In this document: positions 1-38,688 of the stretch, piece after piece
Layout of the letters: every line of letters starts with the position of its first letter
How positions within the stretch are numbered: position 1 is the first letter of the stretch
IMG/VR virus record: IMGVR_UViG_3300048136_000153
Location: 1 to 38,688 of that record
Reading direction: 5' to 3' (one strand)
From: a virus
Length of the DNA stretch: 38,688 nucleotides
The notes under the pieces: model-generated
The model's input: only the letters and a program-made list of their open reading frames with translations
Told to the model about the DNA's origin: nothing
The model's database searches: none
Position numbers and translations under genes: made by a program

Positions 1-139
1 AGATTCCGCAGAAGCATCCCAGAAGAACTTCGCAGTTGTCCCCGTATCCTCATACAGCGACACACCGCCGTTTTCATCTACGTTCAATGCAGGTTTGGAT
101 CTACGATATAAAGTTACGCCCTCACCAGCATCAGATGTG
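1..139. repeat. Terminal direct repeat, left copy (same as 38550-38688)
   Basis: Bases 1-139 match 38550-38688 at 138 of 139 positions; the only difference is A at 13 against C at 38562. The difference is silent in the fibre gene (GCT against GCG, Ala). The ends lie inside a gene and joining them restores one frame. They are therefore probably an assembly overlap of a circular map, not physical phage ends. Confidence 0.85.
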
Positions 140-1170
140 GTTGTTCGCCCAGCCACAACAACACCAGAAACATAGTTGGCTGATGCTCCAGCAGAAATTT
201 CGATAAGGTCGTCATTAAACGTAGTATGCCAAGCTGTAATGTTAGAGGTTCCAGCGTCACTAACTAAACGACCTGCCGCAAGCCCAGCGGCAACGGTACT
301 AGCATCATTACCGCCTGTACCAAGCGAACCGCCACTAAAAACTGTACTGCCATCAACAGTCAAACCATCCATCGCGGCTGTGCCTGACACGTCGATGCCT
401 GTGGAGGTGGTGGATAGTTTGTTAGAGCCTAAATGCGAGAGTGTAACGCCGCCATCAGTAAGAATTTTAATCGCTTCGTAATCGCTATGTTCTGCTTGGT
501 CTACTGAATAAAACGTAGCGATGCCGTCAGCGCCTGAATCACGACCAGCCTCAATACGCAAACCACGGCCAGTAGTGTCGTAATTACTTGAACCAAAATA
601 GACATCTACTTGAGAATTGTTGGAGTTGCTAGTGTTGTAAACTTTCAATGCTTCAGCAGTAGCGCCTGCACTCTCAACGCGAACTGTAGCAACGCCATCA
701 GAAACAAGACCGTCGCTGACCACACTACCCGTAACGTCGATGCCTGATGAGGTGGTGGCTAGTTTTAAGTTGTTGTTGTAATATAATTTTACATCGCCAT
801 CTTTTATTGCTGATACCATTGCGTCACCATCCGATGACTTTAAAGCAATAGCATTTCCGTTCGTGATAAGTTGAAGGTTACCCGTAGATGTATCTTCAAT
901 AATGCTATTGTTACCATCATGATAAATCTGTAGGTCGTTACCAGCGCCCAGCTGAATTTTGTCAGAGTCGCCCAGGTTCAGGCCGTCTGCGCTGATAACG
1001 CCGTCGGTGCTGACAGACACCTGCTCAAAGTTATCAATGCCCAAGGTTTTCTTCGCGTCGGCTGCTGTGTCAGCGCGCAGTAAAGACTCGCCTGTAATGC
1101 CCGAGGGCTTGTCGAGCTTGTTCAGCTCTTCGCGCAGGTTGAGTGCCGGTTTGGTGATCTTTACTGTCAT
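1..1170 (-). CDS. Large tail fibre protein, N-terminal 390 codons (continues at 38549)
   Basis: The frame opens with ATG at 1170 and runs without a stop to base 1 (390 codons). The ATG overlaps the stop of the upstream gene (TAATG), which suggests coupled translation. Joining base 1 to base 38549 through the terminal repeat keeps the frame and leads to the stop at 37011, giving about 902 residues. The N-terminal 50 residues look like a short conserved virion-attachment region. After that come repeated beta-type modules such as SSGIDVTGSVVSDG and STGIDVSGTAAMDG, and runs of N/G/S/T typical of trimeric phage fibres. Likely role: distal receptor-binding fibre of the virion. The fibre call rests on repeat style and on the tail-gene neighbourhood, not on a specific receptor domain. 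No intramolecular chaperone (S74-type) domain is evident. Confidence 0.8.
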   Translation of the reverse strand, partial: MTVKITKPALNLREELNKLDKPSGITGESLLRADTAADAKKTLGIDNFEQVSVSTDGVISADGLNLGDSDKIQLGAGNDLQIYHDGNNSIIEDTSTGNLQLITNGNAIALKSSDGDAMVSAIKDGDVKLYYNNNLKLATTSSGIDVTGSVVSDGLVSDGVATVRVESAGATAEALKVYNTSNSNNSQVDVYFGSSNYDTTGRGLRIEAGRDSGADGIATFYSVDQAEHSDYEAIKILTDGGVTLSHLGSNKLSTTSTGIDVSGTAAMDGLTVDGSTVFSGGSLGTGGNDASTVAAGLAAGRLVSDAGTSNITAWHTTFNDDLIEISAGASANYVSGVVVAGRTTTSDAGEGVTLYRRSKPALNVDENGGVSLYEDTGTTAKFFWDASAES

Positions 1171-1820
1171 TACACAGACTCCTTGATCGATTGCGGCGTT
1201 GCATCAACTACCGCCTGGGCAGCCGCCCTCTCTTGTTCGTCTTTTACAATTGCAGGGTTCTTGACCATCTCGACGCCTGTTTGCTCGCCGGTCTCTTCGT
1301 CAAGCACCGGCTGCTCAACCTCTGCCGGCAGTGGCTCGATCTCCGTTACCACAACCACCTCGATCATGACCTCTTCCATCTCGCCGGTTTCTTCGTTCAT
1401 CTCAGGCGCAGCTACTGTCTCTTTCACCTCGTCGCGACCATCTGCCAGAACATACTGCTCCAGGCGTGCAGTCGCCTCGAGGTACTCGTGCGTCTGGCGC
1501 TTGACCGTGATGTGCTCGGGCTCGACGTACTCGAAGCCGTCGGACCAGGGTGGTGCCATCTGAGCTTTTTCGTTAGAGGTGTTCACTGCCTGCATTTCAC
1601 CGCGCACCCTGGCAAGGTCCAGGCGCGTCATTACCCACGACTTAACCATTTCGTCTGTTAAGTCCTGGAACGGTGTGAACACCTGCTTCGGTGGGTTTAG
1701 CCGCGTGGCCCCGGTGACGGTCACCCCGCCCTCGGTAGCTGTCCACTCGACCTTGGTGACGACGTTGGACATGCCCTCGGTGAACATGTGCGTGTGGAGC
1801 TTATCGATAGTCAGTTCCAT
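1170..1820 (-). CDS. DUF7936-like protein upstream of the large fibre
   Basis: 216 residues from ATG 1820, preceded by a good ribosome site (GAGG six bases upstream). A longer in-frame start at 1853 lies inside the upstream gene and is less likely. The first 75 residues have a pattern like the short DUF7936 phage family: VEWTATEGG near the start, a beta-rich stretch, then FQDLTDEMVKSWV. The same pattern (YDSLTEDVVLGWV) is seen in the 97-residue gene at 36699-36992. The rest is very acidic (Glu/Val rich) and has no family that I recognise. It starts one base after the stop of the fibre gene at 1822 and its own stop overlaps the large fibre start. A fibre-assembly or fibre-associated role is inferred from that position only. 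Confidence 0.6.
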   Translation of the reverse strand: MELTIDKLHTHMFTEGMSNVVTKVEWTATEGGVTVTGATRLNPPKQVFTPFQDLTDEMVKSWVMTRLDLARVRGEMQAVNTSNEKAQMAPPWSDGFEYVEPEHITVKRQTHEYLEATARLEQYVLADGRDEVKETVAAPEMNEETGEMEEVMIEVVVVTEIEPLPAEVEQPVLDEETGEQTGVEMVKNPAIVKDEQERAAAQAVVDATPQSIKESV

Positions 1821-1821
1821 G

Positions 1822-4800
1822 TTATTCCTCGACAACCAGGTCATTTGATGCACTGATAGCTACGCCAACCCCGTCTGTGGTGTTGTCTACACGCTGAAGC
1901 CCTCTGAACATCGACCGCCCGCTGTTTGTGCCTACGTGCAAAAGTTCTGTGTCTTCGTCATACGCAAGTGCGGTAACATTTTTGGCGGTGCCATAGTTGG
2001 TGCATTTAGCGTTCTCTTTGAAGAGGTGCTTCTCGTCGTTGTAAATCTTGGCAATCTGTTCAGCCGTGGGGGCCGTGGCTGAGATGCGGATAAGTGCTGC
2101 TTTACCGTTTAACCAGCTTGAACCTACTGGAACAGTATTTCTTCCACCAATAATTAGTGGCGGTGCGTTGCCCGTGCTTGTGTAACTAATATTTCTGGCA
2201 GTTCCAGATGTCGTGGCCTCAAGGCTGCCCTGCATATACATCTCAAGAACACCGTTTCTACGGACGGCGGTAAAGAAATACCATACGGAATCGTCATTTC
2301 CCATTGCCGTAGTAGATACTACACTTGTATTTGCATTGTTTTCGTATACATCAAATCTAAGGCTTTGCGTTGACTGCCAAATATTAAAACCCCAAAGATT
2401 GCTAGACCCATCACGCCCTTCCATGCGGTCGACAATCCAATCAGACGCAGCACTTTCTTGCACCCACCCCATCACGCAGAAGTCACCCGTACCAAAGTCA
2501 AGATCGGAGTTGTATTCCTGCTGTAGGTAGTTAGTGGGACTAAAACCACTATAGCCAACCAACTCTGCGCCGGTTGCTACAGGGTCTTTAGTAATGGTGC
2601 CGTTAATTAGGAGGCCATCGTTTCTATACGAGCGATCTGGCTCGGCGAGTTTGACAGAGACGTTGTCTATTTGAAGCGTACCCGTGTGACTACCAATTCT
2701 TTGGAAGCCTATAACCCAATCATGAGTATCTGAGATGAGACTGGTTACTGTATAAGTGCCGTCTGCAGTGTAGTAAGTACCTCCTTGGGTACTTATGATT
2801 GCGCCATTACCAGTTCTGCATGTGCACAGGCGAACTCCGAAATTTGCACTTGAGTTGCTAATTGTAAATGTGACGATGGCCTGCTTACCTGCTGGAAAAG
2901 CTGTACCGCCAGAGTTGTATATGGTTTCGTTGATGGTGCCATCAGCAACAGTTAGAACGCCCCCAGAAATCGTAGAGCCGTCAGTAGCAGTCCACTGAGC
3001 GGCGTCATCAAAACTGCCGCTTGCTACGTATTCAGTTCCACCAGTAACATTTGTGTCGTCGGTGTCAGCAAGGAAAGCACCTTTGATGTCGCCTACTAGC
3101 CACCCGCTTGTGTAAACATCGCTAGTACCGCAAACCATACTGTCACTGAAATTATCAGTATTAACCTTCAGCCTTGAGAAGCCCTGCCCAAACATCCATT
3201 TTATGGAGTTGGTTGTAGAGGCGCTACTTTGGTCATTGCCGAGAGCCGCCCCAGTGCCAGCCTTAATATCAACACTTCCTATTCTCTGCGTGTTGTTGCC
3301 GCCATGCACTTCATTAACAAACTCATTTCCACCTATGTATGTTTTAAATGAGCGGTCTGCATGACGTCCCACCATCATCAACGTCCAGTCTTCGTTGAAC
3401 GCCAGATCGTCGTCGTCGTGACTGCCGTAGTTCACCTGAAATACAGTGCCGTCATCGCGTATGATATTCACGTTGCTGTTGGTGCCTACTGCAATTGTAG
3501 GAACAGGCAGTCCTGTGTACGTGTCTATAGGCGCGGAGGGCAGGACAGTCATTTTGACATCGTAGACTCGATTGCTACTGATAGCTGGAATTCCTGCTAA
3601 AACATTTGATAAGGCGTCGTTACGCTGTTCAATTGTGCCTTTATATTTTGCACTTCCAAGAACGGCGTTAGTGTTAGTGTTTCCGTAATGGATGCCTTCA
3701 TCTTTTATAAAATAAACTCTGTCTAACCCTGCCCTAGCGCCATCATCATGGCCTACTACCAGTTCGCCATTTAACATAGCCACAGTGGTGTAGTAGTAGC
3801 CAGACCCTAGCGCCACCATGTTGTTATAGCCGTTGTTGAACACCATCCACATAGGCATTGATGGGTCGTCGCCGTCGTAGATAATTAGTTGATCTTGTTT
3901 TAATACCAAGACAGCCACAGCAGGGAACTGCTTAGTTGCGCCGCGCGTTGTAGTGTTTAGCGTCTCGTTGTACCAGCTTGTGCCTTGTGTGGTGTTTCTC
4001 CAAGCGCCGCCGTCTGAGTCTTTTGTCGTGTCGTAAACAAACACGTCTACTGCATTAAGAGACTTAGTCTCATCAATCGCTGCCAGGTTTTGATACGCGA
4101 CGGCTGACGCAGCCGACTGGCTGTATGTGTAGGCATCATCCTTGTGCGACTCCGCCTCGTCTCGATAACTCTGAGCCTGCGATGCAGACGTTGATGCGCT
4201 CGAGGCCGATGACGACGCGTTGCTTACCGCAGAATCTAAATCTACCAGGTCAGCGATAATGTTTGAGGCCGACGCGGCACTAGCGGCAGCCGACGACGCG
4301 CTAGAGGCAGCCGATGATGCGCTTGAAGTTGCAGACGTGGCGCTGCTTAACGCGCTAGATGCACTGCCCGACGCACTAGACTCCGACGCAGCTGCAGCCT
4401 GCTGGCTGTCTTCCGCGTTCGACTCGCTAGTCGCTGCAGCAGTCGCACTGCTTGCTGCCGCCGTCGCTGAGCTGGATGCCAGGTCTGCACTGCTTGACGC
4501 CTGGGTGGCGCTAGTCGATGCCTGGGTGGCGCTAGTCGATGCACTGGCAGCGTTAGACGCTGCACTTGATGCGCTACTGGACGCAGCAGACTCGCTCGAG
4601 GCCGCGTTTGTCGCGCTAGTCGATGCCGATGTCGCACTCGCAGCCGCAGCAGTCGCAGACGACGCAGCGTTGCCTGCGTTAGTGGCAGCGTTGCTGACGT
4701 CGGTCATGTTGTCAGCGACAGAGTTCACGTCGGCCATGTTGTTGGCGACAGTGTTAACGTTCGAGATGCTGCTGCTCACTGACCCGATGGTGTTGTCACC

Positions 4801-5490
4801 GGTCAGGTTAGACGCAACGGTGCCGATGTCAGCCGCATCGCCCGCAACCGCTGTGACGTCGCTCGAGATGCCGGCGACAGTGTTTACGTTTGCGATGTTG
4901 GAGCTGACAGTGCCGATGGTGTCCGAACCCGCCAGGTCAGTCGCAACTGTGCCGATGTCTGTCGCGTCCCCGGCGACAGCTGTGACGTCGCTAGAAATCC
5001 CTGCAACCGTACCGATCTCAGTGTTGATTCCGGCAACGGTTCCAATGTTGTTTGATCCTGACAGGTCGCCCGCGACGGTGTTTACACTCGACAGGCTGCC
5101 GGCAACGCTAGTGATCTCGCTGTCGATCGCCGCAACAGTTGCAACGTCAGAAGAAACAGACGCGACCGTGTTGGTAGCGTTGGTCTCGGCAGTCTCAGCT
5201 GCAGTCTTTGCCGTCTCAGCTGCGTTCTTGTAAGTCTCAGCCAGGTCCCTGGCAGACTCTGCCGAGGTTTTGGCTGTCGTGGCCGTAGACTCCGCCGACT
5301 CGGCGTTGGTCTCGGCAGTCTCAGCGGCGTTCTTGGCTACCTCCGCTGCATTCTTGTGCTGCAGCGCGGTGTCGCGAGCTGATTCAGCTGCGGTTTGTGC
5401 AGCCTCGGCAGCAGTTTTGGCCGCCTCGGCGTCTGCAACATCCGCCTCAACAGAAACCTCGGTGGAGATGTTTTCGTAAAAACCCGACAT
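1822..5490 (-). CDS. Ala/Ser-rich coiled-coil tail fibre with C-terminal LamG-like domain
   Basis: 1222 residues from ATG 5490. Roughly residues 10-460 are low complexity. They contain Ala/Glu/Thr heptads, then repeated segments of the type VAGISSDVTAVAGD and IGTVSSNIANVNTV, then Ala/Ser/Thr heptads. These predict a long trimeric coiled-coil stalk. Residues about 470-800 are a globular region of unknown fold. Residues about 800-930 look like a beta-sandwich carbohydrate-binding module, and about 1000-1160 like a concanavalin/LamG sandwich (DFGTGDFCVMGWV, then WYFFTAVRRNGVLEMYMQG, then PLIIGGRN). Likely a glycan-binding fibre or appendage. The ATG follows the adaptor gene stop by one base. The two large fibres (this and the 902-residue one) may form separate layers of the tail tip. 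Confidence 0.8.
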   Translation of the reverse strand: MSGFYENISTEVSVEADVADAEAAKTAAEAAQTAAESARDTALQHKNAAEVAKNAAETAETNAESAESTATTAKTSAESARDLAETYKNAAETAKTAAETAETNATNTVASVSSDVATVAAIDSEITSVAGSLSSVNTVAGDLSGSNNIGTVAGINTEIGTVAGISSDVTAVAGDATDIGTVATDLAGSDTIGTVSSNIANVNTVAGISSDVTAVAGDAADIGTVASNLTGDNTIGSVSSSISNVNTVANNMADVNSVADNMTDVSNAATNAGNAASSATAAAASATSASTSATNAASSESAASSSASSAASNAASASTSATQASTSATQASSSADLASSSATAAASSATAAATSESNAEDSQQAAAASESSASGSASSALSSATSATSSASSAASSASSAAASAASASNIIADLVDLDSAVSNASSSASSASTSASQAQSYRDEAESHKDDAYTYSQSAASAVAYQNLAAIDETKSLNAVDVFVYDTTKDSDGGAWRNTTQGTSWYNETLNTTTRGATKQFPAVAVLVLKQDQLIIYDGDDPSMPMWMVFNNGYNNMVALGSGYYYTTVAMLNGELVVGHDDGARAGLDRVYFIKDEGIHYGNTNTNAVLGSAKYKGTIEQRNDALSNVLAGIPAISSNRVYDVKMTVLPSAPIDTYTGLPVPTIAVGTNSNVNIIRDDGTVFQVNYGSHDDDDLAFNEDWTLMMVGRHADRSFKTYIGGNEFVNEVHGGNNTQRIGSVDIKAGTGAALGNDQSSASTTNSIKWMFGQGFSRLKVNTDNFSDSMVCGTSDVYTSGWLVGDIKGAFLADTDDTNVTGGTEYVASGSFDDAAQWTATDGSTISGGVLTVADGTINETIYNSGGTAFPAGKQAIVTFTISNSSANFGVRLCTCRTGNGAIISTQGGTYYTADGTYTVTSLISDTHDWVIGFQRIGSHTGTLQIDNVSVKLAEPDRSYRNDGLLINGTITKDPVATGAELVGYSGFSPTNYLQQEYNSDLDFGTGDFCVMGWVQESAASDWIVDRMEGRDGSSNLWGFNIWQSTQSLRFDVYENNANTSVVSTTAMGNDDSVWYFFTAVRRNGVLEMYMQGSLEATTSGTARNISYTSTGNAPPLIIGGRNTVPVGSSWLNGKAALIRISATAPTAEQIAKIYNDEKHLFKENAKCTNYGTAKNVTALAYDEDTELLHVGTNSGRSMFRGLQRVDNTTDGVGVAISASNDLVVEE
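4500..4541. repeat. Two perfect tandem copies of a 21-bp unit in the fibre stalk
   Basis: Bases 4500-4520 and 4521-4541 are identical. The 21-bp unit equals seven codons, one coiled-coil heptad (Ser-Ala-Thr-Gln-Ala-Ser-Thr type). Slippage here would add or remove whole heptads without breaking frame or register. Confidence 0.85.
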
Positions 5491-5491
5491 A

Positions 5492-6091
5492 TCAGTACCC
5501 GCTTGCTATTTGTGGCGTGGCGCCTGAGAACTCAGCCGATCGTGCGTGCTGCATCAATCTGCCTAGGGCGGTCTGATAACCAGCTTCCCAGCGGCTAGAG
5601 TCTGAGCCTAGAAAAGTTGCTGCCTCGACCAGGCTCCCATACAAGTAAAGCTCTGGGGCAGTGCTCAACAAATCATTTGTTGGCGCCGCGTCGGTCAACG
5701 CAGGAACGCTCTTGTAGTAAATCAGCACCAGGGTGTCGTCGCCGGTCATCGTGGGCGTTGGGTGGAACACGAACTGCGCCGCGTCCCTGGCAAATATCAT
5801 TGGCGTGCCGGCTCTTGAGCCAGCTCCGCGCAGCTCCGACAAGCTAACGCGCTGCATTGGCTTATCGTTGTAGAACACGTCTTTCAGCTCCAGGAAGTCG
5901 ACCGGTATATCGATCGCGCCCTGGGAGTTGGTTGTCACACTGATCGTTTTCTCGATCGTGGGTATCCGCAGCTCGTGAGCGATGCGGCTCTCGGCCAGGG
6001 AAATAAAATCAGGGATCTCGGCAGTGAGATCGGTACGGTTTAGCCAGTTAGCTATAGACGACTTCAGCTCGCCGTAGTTGCCCAAACTCAT
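5492..6091 (-). CDS. Head-to-tail adaptor protein, SU10 adaptor type
   Basis: 199 residues from ATG 6091, overlapping the previous stop (ATGA). The opening (SLGNYGELKSSIANWLNR, then IPDFISLAESRI) and the following beta segment (ISVTTNSQGAIDIPVDFLELKDVFY) match the phage adaptor family typified by phage SU10. That protein docks under the portal and connects it to the nozzle. The place in the operon (after capsid, before fibres) and the size both fit. The C-terminal part (PELYLYGSLVEAATFLGSD) is also a usual feature of the family. Family recognition is from memory of the pattern; a profile search would settle it. Confidence 0.8.
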   Translation of the reverse strand: MSLGNYGELKSSIANWLNRTDLTAEIPDFISLAESRIAHELRIPTIEKTISVTTNSQGAIDIPVDFLELKDVFYNDKPMQRVSLSELRGAGSRAGTPMIFARDAAQFVFHPTPTMTGDDTLVLIYYKSVPALTDAAPTNDLLSTAPELYLYGSLVEAATFLGSDSSRWEAGYQTALGRLMQHARSAEFSGATPQIASGY

Positions 6092-6390
6092 AGACGGCCA
6101 CCGCCGGTGCGTAGATAAGCATACTCAGGAGAGTTTAGCTTTTTCTTAATGCGCTTCAGGTCTTCATGGTTTGGTGCCAGGACGTTGATGCCTTCCTGCA
6201 TCCACGACATAACCACAACCGTGGGGATGCTGGCAACGCGCTGCATCTCTCCCATGCGGCGGCCTTCGGCCTGCTCGCGTGCAATTTTGTTTGCCTCGAG
6301 GGCAGCAGATACGTCCTGCGAGTGGGAGACAGTCAGGCTATCTTCCAGCTGGTCGTAGTGGAAATGCTCTTTAACATGGTCAGACATCAT
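6088..6390 (-). CDS. Conserved small phage protein between capsid and adaptor
   Basis: About 100 residues. There are two adjacent ATG codons (6390 and 6387); GAGG lies four and seven bases upstream respectively, so 6387 is as likely. Visible features are a short N-terminal HFHYDQLEDSL, an alpha-helical middle with many charged residues (EANKIAREQAEGRRMGEMQ), a hydrophobic IPTVVVMSWMQEGIN and a C-terminal YAYLRTGGGRL. Proteins ending in a similar YLRT-x-GR motif occur next to the capsid gene of other podovirus-like phages. Function is unknown; a head-completion or structural role is inferred from position. The stop overlaps the adaptor start. Confidence 0.7.
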   Translation of the reverse strand: MMSDHVKEHFHYDQLEDSLTVSHSQDVSAALEANKIAREQAEGRRMGEMQRVASIPTVVVMSWMQEGINVLAPNHEDLKRIKKKLNSPEYAYLRTGGGRL

Positions 6391-6398
6391 TGAGCCTC

Positions 6399-6429
6399 AA
6401 ATAAAGAGAGAGCAGCCCCGGAGGGCTGC
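6399..6429 (-). terminator. Hairpin terminator behind the major capsid gene
   Basis: On the minus strand a 7-bp stem (GCAGCCC / GGGCTGC) with a TCCG tetraloop occupies 6429-6412 and is followed by the T-rich tract TCTCTCTTTATTTG. It lies between the capsid stop (6442) and the next start (6390). It probably acts as a partial terminator that raises capsid mRNA over downstream late genes. Confidence 0.65.
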
Positions 6430-6441
6430 CCTTCATTGGTT

Positions 6442-7341
6442 TTAAGCAGTCAATGCTTCGATAAGGCCAGATGCCTTAGAGTTCTCGCAGACAAGGGTCA
6501 GCTCAGAGAGCATTTGACGCTTCTCAGAGTCGCCTGTGCGAGCGAGGTTGATTGTCTGCATTGGACGCAGAACAGCACGCGACCAGTACTCAGTGTCGAG
6601 TACAAGGCAAGTGTTCGCCTGGAGGAATCTGTTAGGAACAACAGAGCACTCACCGAATGGCGAAACGTAAACGTCAACAACGTTTACCAGGGTGCTGCCA
6701 GTGCTGAAATCACGCTGACGTCCTGAAGCTGCTGCGAAGTTTGCGACTGTTACTGAGTGCGATGGAGTAACCTGGATCTGGTTAGGATCACCGCCCGCCT
6801 CATAGACGTCCTGGAGGACACCGAGGAGGAGAGATTCAGAAAACGCACGGTTAGAGCCAGCTGTGCTGGTAGTGCTGCTGTCGATCTGGTTCTGAGCTGA
6901 GGTCAACTGACGTGCAGCTGAACCAGTGCCTGCAGTACCTGCCTGAAGAGCGCCAACAAACGCGTGCTCAATGTCGCGCTTGATTTCCTTACCCTTCTTA
7001 GCGATCTGGTAAGCCAGTTCTGAAGATCGACCATACTTGCCAACCGCTTCAGCAGTTCCAGAAGTCTGTACGACTTTTGTGAAAATCTGAGTGTGGTTAG
7101 TCTTGATGGTGGTTGTGTCAACGCTAGAGTTTCCAGCGTCCGCGCCTTCAACTGCGGCGTTAGTGCCAACAGCTGCAAGCTCGTCTTCCTGCCACTGGTG
7201 CAGCGTTGCAGATGCAGTGCTTGCGCCAATAGAAGAAGTGAACGGAGTAAGAGTTGGAGAGATATCGTAAATGATATCTTCGACGTCTTCGCGCTTACCT
7301 ACCTGGTCGTAGGTCTTGTAAGTACCTGTTACTGTAGTCAT
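6442..7341 (-). CDS. Major capsid protein, SU10 / DUF5309 family
   Basis: 299 residues from ATG 7341 with an AAGGA-type ribosome site. The N-terminal region (GTYKTYDQVGKREDVEDII, DISPTLTPF), the middle (TKVVQTSGTAEAVGKYGR) and the E-loop/P-domain-like helices (LAYQIAKKGKEIKRDIEHA) are characteristic of the SU10-type major head protein family (formerly DUF5309), an HK97-fold capsid. Length fits the family's usual size of about 300-340. It follows the scaffold gene by ten bases and is followed by a hairpin terminator, as expected for the most abundant virion protein. Confidence 0.9.
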   Translation of the reverse strand: MTTVTGTYKTYDQVGKREDVEDIIYDISPTLTPFTSSIGASTASATLHQWQEDELAAVGTNAAVEGADAGNSSVDTTTIKTNHTQIFTKVVQTSGTAEAVGKYGRSSELAYQIAKKGKEIKRDIEHAFVGALQAGTAGTGSAARQLTSAQNQIDSSTTSTAGSNRAFSESLLLGVLQDVYEAGGDPNQIQVTPSHSVTVANFAAASGRQRDFSTGSTLVNVVDVYVSPFGECSVVPNRFLQANTCLVLDTEYWSRAVLRPMQTINLARTGDSEKRQMLSELTLVCENSKASGLIEALTA

Positions 7342-7351
7342 GAGAATGTCC

Positions 7352-8311
7352 TTAGTTCACTCGATTCAAGAGGGCTTGGACCGCGTCATCCATCGAACCA
7401 GACTTTTTGAGACGTTCTCGCGACTTGCGATACTTCTCGTTCTTGCCTGCATCCGACGGGTCAGCTTTCTTGCCCGACAAAGTTTTCTTTGGTGACGCTT
7501 TGACTTTCTTCTCAGCAGTCACCTTCTTTGCCTGATCAAACTGCATTGCCTTGTACAGGGCAGTTATTGAGCGATGGTCCGCAATGTTGTTGAACTCATC
7601 GGCGCTGACTCCCATCTCGGCTTGGGCGTACTCCCCTATTTGGTAATAGAGGTCGTTCGACCAGTTCGGGATTGTGGATTTGAGAATTCCTAGACTTTCC
7701 TGCGCTCGATCGCGCATTGCTGCCTGGGTTTGTTCTTCCATCCTGGTCATGTGCTCTTCAGCTTGGCTTTTAATAAAATTAAAAGTTTGCTGCGTTTGCT
7801 CGTAAACAGCCTTGGCTTGTCTGTATTGATCAGGGTTTTCCACTGCGACTTGCTCCCAGTTCACACCCTCAAAGCGTGAAAGGTCTGCGCCCGCAGCAGT
7901 AAGAAGGGCATTGATTGAAGATTCGTATTGCCGGGTTTGTTCCTCCACGGCTTTACGCTGTTCAGCAACTGCCTGCGTCTTCTTTGTGTAGTCGGATTGA
8001 CGTAGATAACCGAGTTTTAGCTCGTCGACCGTGACCTCCTGGCCATCGATGTCAAACTTCAGCTCAGTCTCTTCAGGTTCTTCATCCTGTTCCTCGGTCT
8101 CCTCGGTTGGGTCATCGACCTCCTCGGTTTCCTCATCGGATTCGGATGCTTCATCCTGGTCAGTTTCAACTACTTCGTCGGCCTCTTCGGCCTCTTGAAC
8201 GTCTTCCTGGTCTTCCGGGGTTTCTGACTCGTCAGGCTCCAGTACAGCCATTAGGCGTTCTATTTCGCTTAGCCCAGGTGAATCCCCTGTGGTGGGTTGT
8301 TCTTCGGACAT
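7352..8311 (-). CDS. Capsid scaffolding protein
   Basis: 319 residues from ATG 8311 with the ribosome site GAGGTGA. Residues 24-84 are almost entirely Asp/Glu (many EE/DE pairs). Next comes a short beta segment (ELKFDIDGQEVTVDELKLGYL), then long Gln/Glu/Ala-rich helices (about 100-200). The C-terminus is Lys-rich (about 260-319) with KKVTAEKKVKASPKK and RKSRERLKKSG. An acidic head, a coiled middle and a basic capsid-binding tail directly upstream of the capsid gene is the standard architecture of podovirus scaffolds. No protease motif is visible, so removal by exit, as in P22, is more likely than digestion. Confidence 0.85.
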   Translation of the reverse strand: MSEEQPTTGDSPGLSEIERLMAVLEPDESETPEDQEDVQEAEEADEVVETDQDEASESDEETEEVDDPTEETEEQDEEPEETELKFDIDGQEVTVDELKLGYLRQSDYTKKTQAVAEQRKAVEEQTRQYESSINALLTAAGADLSRFEGVNWEQVAVENPDQYRQAKAVYEQTQQTFNFIKSQAEEHMTRMEEQTQAAMRDRAQESLGILKSTIPNWSNDLYYQIGEYAQAEMGVSADEFNNIADHRSITALYKAMQFDQAKKVTAEKKVKASPKKTLSGKKADPSDAGKNEKYRKSRERLKKSGSMDDAVQALLNRVN

Positions 8312-8329
8312 AGTTTGTCACCTCGTATC

Positions 8330-8596
8330 TTACTCTTCCGTTGGTTGTTTGCGCAACTCTAGGTTGTTAATGATGGAAGCGAATTGCTGCACAAACAGCT
8401 GCCCCGACTTAAACATTAAATAAAGACGCTCGCGCTCTTCACTGGCCTCGGGCGGTGTCTGCAGAATTTGCTCTATGAGATGGTTGTTCATCATCGAGAA
8501 CGCTTTGTTAAACACTGCACTGTTCAGCATCTCGGTAGCGGCATCGGCTTCCGCCTGAATTTCGCCAATGTCTTGGTCGTTGATTTGGTCAGTCAT
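8330..8596 (-). CDS. Small helical phage protein between portal and scaffold
   Basis: 88 residues, all-helical, mildly acidic. Segments NSAVFNKAFSMMNNHLIEQIL and PPEASEERERLYLMFKSGQ resemble a small protein often found between portal and capsid genes in tailed phages. Its function is unknown to me. The ATG at 8596 overlaps the stop of the upstream gene by eight bases. It lies inside the head-assembly cluster, so a minor head or assembly role is inferred. Confidence 0.7.
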   Translation of the reverse strand: MTDQINDQDIGEIQAEADAATEMLNSAVFNKAFSMMNNHLIEQILQTPPEASEERERLYLMFKSGQLFVQQFASIINNLELRKQPTEE

Positions 8597-8789
8597 CTAA
8601 AAAACTCCATTTTTCCGGTTGGTTTGTTTGATCCACTGCCTTCTTGCGCGGTGGCTTCAGTTTCTCGACTAACGCTTTCTTTTGATCGCGATACTCGATG
8701 AACTCGGCAAACGCCTCCGCTGGCTTTTTCTTCTCACCAAATCGGCGTTCCTGCTTTGCTTTTATGAAAGCGTCGAACTTAGACTTCAC
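8589..8789 (-). CDS. Small lysine-rich protein of the head cluster
   Basis: 66 residues, GTG start at 8789 with a strong ribosome site (AGGAGG five bases upstream) one base after the portal stop. The sequence is rich in Lys, Glu and Ala (FIKAKQERRFGEKKKPAEAF) and ends with Trp-Ser-Phe-Leu-Asp-Asp. There is no known domain. Placement between portal and scaffold genes, and coupling to its downstream neighbour, suggest co-expression with head assembly genes. Confidence 0.7.
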   Translation of the reverse strand: MKSKFDAFIKAKQERRFGEKKKPAEAFAEFIEYRDQKKALVEKLKPPRKKAVDQTNQPEKWSFLDD

Positions 8790-8790
8790 A

Positions 8791-10842
8791 CTAGCCTCCT
8801 ATCGATACGTTTCTCTTCTGTGTCTTCTCAAGCTCCAGCTCTTCTTCGCGGATCTTGATGTCATGCTTCTGGCGCTGCGCGTCGAGCATGAGACGCGACT
8901 CTTTCTCTTCCTCGGTAAACTCTTGCTTCTCCATGTCGAGCATTACGCGGTTCTGCTCCTTCACAACCTCAAGCTCTAGCTGGCCCTCCATGACCGCAAC
9001 CTGGCGCGCCGTCATGCCGGCCTGGAAGGTCTCCATCTCCTGCTGACGTGCCTGCATTTCCTGCGCTTGCTGCGACTGCTGCTGCTGCATCTGCTGGAAC
9101 TCAGGCGAGGCCGGGTTAGCCAGGTAGCTGCCGCCGTCCTTGATGCTCATAAGCTCAAAGGCGCGACTGAGCAGCGCGTGCCTCTGCTGCTGGCCGTACA
9201 GGCCGCCCAGGGTCGGATCCTGTGGGTTCATTGTGAACTGCTGGTCCAGGCTCATAAGAGTCTGCGCTTCCTTCATCTGCTCCTCGGGTGTCAGCGCCAC
9301 CGCAACGCTCATCTCGGTACGGTCTCCCAGGAACTGAGGATTCACAGGCACAAACTGCCCATCGAGCTGCAGCATCTTCTCCTGGCTTTCGTACTGAATC
9401 GCCAGCTTGTAGATGTCGTGCATCAACGGCTTCAGGAAGTTCTCCGCGAAGTTCCTGGCCATGACCATGATTCGCCGGTTACTGGCGTTCATGAAGGTGT
9501 TAATCAGGTCGCTGGAGTTTTGCTTGCTGATCGCGGTGGAGTCCATGCCGCGTGACATGCGAGACGCGCCAGAGCGTGCCTCCTTCTCCTGCTCCATAGA
9601 CTCGATCGCTGTGTAAACGTTGCCGTTGAGCTGCGGCGTCGGCAGCGGTCGCACAACGCTCTCAGGGTTGGGGCTGTTTACATCGATAACGGCACCGACC
9701 CGGTTATCCAGGAGGTCCCGCGGGTTCTTAACCAATGACAGGTTGGCAACCCAACGGCTGGTTGTAGTTAAGAACAAGTGATCGACGACGCCACGCTTCA
9801 GGCTAGACATGGTTTTCTGCAAGTCGACAACAACGTCTGCCAGGCTCATACCATAGAAGCGGTGAGGTAGCGGGAACGGGCAGAATGCGCGGAACGGCAT
9901 CTCGCTGACCAGCTCCATATCGAGCATAACTCTGCGGCTGTGGATGCACTTGTAGTAGACGCACTCGTTGAGGTCCGGGTCGTGTTTCTTAATGTATGAC
10001 TCGTATACCGTCACATACTCCCGGTCCCGGTCGTCGTTTAGATTCGTTGAGTCTTTGCGGAAGCTGTCGACACTGTCGCGGCCCAGGGAGCCGTCCTCTT
10101 TCAACATGTCCTCCTCGTCCAGCCTGGCGATCACGTCGGGGTCGAAGCCCTCAGCCATCAACTCGCCACGGGTTCGAGCTGTGCGGTATGAACAAAAGTC
10201 GCTGTCGTCGATGGTCTTAGCGCGCGGGCTGATCAGGAAGTCTTCAGGCTCTACGCACTCCACGCACACCTTGCTTGTGTTGAACCGGCGACGCAGCTCA
10301 CCGCTATACGACACCATGCCGTTAACGTTCACCTCCTGGATAGTTGTCAGCTCAACCTGCGGGTCGGCTGCCAGGACACTAAACGCGCCCTCGTCCAGGG
10401 CCTCAAACTCCTCCGACTGATATCGGTAGTCGTTTTTCCAGTACCGTTTCACGATGCCAGATTTGGCGACCAGGGCGTCGTGGATCACGTCGCTCATAAT
10501 CTTATAGCCGTCGTTTTGCCGGTAAAAAATGTAATTCGTGAGCTCAGTTGCCATCCTGGCGCCCATAACGTCCTCGGGCGTTTGCGGATCGAACCGGCAC
10601 ACGTTCCTGTCGGCGCTGAACGTCTCCAGGAGCATGGCCTTCACAGCCTCAACGGCGTCGAAGACGTCCATGCTTACATGGTGCGAGCGGCCTTTCACCT
10701 CGTTGCCGATCGGTTCACCGTAGTAGTACCGGTGGGCTCGGTCCCGCTGGTCACCTACTTCGCTGTTGGCGTAGGTATCGGCGGCGTCAATGTTTCGCTC
10801 CAGGGTGGATAGGAGCTCGTTTTGGTCAATAGTCATATTCAT
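8791..10842 (-). CDS. Portal protein (P22-like size)
   Basis: 683 residues; the start at ATG 10842 overlaps the TerL end by 17 bases. The N-terminal third contains the pattern usual in podovirus portals (RDRAHRYYYGEPIGNEVKGRSHHVSMDVFDAVE, seen here in parts). This is followed by VCRFDPQTPED and a YRTARTRGELMAEGF segment. The last 120 residues are a Gln/Glu/Met-rich helix (about 565-670) resembling the barrel of P22-type portals. It forms the dodecameric DNA gate and terminase docking site at one capsid vertex. Length is close to P22 gp1 (about 725). Order TerS-TerL-portal-scaffold-capsid supports the call. Confidence 0.9.
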   Translation of the reverse strand: MNMTIDQNELLSTLERNIDAADTYANSEVGDQRDRAHRYYYGEPIGNEVKGRSHHVSMDVFDAVEAVKAMLLETFSADRNVCRFDPQTPEDVMGARMATELTNYIFYRQNDGYKIMSDVIHDALVAKSGIVKRYWKNDYRYQSEEFEALDEGAFSVLAADPQVELTTIQEVNVNGMVSYSGELRRRFNTSKVCVECVEPEDFLISPRAKTIDDSDFCSYRTARTRGELMAEGFDPDVIARLDEEDMLKEDGSLGRDSVDSFRKDSTNLNDDRDREYVTVYESYIKKHDPDLNECVYYKCIHSRRVMLDMELVSEMPFRAFCPFPLPHRFYGMSLADVVVDLQKTMSSLKRGVVDHLFLTTTSRWVANLSLVKNPRDLLDNRVGAVIDVNSPNPESVVRPLPTPQLNGNVYTAIESMEQEKEARSGASRMSRGMDSTAISKQNSSDLINTFMNASNRRIMVMARNFAENFLKPLMHDIYKLAIQYESQEKMLQLDGQFVPVNPQFLGDRTEMSVAVALTPEEQMKEAQTLMSLDQQFTMNPQDPTLGGLYGQQQRHALLSRAFELMSIKDGGSYLANPASPEFQQMQQQQSQQAQEMQARQQEMETFQAGMTARQVAVMEGQLELEVVKEQNRVMLDMEKQEFTEEEKESRLMLDAQRQKHDIKIREEELELEKTQKRNVSIGG

Positions 10843-12319
10843 GGCTGGTATACCCCGCCTGGTTATAGGTTAATGTGTCCCGCTCGACTTGGTTCTGTCC
10901 GTAGCGAGTTACGCTGATCGCCGCATACCGCGTTGCGTCCATAAGGTCGTCAAACTCTTTGTGAATCTTCCCCTTCTTGCGGTGATACCGCCTGAACTCT
11001 TCAAACCACAGGTTCAAGTTGCCGAACACCTTCAAGCGCCCGGTCCGCATCCGCTCGAGCAGCTCCATTAGGCCAGGCTCGACATAGTTGGTGCCGTCGG
11101 GGTTCGTAAACTTCCCGATCATGAGGACACCGTTCTCCATATACATCTCAGCCAGGGTGCGACCGCTGCCCTTCTCTGTGCTGTCCCCATCGTGCGGGTA
11201 AATCATCGGTATCGTCTTCCCTCGACCCTTAATCGCACTGGCGTGCACCGCCGGAACCTCGCCGTCCTTCTTATAGACGTCGTATACGTAAATCGTGTCG
11301 TTGTCCGGGTTGTAAGCCGTCCATACAACACACGTCGGGTGCGTAATACCAAAGTCAATCGCCGCCAACTTCTTATAGTGCGGCGGTATCTCGAACGGAT
11401 CGCAGCGAATAGCCTCCTCAGCAATCGGGAACACCATCCCCTCACCAAGTACCGGTATCCCCCGGGACCGCATATCGCGCTGGTACTCAGGGATTGCAGC
11501 CAGGAGCTGCTCCTTGGTGTCGCTGTCCAGGTGCGGGGCGTCGTCCCAGGTCACATTGGACAGGTGCTGCCCCTTTACCCGGTTATCCATGAACTGGCTA
11601 ACCAGCTCAGTGACCCCATTCTCCGGCGTGAACGTCAAAACCACATACCCGCCCTTGCCATCGTTACCCGTGGCGGTCCGCGTCAAACACTGAGGGTAAA
11701 TAGTGACGTCGGTGGGCTCCTCGTCGATCCAAATGAAGTCCTGGCTCGAGCCCATCAACACATGCTGGCCCTGGGTGTACGACTTAAAGCTAACCAGGGA
11801 GGTATTCCCAGCTTTATGCCTCACCGCCACATCCCGCGGCAGCCTGGGGGTGCCCATTGCCGGCGTTACCTGGAAAATTTTTGACTGCGGGATCAGCCCG
11901 GAGCCGTCAAACTTGCCGTCTCCCTGGTATTGGCCCAGCAATTCCTTAACAAGGACGTCCCTCAACTGCTCACCGGAGACACCTAGGCACCAAATCTGCG
12001 TCGGCCGGGTGAATTTTATGCCTTCCCACCACTCCGGGTATTCGCCTGTGAGGTGGTAAGCCACTTCAACCGCCATTGAGGCCGTTTTGCCTACGCGGTT
12101 TGCGGCCATGAGCATACGCTGCTTATTTTCCGGGCCCGCGTGATAGAACTCTCGCTGCCAAGGATACGGTTCGTAGTAGTCCAGGCGGTTCTCGCGCTTG
12201 TGTTTTTTAACCAGGGCGATAGCAGCCGCCAAATCAGCCGCTTTATTTTCCTGGCTCTTGGTTATTTTAGGAGTCCCTTTTTTGCGAACCCGTTTTTTGC
12301 GAACTGCGGTCTCAACCAT
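10826..12319 (-). CDS. Terminase large subunit (ATPase/nuclease packaging motor)
   Basis: 497 residues from ATG 12319; an in-frame TTG at 12331 is less likely. The Lys/Arg-rich N-terminus is followed by the ATPase: Walker A AANRVGKT at 72-79 and Walker B FIWIDE at 195-200, with the catalytic Glu200. The RNase H-like nuclease has Asp322 (AAIDFGITHP), an acidic HDGDS at about 376-380 and DDLMDATRYA at 457-466, giving the three acidic metal ligands. It cuts concatemers and pumps DNA through the portal. It is preceded by TerS across a 155-base gap with direct repeats. Its last bases overlap the portal start. Confidence 0.95.
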   Translation of the reverse strand: MVETAVRKKRVRKKGTPKITKSQENKAADLAAAIALVKKHKRENRLDYYEPYPWQREFYHAGPENKQRMLMAANRVGKTASMAVEVAYHLTGEYPEWWEGIKFTRPTQIWCLGVSGEQLRDVLVKELLGQYQGDGKFDGSGLIPQSKIFQVTPAMGTPRLPRDVAVRHKAGNTSLVSFKSYTQGQHVLMGSSQDFIWIDEEPTDVTIYPQCLTRTATGNDGKGGYVVLTFTPENGVTELVSQFMDNRVKGQHLSNVTWDDAPHLDSDTKEQLLAAIPEYQRDMRSRGIPVLGEGMVFPIAEEAIRCDPFEIPPHYKKLAAIDFGITHPTCVVWTAYNPDNDTIYVYDVYKKDGEVPAVHASAIKGRGKTIPMIYPHDGDSTEKGSGRTLAEMYMENGVLMIGKFTNPDGTNYVEPGLMELLERMRTGRLKVFGNLNLWFEEFRRYHRKKGKIHKEFDDLMDATRYAAISVTRYGQNQVERDTLTYNQAGYTSHEYDY

Positions 12320-12389
12320 TAGGAGTCCCAAGTATAAATTCGGATATATGCCCCCGTAGCCCCCCAGGGGGGAGTCCCGGTTTTGCGAA
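12270..12389. repeat. Direct repeats at the TerS-TerL junction
   Basis: Plus-strand GGAGTCCC occurs at 12270, 12322 and 12371, and TTTTGCGAA at 12280, 12295 and 12381. Two of each lie within or at the 5' end of terL and the third lies in the gap 12320-12474. The gap also carries a short C-run/G-run hairpin (12361-12372). I see no gene in it. Repeats beside terminase genes are often recognised by TerS, so a packaging-site role is possible but unproven. Confidence 0.55.
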
Positions 12390-12474
12390 GTGGGTCTCTT
12401 CGGTGCACCCTCACAGGCTCAGCGGCTCGTAAACTATTGATTGACAACGAAATCCCTCCGATCACTGATAGGCG

Positions 12475-12858
12475 CTACAGCTTTGAGGGATCGATGCCTG
12501 CCTCGCGCAGCGACTGCAGTGCCATCTCAATGTCGATGCTGTTCGTTACGTCAGCCGCAACCTCAGCGTTGATATCCTGGCGGTCACGCCAGCCTGCTCG
12601 GTTCTTGAGGTAGAAGATCATCGCCGACACGTTCGGTTTATCGCCGGCCGTTGCAGCCTCGTATAGCGCATTCGTGACGTTCTCGATGCCTTTGTGCTTG
12701 CCACGCTTTAAAGCAGCCACAAATGCGTCATCGTCCCTCTTTCGCCTGTCGATTGTGCTGCGGCTTATACCCAGGGTGTCTGCTATCTGTTGCTCGCTCA
12801 GCCCTTGCGCTGCCAGCTTTTCCACCCTGTCCACGTCTATCTCGATGCGGTTGGCCAT
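12475..12858 (-). CDS. Terminase small subunit-like helix-turn-helix protein
   Basis: 127 residues from ATG 12858, with GGGAAGGG nine bases upstream. Residues about 10-40 form a clear helix-turn-helix (VEKLAAQGLSEQQIADTLGI, SRSTIDRRKR). The middle (FVAALKRGKHKGIENVTNALYEAA) and the NVSAMIFYLKNRAGWRDRQD segment match the short phage terminase small subunits that read a resolvase-like HTH. It would recognise the packaging site and hand DNA to TerL. It is the first gene of the late block and lies behind the operator-bearing promoter region at 12895-12920. Confidence 0.85.
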   Translation of the reverse strand: MANRIEIDVDRVEKLAAQGLSEQQIADTLGISRSTIDRRKRDDDAFVAALKRGKHKGIENVTNALYEAATAGDKPNVSAMIFYLKNRAGWRDRQDINAEVAADVTNSIDIEMALQSLREAGIDPSKL

Positions 12859-12894
12859 GCCAGTAATCCCTTCCCGGTGTCTGCTACAGGGGCG

Positions 12895-12920
12895 AGTATA
12901 TGCTAATCAACTGTTGGTTG
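12895..12920 (-). promoter_or_regulatory. Candidate late promoter with CAAC-N5-GTTG operator
   Basis: Reading towards TerS, a -10-like TATACT lies at 12900-12895. The palindrome CAAC-TGTTG-GTTG (12908-12920) sits seven bases upstream of it, in the spacer/-35 region. No good -35 hexamer is visible, so an activator or a weak promoter is possible. The same palindrome is found in the early regulatory regions. Confidence 0.6.
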
Positions 12921-12946
12921 TATAGACACCAGGTGAGTGTCACATT

Positions 12947-12970
12947 CACAGGCTCACAGGCTCACAGGCT
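12947..12970. repeat. Three perfect tandem copies of CACAGGCT
   Basis: The 8-mer CACAGGCT repeats head-to-tail at 12947-12954, 12955-12962 and 12963-12970; a further copy is at 12412-12419. It shares the CACAGG core of the dispersed repeats in 12996-13397. Confidence 0.9.
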
Positions 12971-13198
12971 CATAATGTTAGTGGTCACTAACTTTTGGCA
13001 CAGGTAGCCTATTTCAACCTGTGCCGGCCTGAAAACCGCATAGAATAAGGCTTTCAGCCGATTTGGCGCCAAGGGTGGCACAGGTAGGAACAGGTGGATT
13101 TGTGCAACCTGTGCCACCTCTAAGCTGTTGATTTATATACAGTTTCAGCCCTTTTTCCATGGGGTGGCACAGGTAAAACAGGTTTTTCGCCAAGTTCA

Positions 13199-13320
13199 GT
13201 AGGAATATATATTTTTACAGCCTTATAGCCGTAACTTTTATAAATCCATAGCAACTATACTTTTACTTGTTCCACTTGTTCCTAAATAAATAAAAGAATA
13301 AAAAGAATAATAAAAACAAT
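13199..13320. other. AT-rich tract within the candidate origin
   Basis: Long A/T runs (AATATATATTTTTA, TAAATAAATAAAAGAATAAAAAG in part) stand out in a genome of roughly even base composition. It has no start/stop structure of a gene. It may serve as the DNA-unwinding element. Confidence 0.55.
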
Positions 13321-13416
13321 AACTTACCCGTTCCTCCGGTGTCACAGGTTGTTCCCCGCCAACCTGTGCCAAACCCCATAATCTTGTGCCACCTGTGCCA
13401 CCCACCGCCCAGGCAT

Positions 13417-13453
13417 AAAAAAGCCCCGACAGCCACTCGTAAACTGTCGAGGC
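13417..13453 (-). terminator. Intrinsic terminator of the left early block
   Basis: On the minus strand GCCTCGACAG (13453-13444) pairs with CTGTCGGGGC (13432-13423) over ten bases, with one G-U wobble that would be a mismatch on the other strand. An uninterrupted run of six T follows (13422-13417). It lies 33 bases beyond the stop of the last left early gene and separates that block from the origin region and TerS. Confidence 0.9.
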
Positions 13454-13485
13454 AAGGGGTCCACTCTCGTGGGCCTGGGAGTCGT

Positions 13486-13650
13486 CTAATCAGCCTGGTA
13501 CTCGTCGCTGGCCTTCCAGGCTTCCAGGTCACCCCGCTCATATAGATTGAGCTCGGTGTCCAGGCCGTCGTCCTCACCCTCTGGGCAGCCAGGCTCGTGG
13601 TCGCCGACGGTGTGGATGATGTTGTAGCAGGCATCACAGAAGTGTCTCAT
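13486..13650 (-). CDS. Small acidic CxxC protein
   Basis: 54 residues from ATG 13650, which overlaps the previous stop (ATGA) and has GGGAGG upstream. The N-terminus FCDACYNIIHTVGDHEPGC has Cys-x2-Cys plus one further Cys and two His, a possible small zinc knuckle. The remainder is acidic. The function is unknown. It is the last gene before the terminator of the left early block. Confidence 0.65.
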   Translation of the reverse strand: MRHFCDACYNIIHTVGDHEPGCPEGEDDGLDTELNLYERGDLEAWKASDEYQAD

Positions 13651-13853
13651 GAGCACACCTCCCGCCCCTGGTATGGTGGCCAGCCTTCGCTGCCGTTGCT
13701 GGCGTCCCACACTGCCAGGTTGGCGCAGTATTCTTTCTGCAGCAGCACAGCCTCCTGGTAGTCGCCAGAGCCTACAAGGCCCATCGCCACGAGGATCAAT
13801 AAAACAATAATTACGCTCTTGCCTATGTCCTTTGTCTCTTTCTCGTAAAACAT
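13647..13853 (-). CDS. Small single-pass membrane protein
   Basis: 68 residues from ATG 13853 (GGAGG five bases upstream); a GTG at 13856 is too close to the ribosome site. After a charged FYEKETKDIGKS comes one hydrophobic helix (VIIVLLILVAMGLVG, about residues 14-28). A Cys-containing soluble tail of about 40 residues follows. It could be an early membrane protein such as an exclusion or host-modifying factor, but nothing proves that. Confidence 0.65.
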   Translation of the reverse strand: MFYEKETKDIGKSVIIVLLILVAMGLVGSGDYQEAVLLQKEYCANLAVWDASNGSEGWPPYQGREVCS

Positions 13854-13863
13854 CACAGCCTCC

Positions 13864-14058
13864 TCAGTGCACCGTGAACGGTATGCCGAACACTTCCTGC
13901 CACTCGCGCGTGTTGTACGCGGGTGCGTTCTCGATAGCGTAAAAAGCCGCGATCAGGTCACGGCACGCCTCCTCGTCATCAAACAAGCGCATGATCATCT
14001 CACGCGCCAGCTGCTCGAGCTTGTCAGCTCGTAGTTTGTGCCACTCGGCCTCAGTCAT
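13864..14058 (-). CDS. Small helical early protein
   Basis: 64 residues from ATG 14058, overlapping the upstream gene by eight bases. It is predicted helical and acidic (EAEWHKLRADKLEQLAREMIM, then DDEEACRDLIAAFYAIE) and ends with EVFGIPFTVH. I do not recognise a family. It is expressed with its neighbours in the left early block. Confidence 0.6.
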   Translation of the reverse strand: MTEAEWHKLRADKLEQLAREMIMRLFDDEEACRDLIAAFYAIENAPAYNTREWQEVFGIPFTVH

Positions 14059-14299
14059 TAGCCACCCCCTGGTCTAAGAACTCGCGCACTGTGCCGGTGA
14101 AGGCTGCAGCGCGCTGGTTAAACGCTGTTAGATCGGTCATCCACAGCTCCCCAGGCAGTATGCCACGCCCCTGGGCGGCCTCGATGATCTCGAGCCACTC
14201 GTTGTCGGTGCAGTTGACCAGGGCGCTGCGGGCCACGCGGTCCATGACCGGGACCCTGTTGGGTTTAAGTTGAACAACACGGTTATTAAGCTTTGGCAT
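14051..14299 (-). CDS. Small early protein of unknown function
   Basis: 82 residues from ATG 14299 with an unusual long ribosome-site leader (GCCTGGGAGGGCA) that is identical to the one before 14726. The protein starts with basic VVQLKPNRVPVMDRVAR and continues with NEWLEIIEAAQGRGILPGELW. No domain is recognised. A 6-bp hairpin (GGCCGC/GCGGCC, 14322-14337) overlaps the stop of the upstream gene just before this leader. Confidence 0.6.
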   Translation of the reverse strand: MPKLNNRVVQLKPNRVPVMDRVARSALVNCTDNEWLEIIEAAQGRGILPGELWMTDLTAFNQRAAAFTGTVREFLDQGVAND

Positions 14300-14304
14300 A
14301 ACGT

Positions 14305-14318
14305 TGCCCTCCCAGGCT
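14305..14318 (-). promoter_or_regulatory. Duplicated ribosome-binding leader (copy 1; copy 2 at 14732-14745)
   Basis: The 14-mer TGCCCTCCCAGGCT (plus strand) is exact at 14305-14318 and 14732-14745, just ahead of the starts at 14299 and 14726. Its complement contains GGGAGGG, a strong Shine-Dalgarno. The identity beyond the SD suggests shared translational control or a duplicated gene start. Confidence 0.75.
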
Positions 14319-14327
14319 AATGGCCGC

Positions 14328-14726
14328 TTATGCGGCCTTGATGTATTGAGGATAGATAGACTCGATGACGCGAGTAGCGTAGTTACTGGCCACGTCTTCA
14401 GAGACCAGCCCTGTCTCGACTAGCTGGCGAGCGATCTCGTGGAGAGTGACCTTGGAGCGGATTCGATTTGCAAATACGCTTTTCTTGATAGGGTTGATGG
14501 GGCGCTCACCGAGCAGCTTGATGTTGTCGACGCTGTCAGTCTTCAGCTCACCTTCGACGTAGTAGTCGATGTAAGCCTCACGCTCGAGCTGCTGGCGCAT
14601 CTCGCCCAGGTTGTTCAGCTCAACGAGTTGGTCATAGGTGCGGTCTTCGACCTCGTTTGAAAGGTAGTCCATACGATCGTTGATAACTTTAAGGGTTGCG
14701 ATTGCTGCGTTGTTAGTAAAGTTCAT
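14328..14726 (-). CDS. Early helical protein of unknown function
   Basis: 132 residues from ATG 14726, chosen over a longer in-frame start because GGGAGGG lies eight bases upstream. It is helical and charged: TLKVINDRMDYLSNEVED, then a coiled stretch, then VTLHEIARQLVETGLVSEDVA near the C-terminus. The C-terminal part could be a small DNA-binding or coil domain; no family is recognised. It is the first gene after the operator-controlled promoter at 14780-14820. Confidence 0.65.
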   Translation of the reverse strand: MNFTNNAAIATLKVINDRMDYLSNEVEDRTYDQLVELNNLGEMRQQLEREAYIDYYVEGELKTDSVDNIKLLGERPINPIKKSVFANRIRSKVTLHEIARQLVETGLVSEDVASNYATRVIESIYPQYIKAA

Positions 14727-14779
14727 TGTGCTGCCCTCCCAGGCTTTTGTTAGTGGCGGTGTCCCCCGCCGACAAGAGA

Positions 14780-14820
14780 AGTATCTCAAAGCACAGTTGT
14801 ATCGTCAACTATTAGTTGAC
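14780..14820 (-). promoter_or_regulatory. Sigma70-type promoter with overlapping palindromic operator
   Basis: On the minus strand TTGACG (14808-14803), a 17-base spacer and GATACT (14785-14780) form a good promoter. The -35 is embedded in a perfect palindrome GTCAAC-TATTA-GTTGAC (14804-14820), whose core matches CAAC-N5-GTTG. Binding there would block RNA polymerase. The operator also covers the last codons and stop of the upstream HNH gene. Confidence 0.75.
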
Positions 14821-15290
14821 TGTTTCTCCACTAAATTTTTAACCCACCAGTAAAGCTGGTCCTCCGAGAGGGTGTGTTTCATGATGTTGATGCGGTACGC
14901 GACCAGCTGCACGTTGCCGTGCATGTAGCCAAGGTCGGGGTTGATGCGGTCCACGCTGGCGTTGAACTCCTTATGACCGCCACCGTCTTTGTGGTGCGTC
15001 ATGAACACGCCAGACAGGGCGCAGCGCCCCTCCTGGATCTCCCACAGCTCTATCAGATGATCGGCGTCGATCTTCCACTCGGCTCGGTTCTTGGCGGTGT
15101 TCGAGTACTTGCTCTGGGATGCCAGGTTGCGCAGGTAGCCTTCACGGCTTGAGCTGTTAGTACGCTGTGCAGACTGCCGGCACCTGCGACAGGTGTTCTC
15201 ATAGGTGCCGTTTTTGCGTTTGTAGTAAGCGTCAAGGGGCAGCACCTGGTGGCACCCCTTACACTTCTTGTTATCCCCCGAATCGCTCAT
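14805..15290 (-). CDS. HNH-type endonuclease with zinc-ribbon head
   Basis: 161 residues from ATG 15290. The N-terminus carries Cys10-x2-Cys13 and Cys34-x2-Cys37, a zinc-binding ribbon. Later residues GRCALSG (88-94), ASVDRINPDLGYMHGNV (111-127) and the Asn at 135 match the HNH nuclease pattern common in phage homing-type and packaging-associated nucleases. It lies between prim-pol/helicase and the small early genes, and its stop sits inside the operator of the next promoter. It may be a free-standing homing endonuclease or a phage recombination/packaging nuclease; a host-DNA-degrading role is also possible. Confidence 0.75.
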   Translation of the reverse strand: MSDSGDNKKCKGCHQVLPLDAYYKRKNGTYENTCRRCRQSAQRTNSSSREGYLRNLASQSKYSNTAKNRAEWKIDADHLIELWEIQEGRCALSGVFMTHHKDGGGHKEFNASVDRINPDLGYMHGNVQLVAYRINIMKHTLSEDQLYWWVKNLVEKQSTNS

Positions 15291-15309
15291 GTAGCGATTA
15301 TACGACGTC

Positions 15310-17574
15310 CTAGAACGGTACGTCGTCGTCTTCCCAGTTTGCAGGATCTAGCGGGTCACCGGCCTCAACTACCGGCCACGACAGCTTGACGTTGTTGTGA
15401 GCCTCAAAGGCTCCCCGGGCATCGCTGAGCATTGCCAGCTTCACGCACCGGACACGTGCCTCACCGACACGCTTCTGTGTTTCCCCCATAACTAACCCCT
15501 CACAGGCTCTTAGGTGTTTCCAGAATGCCACCTCTTTCATGGGCGACTCGTATCTGCCACGGACGCTGCTGACATAGATGTCGTACAGCTGCGCCTTCGG
15601 GACGTCATCGCCCCACTCTACTTTGTCGCCAGCGACACGGTGCTCACGTATCTCGCCGTTCTGCAGGCAGCTTAACAGCCAATTATCTATCGTGCCCATG
15701 CTCTCCAGCTTCTGGTCCGATAGCGCCTCAGTGTGGGGCGCCGACCGCACGTTGATGGTGCTGAGGTCGAAAGACTGAAGGAAGTGCATGATTGCAGCCG
15801 CACCACCTTGGACATACCAGCGGTCCAAATTGGCAAAGTACTGCGAGTCTTGCTGCCTGCAGGTGCTGACATCGAATACAGCGAACCGCCTCTCGTCCAG
15901 GGACGCCGGCACGACCCAATCCTCGTTCGATGTAAACAGGATCCGCGTGTAGTTGGGCGCCGTGTAGGCGTCTACGCCCTTACGCTCGATGGTGATCTCT
16001 GGGTTGGTCAGTAGGTCCTTGAGCGCACCCTCAGAGCTCTTAGCCCCAGCCCAGAAAGCCTCGTCGGCCTGCAGGATCAGGGTGTCCTCCAGGTGCCGGT
16101 TGAAGTTACCGGTCACGTGCTCAGCCCTGGACACGATCTTGTGGTGTGCCTTAACCAGGCCACCCAGGATCTCACCGAACTTAGTCTTGCCCGTACCCTT
16201 ACGGCCTCGCAGCACTAACCCGACACCGACCTTGGTCAGTGGCTGCTGAATGATCTGCGCGCACCAGGCGATGATGTAGTTGGCGTACTCTGCGTTGCCG
16301 TCTGCGATGACGTCGGTCACGAAGTCGATCCAGGGCTGCACGTCACCCTGCACAGGCTCAAAGGTCCAGCCCTGCCACAGGTTGTACTTCGACAGCTTCT
16401 CGCTGTCCGGTGCAAAGGTCAGCCCCGCGGGATAGGTCCTACGCTCGGGGTGCTCTAGCCATAGGTCGACCAGGTTCACCATCTTCGGCTTCCCGCCGTC
16501 GTCTGCCAGGATGCGGCAGTTGGCGTACTCTTTCTTTAAGTCCTCGAGCTTATAAAGCACGATCGACACGCCGGTGATGTCCTCTCGGATCACCCTGGCG
16601 CTGCCCTCTACCTGGACGAAAGCCCAGTGCTTGAGCATTTCGGGCAGCTTCTCTTCCTTGACCTCCTCGCCGACGACCTCCATCTCCTGGCGCTTGATGA
16701 AGGCAGCGGTCACTGGCATCTTGCCTTCGCTGTCGAACGTGTCCCACCGACGCTCACACTCACCTGGCTGATACTTGGCGCCGGTCGCTGACCAGTCGTC
16801 CCACAGCTCCAAACCTTCTAGCTCACCGTCGAACTGGTGGTGTAGGGCCATGCCGACCTTGATCCAGTCATCGTGGTGGGCGTCGGGGTCTATCTTTTCC
16901 AGGAGCTCACGCATTTCCTGGGCGGTGGCGTTTAGCTTTGGCCGCAGGTGTGACAGGTCGTCGGGGTCGTGCTGCACAGCCTCAACGCCTTTCCGCACCA
17001 GCTCCCACCCACGCTCAGAGGCGCGTCGTTCAAAGTAGTCGACAAACGCCTGCGCCTTGTCGCGAGTAATGACCGGGAGCTTAGTCCAGGGTGTGTCGGC
17101 GATGCTGATACCGTTGACCCACTGGTACGGTTGATTGGTTTGTGGGTGTATCCCGAACGCCACGAACTGCTGCCCGTCGGCCAGGATCTCCACCGCGTGC
17201 TTGCTGCCCTCAGCGTCCTCATACTCAGAGCTGCGGATCTTGGTAAACCCACCCTCAACCCTAAACGGCATAATGCACTTAGGTTTCTTGCCGACGCGGA
17301 TCGGCGACTGGCCAATGTTCTCTTTCAGCCAGTGGATCAGGTCATAGTTGAGTTTTCGGTCGTGGCAATCGATATCGACCGCAATGGTCTTACGGCATAG
17401 GACACCGATACCGCCGTCCTTGTGCCCGTTGCCTGACCAGGTGTCGACGTCATTGTGCGTCGCCCGGATATCTTGCCAGCCTGGTAGCACTGGCGCCTTC
17501 TTGCCTTTCTTGATGGGCACGATTTCGTACCCCATGTCGACCATCCGATGGCCGTATTGTTGTAAGAATGCCAT
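15310..17574 (-). CDS. Primase-polymerase / superfamily 3-type helicase fusion
   Basis: 754 residues from ATG 17574. The N-terminal archaeo-eukaryotic primase (prim-pol) domain covers about 1-165 and has the metal-binding DID at 67-69 (IAVDIDCHD) and HAVEIL at about 126-131. A PriCT_2-like linker (about 215-285) follows, with WIKVGMALHH and ELWDDWSATG. The C-terminal D5/VirE-like helicase has Walker A GRKGTGKT at 457-464, Walker B-like LILQADEAFW at 499-508 and a sensor ILFTSNEDW at 546-553. One protein would thus make primers and unwind the fork, working with the PolA at 19647. It lies in the left early block, opposite in direction to the other replication genes. Confidence 0.9.
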   Translation of the reverse strand: MAFLQQYGHRMVDMGYEIVPIKKGKKAPVLPGWQDIRATHNDVDTWSGNGHKDGGIGVLCRKTIAVDIDCHDRKLNYDLIHWLKENIGQSPIRVGKKPKCIMPFRVEGGFTKIRSSEYEDAEGSKHAVEILADGQQFVAFGIHPQTNQPYQWVNGISIADTPWTKLPVITRDKAQAFVDYFERRASERGWELVRKGVEAVQHDPDDLSHLRPKLNATAQEMRELLEKIDPDAHHDDWIKVGMALHHQFDGELEGLELWDDWSATGAKYQPGECERRWDTFDSEGKMPVTAAFIKRQEMEVVGEEVKEEKLPEMLKHWAFVQVEGSARVIREDITGVSIVLYKLEDLKKEYANCRILADDGGKPKMVNLVDLWLEHPERRTYPAGLTFAPDSEKLSKYNLWQGWTFEPVQGDVQPWIDFVTDVIADGNAEYANYIIAWCAQIIQQPLTKVGVGLVLRGRKGTGKTKFGEILGGLVKAHHKIVSRAEHVTGNFNRHLEDTLILQADEAFWAGAKSSEGALKDLLTNPEITIERKGVDAYTAPNYTRILFTSNEDWVVPASLDERRFAVFDVSTCRQQDSQYFANLDRWYVQGGAAAIMHFLQSFDLSTINVRSAPHTEALSDQKLESMGTIDNWLLSCLQNGEIREHRVAGDKVEWGDDVPKAQLYDIYVSSVRGRYESPMKEVAFWKHLRACEGLVMGETQKRVGEARVRCVKLAMLSDARGAFEAHNNVKLSWPVVEAGDPLDPANWEDDDVPF

Positions 17575-17588
17575 GTATCCCCCGCAGC

Positions 17589-17816
17589 TTAGACTTCATC
17601 GACTTCATTCAATATTTGTGGTGCCAACTGCCACCACTTCACTTTCCCGTCTGTTAACACTTCCATCTGGCAAGCCCGCAGCGCCGGCACCTTTCCCTCG
17701 GTGCGCCATTTAGATAGCGCCTGCTTAGTTACATCTAACCGTCCGGCCAGCTTGTTGTAGCTGTTCTGAGCCACTAGCTCTGCCACTTTGTCGATGCTGA
17801 TCCGCACCAATTGCAT
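17589..17816 (-). CDS. Cro/YdaS-like transcriptional regulator
   Basis: 75 residues from ATG 17816 (GGAAGAG upstream); an in-frame GTG at 17831 would add five residues. The sequence has a compact helix-turn-helix (NKLAGRLDVTKQALSKWR). It is followed by VPALRACQMEVLTDGKVKWWQLAP, the arrangement of Cro/YdaS-type phage repressors where the recognition helix is followed by an IP-x-RA-like motif. It is transcribed divergently from the replication block. The intergenic region carries two copies of the CAAC-N5-GTTG palindrome, so it is the most likely factor that binds the four such sites. No CI-like partner is seen. Confidence 0.8.
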   Translation of the reverse strand: MQLVRISIDKVAELVAQNSYNKLAGRLDVTKQALSKWRTEGKVPALRACQMEVLTDGKVKWWQLAPQILNEVDEV

Positions 17817-17861
17817 GTCTTTCTCTTCCACTTTCCGTCCCTCAACTTCAACCTGTACTTA

Positions 17862-17918
17862 CAACATACGGTTGACACCCTATAGTCAAACCCTTATTGT
17901 CGCAACAACTTTTGGTTG
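17862..17918. promoter_or_regulatory. Divergent early control region with two operators
   Basis: Palindromes CAAC-ATACG-GTTG (17862-17874) and CAAC-TTTTG-GTTG (17906-17918) flank a plus-strand promoter: TTGACA at 17872-17877, 17-base spacer, TATTGT at 17895-17900. The -35 overlaps the first operator; the second lies just downstream of the start site. A minus-strand TTGACT (complement of 17889-17884) mirrors the plus -35 within the inverted repeat GTTGAC-N8-GTCAAAC, but its -10 is weak. The replication block starts at 17938 behind GGAG. Confidence 0.75.
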
Positions 17919-17937
17919 AAAGTGAATGGAGTGATTA

Positions 17938-19062
17938 ATGGCACACAGTGTTTTGGGGGCATCAAAAGCGCATAGATGGATAACCTGCCCGGGGTCCGTC
18001 AGATTAGAAGAAAAATTTCCCGACACCACATCTCCCGCGGCTGCTGAGGGCACGGCAGCTCACGCATTAGCTGAGGTTTGTCTCACGATGAACCTGGCAC
18101 CGGAACAATACATTGGCTCGACTGTTGAGGACCACTTGGTCGATGACCACATGGCCGGGCACGTCGCCACGTACATCGACTACATCAACATGCACCCCGG
18201 TGTGCACTACTTTGAGGTAAAGGTCGATTACTCAGCGTACGCACCTGGCGGATACGGCACCGCCGACTGCCTATCGTTCGCCGACGGGGTCATGCGCGTC
18301 ATCGATTTAAAGTACGGCCGCGGCGTCAAGGTGTTTGCCGACGATAACGCGCAGCTCAAGCTGTACGCCCTGGGCGCTTTCCTCCAACACGGGTTCGACT
18401 TCCAGGTCGACGTCATTGAGATGACGATCGTGCAGCCCCGACTGGATCACATCGACACTGCCATTATGCGCGTGAAGGATCTCCTGGCGTGGGCACGTAA
18501 CGTTGTAAAGCCAGCGGCCGAGCTGGCCATTACAGACGACGCACCCTTTAAACCAAGCGAGGGCGCGTGTCGGTTTTGTAAAGCTAAGGCCAGCTGCAAA
18601 GCCTTAGCGGATCACAACCTCATAGCCGTACAGGGTGAGTTTGAGAACCTGGACGAGGCGCTGGAGCAGCGCAGCCCCGACACACTAAACCCCGAGGAGC
18701 TTGCCGAGCTGTTGCAGAGGGCAGACCTCATAACCTCATGGGCGACCAGCCTGAAAGAGCACGCAACCAATACGTTATTTAACGGCGGCGTGATTCCTGG
18801 CTACAAGGTCGTGTCCGGTCGCAGCCACCGAAAGTGGGTGGATGATGAAAAGGCAGCCTATGAGGTGCACAAAAGATTGGGACAGGCAGCATTCACGTCC
18901 CGACTCAAATCTCCGGCGCAAGTAGAAAAAATGCTTGGCCGCGCAGATAGCGGTGAGATTGCCGAACTCATCGTTAAACCCGAAGGCAAGCCAACCCTGG
19001 TGTCTGATACGGATCCACGTCCGGCAGTAGGCGCGGCATTTAATGATCTGAATGAGGAATGA
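17938..19062 (+). CDS. DUF2800 protein, Cas4/RecB-like nuclease
   Basis: 374 residues from ATG 17938 with GGAG six bases upstream. The PD-(D/E)xK core is visible: Asp110 (GYGTAD), Asp123-x-Lys125 (VIDLKYG) and the RecB-type QLKLYALG at 139-146. Cys17 near the N-terminus and Cys211, Cys214, Cys220 (CRFCKAKASC) form the four-cysteine set that holds an iron-sulphur cluster in Cas4/AddB-type nucleases. DUF2800 genes are regularly next to the Enc34-type SSB and PolA in phages, as here. It probably processes DNA ends or recombination intermediates during replication. It is the first gene of the right early operon. Confidence 0.9.
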   Translation: MAHSVLGASKAHRWITCPGSVRLEEKFPDTTSPAAAEGTAAHALAEVCLTMNLAPEQYIGSTVEDHLVDDHMAGHVATYIDYINMHPGVHYFEVKVDYSAYAPGGYGTADCLSFADGVMRVIDLKYGRGVKVFADDNAQLKLYALGAFLQHGFDFQVDVIEMTIVQPRLDHIDTAIMRVKDLLAWARNVVKPAAELAITDDAPFKPSEGACRFCKAKASCKALADHNLIAVQGEFENLDEALEQRSPDTLNPEELAELLQRADLITSWATSLKEHATNTLFNGGVIPGYKVVSGRSHRKWVDDEKAAYEVHKRLGQAAFTSRLKSPAQVEKMLGRADSGEIAELIVKPEGKPTLVSDTDPRPAVGAAFNDLNEE

Positions 19063-19065
19063 TCA

Positions 19066-19617
19066 ATGAGCAAAGTCATTACATTGAAGAACGTCCGACT
19101 ATCGTTTCCACAAATCTGGACCCCCAAGGCGTACATGGAAGGCCAGACCCCGAAGTTCAGCGCGAACTTCTTACTTGATAAGGATGGCGACGCCGACCAA
19201 ATCAAGGAATTTAAGGATGCGATAAAGGAGGCAGCTGCTGCTGGTTTCAACGGGCAGATCCCCAAGGGAATCAAAACCTGCCTCGGTGACGGTGAGGAGA
19301 AGGCATACGACGGCTATGAGAACGCTGTCTTTGTGTCCTGCTCGTCGCGCCAACGCCCTGTGGTTATCGACCGAGACCGGACCCCGTTAGTTGAGGAAGA
19401 TGGCCGCCCATACGCCGGGTGTTACGTAAACGCTGCTGTGTCGCTCTGGGTGCAGAACAACCAGTGGGGTAAGCGTGTGAACTGCAACCTGAACGCGATC
19501 CAGTTCGTAAAAGACGGTGACTCGTTCGGTAGCAACGCCATGCGTGTGGAGTCTGTCTTTGACGATATCAGTCAGGAGCAGGCAGCGGACGCTGCAGAGG
19601 ACGACTTCCTTAGCTAA
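19066..19617 (+). CDS. Single-stranded DNA-binding protein, Enc34 type (DUF2815)
   Basis: 183 residues from ATG 19066, three bases after the previous stop. The opening KVITLKNVRLSFPQIWTPK, the central SANFLLDKD, and the C-terminal NCNLNAIQFVKDGDSFG match the DUF2815 / Enc34 ssDNA-binding family (an OB-fold). The last 20 residues are acidic (EQAADAAEDDFLS), like the protein-interaction tail of other SSBs. It would coat single strands made by the helicase and recruit the polymerase. Directly behind it is a strong terminator. Confidence 0.9.
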   Translation: MSKVITLKNVRLSFPQIWTPKAYMEGQTPKFSANFLLDKDGDADQIKEFKDAIKEAAAAGFNGQIPKGIKTCLGDGEEKAYDGYENAVFVSCSSRQRPVVIDRDRTPLVEEDGRPYAGCYVNAAVSLWVQNNQWGKRVNCNLNAIQFVKDGDSFGSNAMRVESVFDDISQEQAADAAEDDFLS

Positions 19618-19621
19618 GGAT

Positions 19622-19646
19622 CGGGGCTTCGGCCCCGTTTTTCTTT
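19622..19646 (+). terminator. Strong hairpin terminator between SSB and DNA polymerase
   Basis: A 6-bp GC stem (CGGGGC/GCCCCG, 19622-19627 and 19632-19637) closes the very stable TTCG loop and is followed by TTTTTCTTT. The polymerase ATG comes directly after the T run (19647), leaving no recognisable ribosome site. It probably limits polymerase mRNA relative to the DUF2800/SSB mRNA. Confidence 0.85.
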
Positions 19647-21545
19647 ATGAAGAAAATAAGCATCGATTTTGAGACATACAGCGAGTGCGATATTCGCTCC
19701 GCTGGTGCGTATGCCTACGCCGACCACGACACCACCGAGGTGCTGTGCCTGGCTTGGGCTGTAGATAGCCAGGCGCCTAAGCTGTGGCTTCCTGGGGACG
19801 CGCTTCCGTTTGAGCTGTTCAAGTTAATTAAGGACGGCGCCGAGGTGTGGGCTTGGAACAGCTTCTTTGAAATGTGTATTTGGAACCTGGTCCTGCAATG
19901 GCCAGAGATCCAAATGCGGCAATGGAACGACACCGCTGCCCTGGCAGCCGCACAGGCGTACCCGCGCGCCCTGGGAAAGTGTGGCGATGCACTAGGACTC
20001 GAGGGTGACCAGGCGAAGGATAAGCGAGGCAAGTTGCTGATCCAGCGGCTCTGCAAACCTTACCGGGGCCAACGCAATCGTGACCCTCAGCTGCTGCAGG
20101 AGCTCTACGATTACTGCCTCCAGGACGTTGTCGCCGAACGTGAGATACGTGGCCGGCTGCGAGAGCTGCGTGGTGCGGAGCGTAAAGTCTTTACCCTGGA
20201 CCAAACTATCAACTGGCGCGGCGTGCGCCTGGATAAGGACAGCATCGAGCATGCCCTGGTGATCATCGACCAGGTGGCGTCGCAGCTAAACGCCGAGGTA
20301 GAGAAGATAACGAACGGCGAGATGGCATCTACTGCCAGCCGAGCACGTGCCCTGGCATGGATAGAAAGCCAGGGGTATGAGATGACAAGCTACGACAAGG
20401 CAGCGGTACAGGCTGCACTTGACGATGCTATGTGCCCGCCTAACGTCAGACGTTTCCTTGAGATACGCCAGGCTCTGTCGAAGGCAAGCACCAAAAAGTA
20501 TGACGCTATGCGTGCGGTCCTGGGAAAGGATGGCCGCGCCCACGGTGTCCTTCTATATCATGGGGCTGCGACGGGTCGGTGGGCTGGGAGGCACTTCCAA
20601 CCTCAGAACTTGCCGCGACCAAGTGTAGACGACGTCGACAGCGTCATCGACTCGTTGCGGTCCCGTGACCCGAGAAAAATACCAGGCGAGCCGATGGAGT
20701 CACTCGCCAGCTGCTTGCGGGGTATGTTGATTGCCTCACCCGGTAACCGCCTCATTGTGTGCGACTACGCCAGTATCGAGGCCAGGGTGTTGGCCTGGAT
20801 GGCCGACCACGACTCGACGCTGAACTATTTCCACAAAGGTCTCGACATTTACAAGGCCACGGCCTCAGACATGTACGGGATTCCGTACCGCGACATTGAT
20901 AAAGACCAACGCTTCCTGGGAAAAGTCGCAACCCTGGCCCTTGGATACCAGGGCGGTGTCCGTGCGTTCCAGAAGATGGCCCAGGCATACGGCGCCGACA
21001 TTGACGACCAGACAGCCATGCGTGTCCGCGATGACTGGCGCGCAGCCAACAAACCTATTGTGTCGTTGTGGGCTGAGATCGAGCGTGCAGCCATTAGCGC
21101 GGTCACCTGGGGTGGGGAGATAGAAACCCGCTGCGGGTCGTTCAAGCTGATCAAAAACGACCTGCTTTTTAAGCTGCCATCGGGGCGGATCCTGTCGTTC
21201 CCGAACGCTCACTTCAAAATGAATGAGTGGGGCGATAACCGGCTCGCCTATGAGGGCATGAACAACCAGATCCACCGGTGGGGTGTCATCGACATGTACG
21301 GCGGCTCCCTGGTTCAGTCGATTACCCAGGCCATTGCGCGAGACCTCTTGGCCCACGCCGTTACCCAGGTTGAGGCCGCCGGCTACCCGGTCGTGTTAAC
21401 AGTGCACGACGAGATCGTTGCCGACGTGCCACAGGATCACGGCTCCCTGGCTGAGTTCGAGAAGATTATGACCACTGCCCCGCCCTGGGGTTTAGGTATT
21501 CCTATTGACGCAGAAGGATATGAATCGAGGAGATATAGAAAGTGA
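19647..21545 (+). CDS. Family A DNA polymerase (PolA) with 3'-5' exonuclease
   Basis: 632 residues. The N-terminal exonuclease begins ISIDFETYSE with Asp7/Glu9. The palm/fingers carry motif A CDYASIEAR (Asp373), motif B R422-x3-K426-x3-L430-x3-Y434, and motif C HDE at 587-589. Length fits short phage PolA without a 5' nuclease. The residue equivalent to E. coli Phe762 is Leu430. Surveys of viral PolA link Leu there to temperate or slower replicating phages. The start at 19647 matches the usual N-terminus of the family, although no Shine-Dalgarno is visible and a terminator lies immediately upstream. Its stop overlaps the next start (GTGA). Confidence 0.95.
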   Translation: MKKISIDFETYSECDIRSAGAYAYADHDTTEVLCLAWAVDSQAPKLWLPGDALPFELFKLIKDGAEVWAWNSFFEMCIWNLVLQWPEIQMRQWNDTAALAAAQAYPRALGKCGDALGLEGDQAKDKRGKLLIQRLCKPYRGQRNRDPQLLQELYDYCLQDVVAEREIRGRLRELRGAERKVFTLDQTINWRGVRLDKDSIEHALVIIDQVASQLNAEVEKITNGEMASTASRARALAWIESQGYEMTSYDKAAVQAALDDAMCPPNVRRFLEIRQALSKASTKKYDAMRAVLGKDGRAHGVLLYHGAATGRWAGRHFQPQNLPRPSVDDVDSVIDSLRSRDPRKIPGEPMESLASCLRGMLIASPGNRLIVCDYASIEARVLAWMADHDSTLNYFHKGLDIYKATASDMYGIPYRDIDKDQRFLGKVATLALGYQGGVRAFQKMAQAYGADIDDQTAMRVRDDWRAANKPIVSLWAEIERAAISAVTWGGEIETRCGSFKLIKNDLLFKLPSGRILSFPNAHFKMNEWGDNRLAYEGMNNQIHRWGVIDMYGGSLVQSITQAIARDLLAHAVTQVEAAGYPVVLTVHDEIVADVPQDHGSLAEFEKIMTTAPPWGLGIPIDAEGYESRRYRK

Positions 21546-21766
21546 AGACCAACATCGACATCGATAACCCGTGCGTGGGCATTTGCTCAACCACCACCGT
21601 TGGGTCGATCTGGTGCGTTGGCTGTGCTCGTTATTACAAGGATGTTATTGGCTGGAACGGGTACGACATGAATCAGAAGATCCTGGCAGTGCACCGCGCC
21701 GGCGTACATAAAGGCAAAAAGGATCGTGGCGAAGTCGACGATCACTGCGATTACCTTGGTACGTGA
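21542..21766 (+). CDS. DUF1289 cysteine-rich protein
   Basis: 74 residues from GTG 21542, which overlaps the polymerase stop. PCVGICSTTTVGSIWCVGCAR shows the four spaced cysteines of DUF1289 (Cys-x3-Cys, Cys-x2-Cys), presumably a zinc or iron-sulphur site. DUF1289 proteins are short and of unknown function. Here the gene sits between PolA and a nuclease in the replication operon. The C-terminal 20 residues overlap the start of the VRR-NUC gene. Confidence 0.85.
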   Translation: MKTNIDIDNPCVGICSTTTVGSIWCVGCARYYKDVIGWNGYDMNQKILAVHRAGVHKGKKDRGEVDDHCDYLGT

Positions 21767-22022
21767 GGCATATATTGAAAAACGCGTTACCGAGTTGGCG
21801 AAAGCCAAGGGGTGGCTGTCGTTCAAATGGGTGTCGCCTTCGCAGCGAGGCGTCCCCGATCGCATGTACTTCAAAGATGGGCGCATCGTCCTGGTCGAGT
21901 TCAAGGCGCCAGGTAAAAAAGCAACACCGTACCAGGAGGCCATACATCGGCGGCTGCTGGCAGTTGGATTTTCTGTCCACGTTATCGACTCCGTTGAAGA
22001 CGGAGAGAAACTTTTATGCTGA
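21726..22022 (+). CDS. VRR-NUC nuclease
   Basis: About 98 residues. GTG 21726 has AAGGA just upstream, but a shorter start near 21756 (TTG) cannot be excluded. The sequence WVSPSQRGVPDRMYFKDGR, then LVEFKAPGKKATPYQ holds the PD-(D/E)xK signature of the VRR-NUC family (PD at GVPDR, E-x-K at EFK), followed by HRRLLAVGFSVHVID. In phages this stand-alone domain travels with the SNF2-like helicase that follows, and may resolve branched DNA. Its stop overlaps the helicase start. Confidence 0.9.
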   Translation: MAKSTITAITLVREAYIEKRVTELAKAKGWLSFKWVSPSQRGVPDRMYFKDGRIVLVEFKAPGKKATPYQEAIHRRLLAVGFSVHVIDSVEDGEKLLC

Positions 22023-23392
22023 AGCGCACTAACTTACACCCCTATCAGCTCAGAGCTGCGGAGTTTATTCAGCAAAATAAGTCCGCTGCGCTGTGGATTG
22101 ATATGGGACTAGGCAAGACGGTCAGCACCCTGACTGCGCTATCTGACATGCTCGAGGCCGGCGAAGTGAAGCGCGCCCTCGTGATTGCGCCGTTACGCGT
22201 CGCGCAACACACCTGGCCCAGCGAGGTCGAGAACTGGCAACACCTGAAACATCTGGAGCTGTGCGTCCTGGCAGGTAAGCCACAGGCTGCACGCCTGGCC
22301 GGGCTCAAGAGCAGCGCACCGATTCACATCATTAACAGGGAGAACATACCGTGGTTAGTAGACACATTAGGCACCAAGTCATGGGCATACGATTGCGTCG
22401 TAATCGACGAGAGCAGCTCCTTCAAAAACTCAAGCTCGAAAAGGTGGAGGGCCATGAGGAAGATATTGGGCGGCGTCTCTCGGATGATACAGCTGACGGG
22501 CACACCAGCGCCGAACAGTCTTATAGAGCTATGGCCGCAGATATATCTGCTGGATCGGGGGAAGAGACTGGAGAACACGAAGGGTAAGTTCCTGGAGAAG
22601 TACTGCCGCCAGGTGGGCAACCCGTCCTGGGCTCAGTACGAGGTGAAGCCAGACCGTGTGCCAGCGATATACAAAGCCGTCGAGGATGTCGTCCTCCGCA
22701 TGGGCGCAGCCGAATACCTGGACCTGCCCGACCGGGTAGACAGCCAGGTTGTGGTGCAGCTCCCCGGACCGGCCAAGAAAGCATACGAGCAGATGGAGCG
22801 AGACTTCTTAATCCAGGTCGATGAAGGTGAGATCCTGGCAGTCAATGCGGCTGTGCAAATCAATAAGCTGCTCCAGGTCGGCAACGGCGCCGTTTATAAC
22901 GAAGACGGTGGCTGGTCAGAGCTGCACACCGCAAAGCTCACAGCCTTGCAGGAGATTATCGACACCGCCCAAGAGCCTGTCCTTGTGGCGTACCACTACA
23001 AAAGCGACCTGGCACGAATCACGAAGGCGCTAGGTTCAAAAAACGTCCAAGTGCTAGACAAGAATCCTCGAACGATAGATCAATGGAACGCCGGCAAGAT
23101 ACCTGTCTTGTTAGCCCACCCCGCTAGTGCAGGTCACGGCCTGAACCTGCAAAAGGGCGGAAACGTCATTGTGTGGTTTGGTTTGAGCTGGTCACTGGAG
23201 CTGTATCAGCAGTTCAATGCCCGGCTGCATAGGCAGGGGCAAACAAAACCGGTACGCATTCATCATATTTTGGCAGACACACCTGCTGATCGCGGGGTGT
23301 TTGAAGTACTGCAAGGAAAAGCGGAGACGCAAAACAACTTGCTTCAACACTTCATTGACAAAATTTCAAACGCAAAAAAAAAGTTGAGGTAA
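22016..23392 (+). CDS. SNF2/DEAD-like superfamily 2 helicase
   Basis: 458 residues from ATG 22016. Motif I is DMGLGKT (29-35), motif II DESSSFKN (131-138), and motif III LTGTPAPN (160-167). The C-terminal domain has the SNF2-like HGLNLQKGGNVIVWFG and the arginine-finger motif QQFNARLHRQGQ. Length is that of the short phage SNF2-type proteins with no accessory domains. It is expected to move or remodel DNA with the VRR-NUC protein made immediately before it, in replication or recombination. The end of the operon follows after DUF3310. Confidence 0.95.
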   Translation: MLKRTNLHPYQLRAAEFIQQNKSAALWIDMGLGKTVSTLTALSDMLEAGEVKRALVIAPLRVAQHTWPSEVENWQHLKHLELCVLAGKPQAARLAGLKSSAPIHIINRENIPWLVDTLGTKSWAYDCVVIDESSSFKNSSSKRWRAMRKILGGVSRMIQLTGTPAPNSLIELWPQIYLLDRGKRLENTKGKFLEKYCRQVGNPSWAQYEVKPDRVPAIYKAVEDVVLRMGAAEYLDLPDRVDSQVVVQLPGPAKKAYEQMERDFLIQVDEGEILAVNAAVQINKLLQVGNGAVYNEDGGWSELHTAKLTALQEIIDTAQEPVLVAYHYKSDLARITKALGSKNVQVLDKNPRTIDQWNAGKIPVLLAHPASAGHGLNLQKGGNVIVWFGLSWSLELYQQFNARLHRQGQTKPVRIHHILADTPADRGVFEVLQGKAETQNNLLQHFIDKISNAKKKLR

Positions 23393-23396
23393 CAAC

Positions 23397-23639
23397 ATGA
23401 CAGATGAAAAAAAGTGGAACGACAACGTAAACCACCCCAAGCATTACAACCAGGGCAACATCGAGTGCATCGATTACTTGCGCGACAACCTGGGGGACGG
23501 TTTTAGCTATTACCTGGAGGGCAACATCAAGAAGTACATGCACCGCTGGCGCTACAAGAAAGCGCCCGTGGAAGATTTACGCAAGGCCGCCTGGTACTTG
23601 GGCAAGCTCATAGAGAGTCAAGTATTTGACGAGCATTGA
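23397..23639 (+). CDS. DUF3310 protein
   Basis: 80 residues from ATG 23397. The pattern VNHPKHYNQGNIECIDYLRD, then FSYYLEGNIKKYMHRWRYK and DLRKAAWYLGKLIE is the complete DUF3310 domain, a short helical phage protein sometimes annotated as nucleotide-kinase-like without proof. It is the last gene of the right early operon and converges with the end of the late block. Confidence 0.9.
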   Translation: MTDEKKWNDNVNHPKHYNQGNIECIDYLRDNLGDGFSYYLEGNIKKYMHRWRYKKAPVEDLRKAAWYLGKLIESQVFDEH

Positions 23640-23689
23640 GGTGCGTATAGCGCCTTTCTGCGATCGCCCTGTAAATCAATGGCTTAGGA

Positions 23690-23724
23690 TGTACTGGTAC
23701 GCTGCTGGTACAGTTACTTCTTTT
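23690..23724 (+). terminator. Possible terminator in the convergent junction
   Basis: A 10-bp imperfect stem (23690-23699 with 23703-23712, three G-U pairs on the plus transcript) is followed by GTTACTTCTTTTTCTT. It could stop rightward transcription 50 bases beyond the DUF3310 stop. The T run begins late and belongs to the Lys-rich end of the opposing gene, so this is tentative. Confidence 0.4.
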
Positions 23725-23872
23725 TCTTGGCTGTCTTGGCGGCTGCCTTGAACTGCTTCGCGGTTGGTGCGCCCTTTGAGCCAGGTTTTCGCATCTTCTC
23801 ACCTGAACCGGCTTTGATTCGAGCACGCTTGGCGCGGATATTTGCGTAAAGTCCTTGTCCTTTCTTTGCCAT
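23714..23872 (-). CDS. Very basic 52-residue protein ending the late block
   Basis: 52 residues from ATG 23872; a ribosome site (GAGGAAATAATT) precedes it. It has 14 Lys and 4 Arg against one acidic residue. Segments YANIRAKRARIKAGSGEKM and RKPGSKGAPTAKQFK resemble a tiny conserved protein (KAGSGEKMRKPGSKGAPT core) seen in many marine and other podovirus genomes with unknown function. The strong charge suggests nucleic-acid contact, perhaps inside the virion. It lies two bases after the end of its upstream neighbour. Confidence 0.75.
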   Translation of the reverse strand: MAKKGQGLYANIRAKRARIKAGSGEKMRKPGSKGAPTAKQFKAAAKTAKKKK

Positions 23873-23874
23873 AA

Positions 23875-24105
23875 TTATTTCCTCGACTTAGCGCCGCTGC
23901 ACTTCCAGCGTTTGCGGCTTAGGTTGTTGGGTGTGTTGGGGTCGCTCTGCTTGGCCTTTGACAGTCCCTTTTTGATGCCGAGAGACCTGGCGCAGTAGCT
24001 GTCGCCCTTACTGGTGCCAGGTTTTACCTTGGCACCCTTCTGACCGTATGAGACTTTCTTGCCAGACGCAGTGGTCTTCGTCCTGGCTTTACCTTTCGCT
24101 GGCAT
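23875..24105 (-). CDS. Small basic protein with conserved CARSLG motif
   Basis: 76 residues from ATG 24105 (AGAGG eight bases upstream); a TTG at 24111 is less likely. It is rich in Lys/Gly/Ser. The segment GDSYCARSLGIKKGLSK and NNLSRKRWKCSGAKSRK are typical of small basic phage proteins with two Cys. Function is unknown. It overlaps the end of the metallopeptidase-like gene by 17 bases and is followed by the 52-residue basic gene. Confidence 0.75.
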   Translation of the reverse strand: MPAKGKARTKTTASGKKVSYGQKGAKVKPGTSKGDSYCARSLGIKKGLSKAKQSDPNTPNNLSRKRWKCSGAKSRK

Positions 24106-25846
24106 CGTCAAAACCTCTGAATATTCCTTCTTTCCTGAACATGTCAGCCACGCCGCCGTCGTACAAAGCAGCTCTTCTTAAGCCTGACTCTTCAGGGATC
24201 AAATAGGACGAGTCCAACTGATTAGCAAATTCTGGGTCAGTAGTGACAAAACTGCCTCTTATCGTAGAGGTTGGAAAACTTGCACGACGTTCCGCCGGGG
24301 TCATGTTCATTCGCTTTTCAGTATTGAATGATTCAGCCTCACCCTCTGTGTGACGATAAACACCATAAGGACCATACGCTGTCTTCATATCGTCATGCCG
24401 GCGCTTCAAATTATTGAATTCGTCTAGCTTAAATTTGTCGCGCAAACGATCTCGCTTACCGCGTAGAGAGCGGAGCTCCTTTCTTGCCTCATCTAAGGCG
24501 CCACGGTCGGTCCCAGTCTTAGCGAGCCTTCGCTCAACATAATCAGAAAGTGCCATGCCAGAACGTGTCGCGTCGTTTTGCAATCTTAATCTTTCAAGTT
24601 TTGCGATAACCTCGCCGGCTTCTTGAGCGTACTCTATTGACCGCTGACCTCTTCGCGGCGGTGGCCCAATTATGCTTCTGACTTGGTCACTGTACTTGTA
24701 GTAAAGAGAGCTGTTAAACAACTGCTTCGGCTGCGAGATGTTATACATAGACAGAAGCGTCTCTACCTCGGCCAGTGGCGTTATTCTAGATTGGTGATAC
24801 TCAGCGTTTAGCTTTGCGCCAGATACGTCTTTCATCTCAACATCGCCAGGGAGCGATTCAAGCAACATTCTTCTACGCTTAAAGTAACTATCGTTGGCAT
24901 ATTGCATCGCCCCTTCAGGGGAAGCGCCGCCAGAATGACCCTCGCGTTCCTGCACGGCGTGCTGCATCTCGTGCATGACTGTACTGCGTTGTTCCTCGGG
25001 GCTTAGCCTTGGATTAACACGAATCTCGTCTCGCGATGGGCTGAAGTAGCCTTGCACCCCTGGGTTTTCGCGCATCTGCGCTTCAGTCATGGCACCGACA
25101 TCCATCTCAGCCATATCAGGATAAGCGCGATATAACTCGTCGTGCTTAACCACGCTGTACGCCGGACGCAGTTGACCCGCTTGGTTTCTGTCAAACGGTG
25201 CAAAATCCATTTGAGAATCGTCGATCTCAAAGCGCCAGTTGCCGTCGGCGCCCCGGTACAATCCTGTGTTGCGGTATATGCTTTGCCGTAGGTGGCCAGC
25301 GTTTTCCATACGCACGGCCATGTCGACCATCATTGGGTCGATAGTGTCACTACGTGTTCCGCCTATTATGTCCATCTTGTTAGGGTTGCCTAACGCCTGG
25401 CCCGCGCCGCCTGTGACAGCACCACCGGCCAGGGAACCTACAAACTCACCGGTATCACCACCCAGGTACTGACCTGCTTGTGCGCCAACTTCAGATCCGG
25501 CAGTTGCTAAACCCTCATAGCCTAGCTGCTTACCAGCCTCTCTCGTTGCATACTGCAAACCCTGTTTGCCTGCTTGCCGTATTGCGCCTGCACCGCCAGT
25601 GGCCGCACCACCAACAATCTGTCCGGCCATGTAGGCACTAGACTCAGTGTTGGGTTGCAGGTTCAGCGCATCCCTGGCTGCGTCAGTGTATGTGCCTGGT
25701 GGCTGCATGCCGACTTGGGACATTAGGTAGTTGCGCGGTATGTCCATCATGTCCAGGGTGCCGGTGACAGACTCAACAGCGCCAGCTGCAAAATCTTTAG
25801 CGTCGTCAATATCAATGAAGTCGCTAATAACCTTGGAAAAAGACAT
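24089..25846 (-). CDS. Internal virion protein with HExxH metallopeptidase-like domain
   Basis: 585 residues from ATG 25846; a longer frame start at 25942 overlaps the upstream gene and lacks a ribosome site. Residues about 70-155 are Gly/Ala rich with weakly hydrophobic helices (GQIVGGAATGGAGAI, GEFVGSLAGGAVTGGAG). Residues 250-310 read YFSPSRDEIRVNP, then STVMHEMQHAVQEREG; His292-Glu293-x2-His296 is a zincin motif of the type found in large polyvalent phage proteins. The rest is charged helices. It lies among ejection genes and may be injected to cut a host protein or the cell wall. The enzyme role is inferred from the motif. Confidence 0.75.
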   Translation of the reverse strand: MSFSKVISDFIDIDDAKDFAAGAVESVTGTLDMMDIPRNYLMSQVGMQPPGTYTDAARDALNLQPNTESSAYMAGQIVGGAATGGAGAIRQAGKQGLQYATREAGKQLGYEGLATAGSEVGAQAGQYLGGDTGEFVGSLAGGAVTGGAGQALGNPNKMDIIGGTRSDTIDPMMVDMAVRMENAGHLRQSIYRNTGLYRGADGNWRFEIDDSQMDFAPFDRNQAGQLRPAYSVVKHDELYRAYPDMAEMDVGAMTEAQMRENPGVQGYFSPSRDEIRVNPRLSPEEQRSTVMHEMQHAVQEREGHSGGASPEGAMQYANDSYFKRRRMLLESLPGDVEMKDVSGAKLNAEYHQSRITPLAEVETLLSMYNISQPKQLFNSSLYYKYSDQVRSIIGPPPRRGQRSIEYAQEAGEVIAKLERLRLQNDATRSGMALSDYVERRLAKTGTDRGALDEARKELRSLRGKRDRLRDKFKLDEFNNLKRRHDDMKTAYGPYGVYRHTEGEAESFNTEKRMNMTPAERRASFPTSTIRGSFVTTDPEFANQLDSSYLIPEESGLRRAALYDGGVADMFRKEGIFRGFDDASER

Positions 25847-25857
25847 CTTAGAATTCC
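25844..25857 (-). promoter_or_regulatory. Duplicated translation-start leader of two ejection genes (other copy 26991-27004)
   Basis: The 14-mer CATCTTAGAATTCC is exact at 25844-25857 and 26991-27004, spanning the start codon, a stop/spacer and the ribosome site (complement GGAATTCTAAGATG) of the genes starting at 25846 and 26993. It may reflect an old duplication of the gene border. Confidence 0.7.
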
Positions 25858-26993
25858 TATAAGAAGTCAAGCGCGGCCATAGCGGCGCCGGTTGCCGTTG
25901 ATTTTTCGTATGGGCGATTAAATGCTTCCAGGTGATCGACAAACGCGCCAGGGAATAGAAGCTGCGCCGGGCTTCCTTCTAAGCGCCGCTCCAGACCTCT
26001 AAGGCCCATAGTGACACCTTGAAGTGTTTCGCTCCTGGGAGCGTAAAATCCGTCGTTTGCTCTACGTGGGTCCATTATGCCTAGGTCTTGCGCTTGCGCT
26101 TCCTGTGGGGCAATCAGAGACCCAGCTGCTATGGTCGATGCACCGGCCATCGAATACAGGGGCGCCTTGCCTTGTATAAAGTCAGTCAACACTTCCTTCT
26201 TTGTCTTCTTATCGCGTTTAGCCGTCCTGGCCACGACGTCATCAAAGACCTCCATAAATGGGCGGGCATCGGCCACGCCTGTGTCGGCGCCCATCCATAC
26301 CGACGCCTGGAACTGAGCCGGTGTCATGTTCATCTGGGCAGCGATATCACCTTGGAACTCTTCCAGGTACTTGTACTGCGTGTCTGAAGGCGACTTTTTG
26401 TTTTTGAAGTTGCCTGTTACGGCAGCCATATTGTGGGTGTCGATTGTCATCGGCGCTTGGTTACCTTTCAGGTTCTCCGCAAACGAGCTTACCTTTGGCC
26501 TATTTAAAGCCTGGAAGTGGCCACCATCCTTGAGGTCACGAAGCATGTAGTTTTGTGTCTCATGCGCCAAGTGGCCGTAGCCCTGTGGCAGGTCTGCATT
26601 TGATAAATCTGCAAACTGCTGCCCCTGGTTGTCGAGCTGCCGGAAGTAAGAAGCCCGCCGTATATTACCGTCCACCTTTGACCTGGGCGATGTGGCAGCG
26701 ACAAAGTCCATGTATCGATCAAATTGTTGGCCACCAACTTGTGGTCCTAATTCTTCAATAAACGCGTCTCGCAACGGTGACGTGTTGTACCAGCTTCTGC
26801 CTCCAACTTTTTCACCTTTAGCCGCATAACCTGCCAGGCGGTCAGCCGTCTCGTCTGTGAGTAGTGGGTCAAGGTTAGATGGTCGACCTCGAGGCGGGTC
26901 ATATCTCTCGAGCGGCTTTTGTGGAACGTCAGGTACGCGATCCAAGTTGCTAAGATCAAAAAGTTCTGTAACTAGTTTACTTATGCCAGGCAT
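25857..26993 (-). CDS. Internal protein with DUF7178/HhH-like domain
   Basis: 378 residues from ATG 26993, behind a GGAATTCTAAG leader identical to that of the next gene. Residues about 65-190 carry the pattern of a domain seen in phage internal proteins: WYNTSPLRDAF, VAATSPRSKVDGNIRRAS, PKVSSFAENLKGN, TIDTH. The last three resemble helix-hairpin-helix glycosylase-type folds (DUF7178-like), where the Asp of TIDTH would be central. A weakly hydrophobic stretch occurs at about 283-297. Likely carried in the virion with the neighbouring ejection proteins; DNA-related enzymatic activity is a guess from the fold resemblance. Confidence 0.6.
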   Translation of the reverse strand: MPGISKLVTELFDLSNLDRVPDVPQKPLERYDPPRGRPSNLDPLLTDETADRLAGYAAKGEKVGGRSWYNTSPLRDAFIEELGPQVGGQQFDRYMDFVAATSPRSKVDGNIRRASYFRQLDNQGQQFADLSNADLPQGYGHLAHETQNYMLRDLKDGGHFQALNRPKVSSFAENLKGNQAPMTIDTHNMAAVTGNFKNKKSPSDTQYKYLEEFQGDIAAQMNMTPAQFQASVWMGADTGVADARPFMEVFDDVVARTAKRDKKTKKEVLTDFIQGKAPLYSMAGASTIAAGSLIAPQEAQAQDLGIMDPRRANDGFYAPRSETLQGVTMGLRGLERRLEGSPAQLLFPGAFVDHLEAFNRPYEKSTATGAAMAALDFL

Positions 26994-26994
26994 C

Positions 26995-27471
26995 TTAGAA
27001 TTCCATCATTTTGAGCGTTACGGGTTTGGGTGGCTCTTTGTCCTCGTCGTCGTCTTTCAACATCCCTGTGTTTTTCCACTCGCCCTCGGCACGATTGATC
27101 TCATCCTGGACAGGGTTTGATTTTGGAGCTGAGCCAGGCATTCCCTTCAAATCGAGAATGCTAGGGATAGAAACCGGCGTAAATCCTGGCCCAGGCTGGA
27201 GCATACCGGCAGCCGTGTTTTGAATGCCGGCAGATCCAAGCGCAGATTGCATTGACGACGCAGCGTCCGAGGCCATACCGCTATCAAAATTTGTCGCCCC
27301 AGGCATGGTGGGCATGCGACTCATAAAATCTTTGTAAGCGTCAGCTGGGTCTGCTACGCCAGGAATAGCTCCTTGCGTTGTAGGCACTTGCGGCTCTTCT
27401 TTTTTAGGTTTCGCGTTCTTAAATAGGTCCACTAATGGGTCTACAACAGCGGCAAAACTGAAAGGATTCAT
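26995..27471 (-). CDS. Small Pro/Gly/Met-rich internal protein
   Basis: 158 residues from ATG 27471. It has low-complexity character (many Pro, Gly, Met, Ser) with segments FMSRMPTMPGATNFDSG and GMPGSAPKSNPVQDEI, and an acidic DDDEDKEPP near the C-terminus. No domain is recognised. It is situated between ejection-type genes, with four bases of overlap with the upstream gene, and thus probably is a minor virion component. Confidence 0.6.
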   Translation of the reverse strand: MNPFSFAAVVDPLVDLFKNAKPKKEEPQVPTTQGAIPGVADPADAYKDFMSRMPTMPGATNFDSGMASDAASSMQSALGSAGIQNTAAGMLQPGPGFTPVSIPSILDLKGMPGSAPKSNPVQDEINRAEGEWKNTGMLKDDDEDKEPPKPVTLKMMEF

Positions 27472-29660
27472 TGCGCTAACACCCCTCTTCGCTCTTCCTC
27501 ATCCATCATGTTGTTTTGAGTAACGTTCATCGTCTGACGCATGGCTGGATTAAGACCGCTTCGCGGGTCTAGCTCCTGCAACACACCCATAAAGAATTGA
27601 TTAAGTGCGCTGTGCTCATCGTTGAGTTTTAGAGATGCAAAATCAGAGGGTTTTGAATCTCGAACAGCTTCGTCGATAGTGTTGCGGGCCGCGCCTTCGG
27701 GGATAATGCTCAGCACAGGGACATGCTTTAACTTCATAAAGTTAAAGAAAAAGTCCATTACCTTATAGGCAGTATTGCTTTGATTGACTGAGCCAGCTGG
27801 TCGCTTAGTCGCCTTACCGACTTGATCCTCAAAGGCTAAAAGCTGAGTGAATTGACTCGGCGACAAGACCGCCTCCAGCATGTCGCGATTCGATTTAATA
27901 TAGCTGCTCAGTTTAGGGCCAGAGAAAATCTCTTCACCAACGGCGTTAATATTGTTGGGATTCACAGCCTTATTAAACATGTTCTTTATCACATGCGTGC
28001 GTAAATCTTCGATTGCACCGTATTCTTTGTTGTTACGGAGCACCTCGAGAACACGTGCCGTGTTTTCTGGAGAGCTTGTAAGTGCCTTAACAACTTCAGA
28101 CGGGTCTTTAACAGGCGTGTTTGTTCCTGGTTTAACCTTAACTAATTGATCTATGACGTCCCGCGCCTCCCACAAACCTTTATACTCGGAAAAGGCTGCA
28201 CGCGCGCTACGTGCTCCGTTGATAAACTCACGCGCAGCCTTGGGGTCCAGGCCCATCATCTCCAGTTGTGATTCAGGTATCGCGTCTAGTTGATCTAGAG
28301 CACTATCGCTGCTCTCTTCGATCGCATCCTTGATTTGGCCAATGATCCGCTGTCGCTGCGGATCTTCGTTGTACAGGCTGTTCAGGTACTTAATAACGTC
28401 CATTTGATTTGTTGCTGACAAAGCGCCTCGATCAACGTCAGCAATCTCTAACAGCCTGGAGCTGCGGAACTGCTCTGGATCGAGCACGCCATACTCACTG
28501 AGTCGTCTACCGATATCCATTAACAACGCCTCATGCTCTGAACCGTGATCGGCAACCATTTGGTTGAATCGGCTCTCAACACCAGCAGTGGGTATCGGTA
28601 TCTCGGTCCCGCTAATTTGAGCCATGTCGCGTAGCGCACCATACAGTGCTTCATAGGCGTCCACGTCGTTTTGCTGTGCGTTAAGCATGGCCTGCTTAAT
28701 ACTGGCGCCAGCCGACTCTGCGCTGGTGTTTCTACCGCCTGCGTCTGAAACCATGTCGTCAGCTGCCGCGATAATGCCTCGGTTTTGCTCGACCTTGAAC
28801 TCACGCAATCTATCGCCAGCCTCGCCAGACATGCGGGCCGCTGTCTCTTCATTCGACAGCTGCGTGAAGTCCTGGGCAGCCTCACCGGCGGTTAGCTTAA
28901 AGCCGTACTCCAGCTGAACCGCCTCGTCGACTGCGCGCTTGATGTTCACATCGCCACGTAGGCTGCTAAGGAACTGCTTTGTTTCTGGCTTTAGATCGTC
29001 AAAGTTCATGCCCTGCTGCTCGAGGGCGTCACGAATACTAGACACTTGAGCTTGGTCGTCCAAGACGCCAGTTGCGCGGCTGCGCTTTACTGCGTCCAAG
29101 GCGTTAGATAATACCTCACCAAAAACGCCAAAAAGTGTTCCATAACCTGCATTTTCTAGGCGGCTCTCACCTTCGCGCGGGTACTCTAGACCGCCCTCTG
29201 CGCCACCTAATAAGGCGCTAACACCGACACGGCCAGCAGTTGCCAGGGCGCCCGCACCTGAAACAGAGGGAGCTAAAGTCGCAGCCGGCAAAGCAGCAAC
29301 CACGCCACCTAAAGCCTCACCGCCGAACGCGCTAACAGGGTTGCGGTCATAGAGCATGTCGCCCGCCATGTCGTATTGCGACATCTCTTCAGCGCGCTGC
29401 TGCTCGTTACCGATACCGATAAAGTCCTTAGCGCCTTCAACCATTCGGTTTGCCTGAATGCCAGCTGAAGACATAAACGCAGCCCCTGGACTCATCTGAT
29501 CCACCTGCTGCTGCATGCTCTGTCGTTTCATATCTTCGTTGAACAACGCCTGCCGTGTCTCAGCAGGTATCGCATTCATTAGAAGCTGGTACTTCTCCAT
29601 GTCGCCTTGGGCGTAGTAGACCCTGGCAGCTTCGTATATCTCGGCAGGTCTTTTGGCCAT
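27468..29660 (-). CDS. Large internal/ejection protein (DNA transfer type)
   Basis: 730 residues from ATG 29660, overlapping the previous stop (TAATG). The N-terminus (AEIYEAARVYYAQGDMEKYQ in part) and polar helices are followed by a long Gly/Ala/Leu-rich weakly hydrophobic stretch at about 113-157 that could span or perturb a membrane. Long amphipathic helices, rich in Glu/Gln/Arg, make up the rest. This is the usual character of proteins ejected ahead of the DNA in podoviruses (P22 gp16/gp20, T7 gp15/gp16). No lytic transglycosylase motif is evident. Sequence relationship to a named family is uncertain. Confidence 0.65.
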   Translation of the reverse strand: MAKRPAEIYEAARVYYAQGDMEKYQLLMNAIPAETRQALFNEDMKRQSMQQQVDQMSPGAAFMSSAGIQANRMVEGAKDFIGIGNEQQRAEEMSQYDMAGDMLYDRNPVSAFGGEALGGVVAALPAATLAPSVSGAGALATAGRVGVSALLGGAEGGLEYPREGESRLENAGYGTLFGVFGEVLSNALDAVKRSRATGVLDDQAQVSSIRDALEQQGMNFDDLKPETKQFLSSLRGDVNIKRAVDEAVQLEYGFKLTAGEAAQDFTQLSNEETAARMSGEAGDRLREFKVEQNRGIIAAADDMVSDAGGRNTSAESAGASIKQAMLNAQQNDVDAYEALYGALRDMAQISGTEIPIPTAGVESRFNQMVADHGSEHEALLMDIGRRLSEYGVLDPEQFRSSRLLEIADVDRGALSATNQMDVIKYLNSLYNEDPQRQRIIGQIKDAIEESSDSALDQLDAIPESQLEMMGLDPKAAREFINGARSARAAFSEYKGLWEARDVIDQLVKVKPGTNTPVKDPSEVVKALTSSPENTARVLEVLRNNKEYGAIEDLRTHVIKNMFNKAVNPNNINAVGEEIFSGPKLSSYIKSNRDMLEAVLSPSQFTQLLAFEDQVGKATKRPAGSVNQSNTAYKVMDFFFNFMKLKHVPVLSIIPEGAARNTIDEAVRDSKPSDFASLKLNDEHSALNQFFMGVLQELDPRSGLNPAMRQTMNVTQNNMMDEEERRGVLAQ

Positions 29661-30919
29661 TAGTTGCCACCTCCTGGGTTCAACGCACTATTAACCAGGT
29701 CATCTAGATCCGGCGTTAGATCGACAGGTTCGTTCATATCACTGCGAATTGGACCCAGCTGCTGTAAAAACATCCCGCGCGCAGGTGGCTGAGGCAACAT
29801 CATTCTGCTGCCAAAGAAGGTTTCTATATCACTGTCTGTAAAGTTTAAGAGTTGAGCTTTTCGCGAATAATCCCCGTACATCTGGTCGTAGCTGTCGGTG
29901 TAGCTGTTCATTAGCTCAGTTGCGACGGCGTACATCTCGCGCTTCACCGTGTCAGGAAGTAAGTCACCTTTTTTGTACCTATCCATTATGTTGTTCAGCT
30001 TGTCGTACAAACCGCCGGCGTTTGCCGTAACAGCAAACTCGCCTTCTCGAACAACAGACGTTGGGTCCAGTGCCTTCATGAAGCTAAACACTGCGGAAAC
30101 GTCAGCAATCCCGCCCTCGAATGACAGTGCCTCAATAAGACGTTGGTAACCCTCATACGCGCCACGGTAACCAGAGATAGCGCGCCTGAAGTCTTTACTG
30201 TCGCTGTCGATTTTTGAGTACAGCTCAGAAGGTATGACTCGACCATCTTGGAACGCAAACGCGTCACCTTTCTGGACATCCATCTGATTCTGCAGATTTT
30301 GTATGCCTGCCGCGTCACCCTGGTTAAACAATTCCATCTGGCCAGTGCGTTGAGCAAAATCACGCAGCAGCTTCATCTCGCTGCTCAAAGGCGCACCTGC
30401 GTCCCGCAAACTTTTTATCATGGTCGTGTAGTTGGACATGCGTGAGTCCCTGGCAGCCAGGAACTTTTCAGCGTTGGTGTATCGGAGCTGCTCGAGCTGC
30501 TCAAAACGCTGACGATATCCAGTCTTCACACGCTCACTGGGGTCGTATTCTGTTTGGTCTTCGCCAGACAGCCAAAACACAGGAGATAAAAACAAACGCC
30601 CGGCATCTGCCAGGGTGTCACCAATGCGGAACATTGGGTTGTTCATTTTCTTTTCAGCCTCTAACTGCATCTGCTCCTGCAGAGCGGTTATGCGTTCGTT
30701 CTGCATCTGCAGCAGCTGACGCTCCGGCGTTACAAAGTTTGCGCTGCCTTCTTGCTGCGGCACAAAACCAGCTGCCTGAACCGATGCCTGCTCCTGGGGT
30801 GTGAGGTTTTGAAAAGGTGCCGGCTGAGCAGCAATAAACTGATCAAGCTGGCCCCTTCTCTTTTCAGCCTCATCGTAGTCAAGCATTGGCGCCTGCATTA
30901 CTGAGTCAAAATATCCCAT
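29660..30919 (-). CDS. Internal virion protein
   Basis: 419 residues from ATG 30919. Charged helices make up most of it. The stretch FMKALDPTSVVREGEFA at about 285-301, followed by a YKKGDLLPDTVKRE segment, is a pattern recurrent in internal/structural proteins of many phages. The N-terminus has Gln-rich coils (PERQLLQMQNERITALQEQ). It lies between the Gln/Asn-rich gene and the large ejection protein. A structural role inside the head or tail is inferred. No catalytic motif is visible. Confidence 0.65.
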   Translation of the reverse strand: MGYFDSVMQAPMLDYDEAEKRRGQLDQFIAAQPAPFQNLTPQEQASVQAAGFVPQQEGSANFVTPERQLLQMQNERITALQEQMQLEAEKKMNNPMFRIGDTLADAGRLFLSPVFWLSGEDQTEYDPSERVKTGYRQRFEQLEQLRYTNAEKFLAARDSRMSNYTTMIKSLRDAGAPLSSEMKLLRDFAQRTGQMELFNQGDAAGIQNLQNQMDVQKGDAFAFQDGRVIPSELYSKIDSDSKDFRRAISGYRGAYEGYQRLIEALSFEGGIADVSAVFSFMKALDPTSVVREGEFAVTANAGGLYDKLNNIMDRYKKGDLLPDTVKREMYAVATELMNSYTDSYDQMYGDYSRKAQLLNFTDSDIETFFGSRMMLPQPPARGMFLQQLGPIRSDMNEPVDLTPDLDDLVNSALNPGGGN

Positions 30920-30937
30920 AAGTGGCTGCCTTTACCC

Positions 30938-32227
30938 TTAACCGCCGAACCCGAAGTTGACACTTGAAGAGCTTCCTCTTGAGGAGCTGCTTGCCTCGTT
31001 CAACACTGTTGGCGCTCCAACTATCTGGTTGTAGAAGTTCAACGCGTTGTACGGAGACATCGCCTGCTGGAACTGATTATTCAGAAGCTGCTGCTCATAA
31101 TCGCGTTGGAAATTTCCTGCCGCTATTTGCTGATTAATGCCGGAGGTCATTATGTTTGCGCCTGACTGCATTCCTGCCATGCCTTGCCCACCCATCTGCA
31201 AGCCTAGGTTTGCACCAAACTGCTGGTTCTGCAGCGCCATTCGGTTAGCGTCCATACCCATGTTGGCGCCGAACTGCATGTTCTGATTGAACTGGCCGGT
31301 GTTGAATTGATTACCTTGCTGCTCTCGCTGCAGGTTAGATTCCAGCTGGTTGGCGCCGATGTTAAACCCTTGACCTAGCAACTGGTTTGCAGCGCCCGCG
31401 CCAAACATATTGGCTTGCTGTTGATTACTGGCGTTGAACTGCTGGTTCTGTTGGCCAAGTTGTGCGTTTTGTGATGCTCGATTTGCTTCTATGCCCAGGG
31501 CGGTGTTGTACGCCTGGCCGCGCATATTAGCTGAAATATCACCCACGCGATCCGCTGCGCCTCGGGTAGCGATTGCGTCCATGACGGCCCGTCGACTTGA
31601 TCCACTGTTGCCAGAGCCGGCAGCCATAGCAGCGTTACCTGTGAGCTGATTTTCCTGCAAGTTACGCATGACGTCTCTACTGGCGGCGTCGATTTGGCCG
31701 GACATGACGTCGTTGTTCATGTAGTTCGCGACATTGTTCTGATTAAAGCCCTGATTCGTTGTCCCCGCAGATTGAGCCCCGGTAACACCAAAAGCCTGGT
31801 TAGCCATCTCGCGTGCAGTGCCGGTCGCAGCTCCAGAGCCTTGGGCGATGTTTGCCTGAGAACCGCCCTGTGCAAACATACGGCCAGCGTCCATACCGCC
31901 TTTAACAAACCCGGATGGGTTCGTTCCGGCAGCGCCTTGGATAAAATTATTTGCCGCGCCATAGCCCTGGTTCATCATCCCAGAGCTGTACCCCATCATG
32001 TTGGAGCCAGCACCTTTAATAGCTCCACCGCCTTGGAACTGAGACCCGATGCCGCTGCTTAGTCTGTCGTTTATAGACGCAACGCCTTCAACCGGCATAC
32101 CGCCCATAGACAAAGCCGAAGCCTGGTTCCGTATATTGTTGAGATGTGGCTGCTGGCTGGGGTCAATAAACGACCGAGCCTCGCTCTCCGAACTTGATCT
32201 TGATCTGCTGCCGCCGAAACTAAACAT
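30938..32227 (-). CDS. Gln/Asn/Gly-rich internal virion protein
   Basis: 429 residues from ATG 32227, with AGGTGA upstream. Composition is striking: Gln, Asn, Gly, Ala and Met dominate, with repeated NQQFGANLG- and GQQNQQFN-like segments at about 255-370. The middle (SGSSRRAVMDAIATRGAADRVGD) resembles a motif of podovirus internal proteins found after the nozzle gene. Both ends are Ser/Gly-rich. Such intrinsically flexible proteins are often packed in the head or tail channel and ejected. The N/Q-rich tract also looks prion-like. Confidence 0.65.
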   Translation of the reverse strand: MFSFGGSRSRSSSESEARSFIDPSQQPHLNNIRNQASALSMGGMPVEGVASINDRLSSGIGSQFQGGGAIKGAGSNMMGYSSGMMNQGYGAANNFIQGAAGTNPSGFVKGGMDAGRMFAQGGSQANIAQGSGAATGTAREMANQAFGVTGAQSAGTTNQGFNQNNVANYMNNDVMSGQIDAASRDVMRNLQENQLTGNAAMAAGSGNSGSSRRAVMDAIATRGAADRVGDISANMRGQAYNTALGIEANRASQNAQLGQQNQQFNASNQQQANMFGAGAANQLLGQGFNIGANQLESNLQREQQGNQFNTGQFNQNMQFGANMGMDANRMALQNQQFGANLGLQMGGQGMAGMQSGANIMTSGINQQIAAGNFQRDYEQQLLNNQFQQAMSPYNALNFYNQIVGAPTVLNEASSSSRGSSSSVNFGFGG

Positions 32228-32237
32228 TTAATTTCAC

Positions 32238-32483
32238 CTATGCTATGTGTATCCAAACACTGTCGTAGTAATACAACCCACGGCCGGAGCCAGGGTTCCA
32301 GTTTGTTCCATCTGCAATAACCAGCTGCCCCACCTGGGGTTTGCTTGGCTCTGCCGTCAATACAGGGATGGTTATTTGCGCGTTATTGATAAGGGCGGTG
32401 GAGATCCGCTGTACTTCGCGGTTTGCCCAGTCGCGCAAGTCCGAAACTGTGTTCGCCGAAGATGGAAGCGGTGAATAACTCAT
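32238..32483 (-). CDS. Small tail-associated protein
   Basis: 81 residues from ATG 32483, which overlaps the nozzle gene stop. A short helix (VSDLRDWANREVQRISTAL) is followed by the pattern VGQLVIADGTNWNPGSGRGLYYYD, a beta-type segment found in many small phage structural proteins near the tail genes. It probably caps or decorates the tail; function is not established. Confidence 0.7.
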   Translation of the reverse strand: MSYSPLPSSANTVSDLRDWANREVQRISTALINNAQITIPVLTAEPSKPQVGQLVIADGTNWNPGSGRGLYYYDSVWIHIA

Positions 32484-34036
32484 CTGCTTGCCACCTCTCG
32501 GACGTCAATATCAAGGCCGGTGATGCGCCATGTGTCTGAGGCGCTTTGACTTTCAAAACGTAGGGCCAGGTATCGACCGGACGCCCTAACATCTATTTTA
32601 TGGTCCGACTCTATATTGTATGTTGATTTACTCTGCCACGCCACGCCCTGCTGCGGGGCGTCAGAAACGCCGACACTGATATCTATTGAGCCGGAGCCCT
32701 CAATCTGCGGCATGATGCACATGATCTGCTTGATCGTGTTTGTCGCGCTGCCGGTAATTGTATCCAGGTCGATCTTCGATGCCTCAACAAAGCAATCTAT
32801 CGCTGACCCCGCAAAACCGTTAGTGGCGTTGTGCTGCGTGATTTTGCTGTTGGCGTAGTCTGCTCCGAAGACTTTAATATTGTTGCTGTTAGTCGATGCG
32901 GAAGAGCTCGACCAATAGTCTGTGCTTGCCGCCCAGGTTCCAGGGCTGACATCCCAACCGCCGCTAGTGTCCATATTATCGGCAATAGCCAAAGCACGAA
33001 CGCCAGGGAGGTCAATAAATGTAAAAGCATTCTGCGCCCAGTTGTATACAAGCGCCTTGTTTGCTGATTGAGAATCGGCGGCATCATCATCGGCGTAGCA
33101 AATCCAAACCTCGCTGCGATCAGGTACTGTTTGGCAGAACACGCTTCGAGTATCTGCAACCTGGTTAAAGAAACGACGGCGGACCCGTTTGTCGACAATC
33201 GACTGCTTGGTGTTGCCATCGTGCACATAGATGTCGTTTTGACCTACGACCAGGTGCCGGCCAAAGAAGCTGGCTACCGCTCCGCGGTTTATGATCCCGT
33301 CGTCCTCAAATATCTCTCTAAACGCAAAGACCAGCGGGGCGCCAATAAATGACATGGCAAAGACACCGCGCTCAGCGTAAATAATGTTGCTGCCGTTCAG
33401 TGCCAACTGATCAATCAACTGCCCGTTTTTGCCTGACAGGGTCGTCTCACCTGACAGGTTGGTTGTGCTGGTAATGTCGTAACTGCCTGGCACGCTCGTT
33501 GGGTCGTACTCGTCAGACCAGCGGACAGTGTACGGGTATTTGCTGCTGCCAATTTCGTAGCCCGACATAACCAAGAAGCTGTTAAATGGCTTCACGCAAT
33601 TGGTTATCAGTTGGCTTGGCCAGTTTGGCAAATCAGCAAACCGTGACCCAGACGGGAGCATGTACTGCGGCACGTCTGATCCGTTATTCATCAACAAAGC
33701 CGTACCAATCTGAACGCCTTGCCATCGTGGCGAGTTTGAGTAGTTGGTCGCGTCAGACGTCTTTGTTACGTTGGTGACCGCGGCGCCATTGTACCGGTAC
33801 AGCTTGTTCAGCGATCCGATAATTAAGGTGTTATTGCCAGAGTACAACCACCCCTGGACGTGTGTAGGTTGAAACCCCAGGTCTTCACGAACCCGGTAGC
33901 CCATAGCTTTTCCCAGTTTACCGTCCTCGATGACAACGTTGTTACCATCGGGGAACTGGGTAAGCTCTAGGTCATACGGCGCCTGGTCGGTGACAATACC
34001 GCCGGAGCCTATGTTTCTTAGTGGTATAAAAGCCAC
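32480..34036 (-). CDS. Tail nozzle / gp10-like DNA-stabilisation protein
   Basis: 518 residues from GTG 34036 with AGGG upstream. It shows the repeated beta-blades of the P22 gp10-like nozzle group. Near the start come FIPLRNIGSGGIVTDQAPYDL and FPDGNNVVIEDGKLGKA; then VQGWLYSGNNTLIIGSLNKLYRYN, KPFNSFLVMSGYE, TVRWSD, and NDIYVHDGN. Nozzle proteins form a beta-propeller below the adaptor and hold packaged DNA. The last 160 residues look like a jelly-roll (SIDISVGVSDA). The neighbours (adaptor elsewhere, fibre next) are compatible. Confidence 0.8.
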   Translation of the reverse strand: MAFIPLRNIGSGGIVTDQAPYDLELTQFPDGNNVVIEDGKLGKAMGYRVREDLGFQPTHVQGWLYSGNNTLIIGSLNKLYRYNGAAVTNVTKTSDATNYSNSPRWQGVQIGTALLMNNGSDVPQYMLPSGSRFADLPNWPSQLITNCVKPFNSFLVMSGYEIGSSKYPYTVRWSDEYDPTSVPGSYDITSTTNLSGETTLSGKNGQLIDQLALNGSNIIYAERGVFAMSFIGAPLVFAFREIFEDDGIINRGAVASFFGRHLVVGQNDIYVHDGNTKQSIVDKRVRRRFFNQVADTRSVFCQTVPDRSEVWICYADDDAADSQSANKALVYNWAQNAFTFIDLPGVRALAIADNMDTSGGWDVSPGTWAASTDYWSSSSASTNSNNIKVFGADYANSKITQHNATNGFAGSAIDCFVEASKIDLDTITGSATNTIKQIMCIMPQIEGSGSIDISVGVSDAPQQGVAWQSKSTYNIESDHKIDVRASGRYLALRFESQSASDTWRITGLDIDVREVASR

Positions 34037-34037
34037 A

Positions 34038-35159
34038 TTAATGCCCTATAGCGATAAATCTAAAGTTTAAAGCGTCGTTACAACCGTTAGTGATTCTGAA
34101 TGTCGTGGTCGTTGGAGCAATCGTGCCGAGTCCGTAGTTATCGCCTCGACTTAGCGCAGTGTCTTCACTATTGACCACGACACTAAAGCAAGCGTTTGGA
34201 AAAGTGTTAGGGAAAGACACGCTTACGTTTGCACTGTTCCCGCTTATGAAAACACGACCCCATTGAATCATTAATCCATTAGGCAACTTAGCCCATCCGT
34301 TTGCCGATAAGCTCTGCGTAAAATCACTGTCTTGTACAAGAACAGATGCATGGAGCCCATCAATTGTGTCTGCATCTAAACCCGAACCATCGCCATCGAC
34401 CGTCTTTATTTTTGTCAGAACGTCGTTAGCTGTGTATGCAGACGCGTTAAGTTTGTTGTCCAGAGCAGCCTGCAGCCCTGTAACGTTACCGATTGCGTGG
34501 AGGTGGCTGTTATCAGACACCGCAGCTGTTAGCGTCACGTCACCAGAACCATCAATCGAAACGTTACCTGACAAGTCGCCGGCGAGGGTGATTGTCCGCG
34601 CACTGCTCCACTGACTGGAAGACACCGCGTTTGCGCCCGATGCCAGCTTTCCATCCAGGGCAGCCTGGAGACCGTCGACGTTTGCAATGACGTGGTCATG
34701 GCTGTCATCCGCTACGGTGGCCGCGATAGTGATACCCGCTGACCCGTCAAAGTTTGCCGTTCCAGTTACGTCGCCTGAGAGTGCGATAGCTACCGCGCTT
34801 GCTAGAGAGCCCGCTGTTCCAGACACGTTCCCTGTAACGTTACCTGTTAGGTTGCCTGTGACGTTGCCTGTGACGTCACCCGTCAATGCTGCGGTCACCG
34901 TGCCGGCTGTAAAGTTGCCGGAGCCGTCACGCTTAACAATCGTGGACGCAGTGTTTGCGTCGGTCGCAGCCGCCACATCTACCACAGTGGTGTTCAGCTC
35001 GGTGTGCGTCTTAGTCATCGCCCCGGTAATGTTGGGGAACGTTGTCTTTACAGCTAACTTGATTAACCGGATATGGTTGTCGCCGTCGCTGACGTTGTCG
35101 GAGCTGGTTGGGTTAGTGGCAACCAGGTCATTGATGTGCGTTGCTGATTCGAGTGCCAT
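34038..35159 (-). CDS. Tail fibre with gp53-like C-terminal domain
   Basis: 373 residues from ATG 35159, overlapping the holin stop. The N-terminal 45 residues (ATHINDLVATNPTSSDNVSDG) are of the type that attaches fibres to the tail. Repeats follow: VTGNVTGNLTGNV, then two copies of VADDSHDHV / VSDNSHLHA with GLQAALDGKL / GLQAALDNKL (about 155-240), a beta-helix/coil shaft. The C-terminal 90 residues (LPNGLMIQWGRVFIS, VSFPNTFPNACFSVVV, FRFIAIGH) match the gp53-like receptor-binding domain of phage fibres. A receptor-binding fibre, separate from the two larger fibres. Confidence 0.85.
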   Translation of the reverse strand: MALESATHINDLVATNPTSSDNVSDGDNHIRLIKLAVKTTFPNITGAMTKTHTELNTTVVDVAAATDANTASTIVKRDGSGNFTAGTVTAALTGDVTGNVTGNLTGNVTGNVSGTAGSLASAVAIALSGDVTGTANFDGSAGITIAATVADDSHDHVIANVDGLQAALDGKLASGANAVSSSQWSSARTITLAGDLSGNVSIDGSGDVTLTAAVSDNSHLHAIGNVTGLQAALDNKLNASAYTANDVLTKIKTVDGDGSGLDADTIDGLHASVLVQDSDFTQSLSANGWAKLPNGLMIQWGRVFISGNSANVSVSFPNTFPNACFSVVVNSEDTALSRGDNYGLGTIAPTTTTFRITNGCNDALNFRFIAIGH

Positions 35160-35530
35160 TACTTTTTGCCTCGCGAGTTCATAATCCCGATCGTGCTTCG
35201 CACGCCAAAGCTGGCGGCCACGATTACGGACAGTGTGTATTGATACCAGGACGGCATACCCTCTAACGCCTCAAAGCCTCTCTCGACATACGCAACAGCG
35301 TCGGGGTGGAAGCAGGCAATCAATGGGATACTGAATAAAACGGTTAGCCACTCGTCTTTCCACGACTGGCCGCTGTTCTGCGCCATGACACGTTCCCAGT
35401 CGGCAACCGACTCGGCGCTCTTAATAATGACAGTCGCCTCGGCCTCTGCCTTGGCCTTGCTCTTAGCAACCCGGCCCTCGACCCAAGTGCCCAAGATAGA
35501 AGCGACTGGACCTATTAGCGTTTGCAGCAT
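35159..35530 (-). CDS. Holin, three-transmembrane family
   Basis: 123 residues from ATG 35530, which overlaps the previous stop (TAATG). Hydrophobic segments occur at about 3-16 (LIGPVASILGTWV), 65-80 (LTVLFSIPLIACF) and 95-110 (YTLSVIVAASFGV), with a charged amphipathic helix (AKSKAKAEAEATVI) between. This is the arrangement of the 3TM holin family (GP_holin_3TM). It would pierce the inner membrane to release the endolysin coded at 35769-36185. Confidence 0.85.
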   Translation of the reverse strand: MLQTLIGPVASILGTWVEGRVAKSKAKAEAEATVIIKSAESVADWERVMAQNSGQSWKDEWLTVLFSIPLIACFHPDAVAYVERGFEALEGMPSWYQYTLSVIVAASFGVRSTIGIMNSRGKK

Positions 35531-35772
35531 TACTGCCCCCAACCTTTAACGTATGCACCAACAGCCAGGAGCGATAAAAGGCCGATGGTTACTGTCTTGG
35601 TAATTGTGGTGGTGACTGCTCGTCGAGCCTCTCGCCAGGCGTCCAGCAGCTCGCGCATTTCACGTATGTCGTGTATCGCCTCCTCGTCATGGAGTCCAAC
35701 CTCGCGCAGCGCCTCTTCAGCTCCACGTTTTGCTGCCTTCTGGATCAAGAGCTCTATCTCAGCCTCATTCAT
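35530..35772 (-). CDS. DUF6127-like membrane protein of the lysis cluster
   Basis: 80 residues from ATG 35772 with AGGTGG upstream; an in-frame GTG at 35781 is possible. The pattern AKRGAEEALREVGLHDEEA, then DIREMRELLDAWREARRAV, then a C-terminal hydrophobic helix (VTIGLLSLLAVGAYV) matches DUF6127 phage proteins. It overlaps the endolysin stop (ATGA) and the holin start, so it is made with them. It may help or restrain the holin, or be a spanin-like partner; this is not proven. Confidence 0.75.
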   Translation of the reverse strand: MNEAEIELLIQKAAKRGAEEALREVGLHDEEAIHDIREMRELLDAWREARRAVTTTITKTVTIGLLSLLAVGAYVKGWGQ

Positions 35773-36185
35773 TCCATCCACCTGTTAATTAAGTCATCAA
35801 CGCGGTTCGGTGTTTGCTCATACCACCGCGAGTCCCGCATCTGTTTAGTTACCTCTACATCGTCGCCAGCCTCTGCAGCTGCCAGCATCTTCTTGAACTG
35901 CATCAACCCGTGCATGCCGAGCTGAAACGCCATAGACGCTAAAACGATTTGCTTGTTCGCGGACAGGTTGTTCCAGAACGGAATCCGGTCGTTAAGGTCA
36001 GACGTCACACGCTCGATGTCGTTACCTAGTAAGTACATCGCCTCGTCGTGTGATATGCCTACGTCTTCCAGGTTGCGGCCAACGCCCACCGTCAGCTTGT
36101 CGGCTGTGCAGTGGTAGGGTTTTAGCCTCAACCCTTCGTGCTCAATGAGCACGTCTCGTAGCTTTTTTACAATATTAGGTTCCAT
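35769..36185 (-). CDS. Endolysin, T4-type lysozyme (GH24)
   Basis: 138 residues from ATG 36185. HEGLRLKPYHCTADKLTVGVGRNL at residues 16-39 (shown in parts) aligns with T4 lysozyme: catalytic Glu17 and Thr32, and Cys26 in the place of T4 Asp20. The C-terminal helices (LASMAFQLGMHGLMQFKK and W-x5-PNRVDDLINRW) are those of the family. It cleaves the peptidoglycan glycan strand. There is no signal peptide, so it needs the holin. The Cys for Asp change occurs naturally in related lysozymes and is tolerated in T4 lysozyme. Confidence 0.95.
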   Translation of the reverse strand: MEPNIVKKLRDVLIEHEGLRLKPYHCTADKLTVGVGRNLEDVGISHDEAMYLLGNDIERVTSDLNDRIPFWNNLSANKQIVLASMAFQLGMHGLMQFKKMLAAAEAGDDVEVTKQMRDSRWYEQTPNRVDDLINRWME

Positions 36186-36221
36186 ATTCTACCAGTGGTT
36201 GTATATGTCCATACAAATAAA

Positions 36222-36692
36222 TCAACCGCCTTTGAAAGTACTGGCCACCGCAATCGTCAACCCAACAATGGGCACCATGCCAGTGATCACCAGCGCCCCG
36301 ATCATGAACTGGTCCTTGATCTTCTGCCTGCGATACAGCTCGGCATTTCGCTGCTTCTTGATCTGCTCGCGGATTTCTCTGAACTCAGCAAGCCCTTCGT
36401 TCCCCCAGGTATACCTAATCAGCTTGACCACCTCGGCGTTTTGGAACTGGATCTGCTTCCTCGCCGCCAGGATCTCCAAGCTCTCGGCCTGGACACTTTT
36501 ACCGGAAACAACCCTCTTGAAGGGCGCCGTCTTTTTCGACCGAGCCTCTGCAGCGGAAAAATCTGATGCATGGGAGTACCACTGCGCGATTTGGCCCATC
36601 GTGTCCTCTACGCTCCTGCCCATTTCAACGGCCTTTTTTACCGTAGAAAACGCGGCGGAGGCAGCGGCTGCAGCTGTCAGAGGGTCAACCAT
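36222..36692 (-). CDS. Conserved phage protein with C-terminal membrane helix
   Basis: 156 residues from ATG 36692 (GGTAAGA upstream). An Ala-rich N-terminus (DPLTAAAAASAAFSTVKKAV) precedes charged helices (AESLEILAARKQIQFQNAE, EFREIREQIKKQRNAELYRR). A hydrophobic C-terminus follows (FMIGALVITGMVPIVGLTIAVAS, about 129-151). Similar proteins with this layout (VDP-type start, one C-terminal helix) occur near fibre and lysis genes in marine podoviruses and myoviruses; their role is unknown. It directly precedes the lysis cluster and may take part in it. Confidence 0.7.
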   Translation of the reverse strand: MVDPLTAAAAASAAFSTVKKAVEMGRSVEDTMGQIAQWYSHASDFSAAEARSKKTAPFKRVVSGKSVQAESLEILAARKQIQFQNAEVVKLIRYTWGNEGLAEFREIREQIKKQRNAELYRRQKIKDQFMIGALVITGMVPIVGLTIAVASTFKGG

Positions 36693-36698
36693 TTAGTC

Positions 36699-36992
36699 TT
36701 ACCAGGGTTTGCCTGTGAGCGTTGCAGGTGTCTGTTGCTCAGCAATGTTGGCAGTCAGCCCAGCCTCGATAGCAGCCTGGTCAACGTCCGCCTGTACCCA
36801 GCCGAGGACAACATCCTCAGTCAGTGAGTCGTAGGCAATGAAGTCGTCGGCGTCGGCGTCAGGCTCAAAGCCACACGTGCCGTATGCCGATGTAGAGTAT
36901 TCCCCGCTTACCTCTTCCACGCGCCAATGAGCCACAGTGATACCCCCTGTGGTTGCATCGCGCTCCATTTCACTGATTGTCCATGTAGCCAT
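36699..36992 (-). CDS. DUF7936 family protein
   Basis: 97 residues from ATG 36992 with a strong AGGAG upstream. It has the complete family layout: W-x-ISEMERD, GGITVAHWRV, SAYGTCGFEPD, FIAYDSLTEDVVLGWV, and a C-terminal LTGKPW. It lies 18 bases after the large fibre gene, while a longer DUF7936-like protein (1170-1820) lies just upstream of the same fibre. A fibre/chaperone-like partnership is an inference. Confidence 0.8.
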   Translation of the reverse strand: MATWTISEMERDATTGGITVAHWRVEEVSGEYSTSAYGTCGFEPDADADDFIAYDSLTEDVVLGWVQADVDQAAIEAGLTANIAEQQTPATLTGKPW

Positions 36993-37010
36993 TAGTTTTC
37001 TCCTAAAAAA

Positions 37011-38688
37011 TTAAGCAAATGATACATATGATGAGTGGTACTCAAACTGAATCATGCCACCCGTGAAGAAGTTAGGATTGCTTCCAGCCCCTACAACATT
37101 AATTGTTGCTGTAGCTGTACCAGATCCACTCACAGTAACAGTTGGTGCTGTTCCGCTAGTATGGCTCTCTCGCTCTGTAACAGTCCAATTACCACTAGAG
37201 TTAGTGCAGTAGTAATATTTTCTTACCATTCCGTTATGGTTCACTGCCGTAAACGAAACATAAGTTACCAAGCCGTTTGATCCCCCAGTTATGGTAAACG
37301 TCCGACCGTTTCCAGAATTGTATATCTCGCCTTGATTGGATATTACTCTGGCACCAATTTGAGCGCCTGTTGAAATTCTAGCTTTTGCTCTTGCGTCTGG
37401 TGCGCTAGTGGTTCCCACCAAGAGATTGCCTACTGTATCCAGCCTCATCTTCTCAGAGCCGTTACGCTTCCAGATGTGGTTGTTCACTCCAGCACCGGCA
37501 GGGGCATAAACGATATTGTTACTTGAGTCGAATGTCAGGATGTCACGACTTGTTCCGCCGCTATCCTTAAATTTCAAATTACTACCGTTTGACAGGTATG
37601 TGTTGCCTGACAGGTAAAGGTCTCTCCAACGAATAGTTCCTGAAGAAGTAGTGCCTAAGTCAACCGATGCGTCGTTACCTGCACCAACGCTGTCCGTAGG
37701 AACAAAAGCACTTGCGGCATCTAAAGGTCTAACACCTTGAGTTGTTGATGCAAAGTACGCGTCTCCACCACGACTACCAATACTACCGACTGTGGTGCCG
37801 CCCTTTTTAAATCGGATAATTTCGCCATCAGTAGTGAGACGATTGAGATTTAAGACGGTTCCATTCTTGGCGGCTTTTATTTCTCCATCGCCATTAATGT
37901 TAATACCACCGCCAGTGGTGTTGTCACTTACGTTTGTGTCAGTGGTTCCCACCAAGAGATTGCCGCTTGCATCAATGCGCATGGCTTCTGTAACAGTGCC
38001 TCCATTTGCACTCGTAGCAAACTGTAAATCGCCACCGCCTTGAGTTCCTGCGGCCTGAGAAAGAATGTAAGAGGCCACTCTTGCTCCGGGAGTGCTTTGG
38101 TCGTTACAGAAAAACTCAAACTTTCCAATATCTTGACCAGCAGAAAACGTACCGTCTGAATTAGTAATTCTTATCGTAGGCGTTCCGCCAAATTCTGATA
38201 CATCAAGTAAAGTTTGTGGACTGCTAGTACCAATACCGACGTTGCCGCCCGGTATAATAGACATTGCTGTTACGTTGGCATTAGAGTTAACAGCATCACT
38301 TGATACGTTAAAATCAAGCGCCATTCCGTTTCCAAAATAAGTACCACTTGACGCCCTGTATGTTGACCTGCCTCTTATTTTTGCACCGACGCCAGTGCCG
38401 CCAGCAGTTAAATCGTTTTGATAAAACTGAACGACACCAAGCTCTTGATCAAGACTTAAAGCTGTATCTCTAGTGTCTAATTTAAGAATACAGTTTGTGC
38501 CGCCGGACAAATGAAGCAACTCATCTGGACTGCTAGTACCAATACCCAAAGATTCCGCAGACGCATCCCAGAAGAACTTCGCAGTTGTCCCCGTATCCTC
38601 ATACAGCGACACACCGCCGTTTTCATCTACGTTCAATGCAGGTTTGGATCTACGATATAAAGTTACGCCCTCACCAGCATCAGATGTG
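37011..38688 (-). CDS. Large tail fibre protein, C-terminal part (5' end at 1170 through the circular junction)
   Basis: From the junction codon at 38549 to the stop at 37011 there are 512 residues; an internal Met at 38636 is not the real start. The region repeats NVGIGTSSPQTLLDV and SLGIGTSSPDELLHL, and GNLLVGTTDTN and GNLLVGTTSAP, each flanked by beta-type segments (GTTVGSIGSRGG, RDLYLSGNTYLSNGSNL). This is the common modular architecture of marine phage fibres. The C-terminal 90 residues (GLVTYVSFTAVNHNGMVRK, TVTVSGSGTATATINVVGAG) appear to form a beta sandwich and may be the receptor-facing tip. No S74 peptidase is recognised. Confidence 0.8.
   Translation of the reverse strand, partial: TSDAGEGVTLYRRSKPALNVDENGGVSLYEDTGTTAKFFWDASAESLGIGTSSPDELLHLSGGTNCILKLDTRDTALSLDQELGVVQFYQNDLTAGGTGVGAKIRGRSTYRASSGTYFGNGMALDFNVSSDAVNSNANVTAMSIIPGGNVGIGTSSPQTLLDVSEFGGTPTIRITNSDGTFSAGQDIGKFEFFCNDQSTPGARVASYILSQAAGTQGGGDLQFATSANGGTVTEAMRIDASGNLLVGTTDTNVSDNTTGGGININGDGEIKAAKNGTVLNLNRLTTDGEIIRFKKGGTTVGSIGSRGGDAYFASTTQGVRPLDAASAFVPTDSVGAGNDASVDLGTTSSGTIRWRDLYLSGNTYLSNGSNLKFKDSGGTSRDILTFDSSNNIVYAPAGAGVNNHIWKRNGSEKMRLDTVGNLLVGTTSAPDARAKARISTGAQIGARVISNQGEIYNSGNGRTFTITGGSNGLVTYVSFTAVNHNGMVRKYYYCTNSSGNWTVTERESHTSGTAPTVTVSGSGTATATINVVGAGSNPNFFTGGMIQFEYHSSYVSFA
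37407..37430. repeat. 24-bp exact repeat in the fibre gene (other copy 37941-37964)
   Basis: Bases 37407-37430 and 37941-37964 are identical and code for the GNLLVGTT module. A second, 21-bp exact pair lies at 38217-38237 and 38526-38546 (GIGTSSP module). Identity at DNA level, beyond what the protein requires, suggests recent duplication or recombination between fibre modules. Confidence 0.9.
38550..38688. repeat. Terminal direct repeat, right copy (same as 1-139)
   Basis: See the left copy; one silent mismatch at 38562. The end region reads on into base 140 in frame if the genome is closed. Confidence 0.85.

Follow-up and report, generated by a model that had tools for sequence, protein, structure and literature searches.

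The palindrome CAAC-N5-GTTG, which recurs at early and late promoters of an uncultured podophage-like virus, is probably the operator of a CI-family repressor; the virus would be a virulent derivative of a temperate phage, arisen in nature much like D29, in which these operators have been orphaned. The best form of the predicted operator is [A/T]CAACN5GTTG[A/T]. The window, i.e., the whole stretch of DNA analyzed here, is a complete IMG/VR virus record (IMGVR_UViG_3300048136_000153; 38,688 bp).

Results

The window carries a podophage-like gene set (small and large terminase, portal, scaffold and major head protein), for which the closest isolates share less than 50% identity. A rightward early operon encodes an exonuclease, SSB, DNA polymerase and helicase, and the primase lies on the minus strand with a gene for a Cro-like protein upstream (Table 1). 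The record, and with it the gene losses described below, comes from one metagenomic assembly.

Table 1. Positions of genes, predicted operators, promoters and gene-loss junctions in the window; promoters were called by eye as consensus matches only.
Feature	Position	Strand	Basis
Putative operator, in last codons of 88-aa ORF, 55 bp upstream of scaffold start	8354..8366	-	
Motif copy within portal gene	9752..9764	-	exact match
Terminase small subunit, opens packaging/head operon	12475..12858	-	phrog_309
Predicted operator ahead of the small-terminase -10 (packaging/late operon)	12908..12920	-	exact match
Predicted operator overlapping -35 TTGACG of small-gene promoter	14806..14818	-	exact match
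Primase-polymerase/helicase, same direction as Cro-like gene	15310..17574	-	
Cro-like HTH protein, 75 aa, Xfaso1/P22 Cro family	17589..17816	-	Pfam P22_Cro 6e-11
Predicted operator 1, Cro-like/exonuclease divergent region, overlaps -35 TTGACA (17872-17877)	17862..17874	+	exact match
Candidate rightward early promoter, TTGACA(17872)-N17-TATTGT(17895)	17872..17900	+	consensus match only
Predicted operator 2, over rightward promoter start	17906..17918	+	exact match
Exonuclease (DUF2800), opens rightward early operon	17938..19062	+	
SNF2-type helicase, final early gene ahead of missing repressor	22016..23392	+	phrog_62
Putative deletion junction 1, CI-like repressor and excisionase missing (~0.9 kb in sister G002)	23369..23386	+	
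Putative deletion junction 2, integrase gene missing (~1.07 kb in sister G002)	23654..23655	+	

An exact scan of the window yields six copies of the palindrome, starting at 8354, 9752, 12908, 14806, 17862 and 17906, against a chance expectation of 0.67 in dinucleotide shuffles, none of which (0/100) reached six. The first-pass annotation had reported four copies, all at promoters and expected less than once by chance. Those four are exact, their promoter positions hold by eye and the expectation is indeed below one; the copies at 8354 and 9752, however, had been missed, and both lie in genes. The argument from rarity is also weaker than it was made out to be, as the pattern was picked post hoc and its raw count ranks 16th of 4096 palindromes with 4-bp arms and 0-15 bp spacers. 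The same ranking places it first by count in two relatives, G013 and G014. Taken alone, the copy number in the window is modest evidence, and with such a rank the case for the motif must therefore rest on conservation and context.

The copy at 14806 has perfect 6-bp arms (GTCAAC-N5-GTTGAC) at a candidate minus-strand promoter, TTGACG-17-GATACT, with its -10 at 14785-14780, and is also found in sister G022. The copy at 12908 lies directly upstream of a -10 consensus match (TATACT, 12895-12900) ahead of the small terminase gene. A tripartite arrangement, GTTG-N6-CAAC-N5-GTTG, precedes three of the six window sites but was set aside, two of these sites being within coding sequence.

For comparison we gathered near-identical fragments (G001, G002, G022, G023 and L038), an intermediate clade (G018-G020, L031, L033 and L086; primase ~65%) and a third, distant clade (G003-G017; Cro-like protein 53-58%, primase ~55%). 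Across these three clades of related uncultured podophages the motif occurs at matching positions, which argues that it is functional. A site lies at -27 to -35 before the exonuclease start in most relatives, with an extra one at -76 in the window clade; operator 1 has identical spacing in sisters G001 and G002, and operator 2 is the copy that the other clades retain at the corresponding position, exactly or with one mismatch. Small-terminase sites are found at -61 to -144 in all clades having that region, and scaffold sites at -53 to -55 in all clades. In relatives the motif also stands upstream of the CI-like gene and at the excisionase end/kinase start, and in the distant clade GTTGACA merges the predicted operator with the -35 of a putative promoter for CI. 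One mismatch is seen in the exonuclease site of G018-G020 and L033, in the terminase site of L040 and L041, and in the site upstream of CI in the window and intermediate clades, where the window clade and G019/G020 have the degenerate form CAACN5GTGG. G018 has no exact sites at Cro/exo. In a subset of 18 sequences, 37 of the 66 exact copies fall inside conserved zones that were chosen after inspection of the data and make up 8.5 kb of 310 kb (2.8%). The view of the first-pass annotation that the palindrome is a predicted operator of repressor type, recurring at promoters of early as well as late genes, is supported.

It is very improbable that the palindromes are products of chance or codon usage as a whole. 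Besides the unremarkable raw count, such an origin can point to the portal copy, which is largely accounted for by the invariant portal peptide TTTSRW, but it is at odds with positions that stay conserved amid diverged surroundings in three clades and with the motif-helix correlation in another phage family described below. For 12908, 17862, 17906 and 8354 it is contradicted. The 8354 copy is conserved at synonymous positions (AAC AAC .. TTG in 7/7 lineages), and its TTG is the sole fully conserved column among the 12 four- or six-fold invariant columns of the 88-aa ORF. The portal copy itself is probably a coding-sequence by-product and was rejected as an operator; a synonymous change destroys it in the L040/L041 and L087 lineages.

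In each of the 12 relatives whose sequence reaches the early operon's end, the gene order is helicase, CI-like repressor (209-224 aa), excisionase-like gene, kinase and integrase, save that the kinase gave no match in G003. No integrase, excisionase or full HTH_3 (CI-type) repressor was found in the window, so the earlier statement that it has no CI partner stands. Sister G002, 91-96% identical to the window, aligns on either side of two clean gaps. Its CI and excisionase genes fall between window positions 23369 and 23379, and the first gap ends inside a seventh predicted operator, whose GTTG half remains in the window at 23383-23386. Since all three clades have CI, Xis and Int, loss in the window lineage by two clean deletions would be the simplest history. 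A search for other records sharing the window junction returned sister G002 only, and a prophage search of bacterial genomes gave L086 and L087 of the same family, with no clearly integrated copy with its host found. We also considered that the window was assembled wrongly, or as a composite, from a temperate population, in which case the phage would in fact be temperate; its metagenomic origin and its temperate closest sister could suggest this. We regard this as improbable, for the gaps are two, separate and clean, the helicase and kinase reading frames beside them are intact, there is no other sign of chimerism, and a chance joining of non-adjacent points twice around lysogeny genes is unlikely.

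The recognition helix VSQEAVRKW is invariant in eight CI proteins, the sister's and seven others that are 37-50% identical to it. CI homologues occur in Casjensviridae siphophages, likewise after the helicase (helicase-repressor, in part followed by an excisionase), and in this unrelated family the motif tracks the CI recognition helix as read from the sequences. We compared a panel picked by CI similarity, with helix classes defined after the counts, against reversed-pattern controls (in brackets). Six genomes with a V[ST]xEAVR[KR][WY]-type helix have 4-14 copies (0-4): SS2019XI, VTQEAVRKW, 12 (2); AH2, MSQEGVRKW, 4 (0); KPN-N133, VSHEAVRKW, 6 (2); AchV4, VSHEAVRKW, 14 (2); RHph_X2_30, VSPEAVRKW, 13 (1); and PS6, ISQEAVRRY, 13 (4). 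No clear excess over the controls is seen in the three genomes with an altered helix, i.e., RcCWillis (VTAETVRKW, 2 (3)), RcGingersnap (VTSETVRKW, 2 (3)) and DSS3-P1 (VSRNAMSKW, 1 (1)), or in BcepNazgul, where the CI search gave no match (3 (1)). In SS2019XI, 5/12 site centers lie in non-coding DNA, which makes up 5.9% of the genome (p=4e-4), and 7/12 sites touch intergenic DNA, including the divergent primase/exonuclease region and structural-operon boundaries.

The Cro-like protein of the window matches P22_Cro with 42.3 bits (curated Pfam cut-off 30.2), and its AlphaFold model (pLDDT 92) has the all-helical Cro fold, which it shares with P22 Cro and with Xylella Xfaso1 Cro (Foldseek, 3bd1; TM 0.73-0.86, rmsd 1.2-1.4 for the two best chains). 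Its helix is variable among relatives (VTKQALSKW, VTKQAISKW, VSRQALHKW, VTKQALSIW and LEKQNVAAW). Pseudoalteromonas phages AL and PHS21, with the same primase-regulator-exonuclease layout, have one in-gene motif copy each; Vibrio phage Valp1, the isolate closest to the window in its Cro-like protein, encodes a CI/Cro pair of its own, and the 18 kb examined contain the motif once. The idea of Casjensviridae without Cro was ruled out: AH2 gp70 and gp77 have already been likened to CI and Cro (PMC3483164). Because gp77 is annotated as Cro, we compared helices instead, and the Cro-position proteins of SS2019XI and AH2 proved to have unrelated helices with the motif still present.

These comparisons bear on the first-pass proposal of a true single-repressor switch, in which the 75-aa protein, as sole regulator, shuts early and late transcription through four sites. 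It has in its favor that the Cro-like gene adjoins two of the sites, that the window has no CI and that the core helix VTKQA[LI]SKW is common to the distant clade with the same operator. We nevertheless hold it to be unlikely: every relative covering the locus has CI, the sister has CI, Xis and Int precisely at the window gaps, and in the unrelated family the motif follows the CI helix, persisting where the Cro-position protein has an unrelated one and showing no clear excess where the CI helix is altered or CI absent.

A lambda-like arrangement, in which one set of sites serves both CI and the Cro-like protein and Cro alone would act in the window as a lytic down-regulator, has somewhat less than an even chance of being correct. 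Lambdoid switches generally have operators shared by CI and Cro, the Cro-like promoter has a site on either side, and the sites are intact in the window and its sisters. The Cro-like protein may share the predicted CI operators. The exposed helix positions differ, however (TKQALSK in Cro, SQEAVRK in CI), and BcepNazgul shows little excess. This arrangement is compatible with, and extends, the explanation of the sites as CI operators.

Discussion

In this study, we propose that the palindromes are CI operators. In the temperate ancestor, CI, the product of a gene at the early operon's end, would bind the dispersed palindromes as a dimer with its HTH_3 helix. It would silence the two divergent early operons (Cro-like/primase and exonuclease) and the packaging/late operon by blocking their -35 or start regions, would likewise repress the scaffold gene, and would regulate both its own transcription and the xis/kinase region. 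The window phage would then have lost repressor, excisionase and integrase and kept the operators, which would remain targets for Cro and also for the CI of a related prophage. With CI, Xis and Int gone, the window phage should be lytic; it is probably obligately so, of clear-plaque type and still repressible by a related prophage's CI. As the window has no gene for the proposed binder, its operators would not be under CI selection there now. Further points against the CI reading are the degenerate site upstream of CI, the lack of exact Cro/exo sites in G018, and the low count of four copies in AH2.

The closest functional parallel is mycobacteriophage D29 vs. L5. D29 descends from a temperate, L5-like parent through deletion of the repressor; it has kept the stoperators and shows homoimmunity with L5 (PMC5712189). 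As in D29, the window phage appears to have lost its repressor by deletion and kept dispersed sites, including some outside the early promoter: those at the small terminase and scaffold genes are conserved, and SS2019XI has sites in structural intergenic DNA. Unlike D29, the window has also lost the integrase, and hosts and genomes are unrelated. Sites of the L5 type are asymmetric 13-mers to which the repressor binds as a monomer (PMC9283540). L5 has ~24 such sites, oriented with transcription, whereas those of the window are palindromic and number 5-6.

The likeness to lambda and P22 lies in CI-type and Cro-type HTH proteins around divergent early promoters, with putative operators over the -35 and start (17862 and 17906). 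Unlike in these phages, CI in the relatives is ~5 kb away from Cro, at the early operon's end, and is missing from the window, the putative operators reach late genes, and no LexA-type C-terminal domain was recognized in CI by Pfam. The Casjensviridae phages SS2019XI, AchV4 and AH2 share a homologous CI (~31-34% identity), the post-helicase order and the motif, yet are siphophages of 57-70 kb with other head/tail genes and other Cro-position proteins. No paper naming a CAAC-N5-GTTG operator was found in the literature searched, which does not prove that none exists.

Tentatively, we can imagine a Gram-negative counterpart of the stoperator systems, in which a helicase-CI-Xis-Int cassette with dispersed sites is shared by podophages and siphophages, and of which one wild member, having discarded CI, Xis and Int, retains the whole operator set as a lytic-only regulon of its Cro-like protein.

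Two unrelated phage groups share a CI-family repressor for which our analysis offers a predicted operator, and the natural specificity variants with matching, altered and absent helices make its protein-DNA code testable. The window would represent a temperate-to-virulent transition caught in nature beside a near-identical temperate sister, following the D29/L5 logic in uncultured podophages. The model predicts cross-immunity between the window phage and this temperate sister.

Predicted regulatory sites and repressor

Half of the six CAAC-N5-GTTG copies in the window carry an additional GTTG exactly 10 bp upstream, giving the layout GTTG-N6-CAAC-N5-GTTG. In relatives, this spacing also produces sites in tandem within the portal genes, at a distance of 19 bp. 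Pseudoalteromonas phage AL shares with the window the divergent primase-regulator-exonuclease layout, but there the arms GTGTTTA/TAAACAC replace CAAC-N5-GTTG. By Foldseek (TM about 0.3/0.5, E 3e-4), the AlphaFold model of the C-terminal part of the CI-like repressor from a near-identical relative bears a weak likeness to the Hjc PD-(D/E)XK fold; this part is possibly a degenerate nuclease domain that now serves dimerisation.

Positions of the features
Feature	Sequence	Position
Additional GTTG	window	8344; 9742; 14796
Heptamer cluster	window	12999-13397
CI-like repressor	L079 (relative)	1913-2584
Phage AL divergent layout with its arms	L083	2749-2852

Repeats near the small terminase gene

Tandem GGCTGTGA repeats, longer than their window counterpart, stand ahead of the small terminase (4055) in L172, a sequence from the same record as L039, and immediately precede the late promoter. 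Between the small terminase and the small genes of the window, eight heptamers CACAGGT/ACCTGTG fall within 400 bp (10 if AACAGGT/ACCTGTT is included), in surroundings that are AT-rich with few coding stretches. The near-identical relatives and the further relatives L040/L041 likewise carry this cluster, which is iteron-like and a candidate replication origin.
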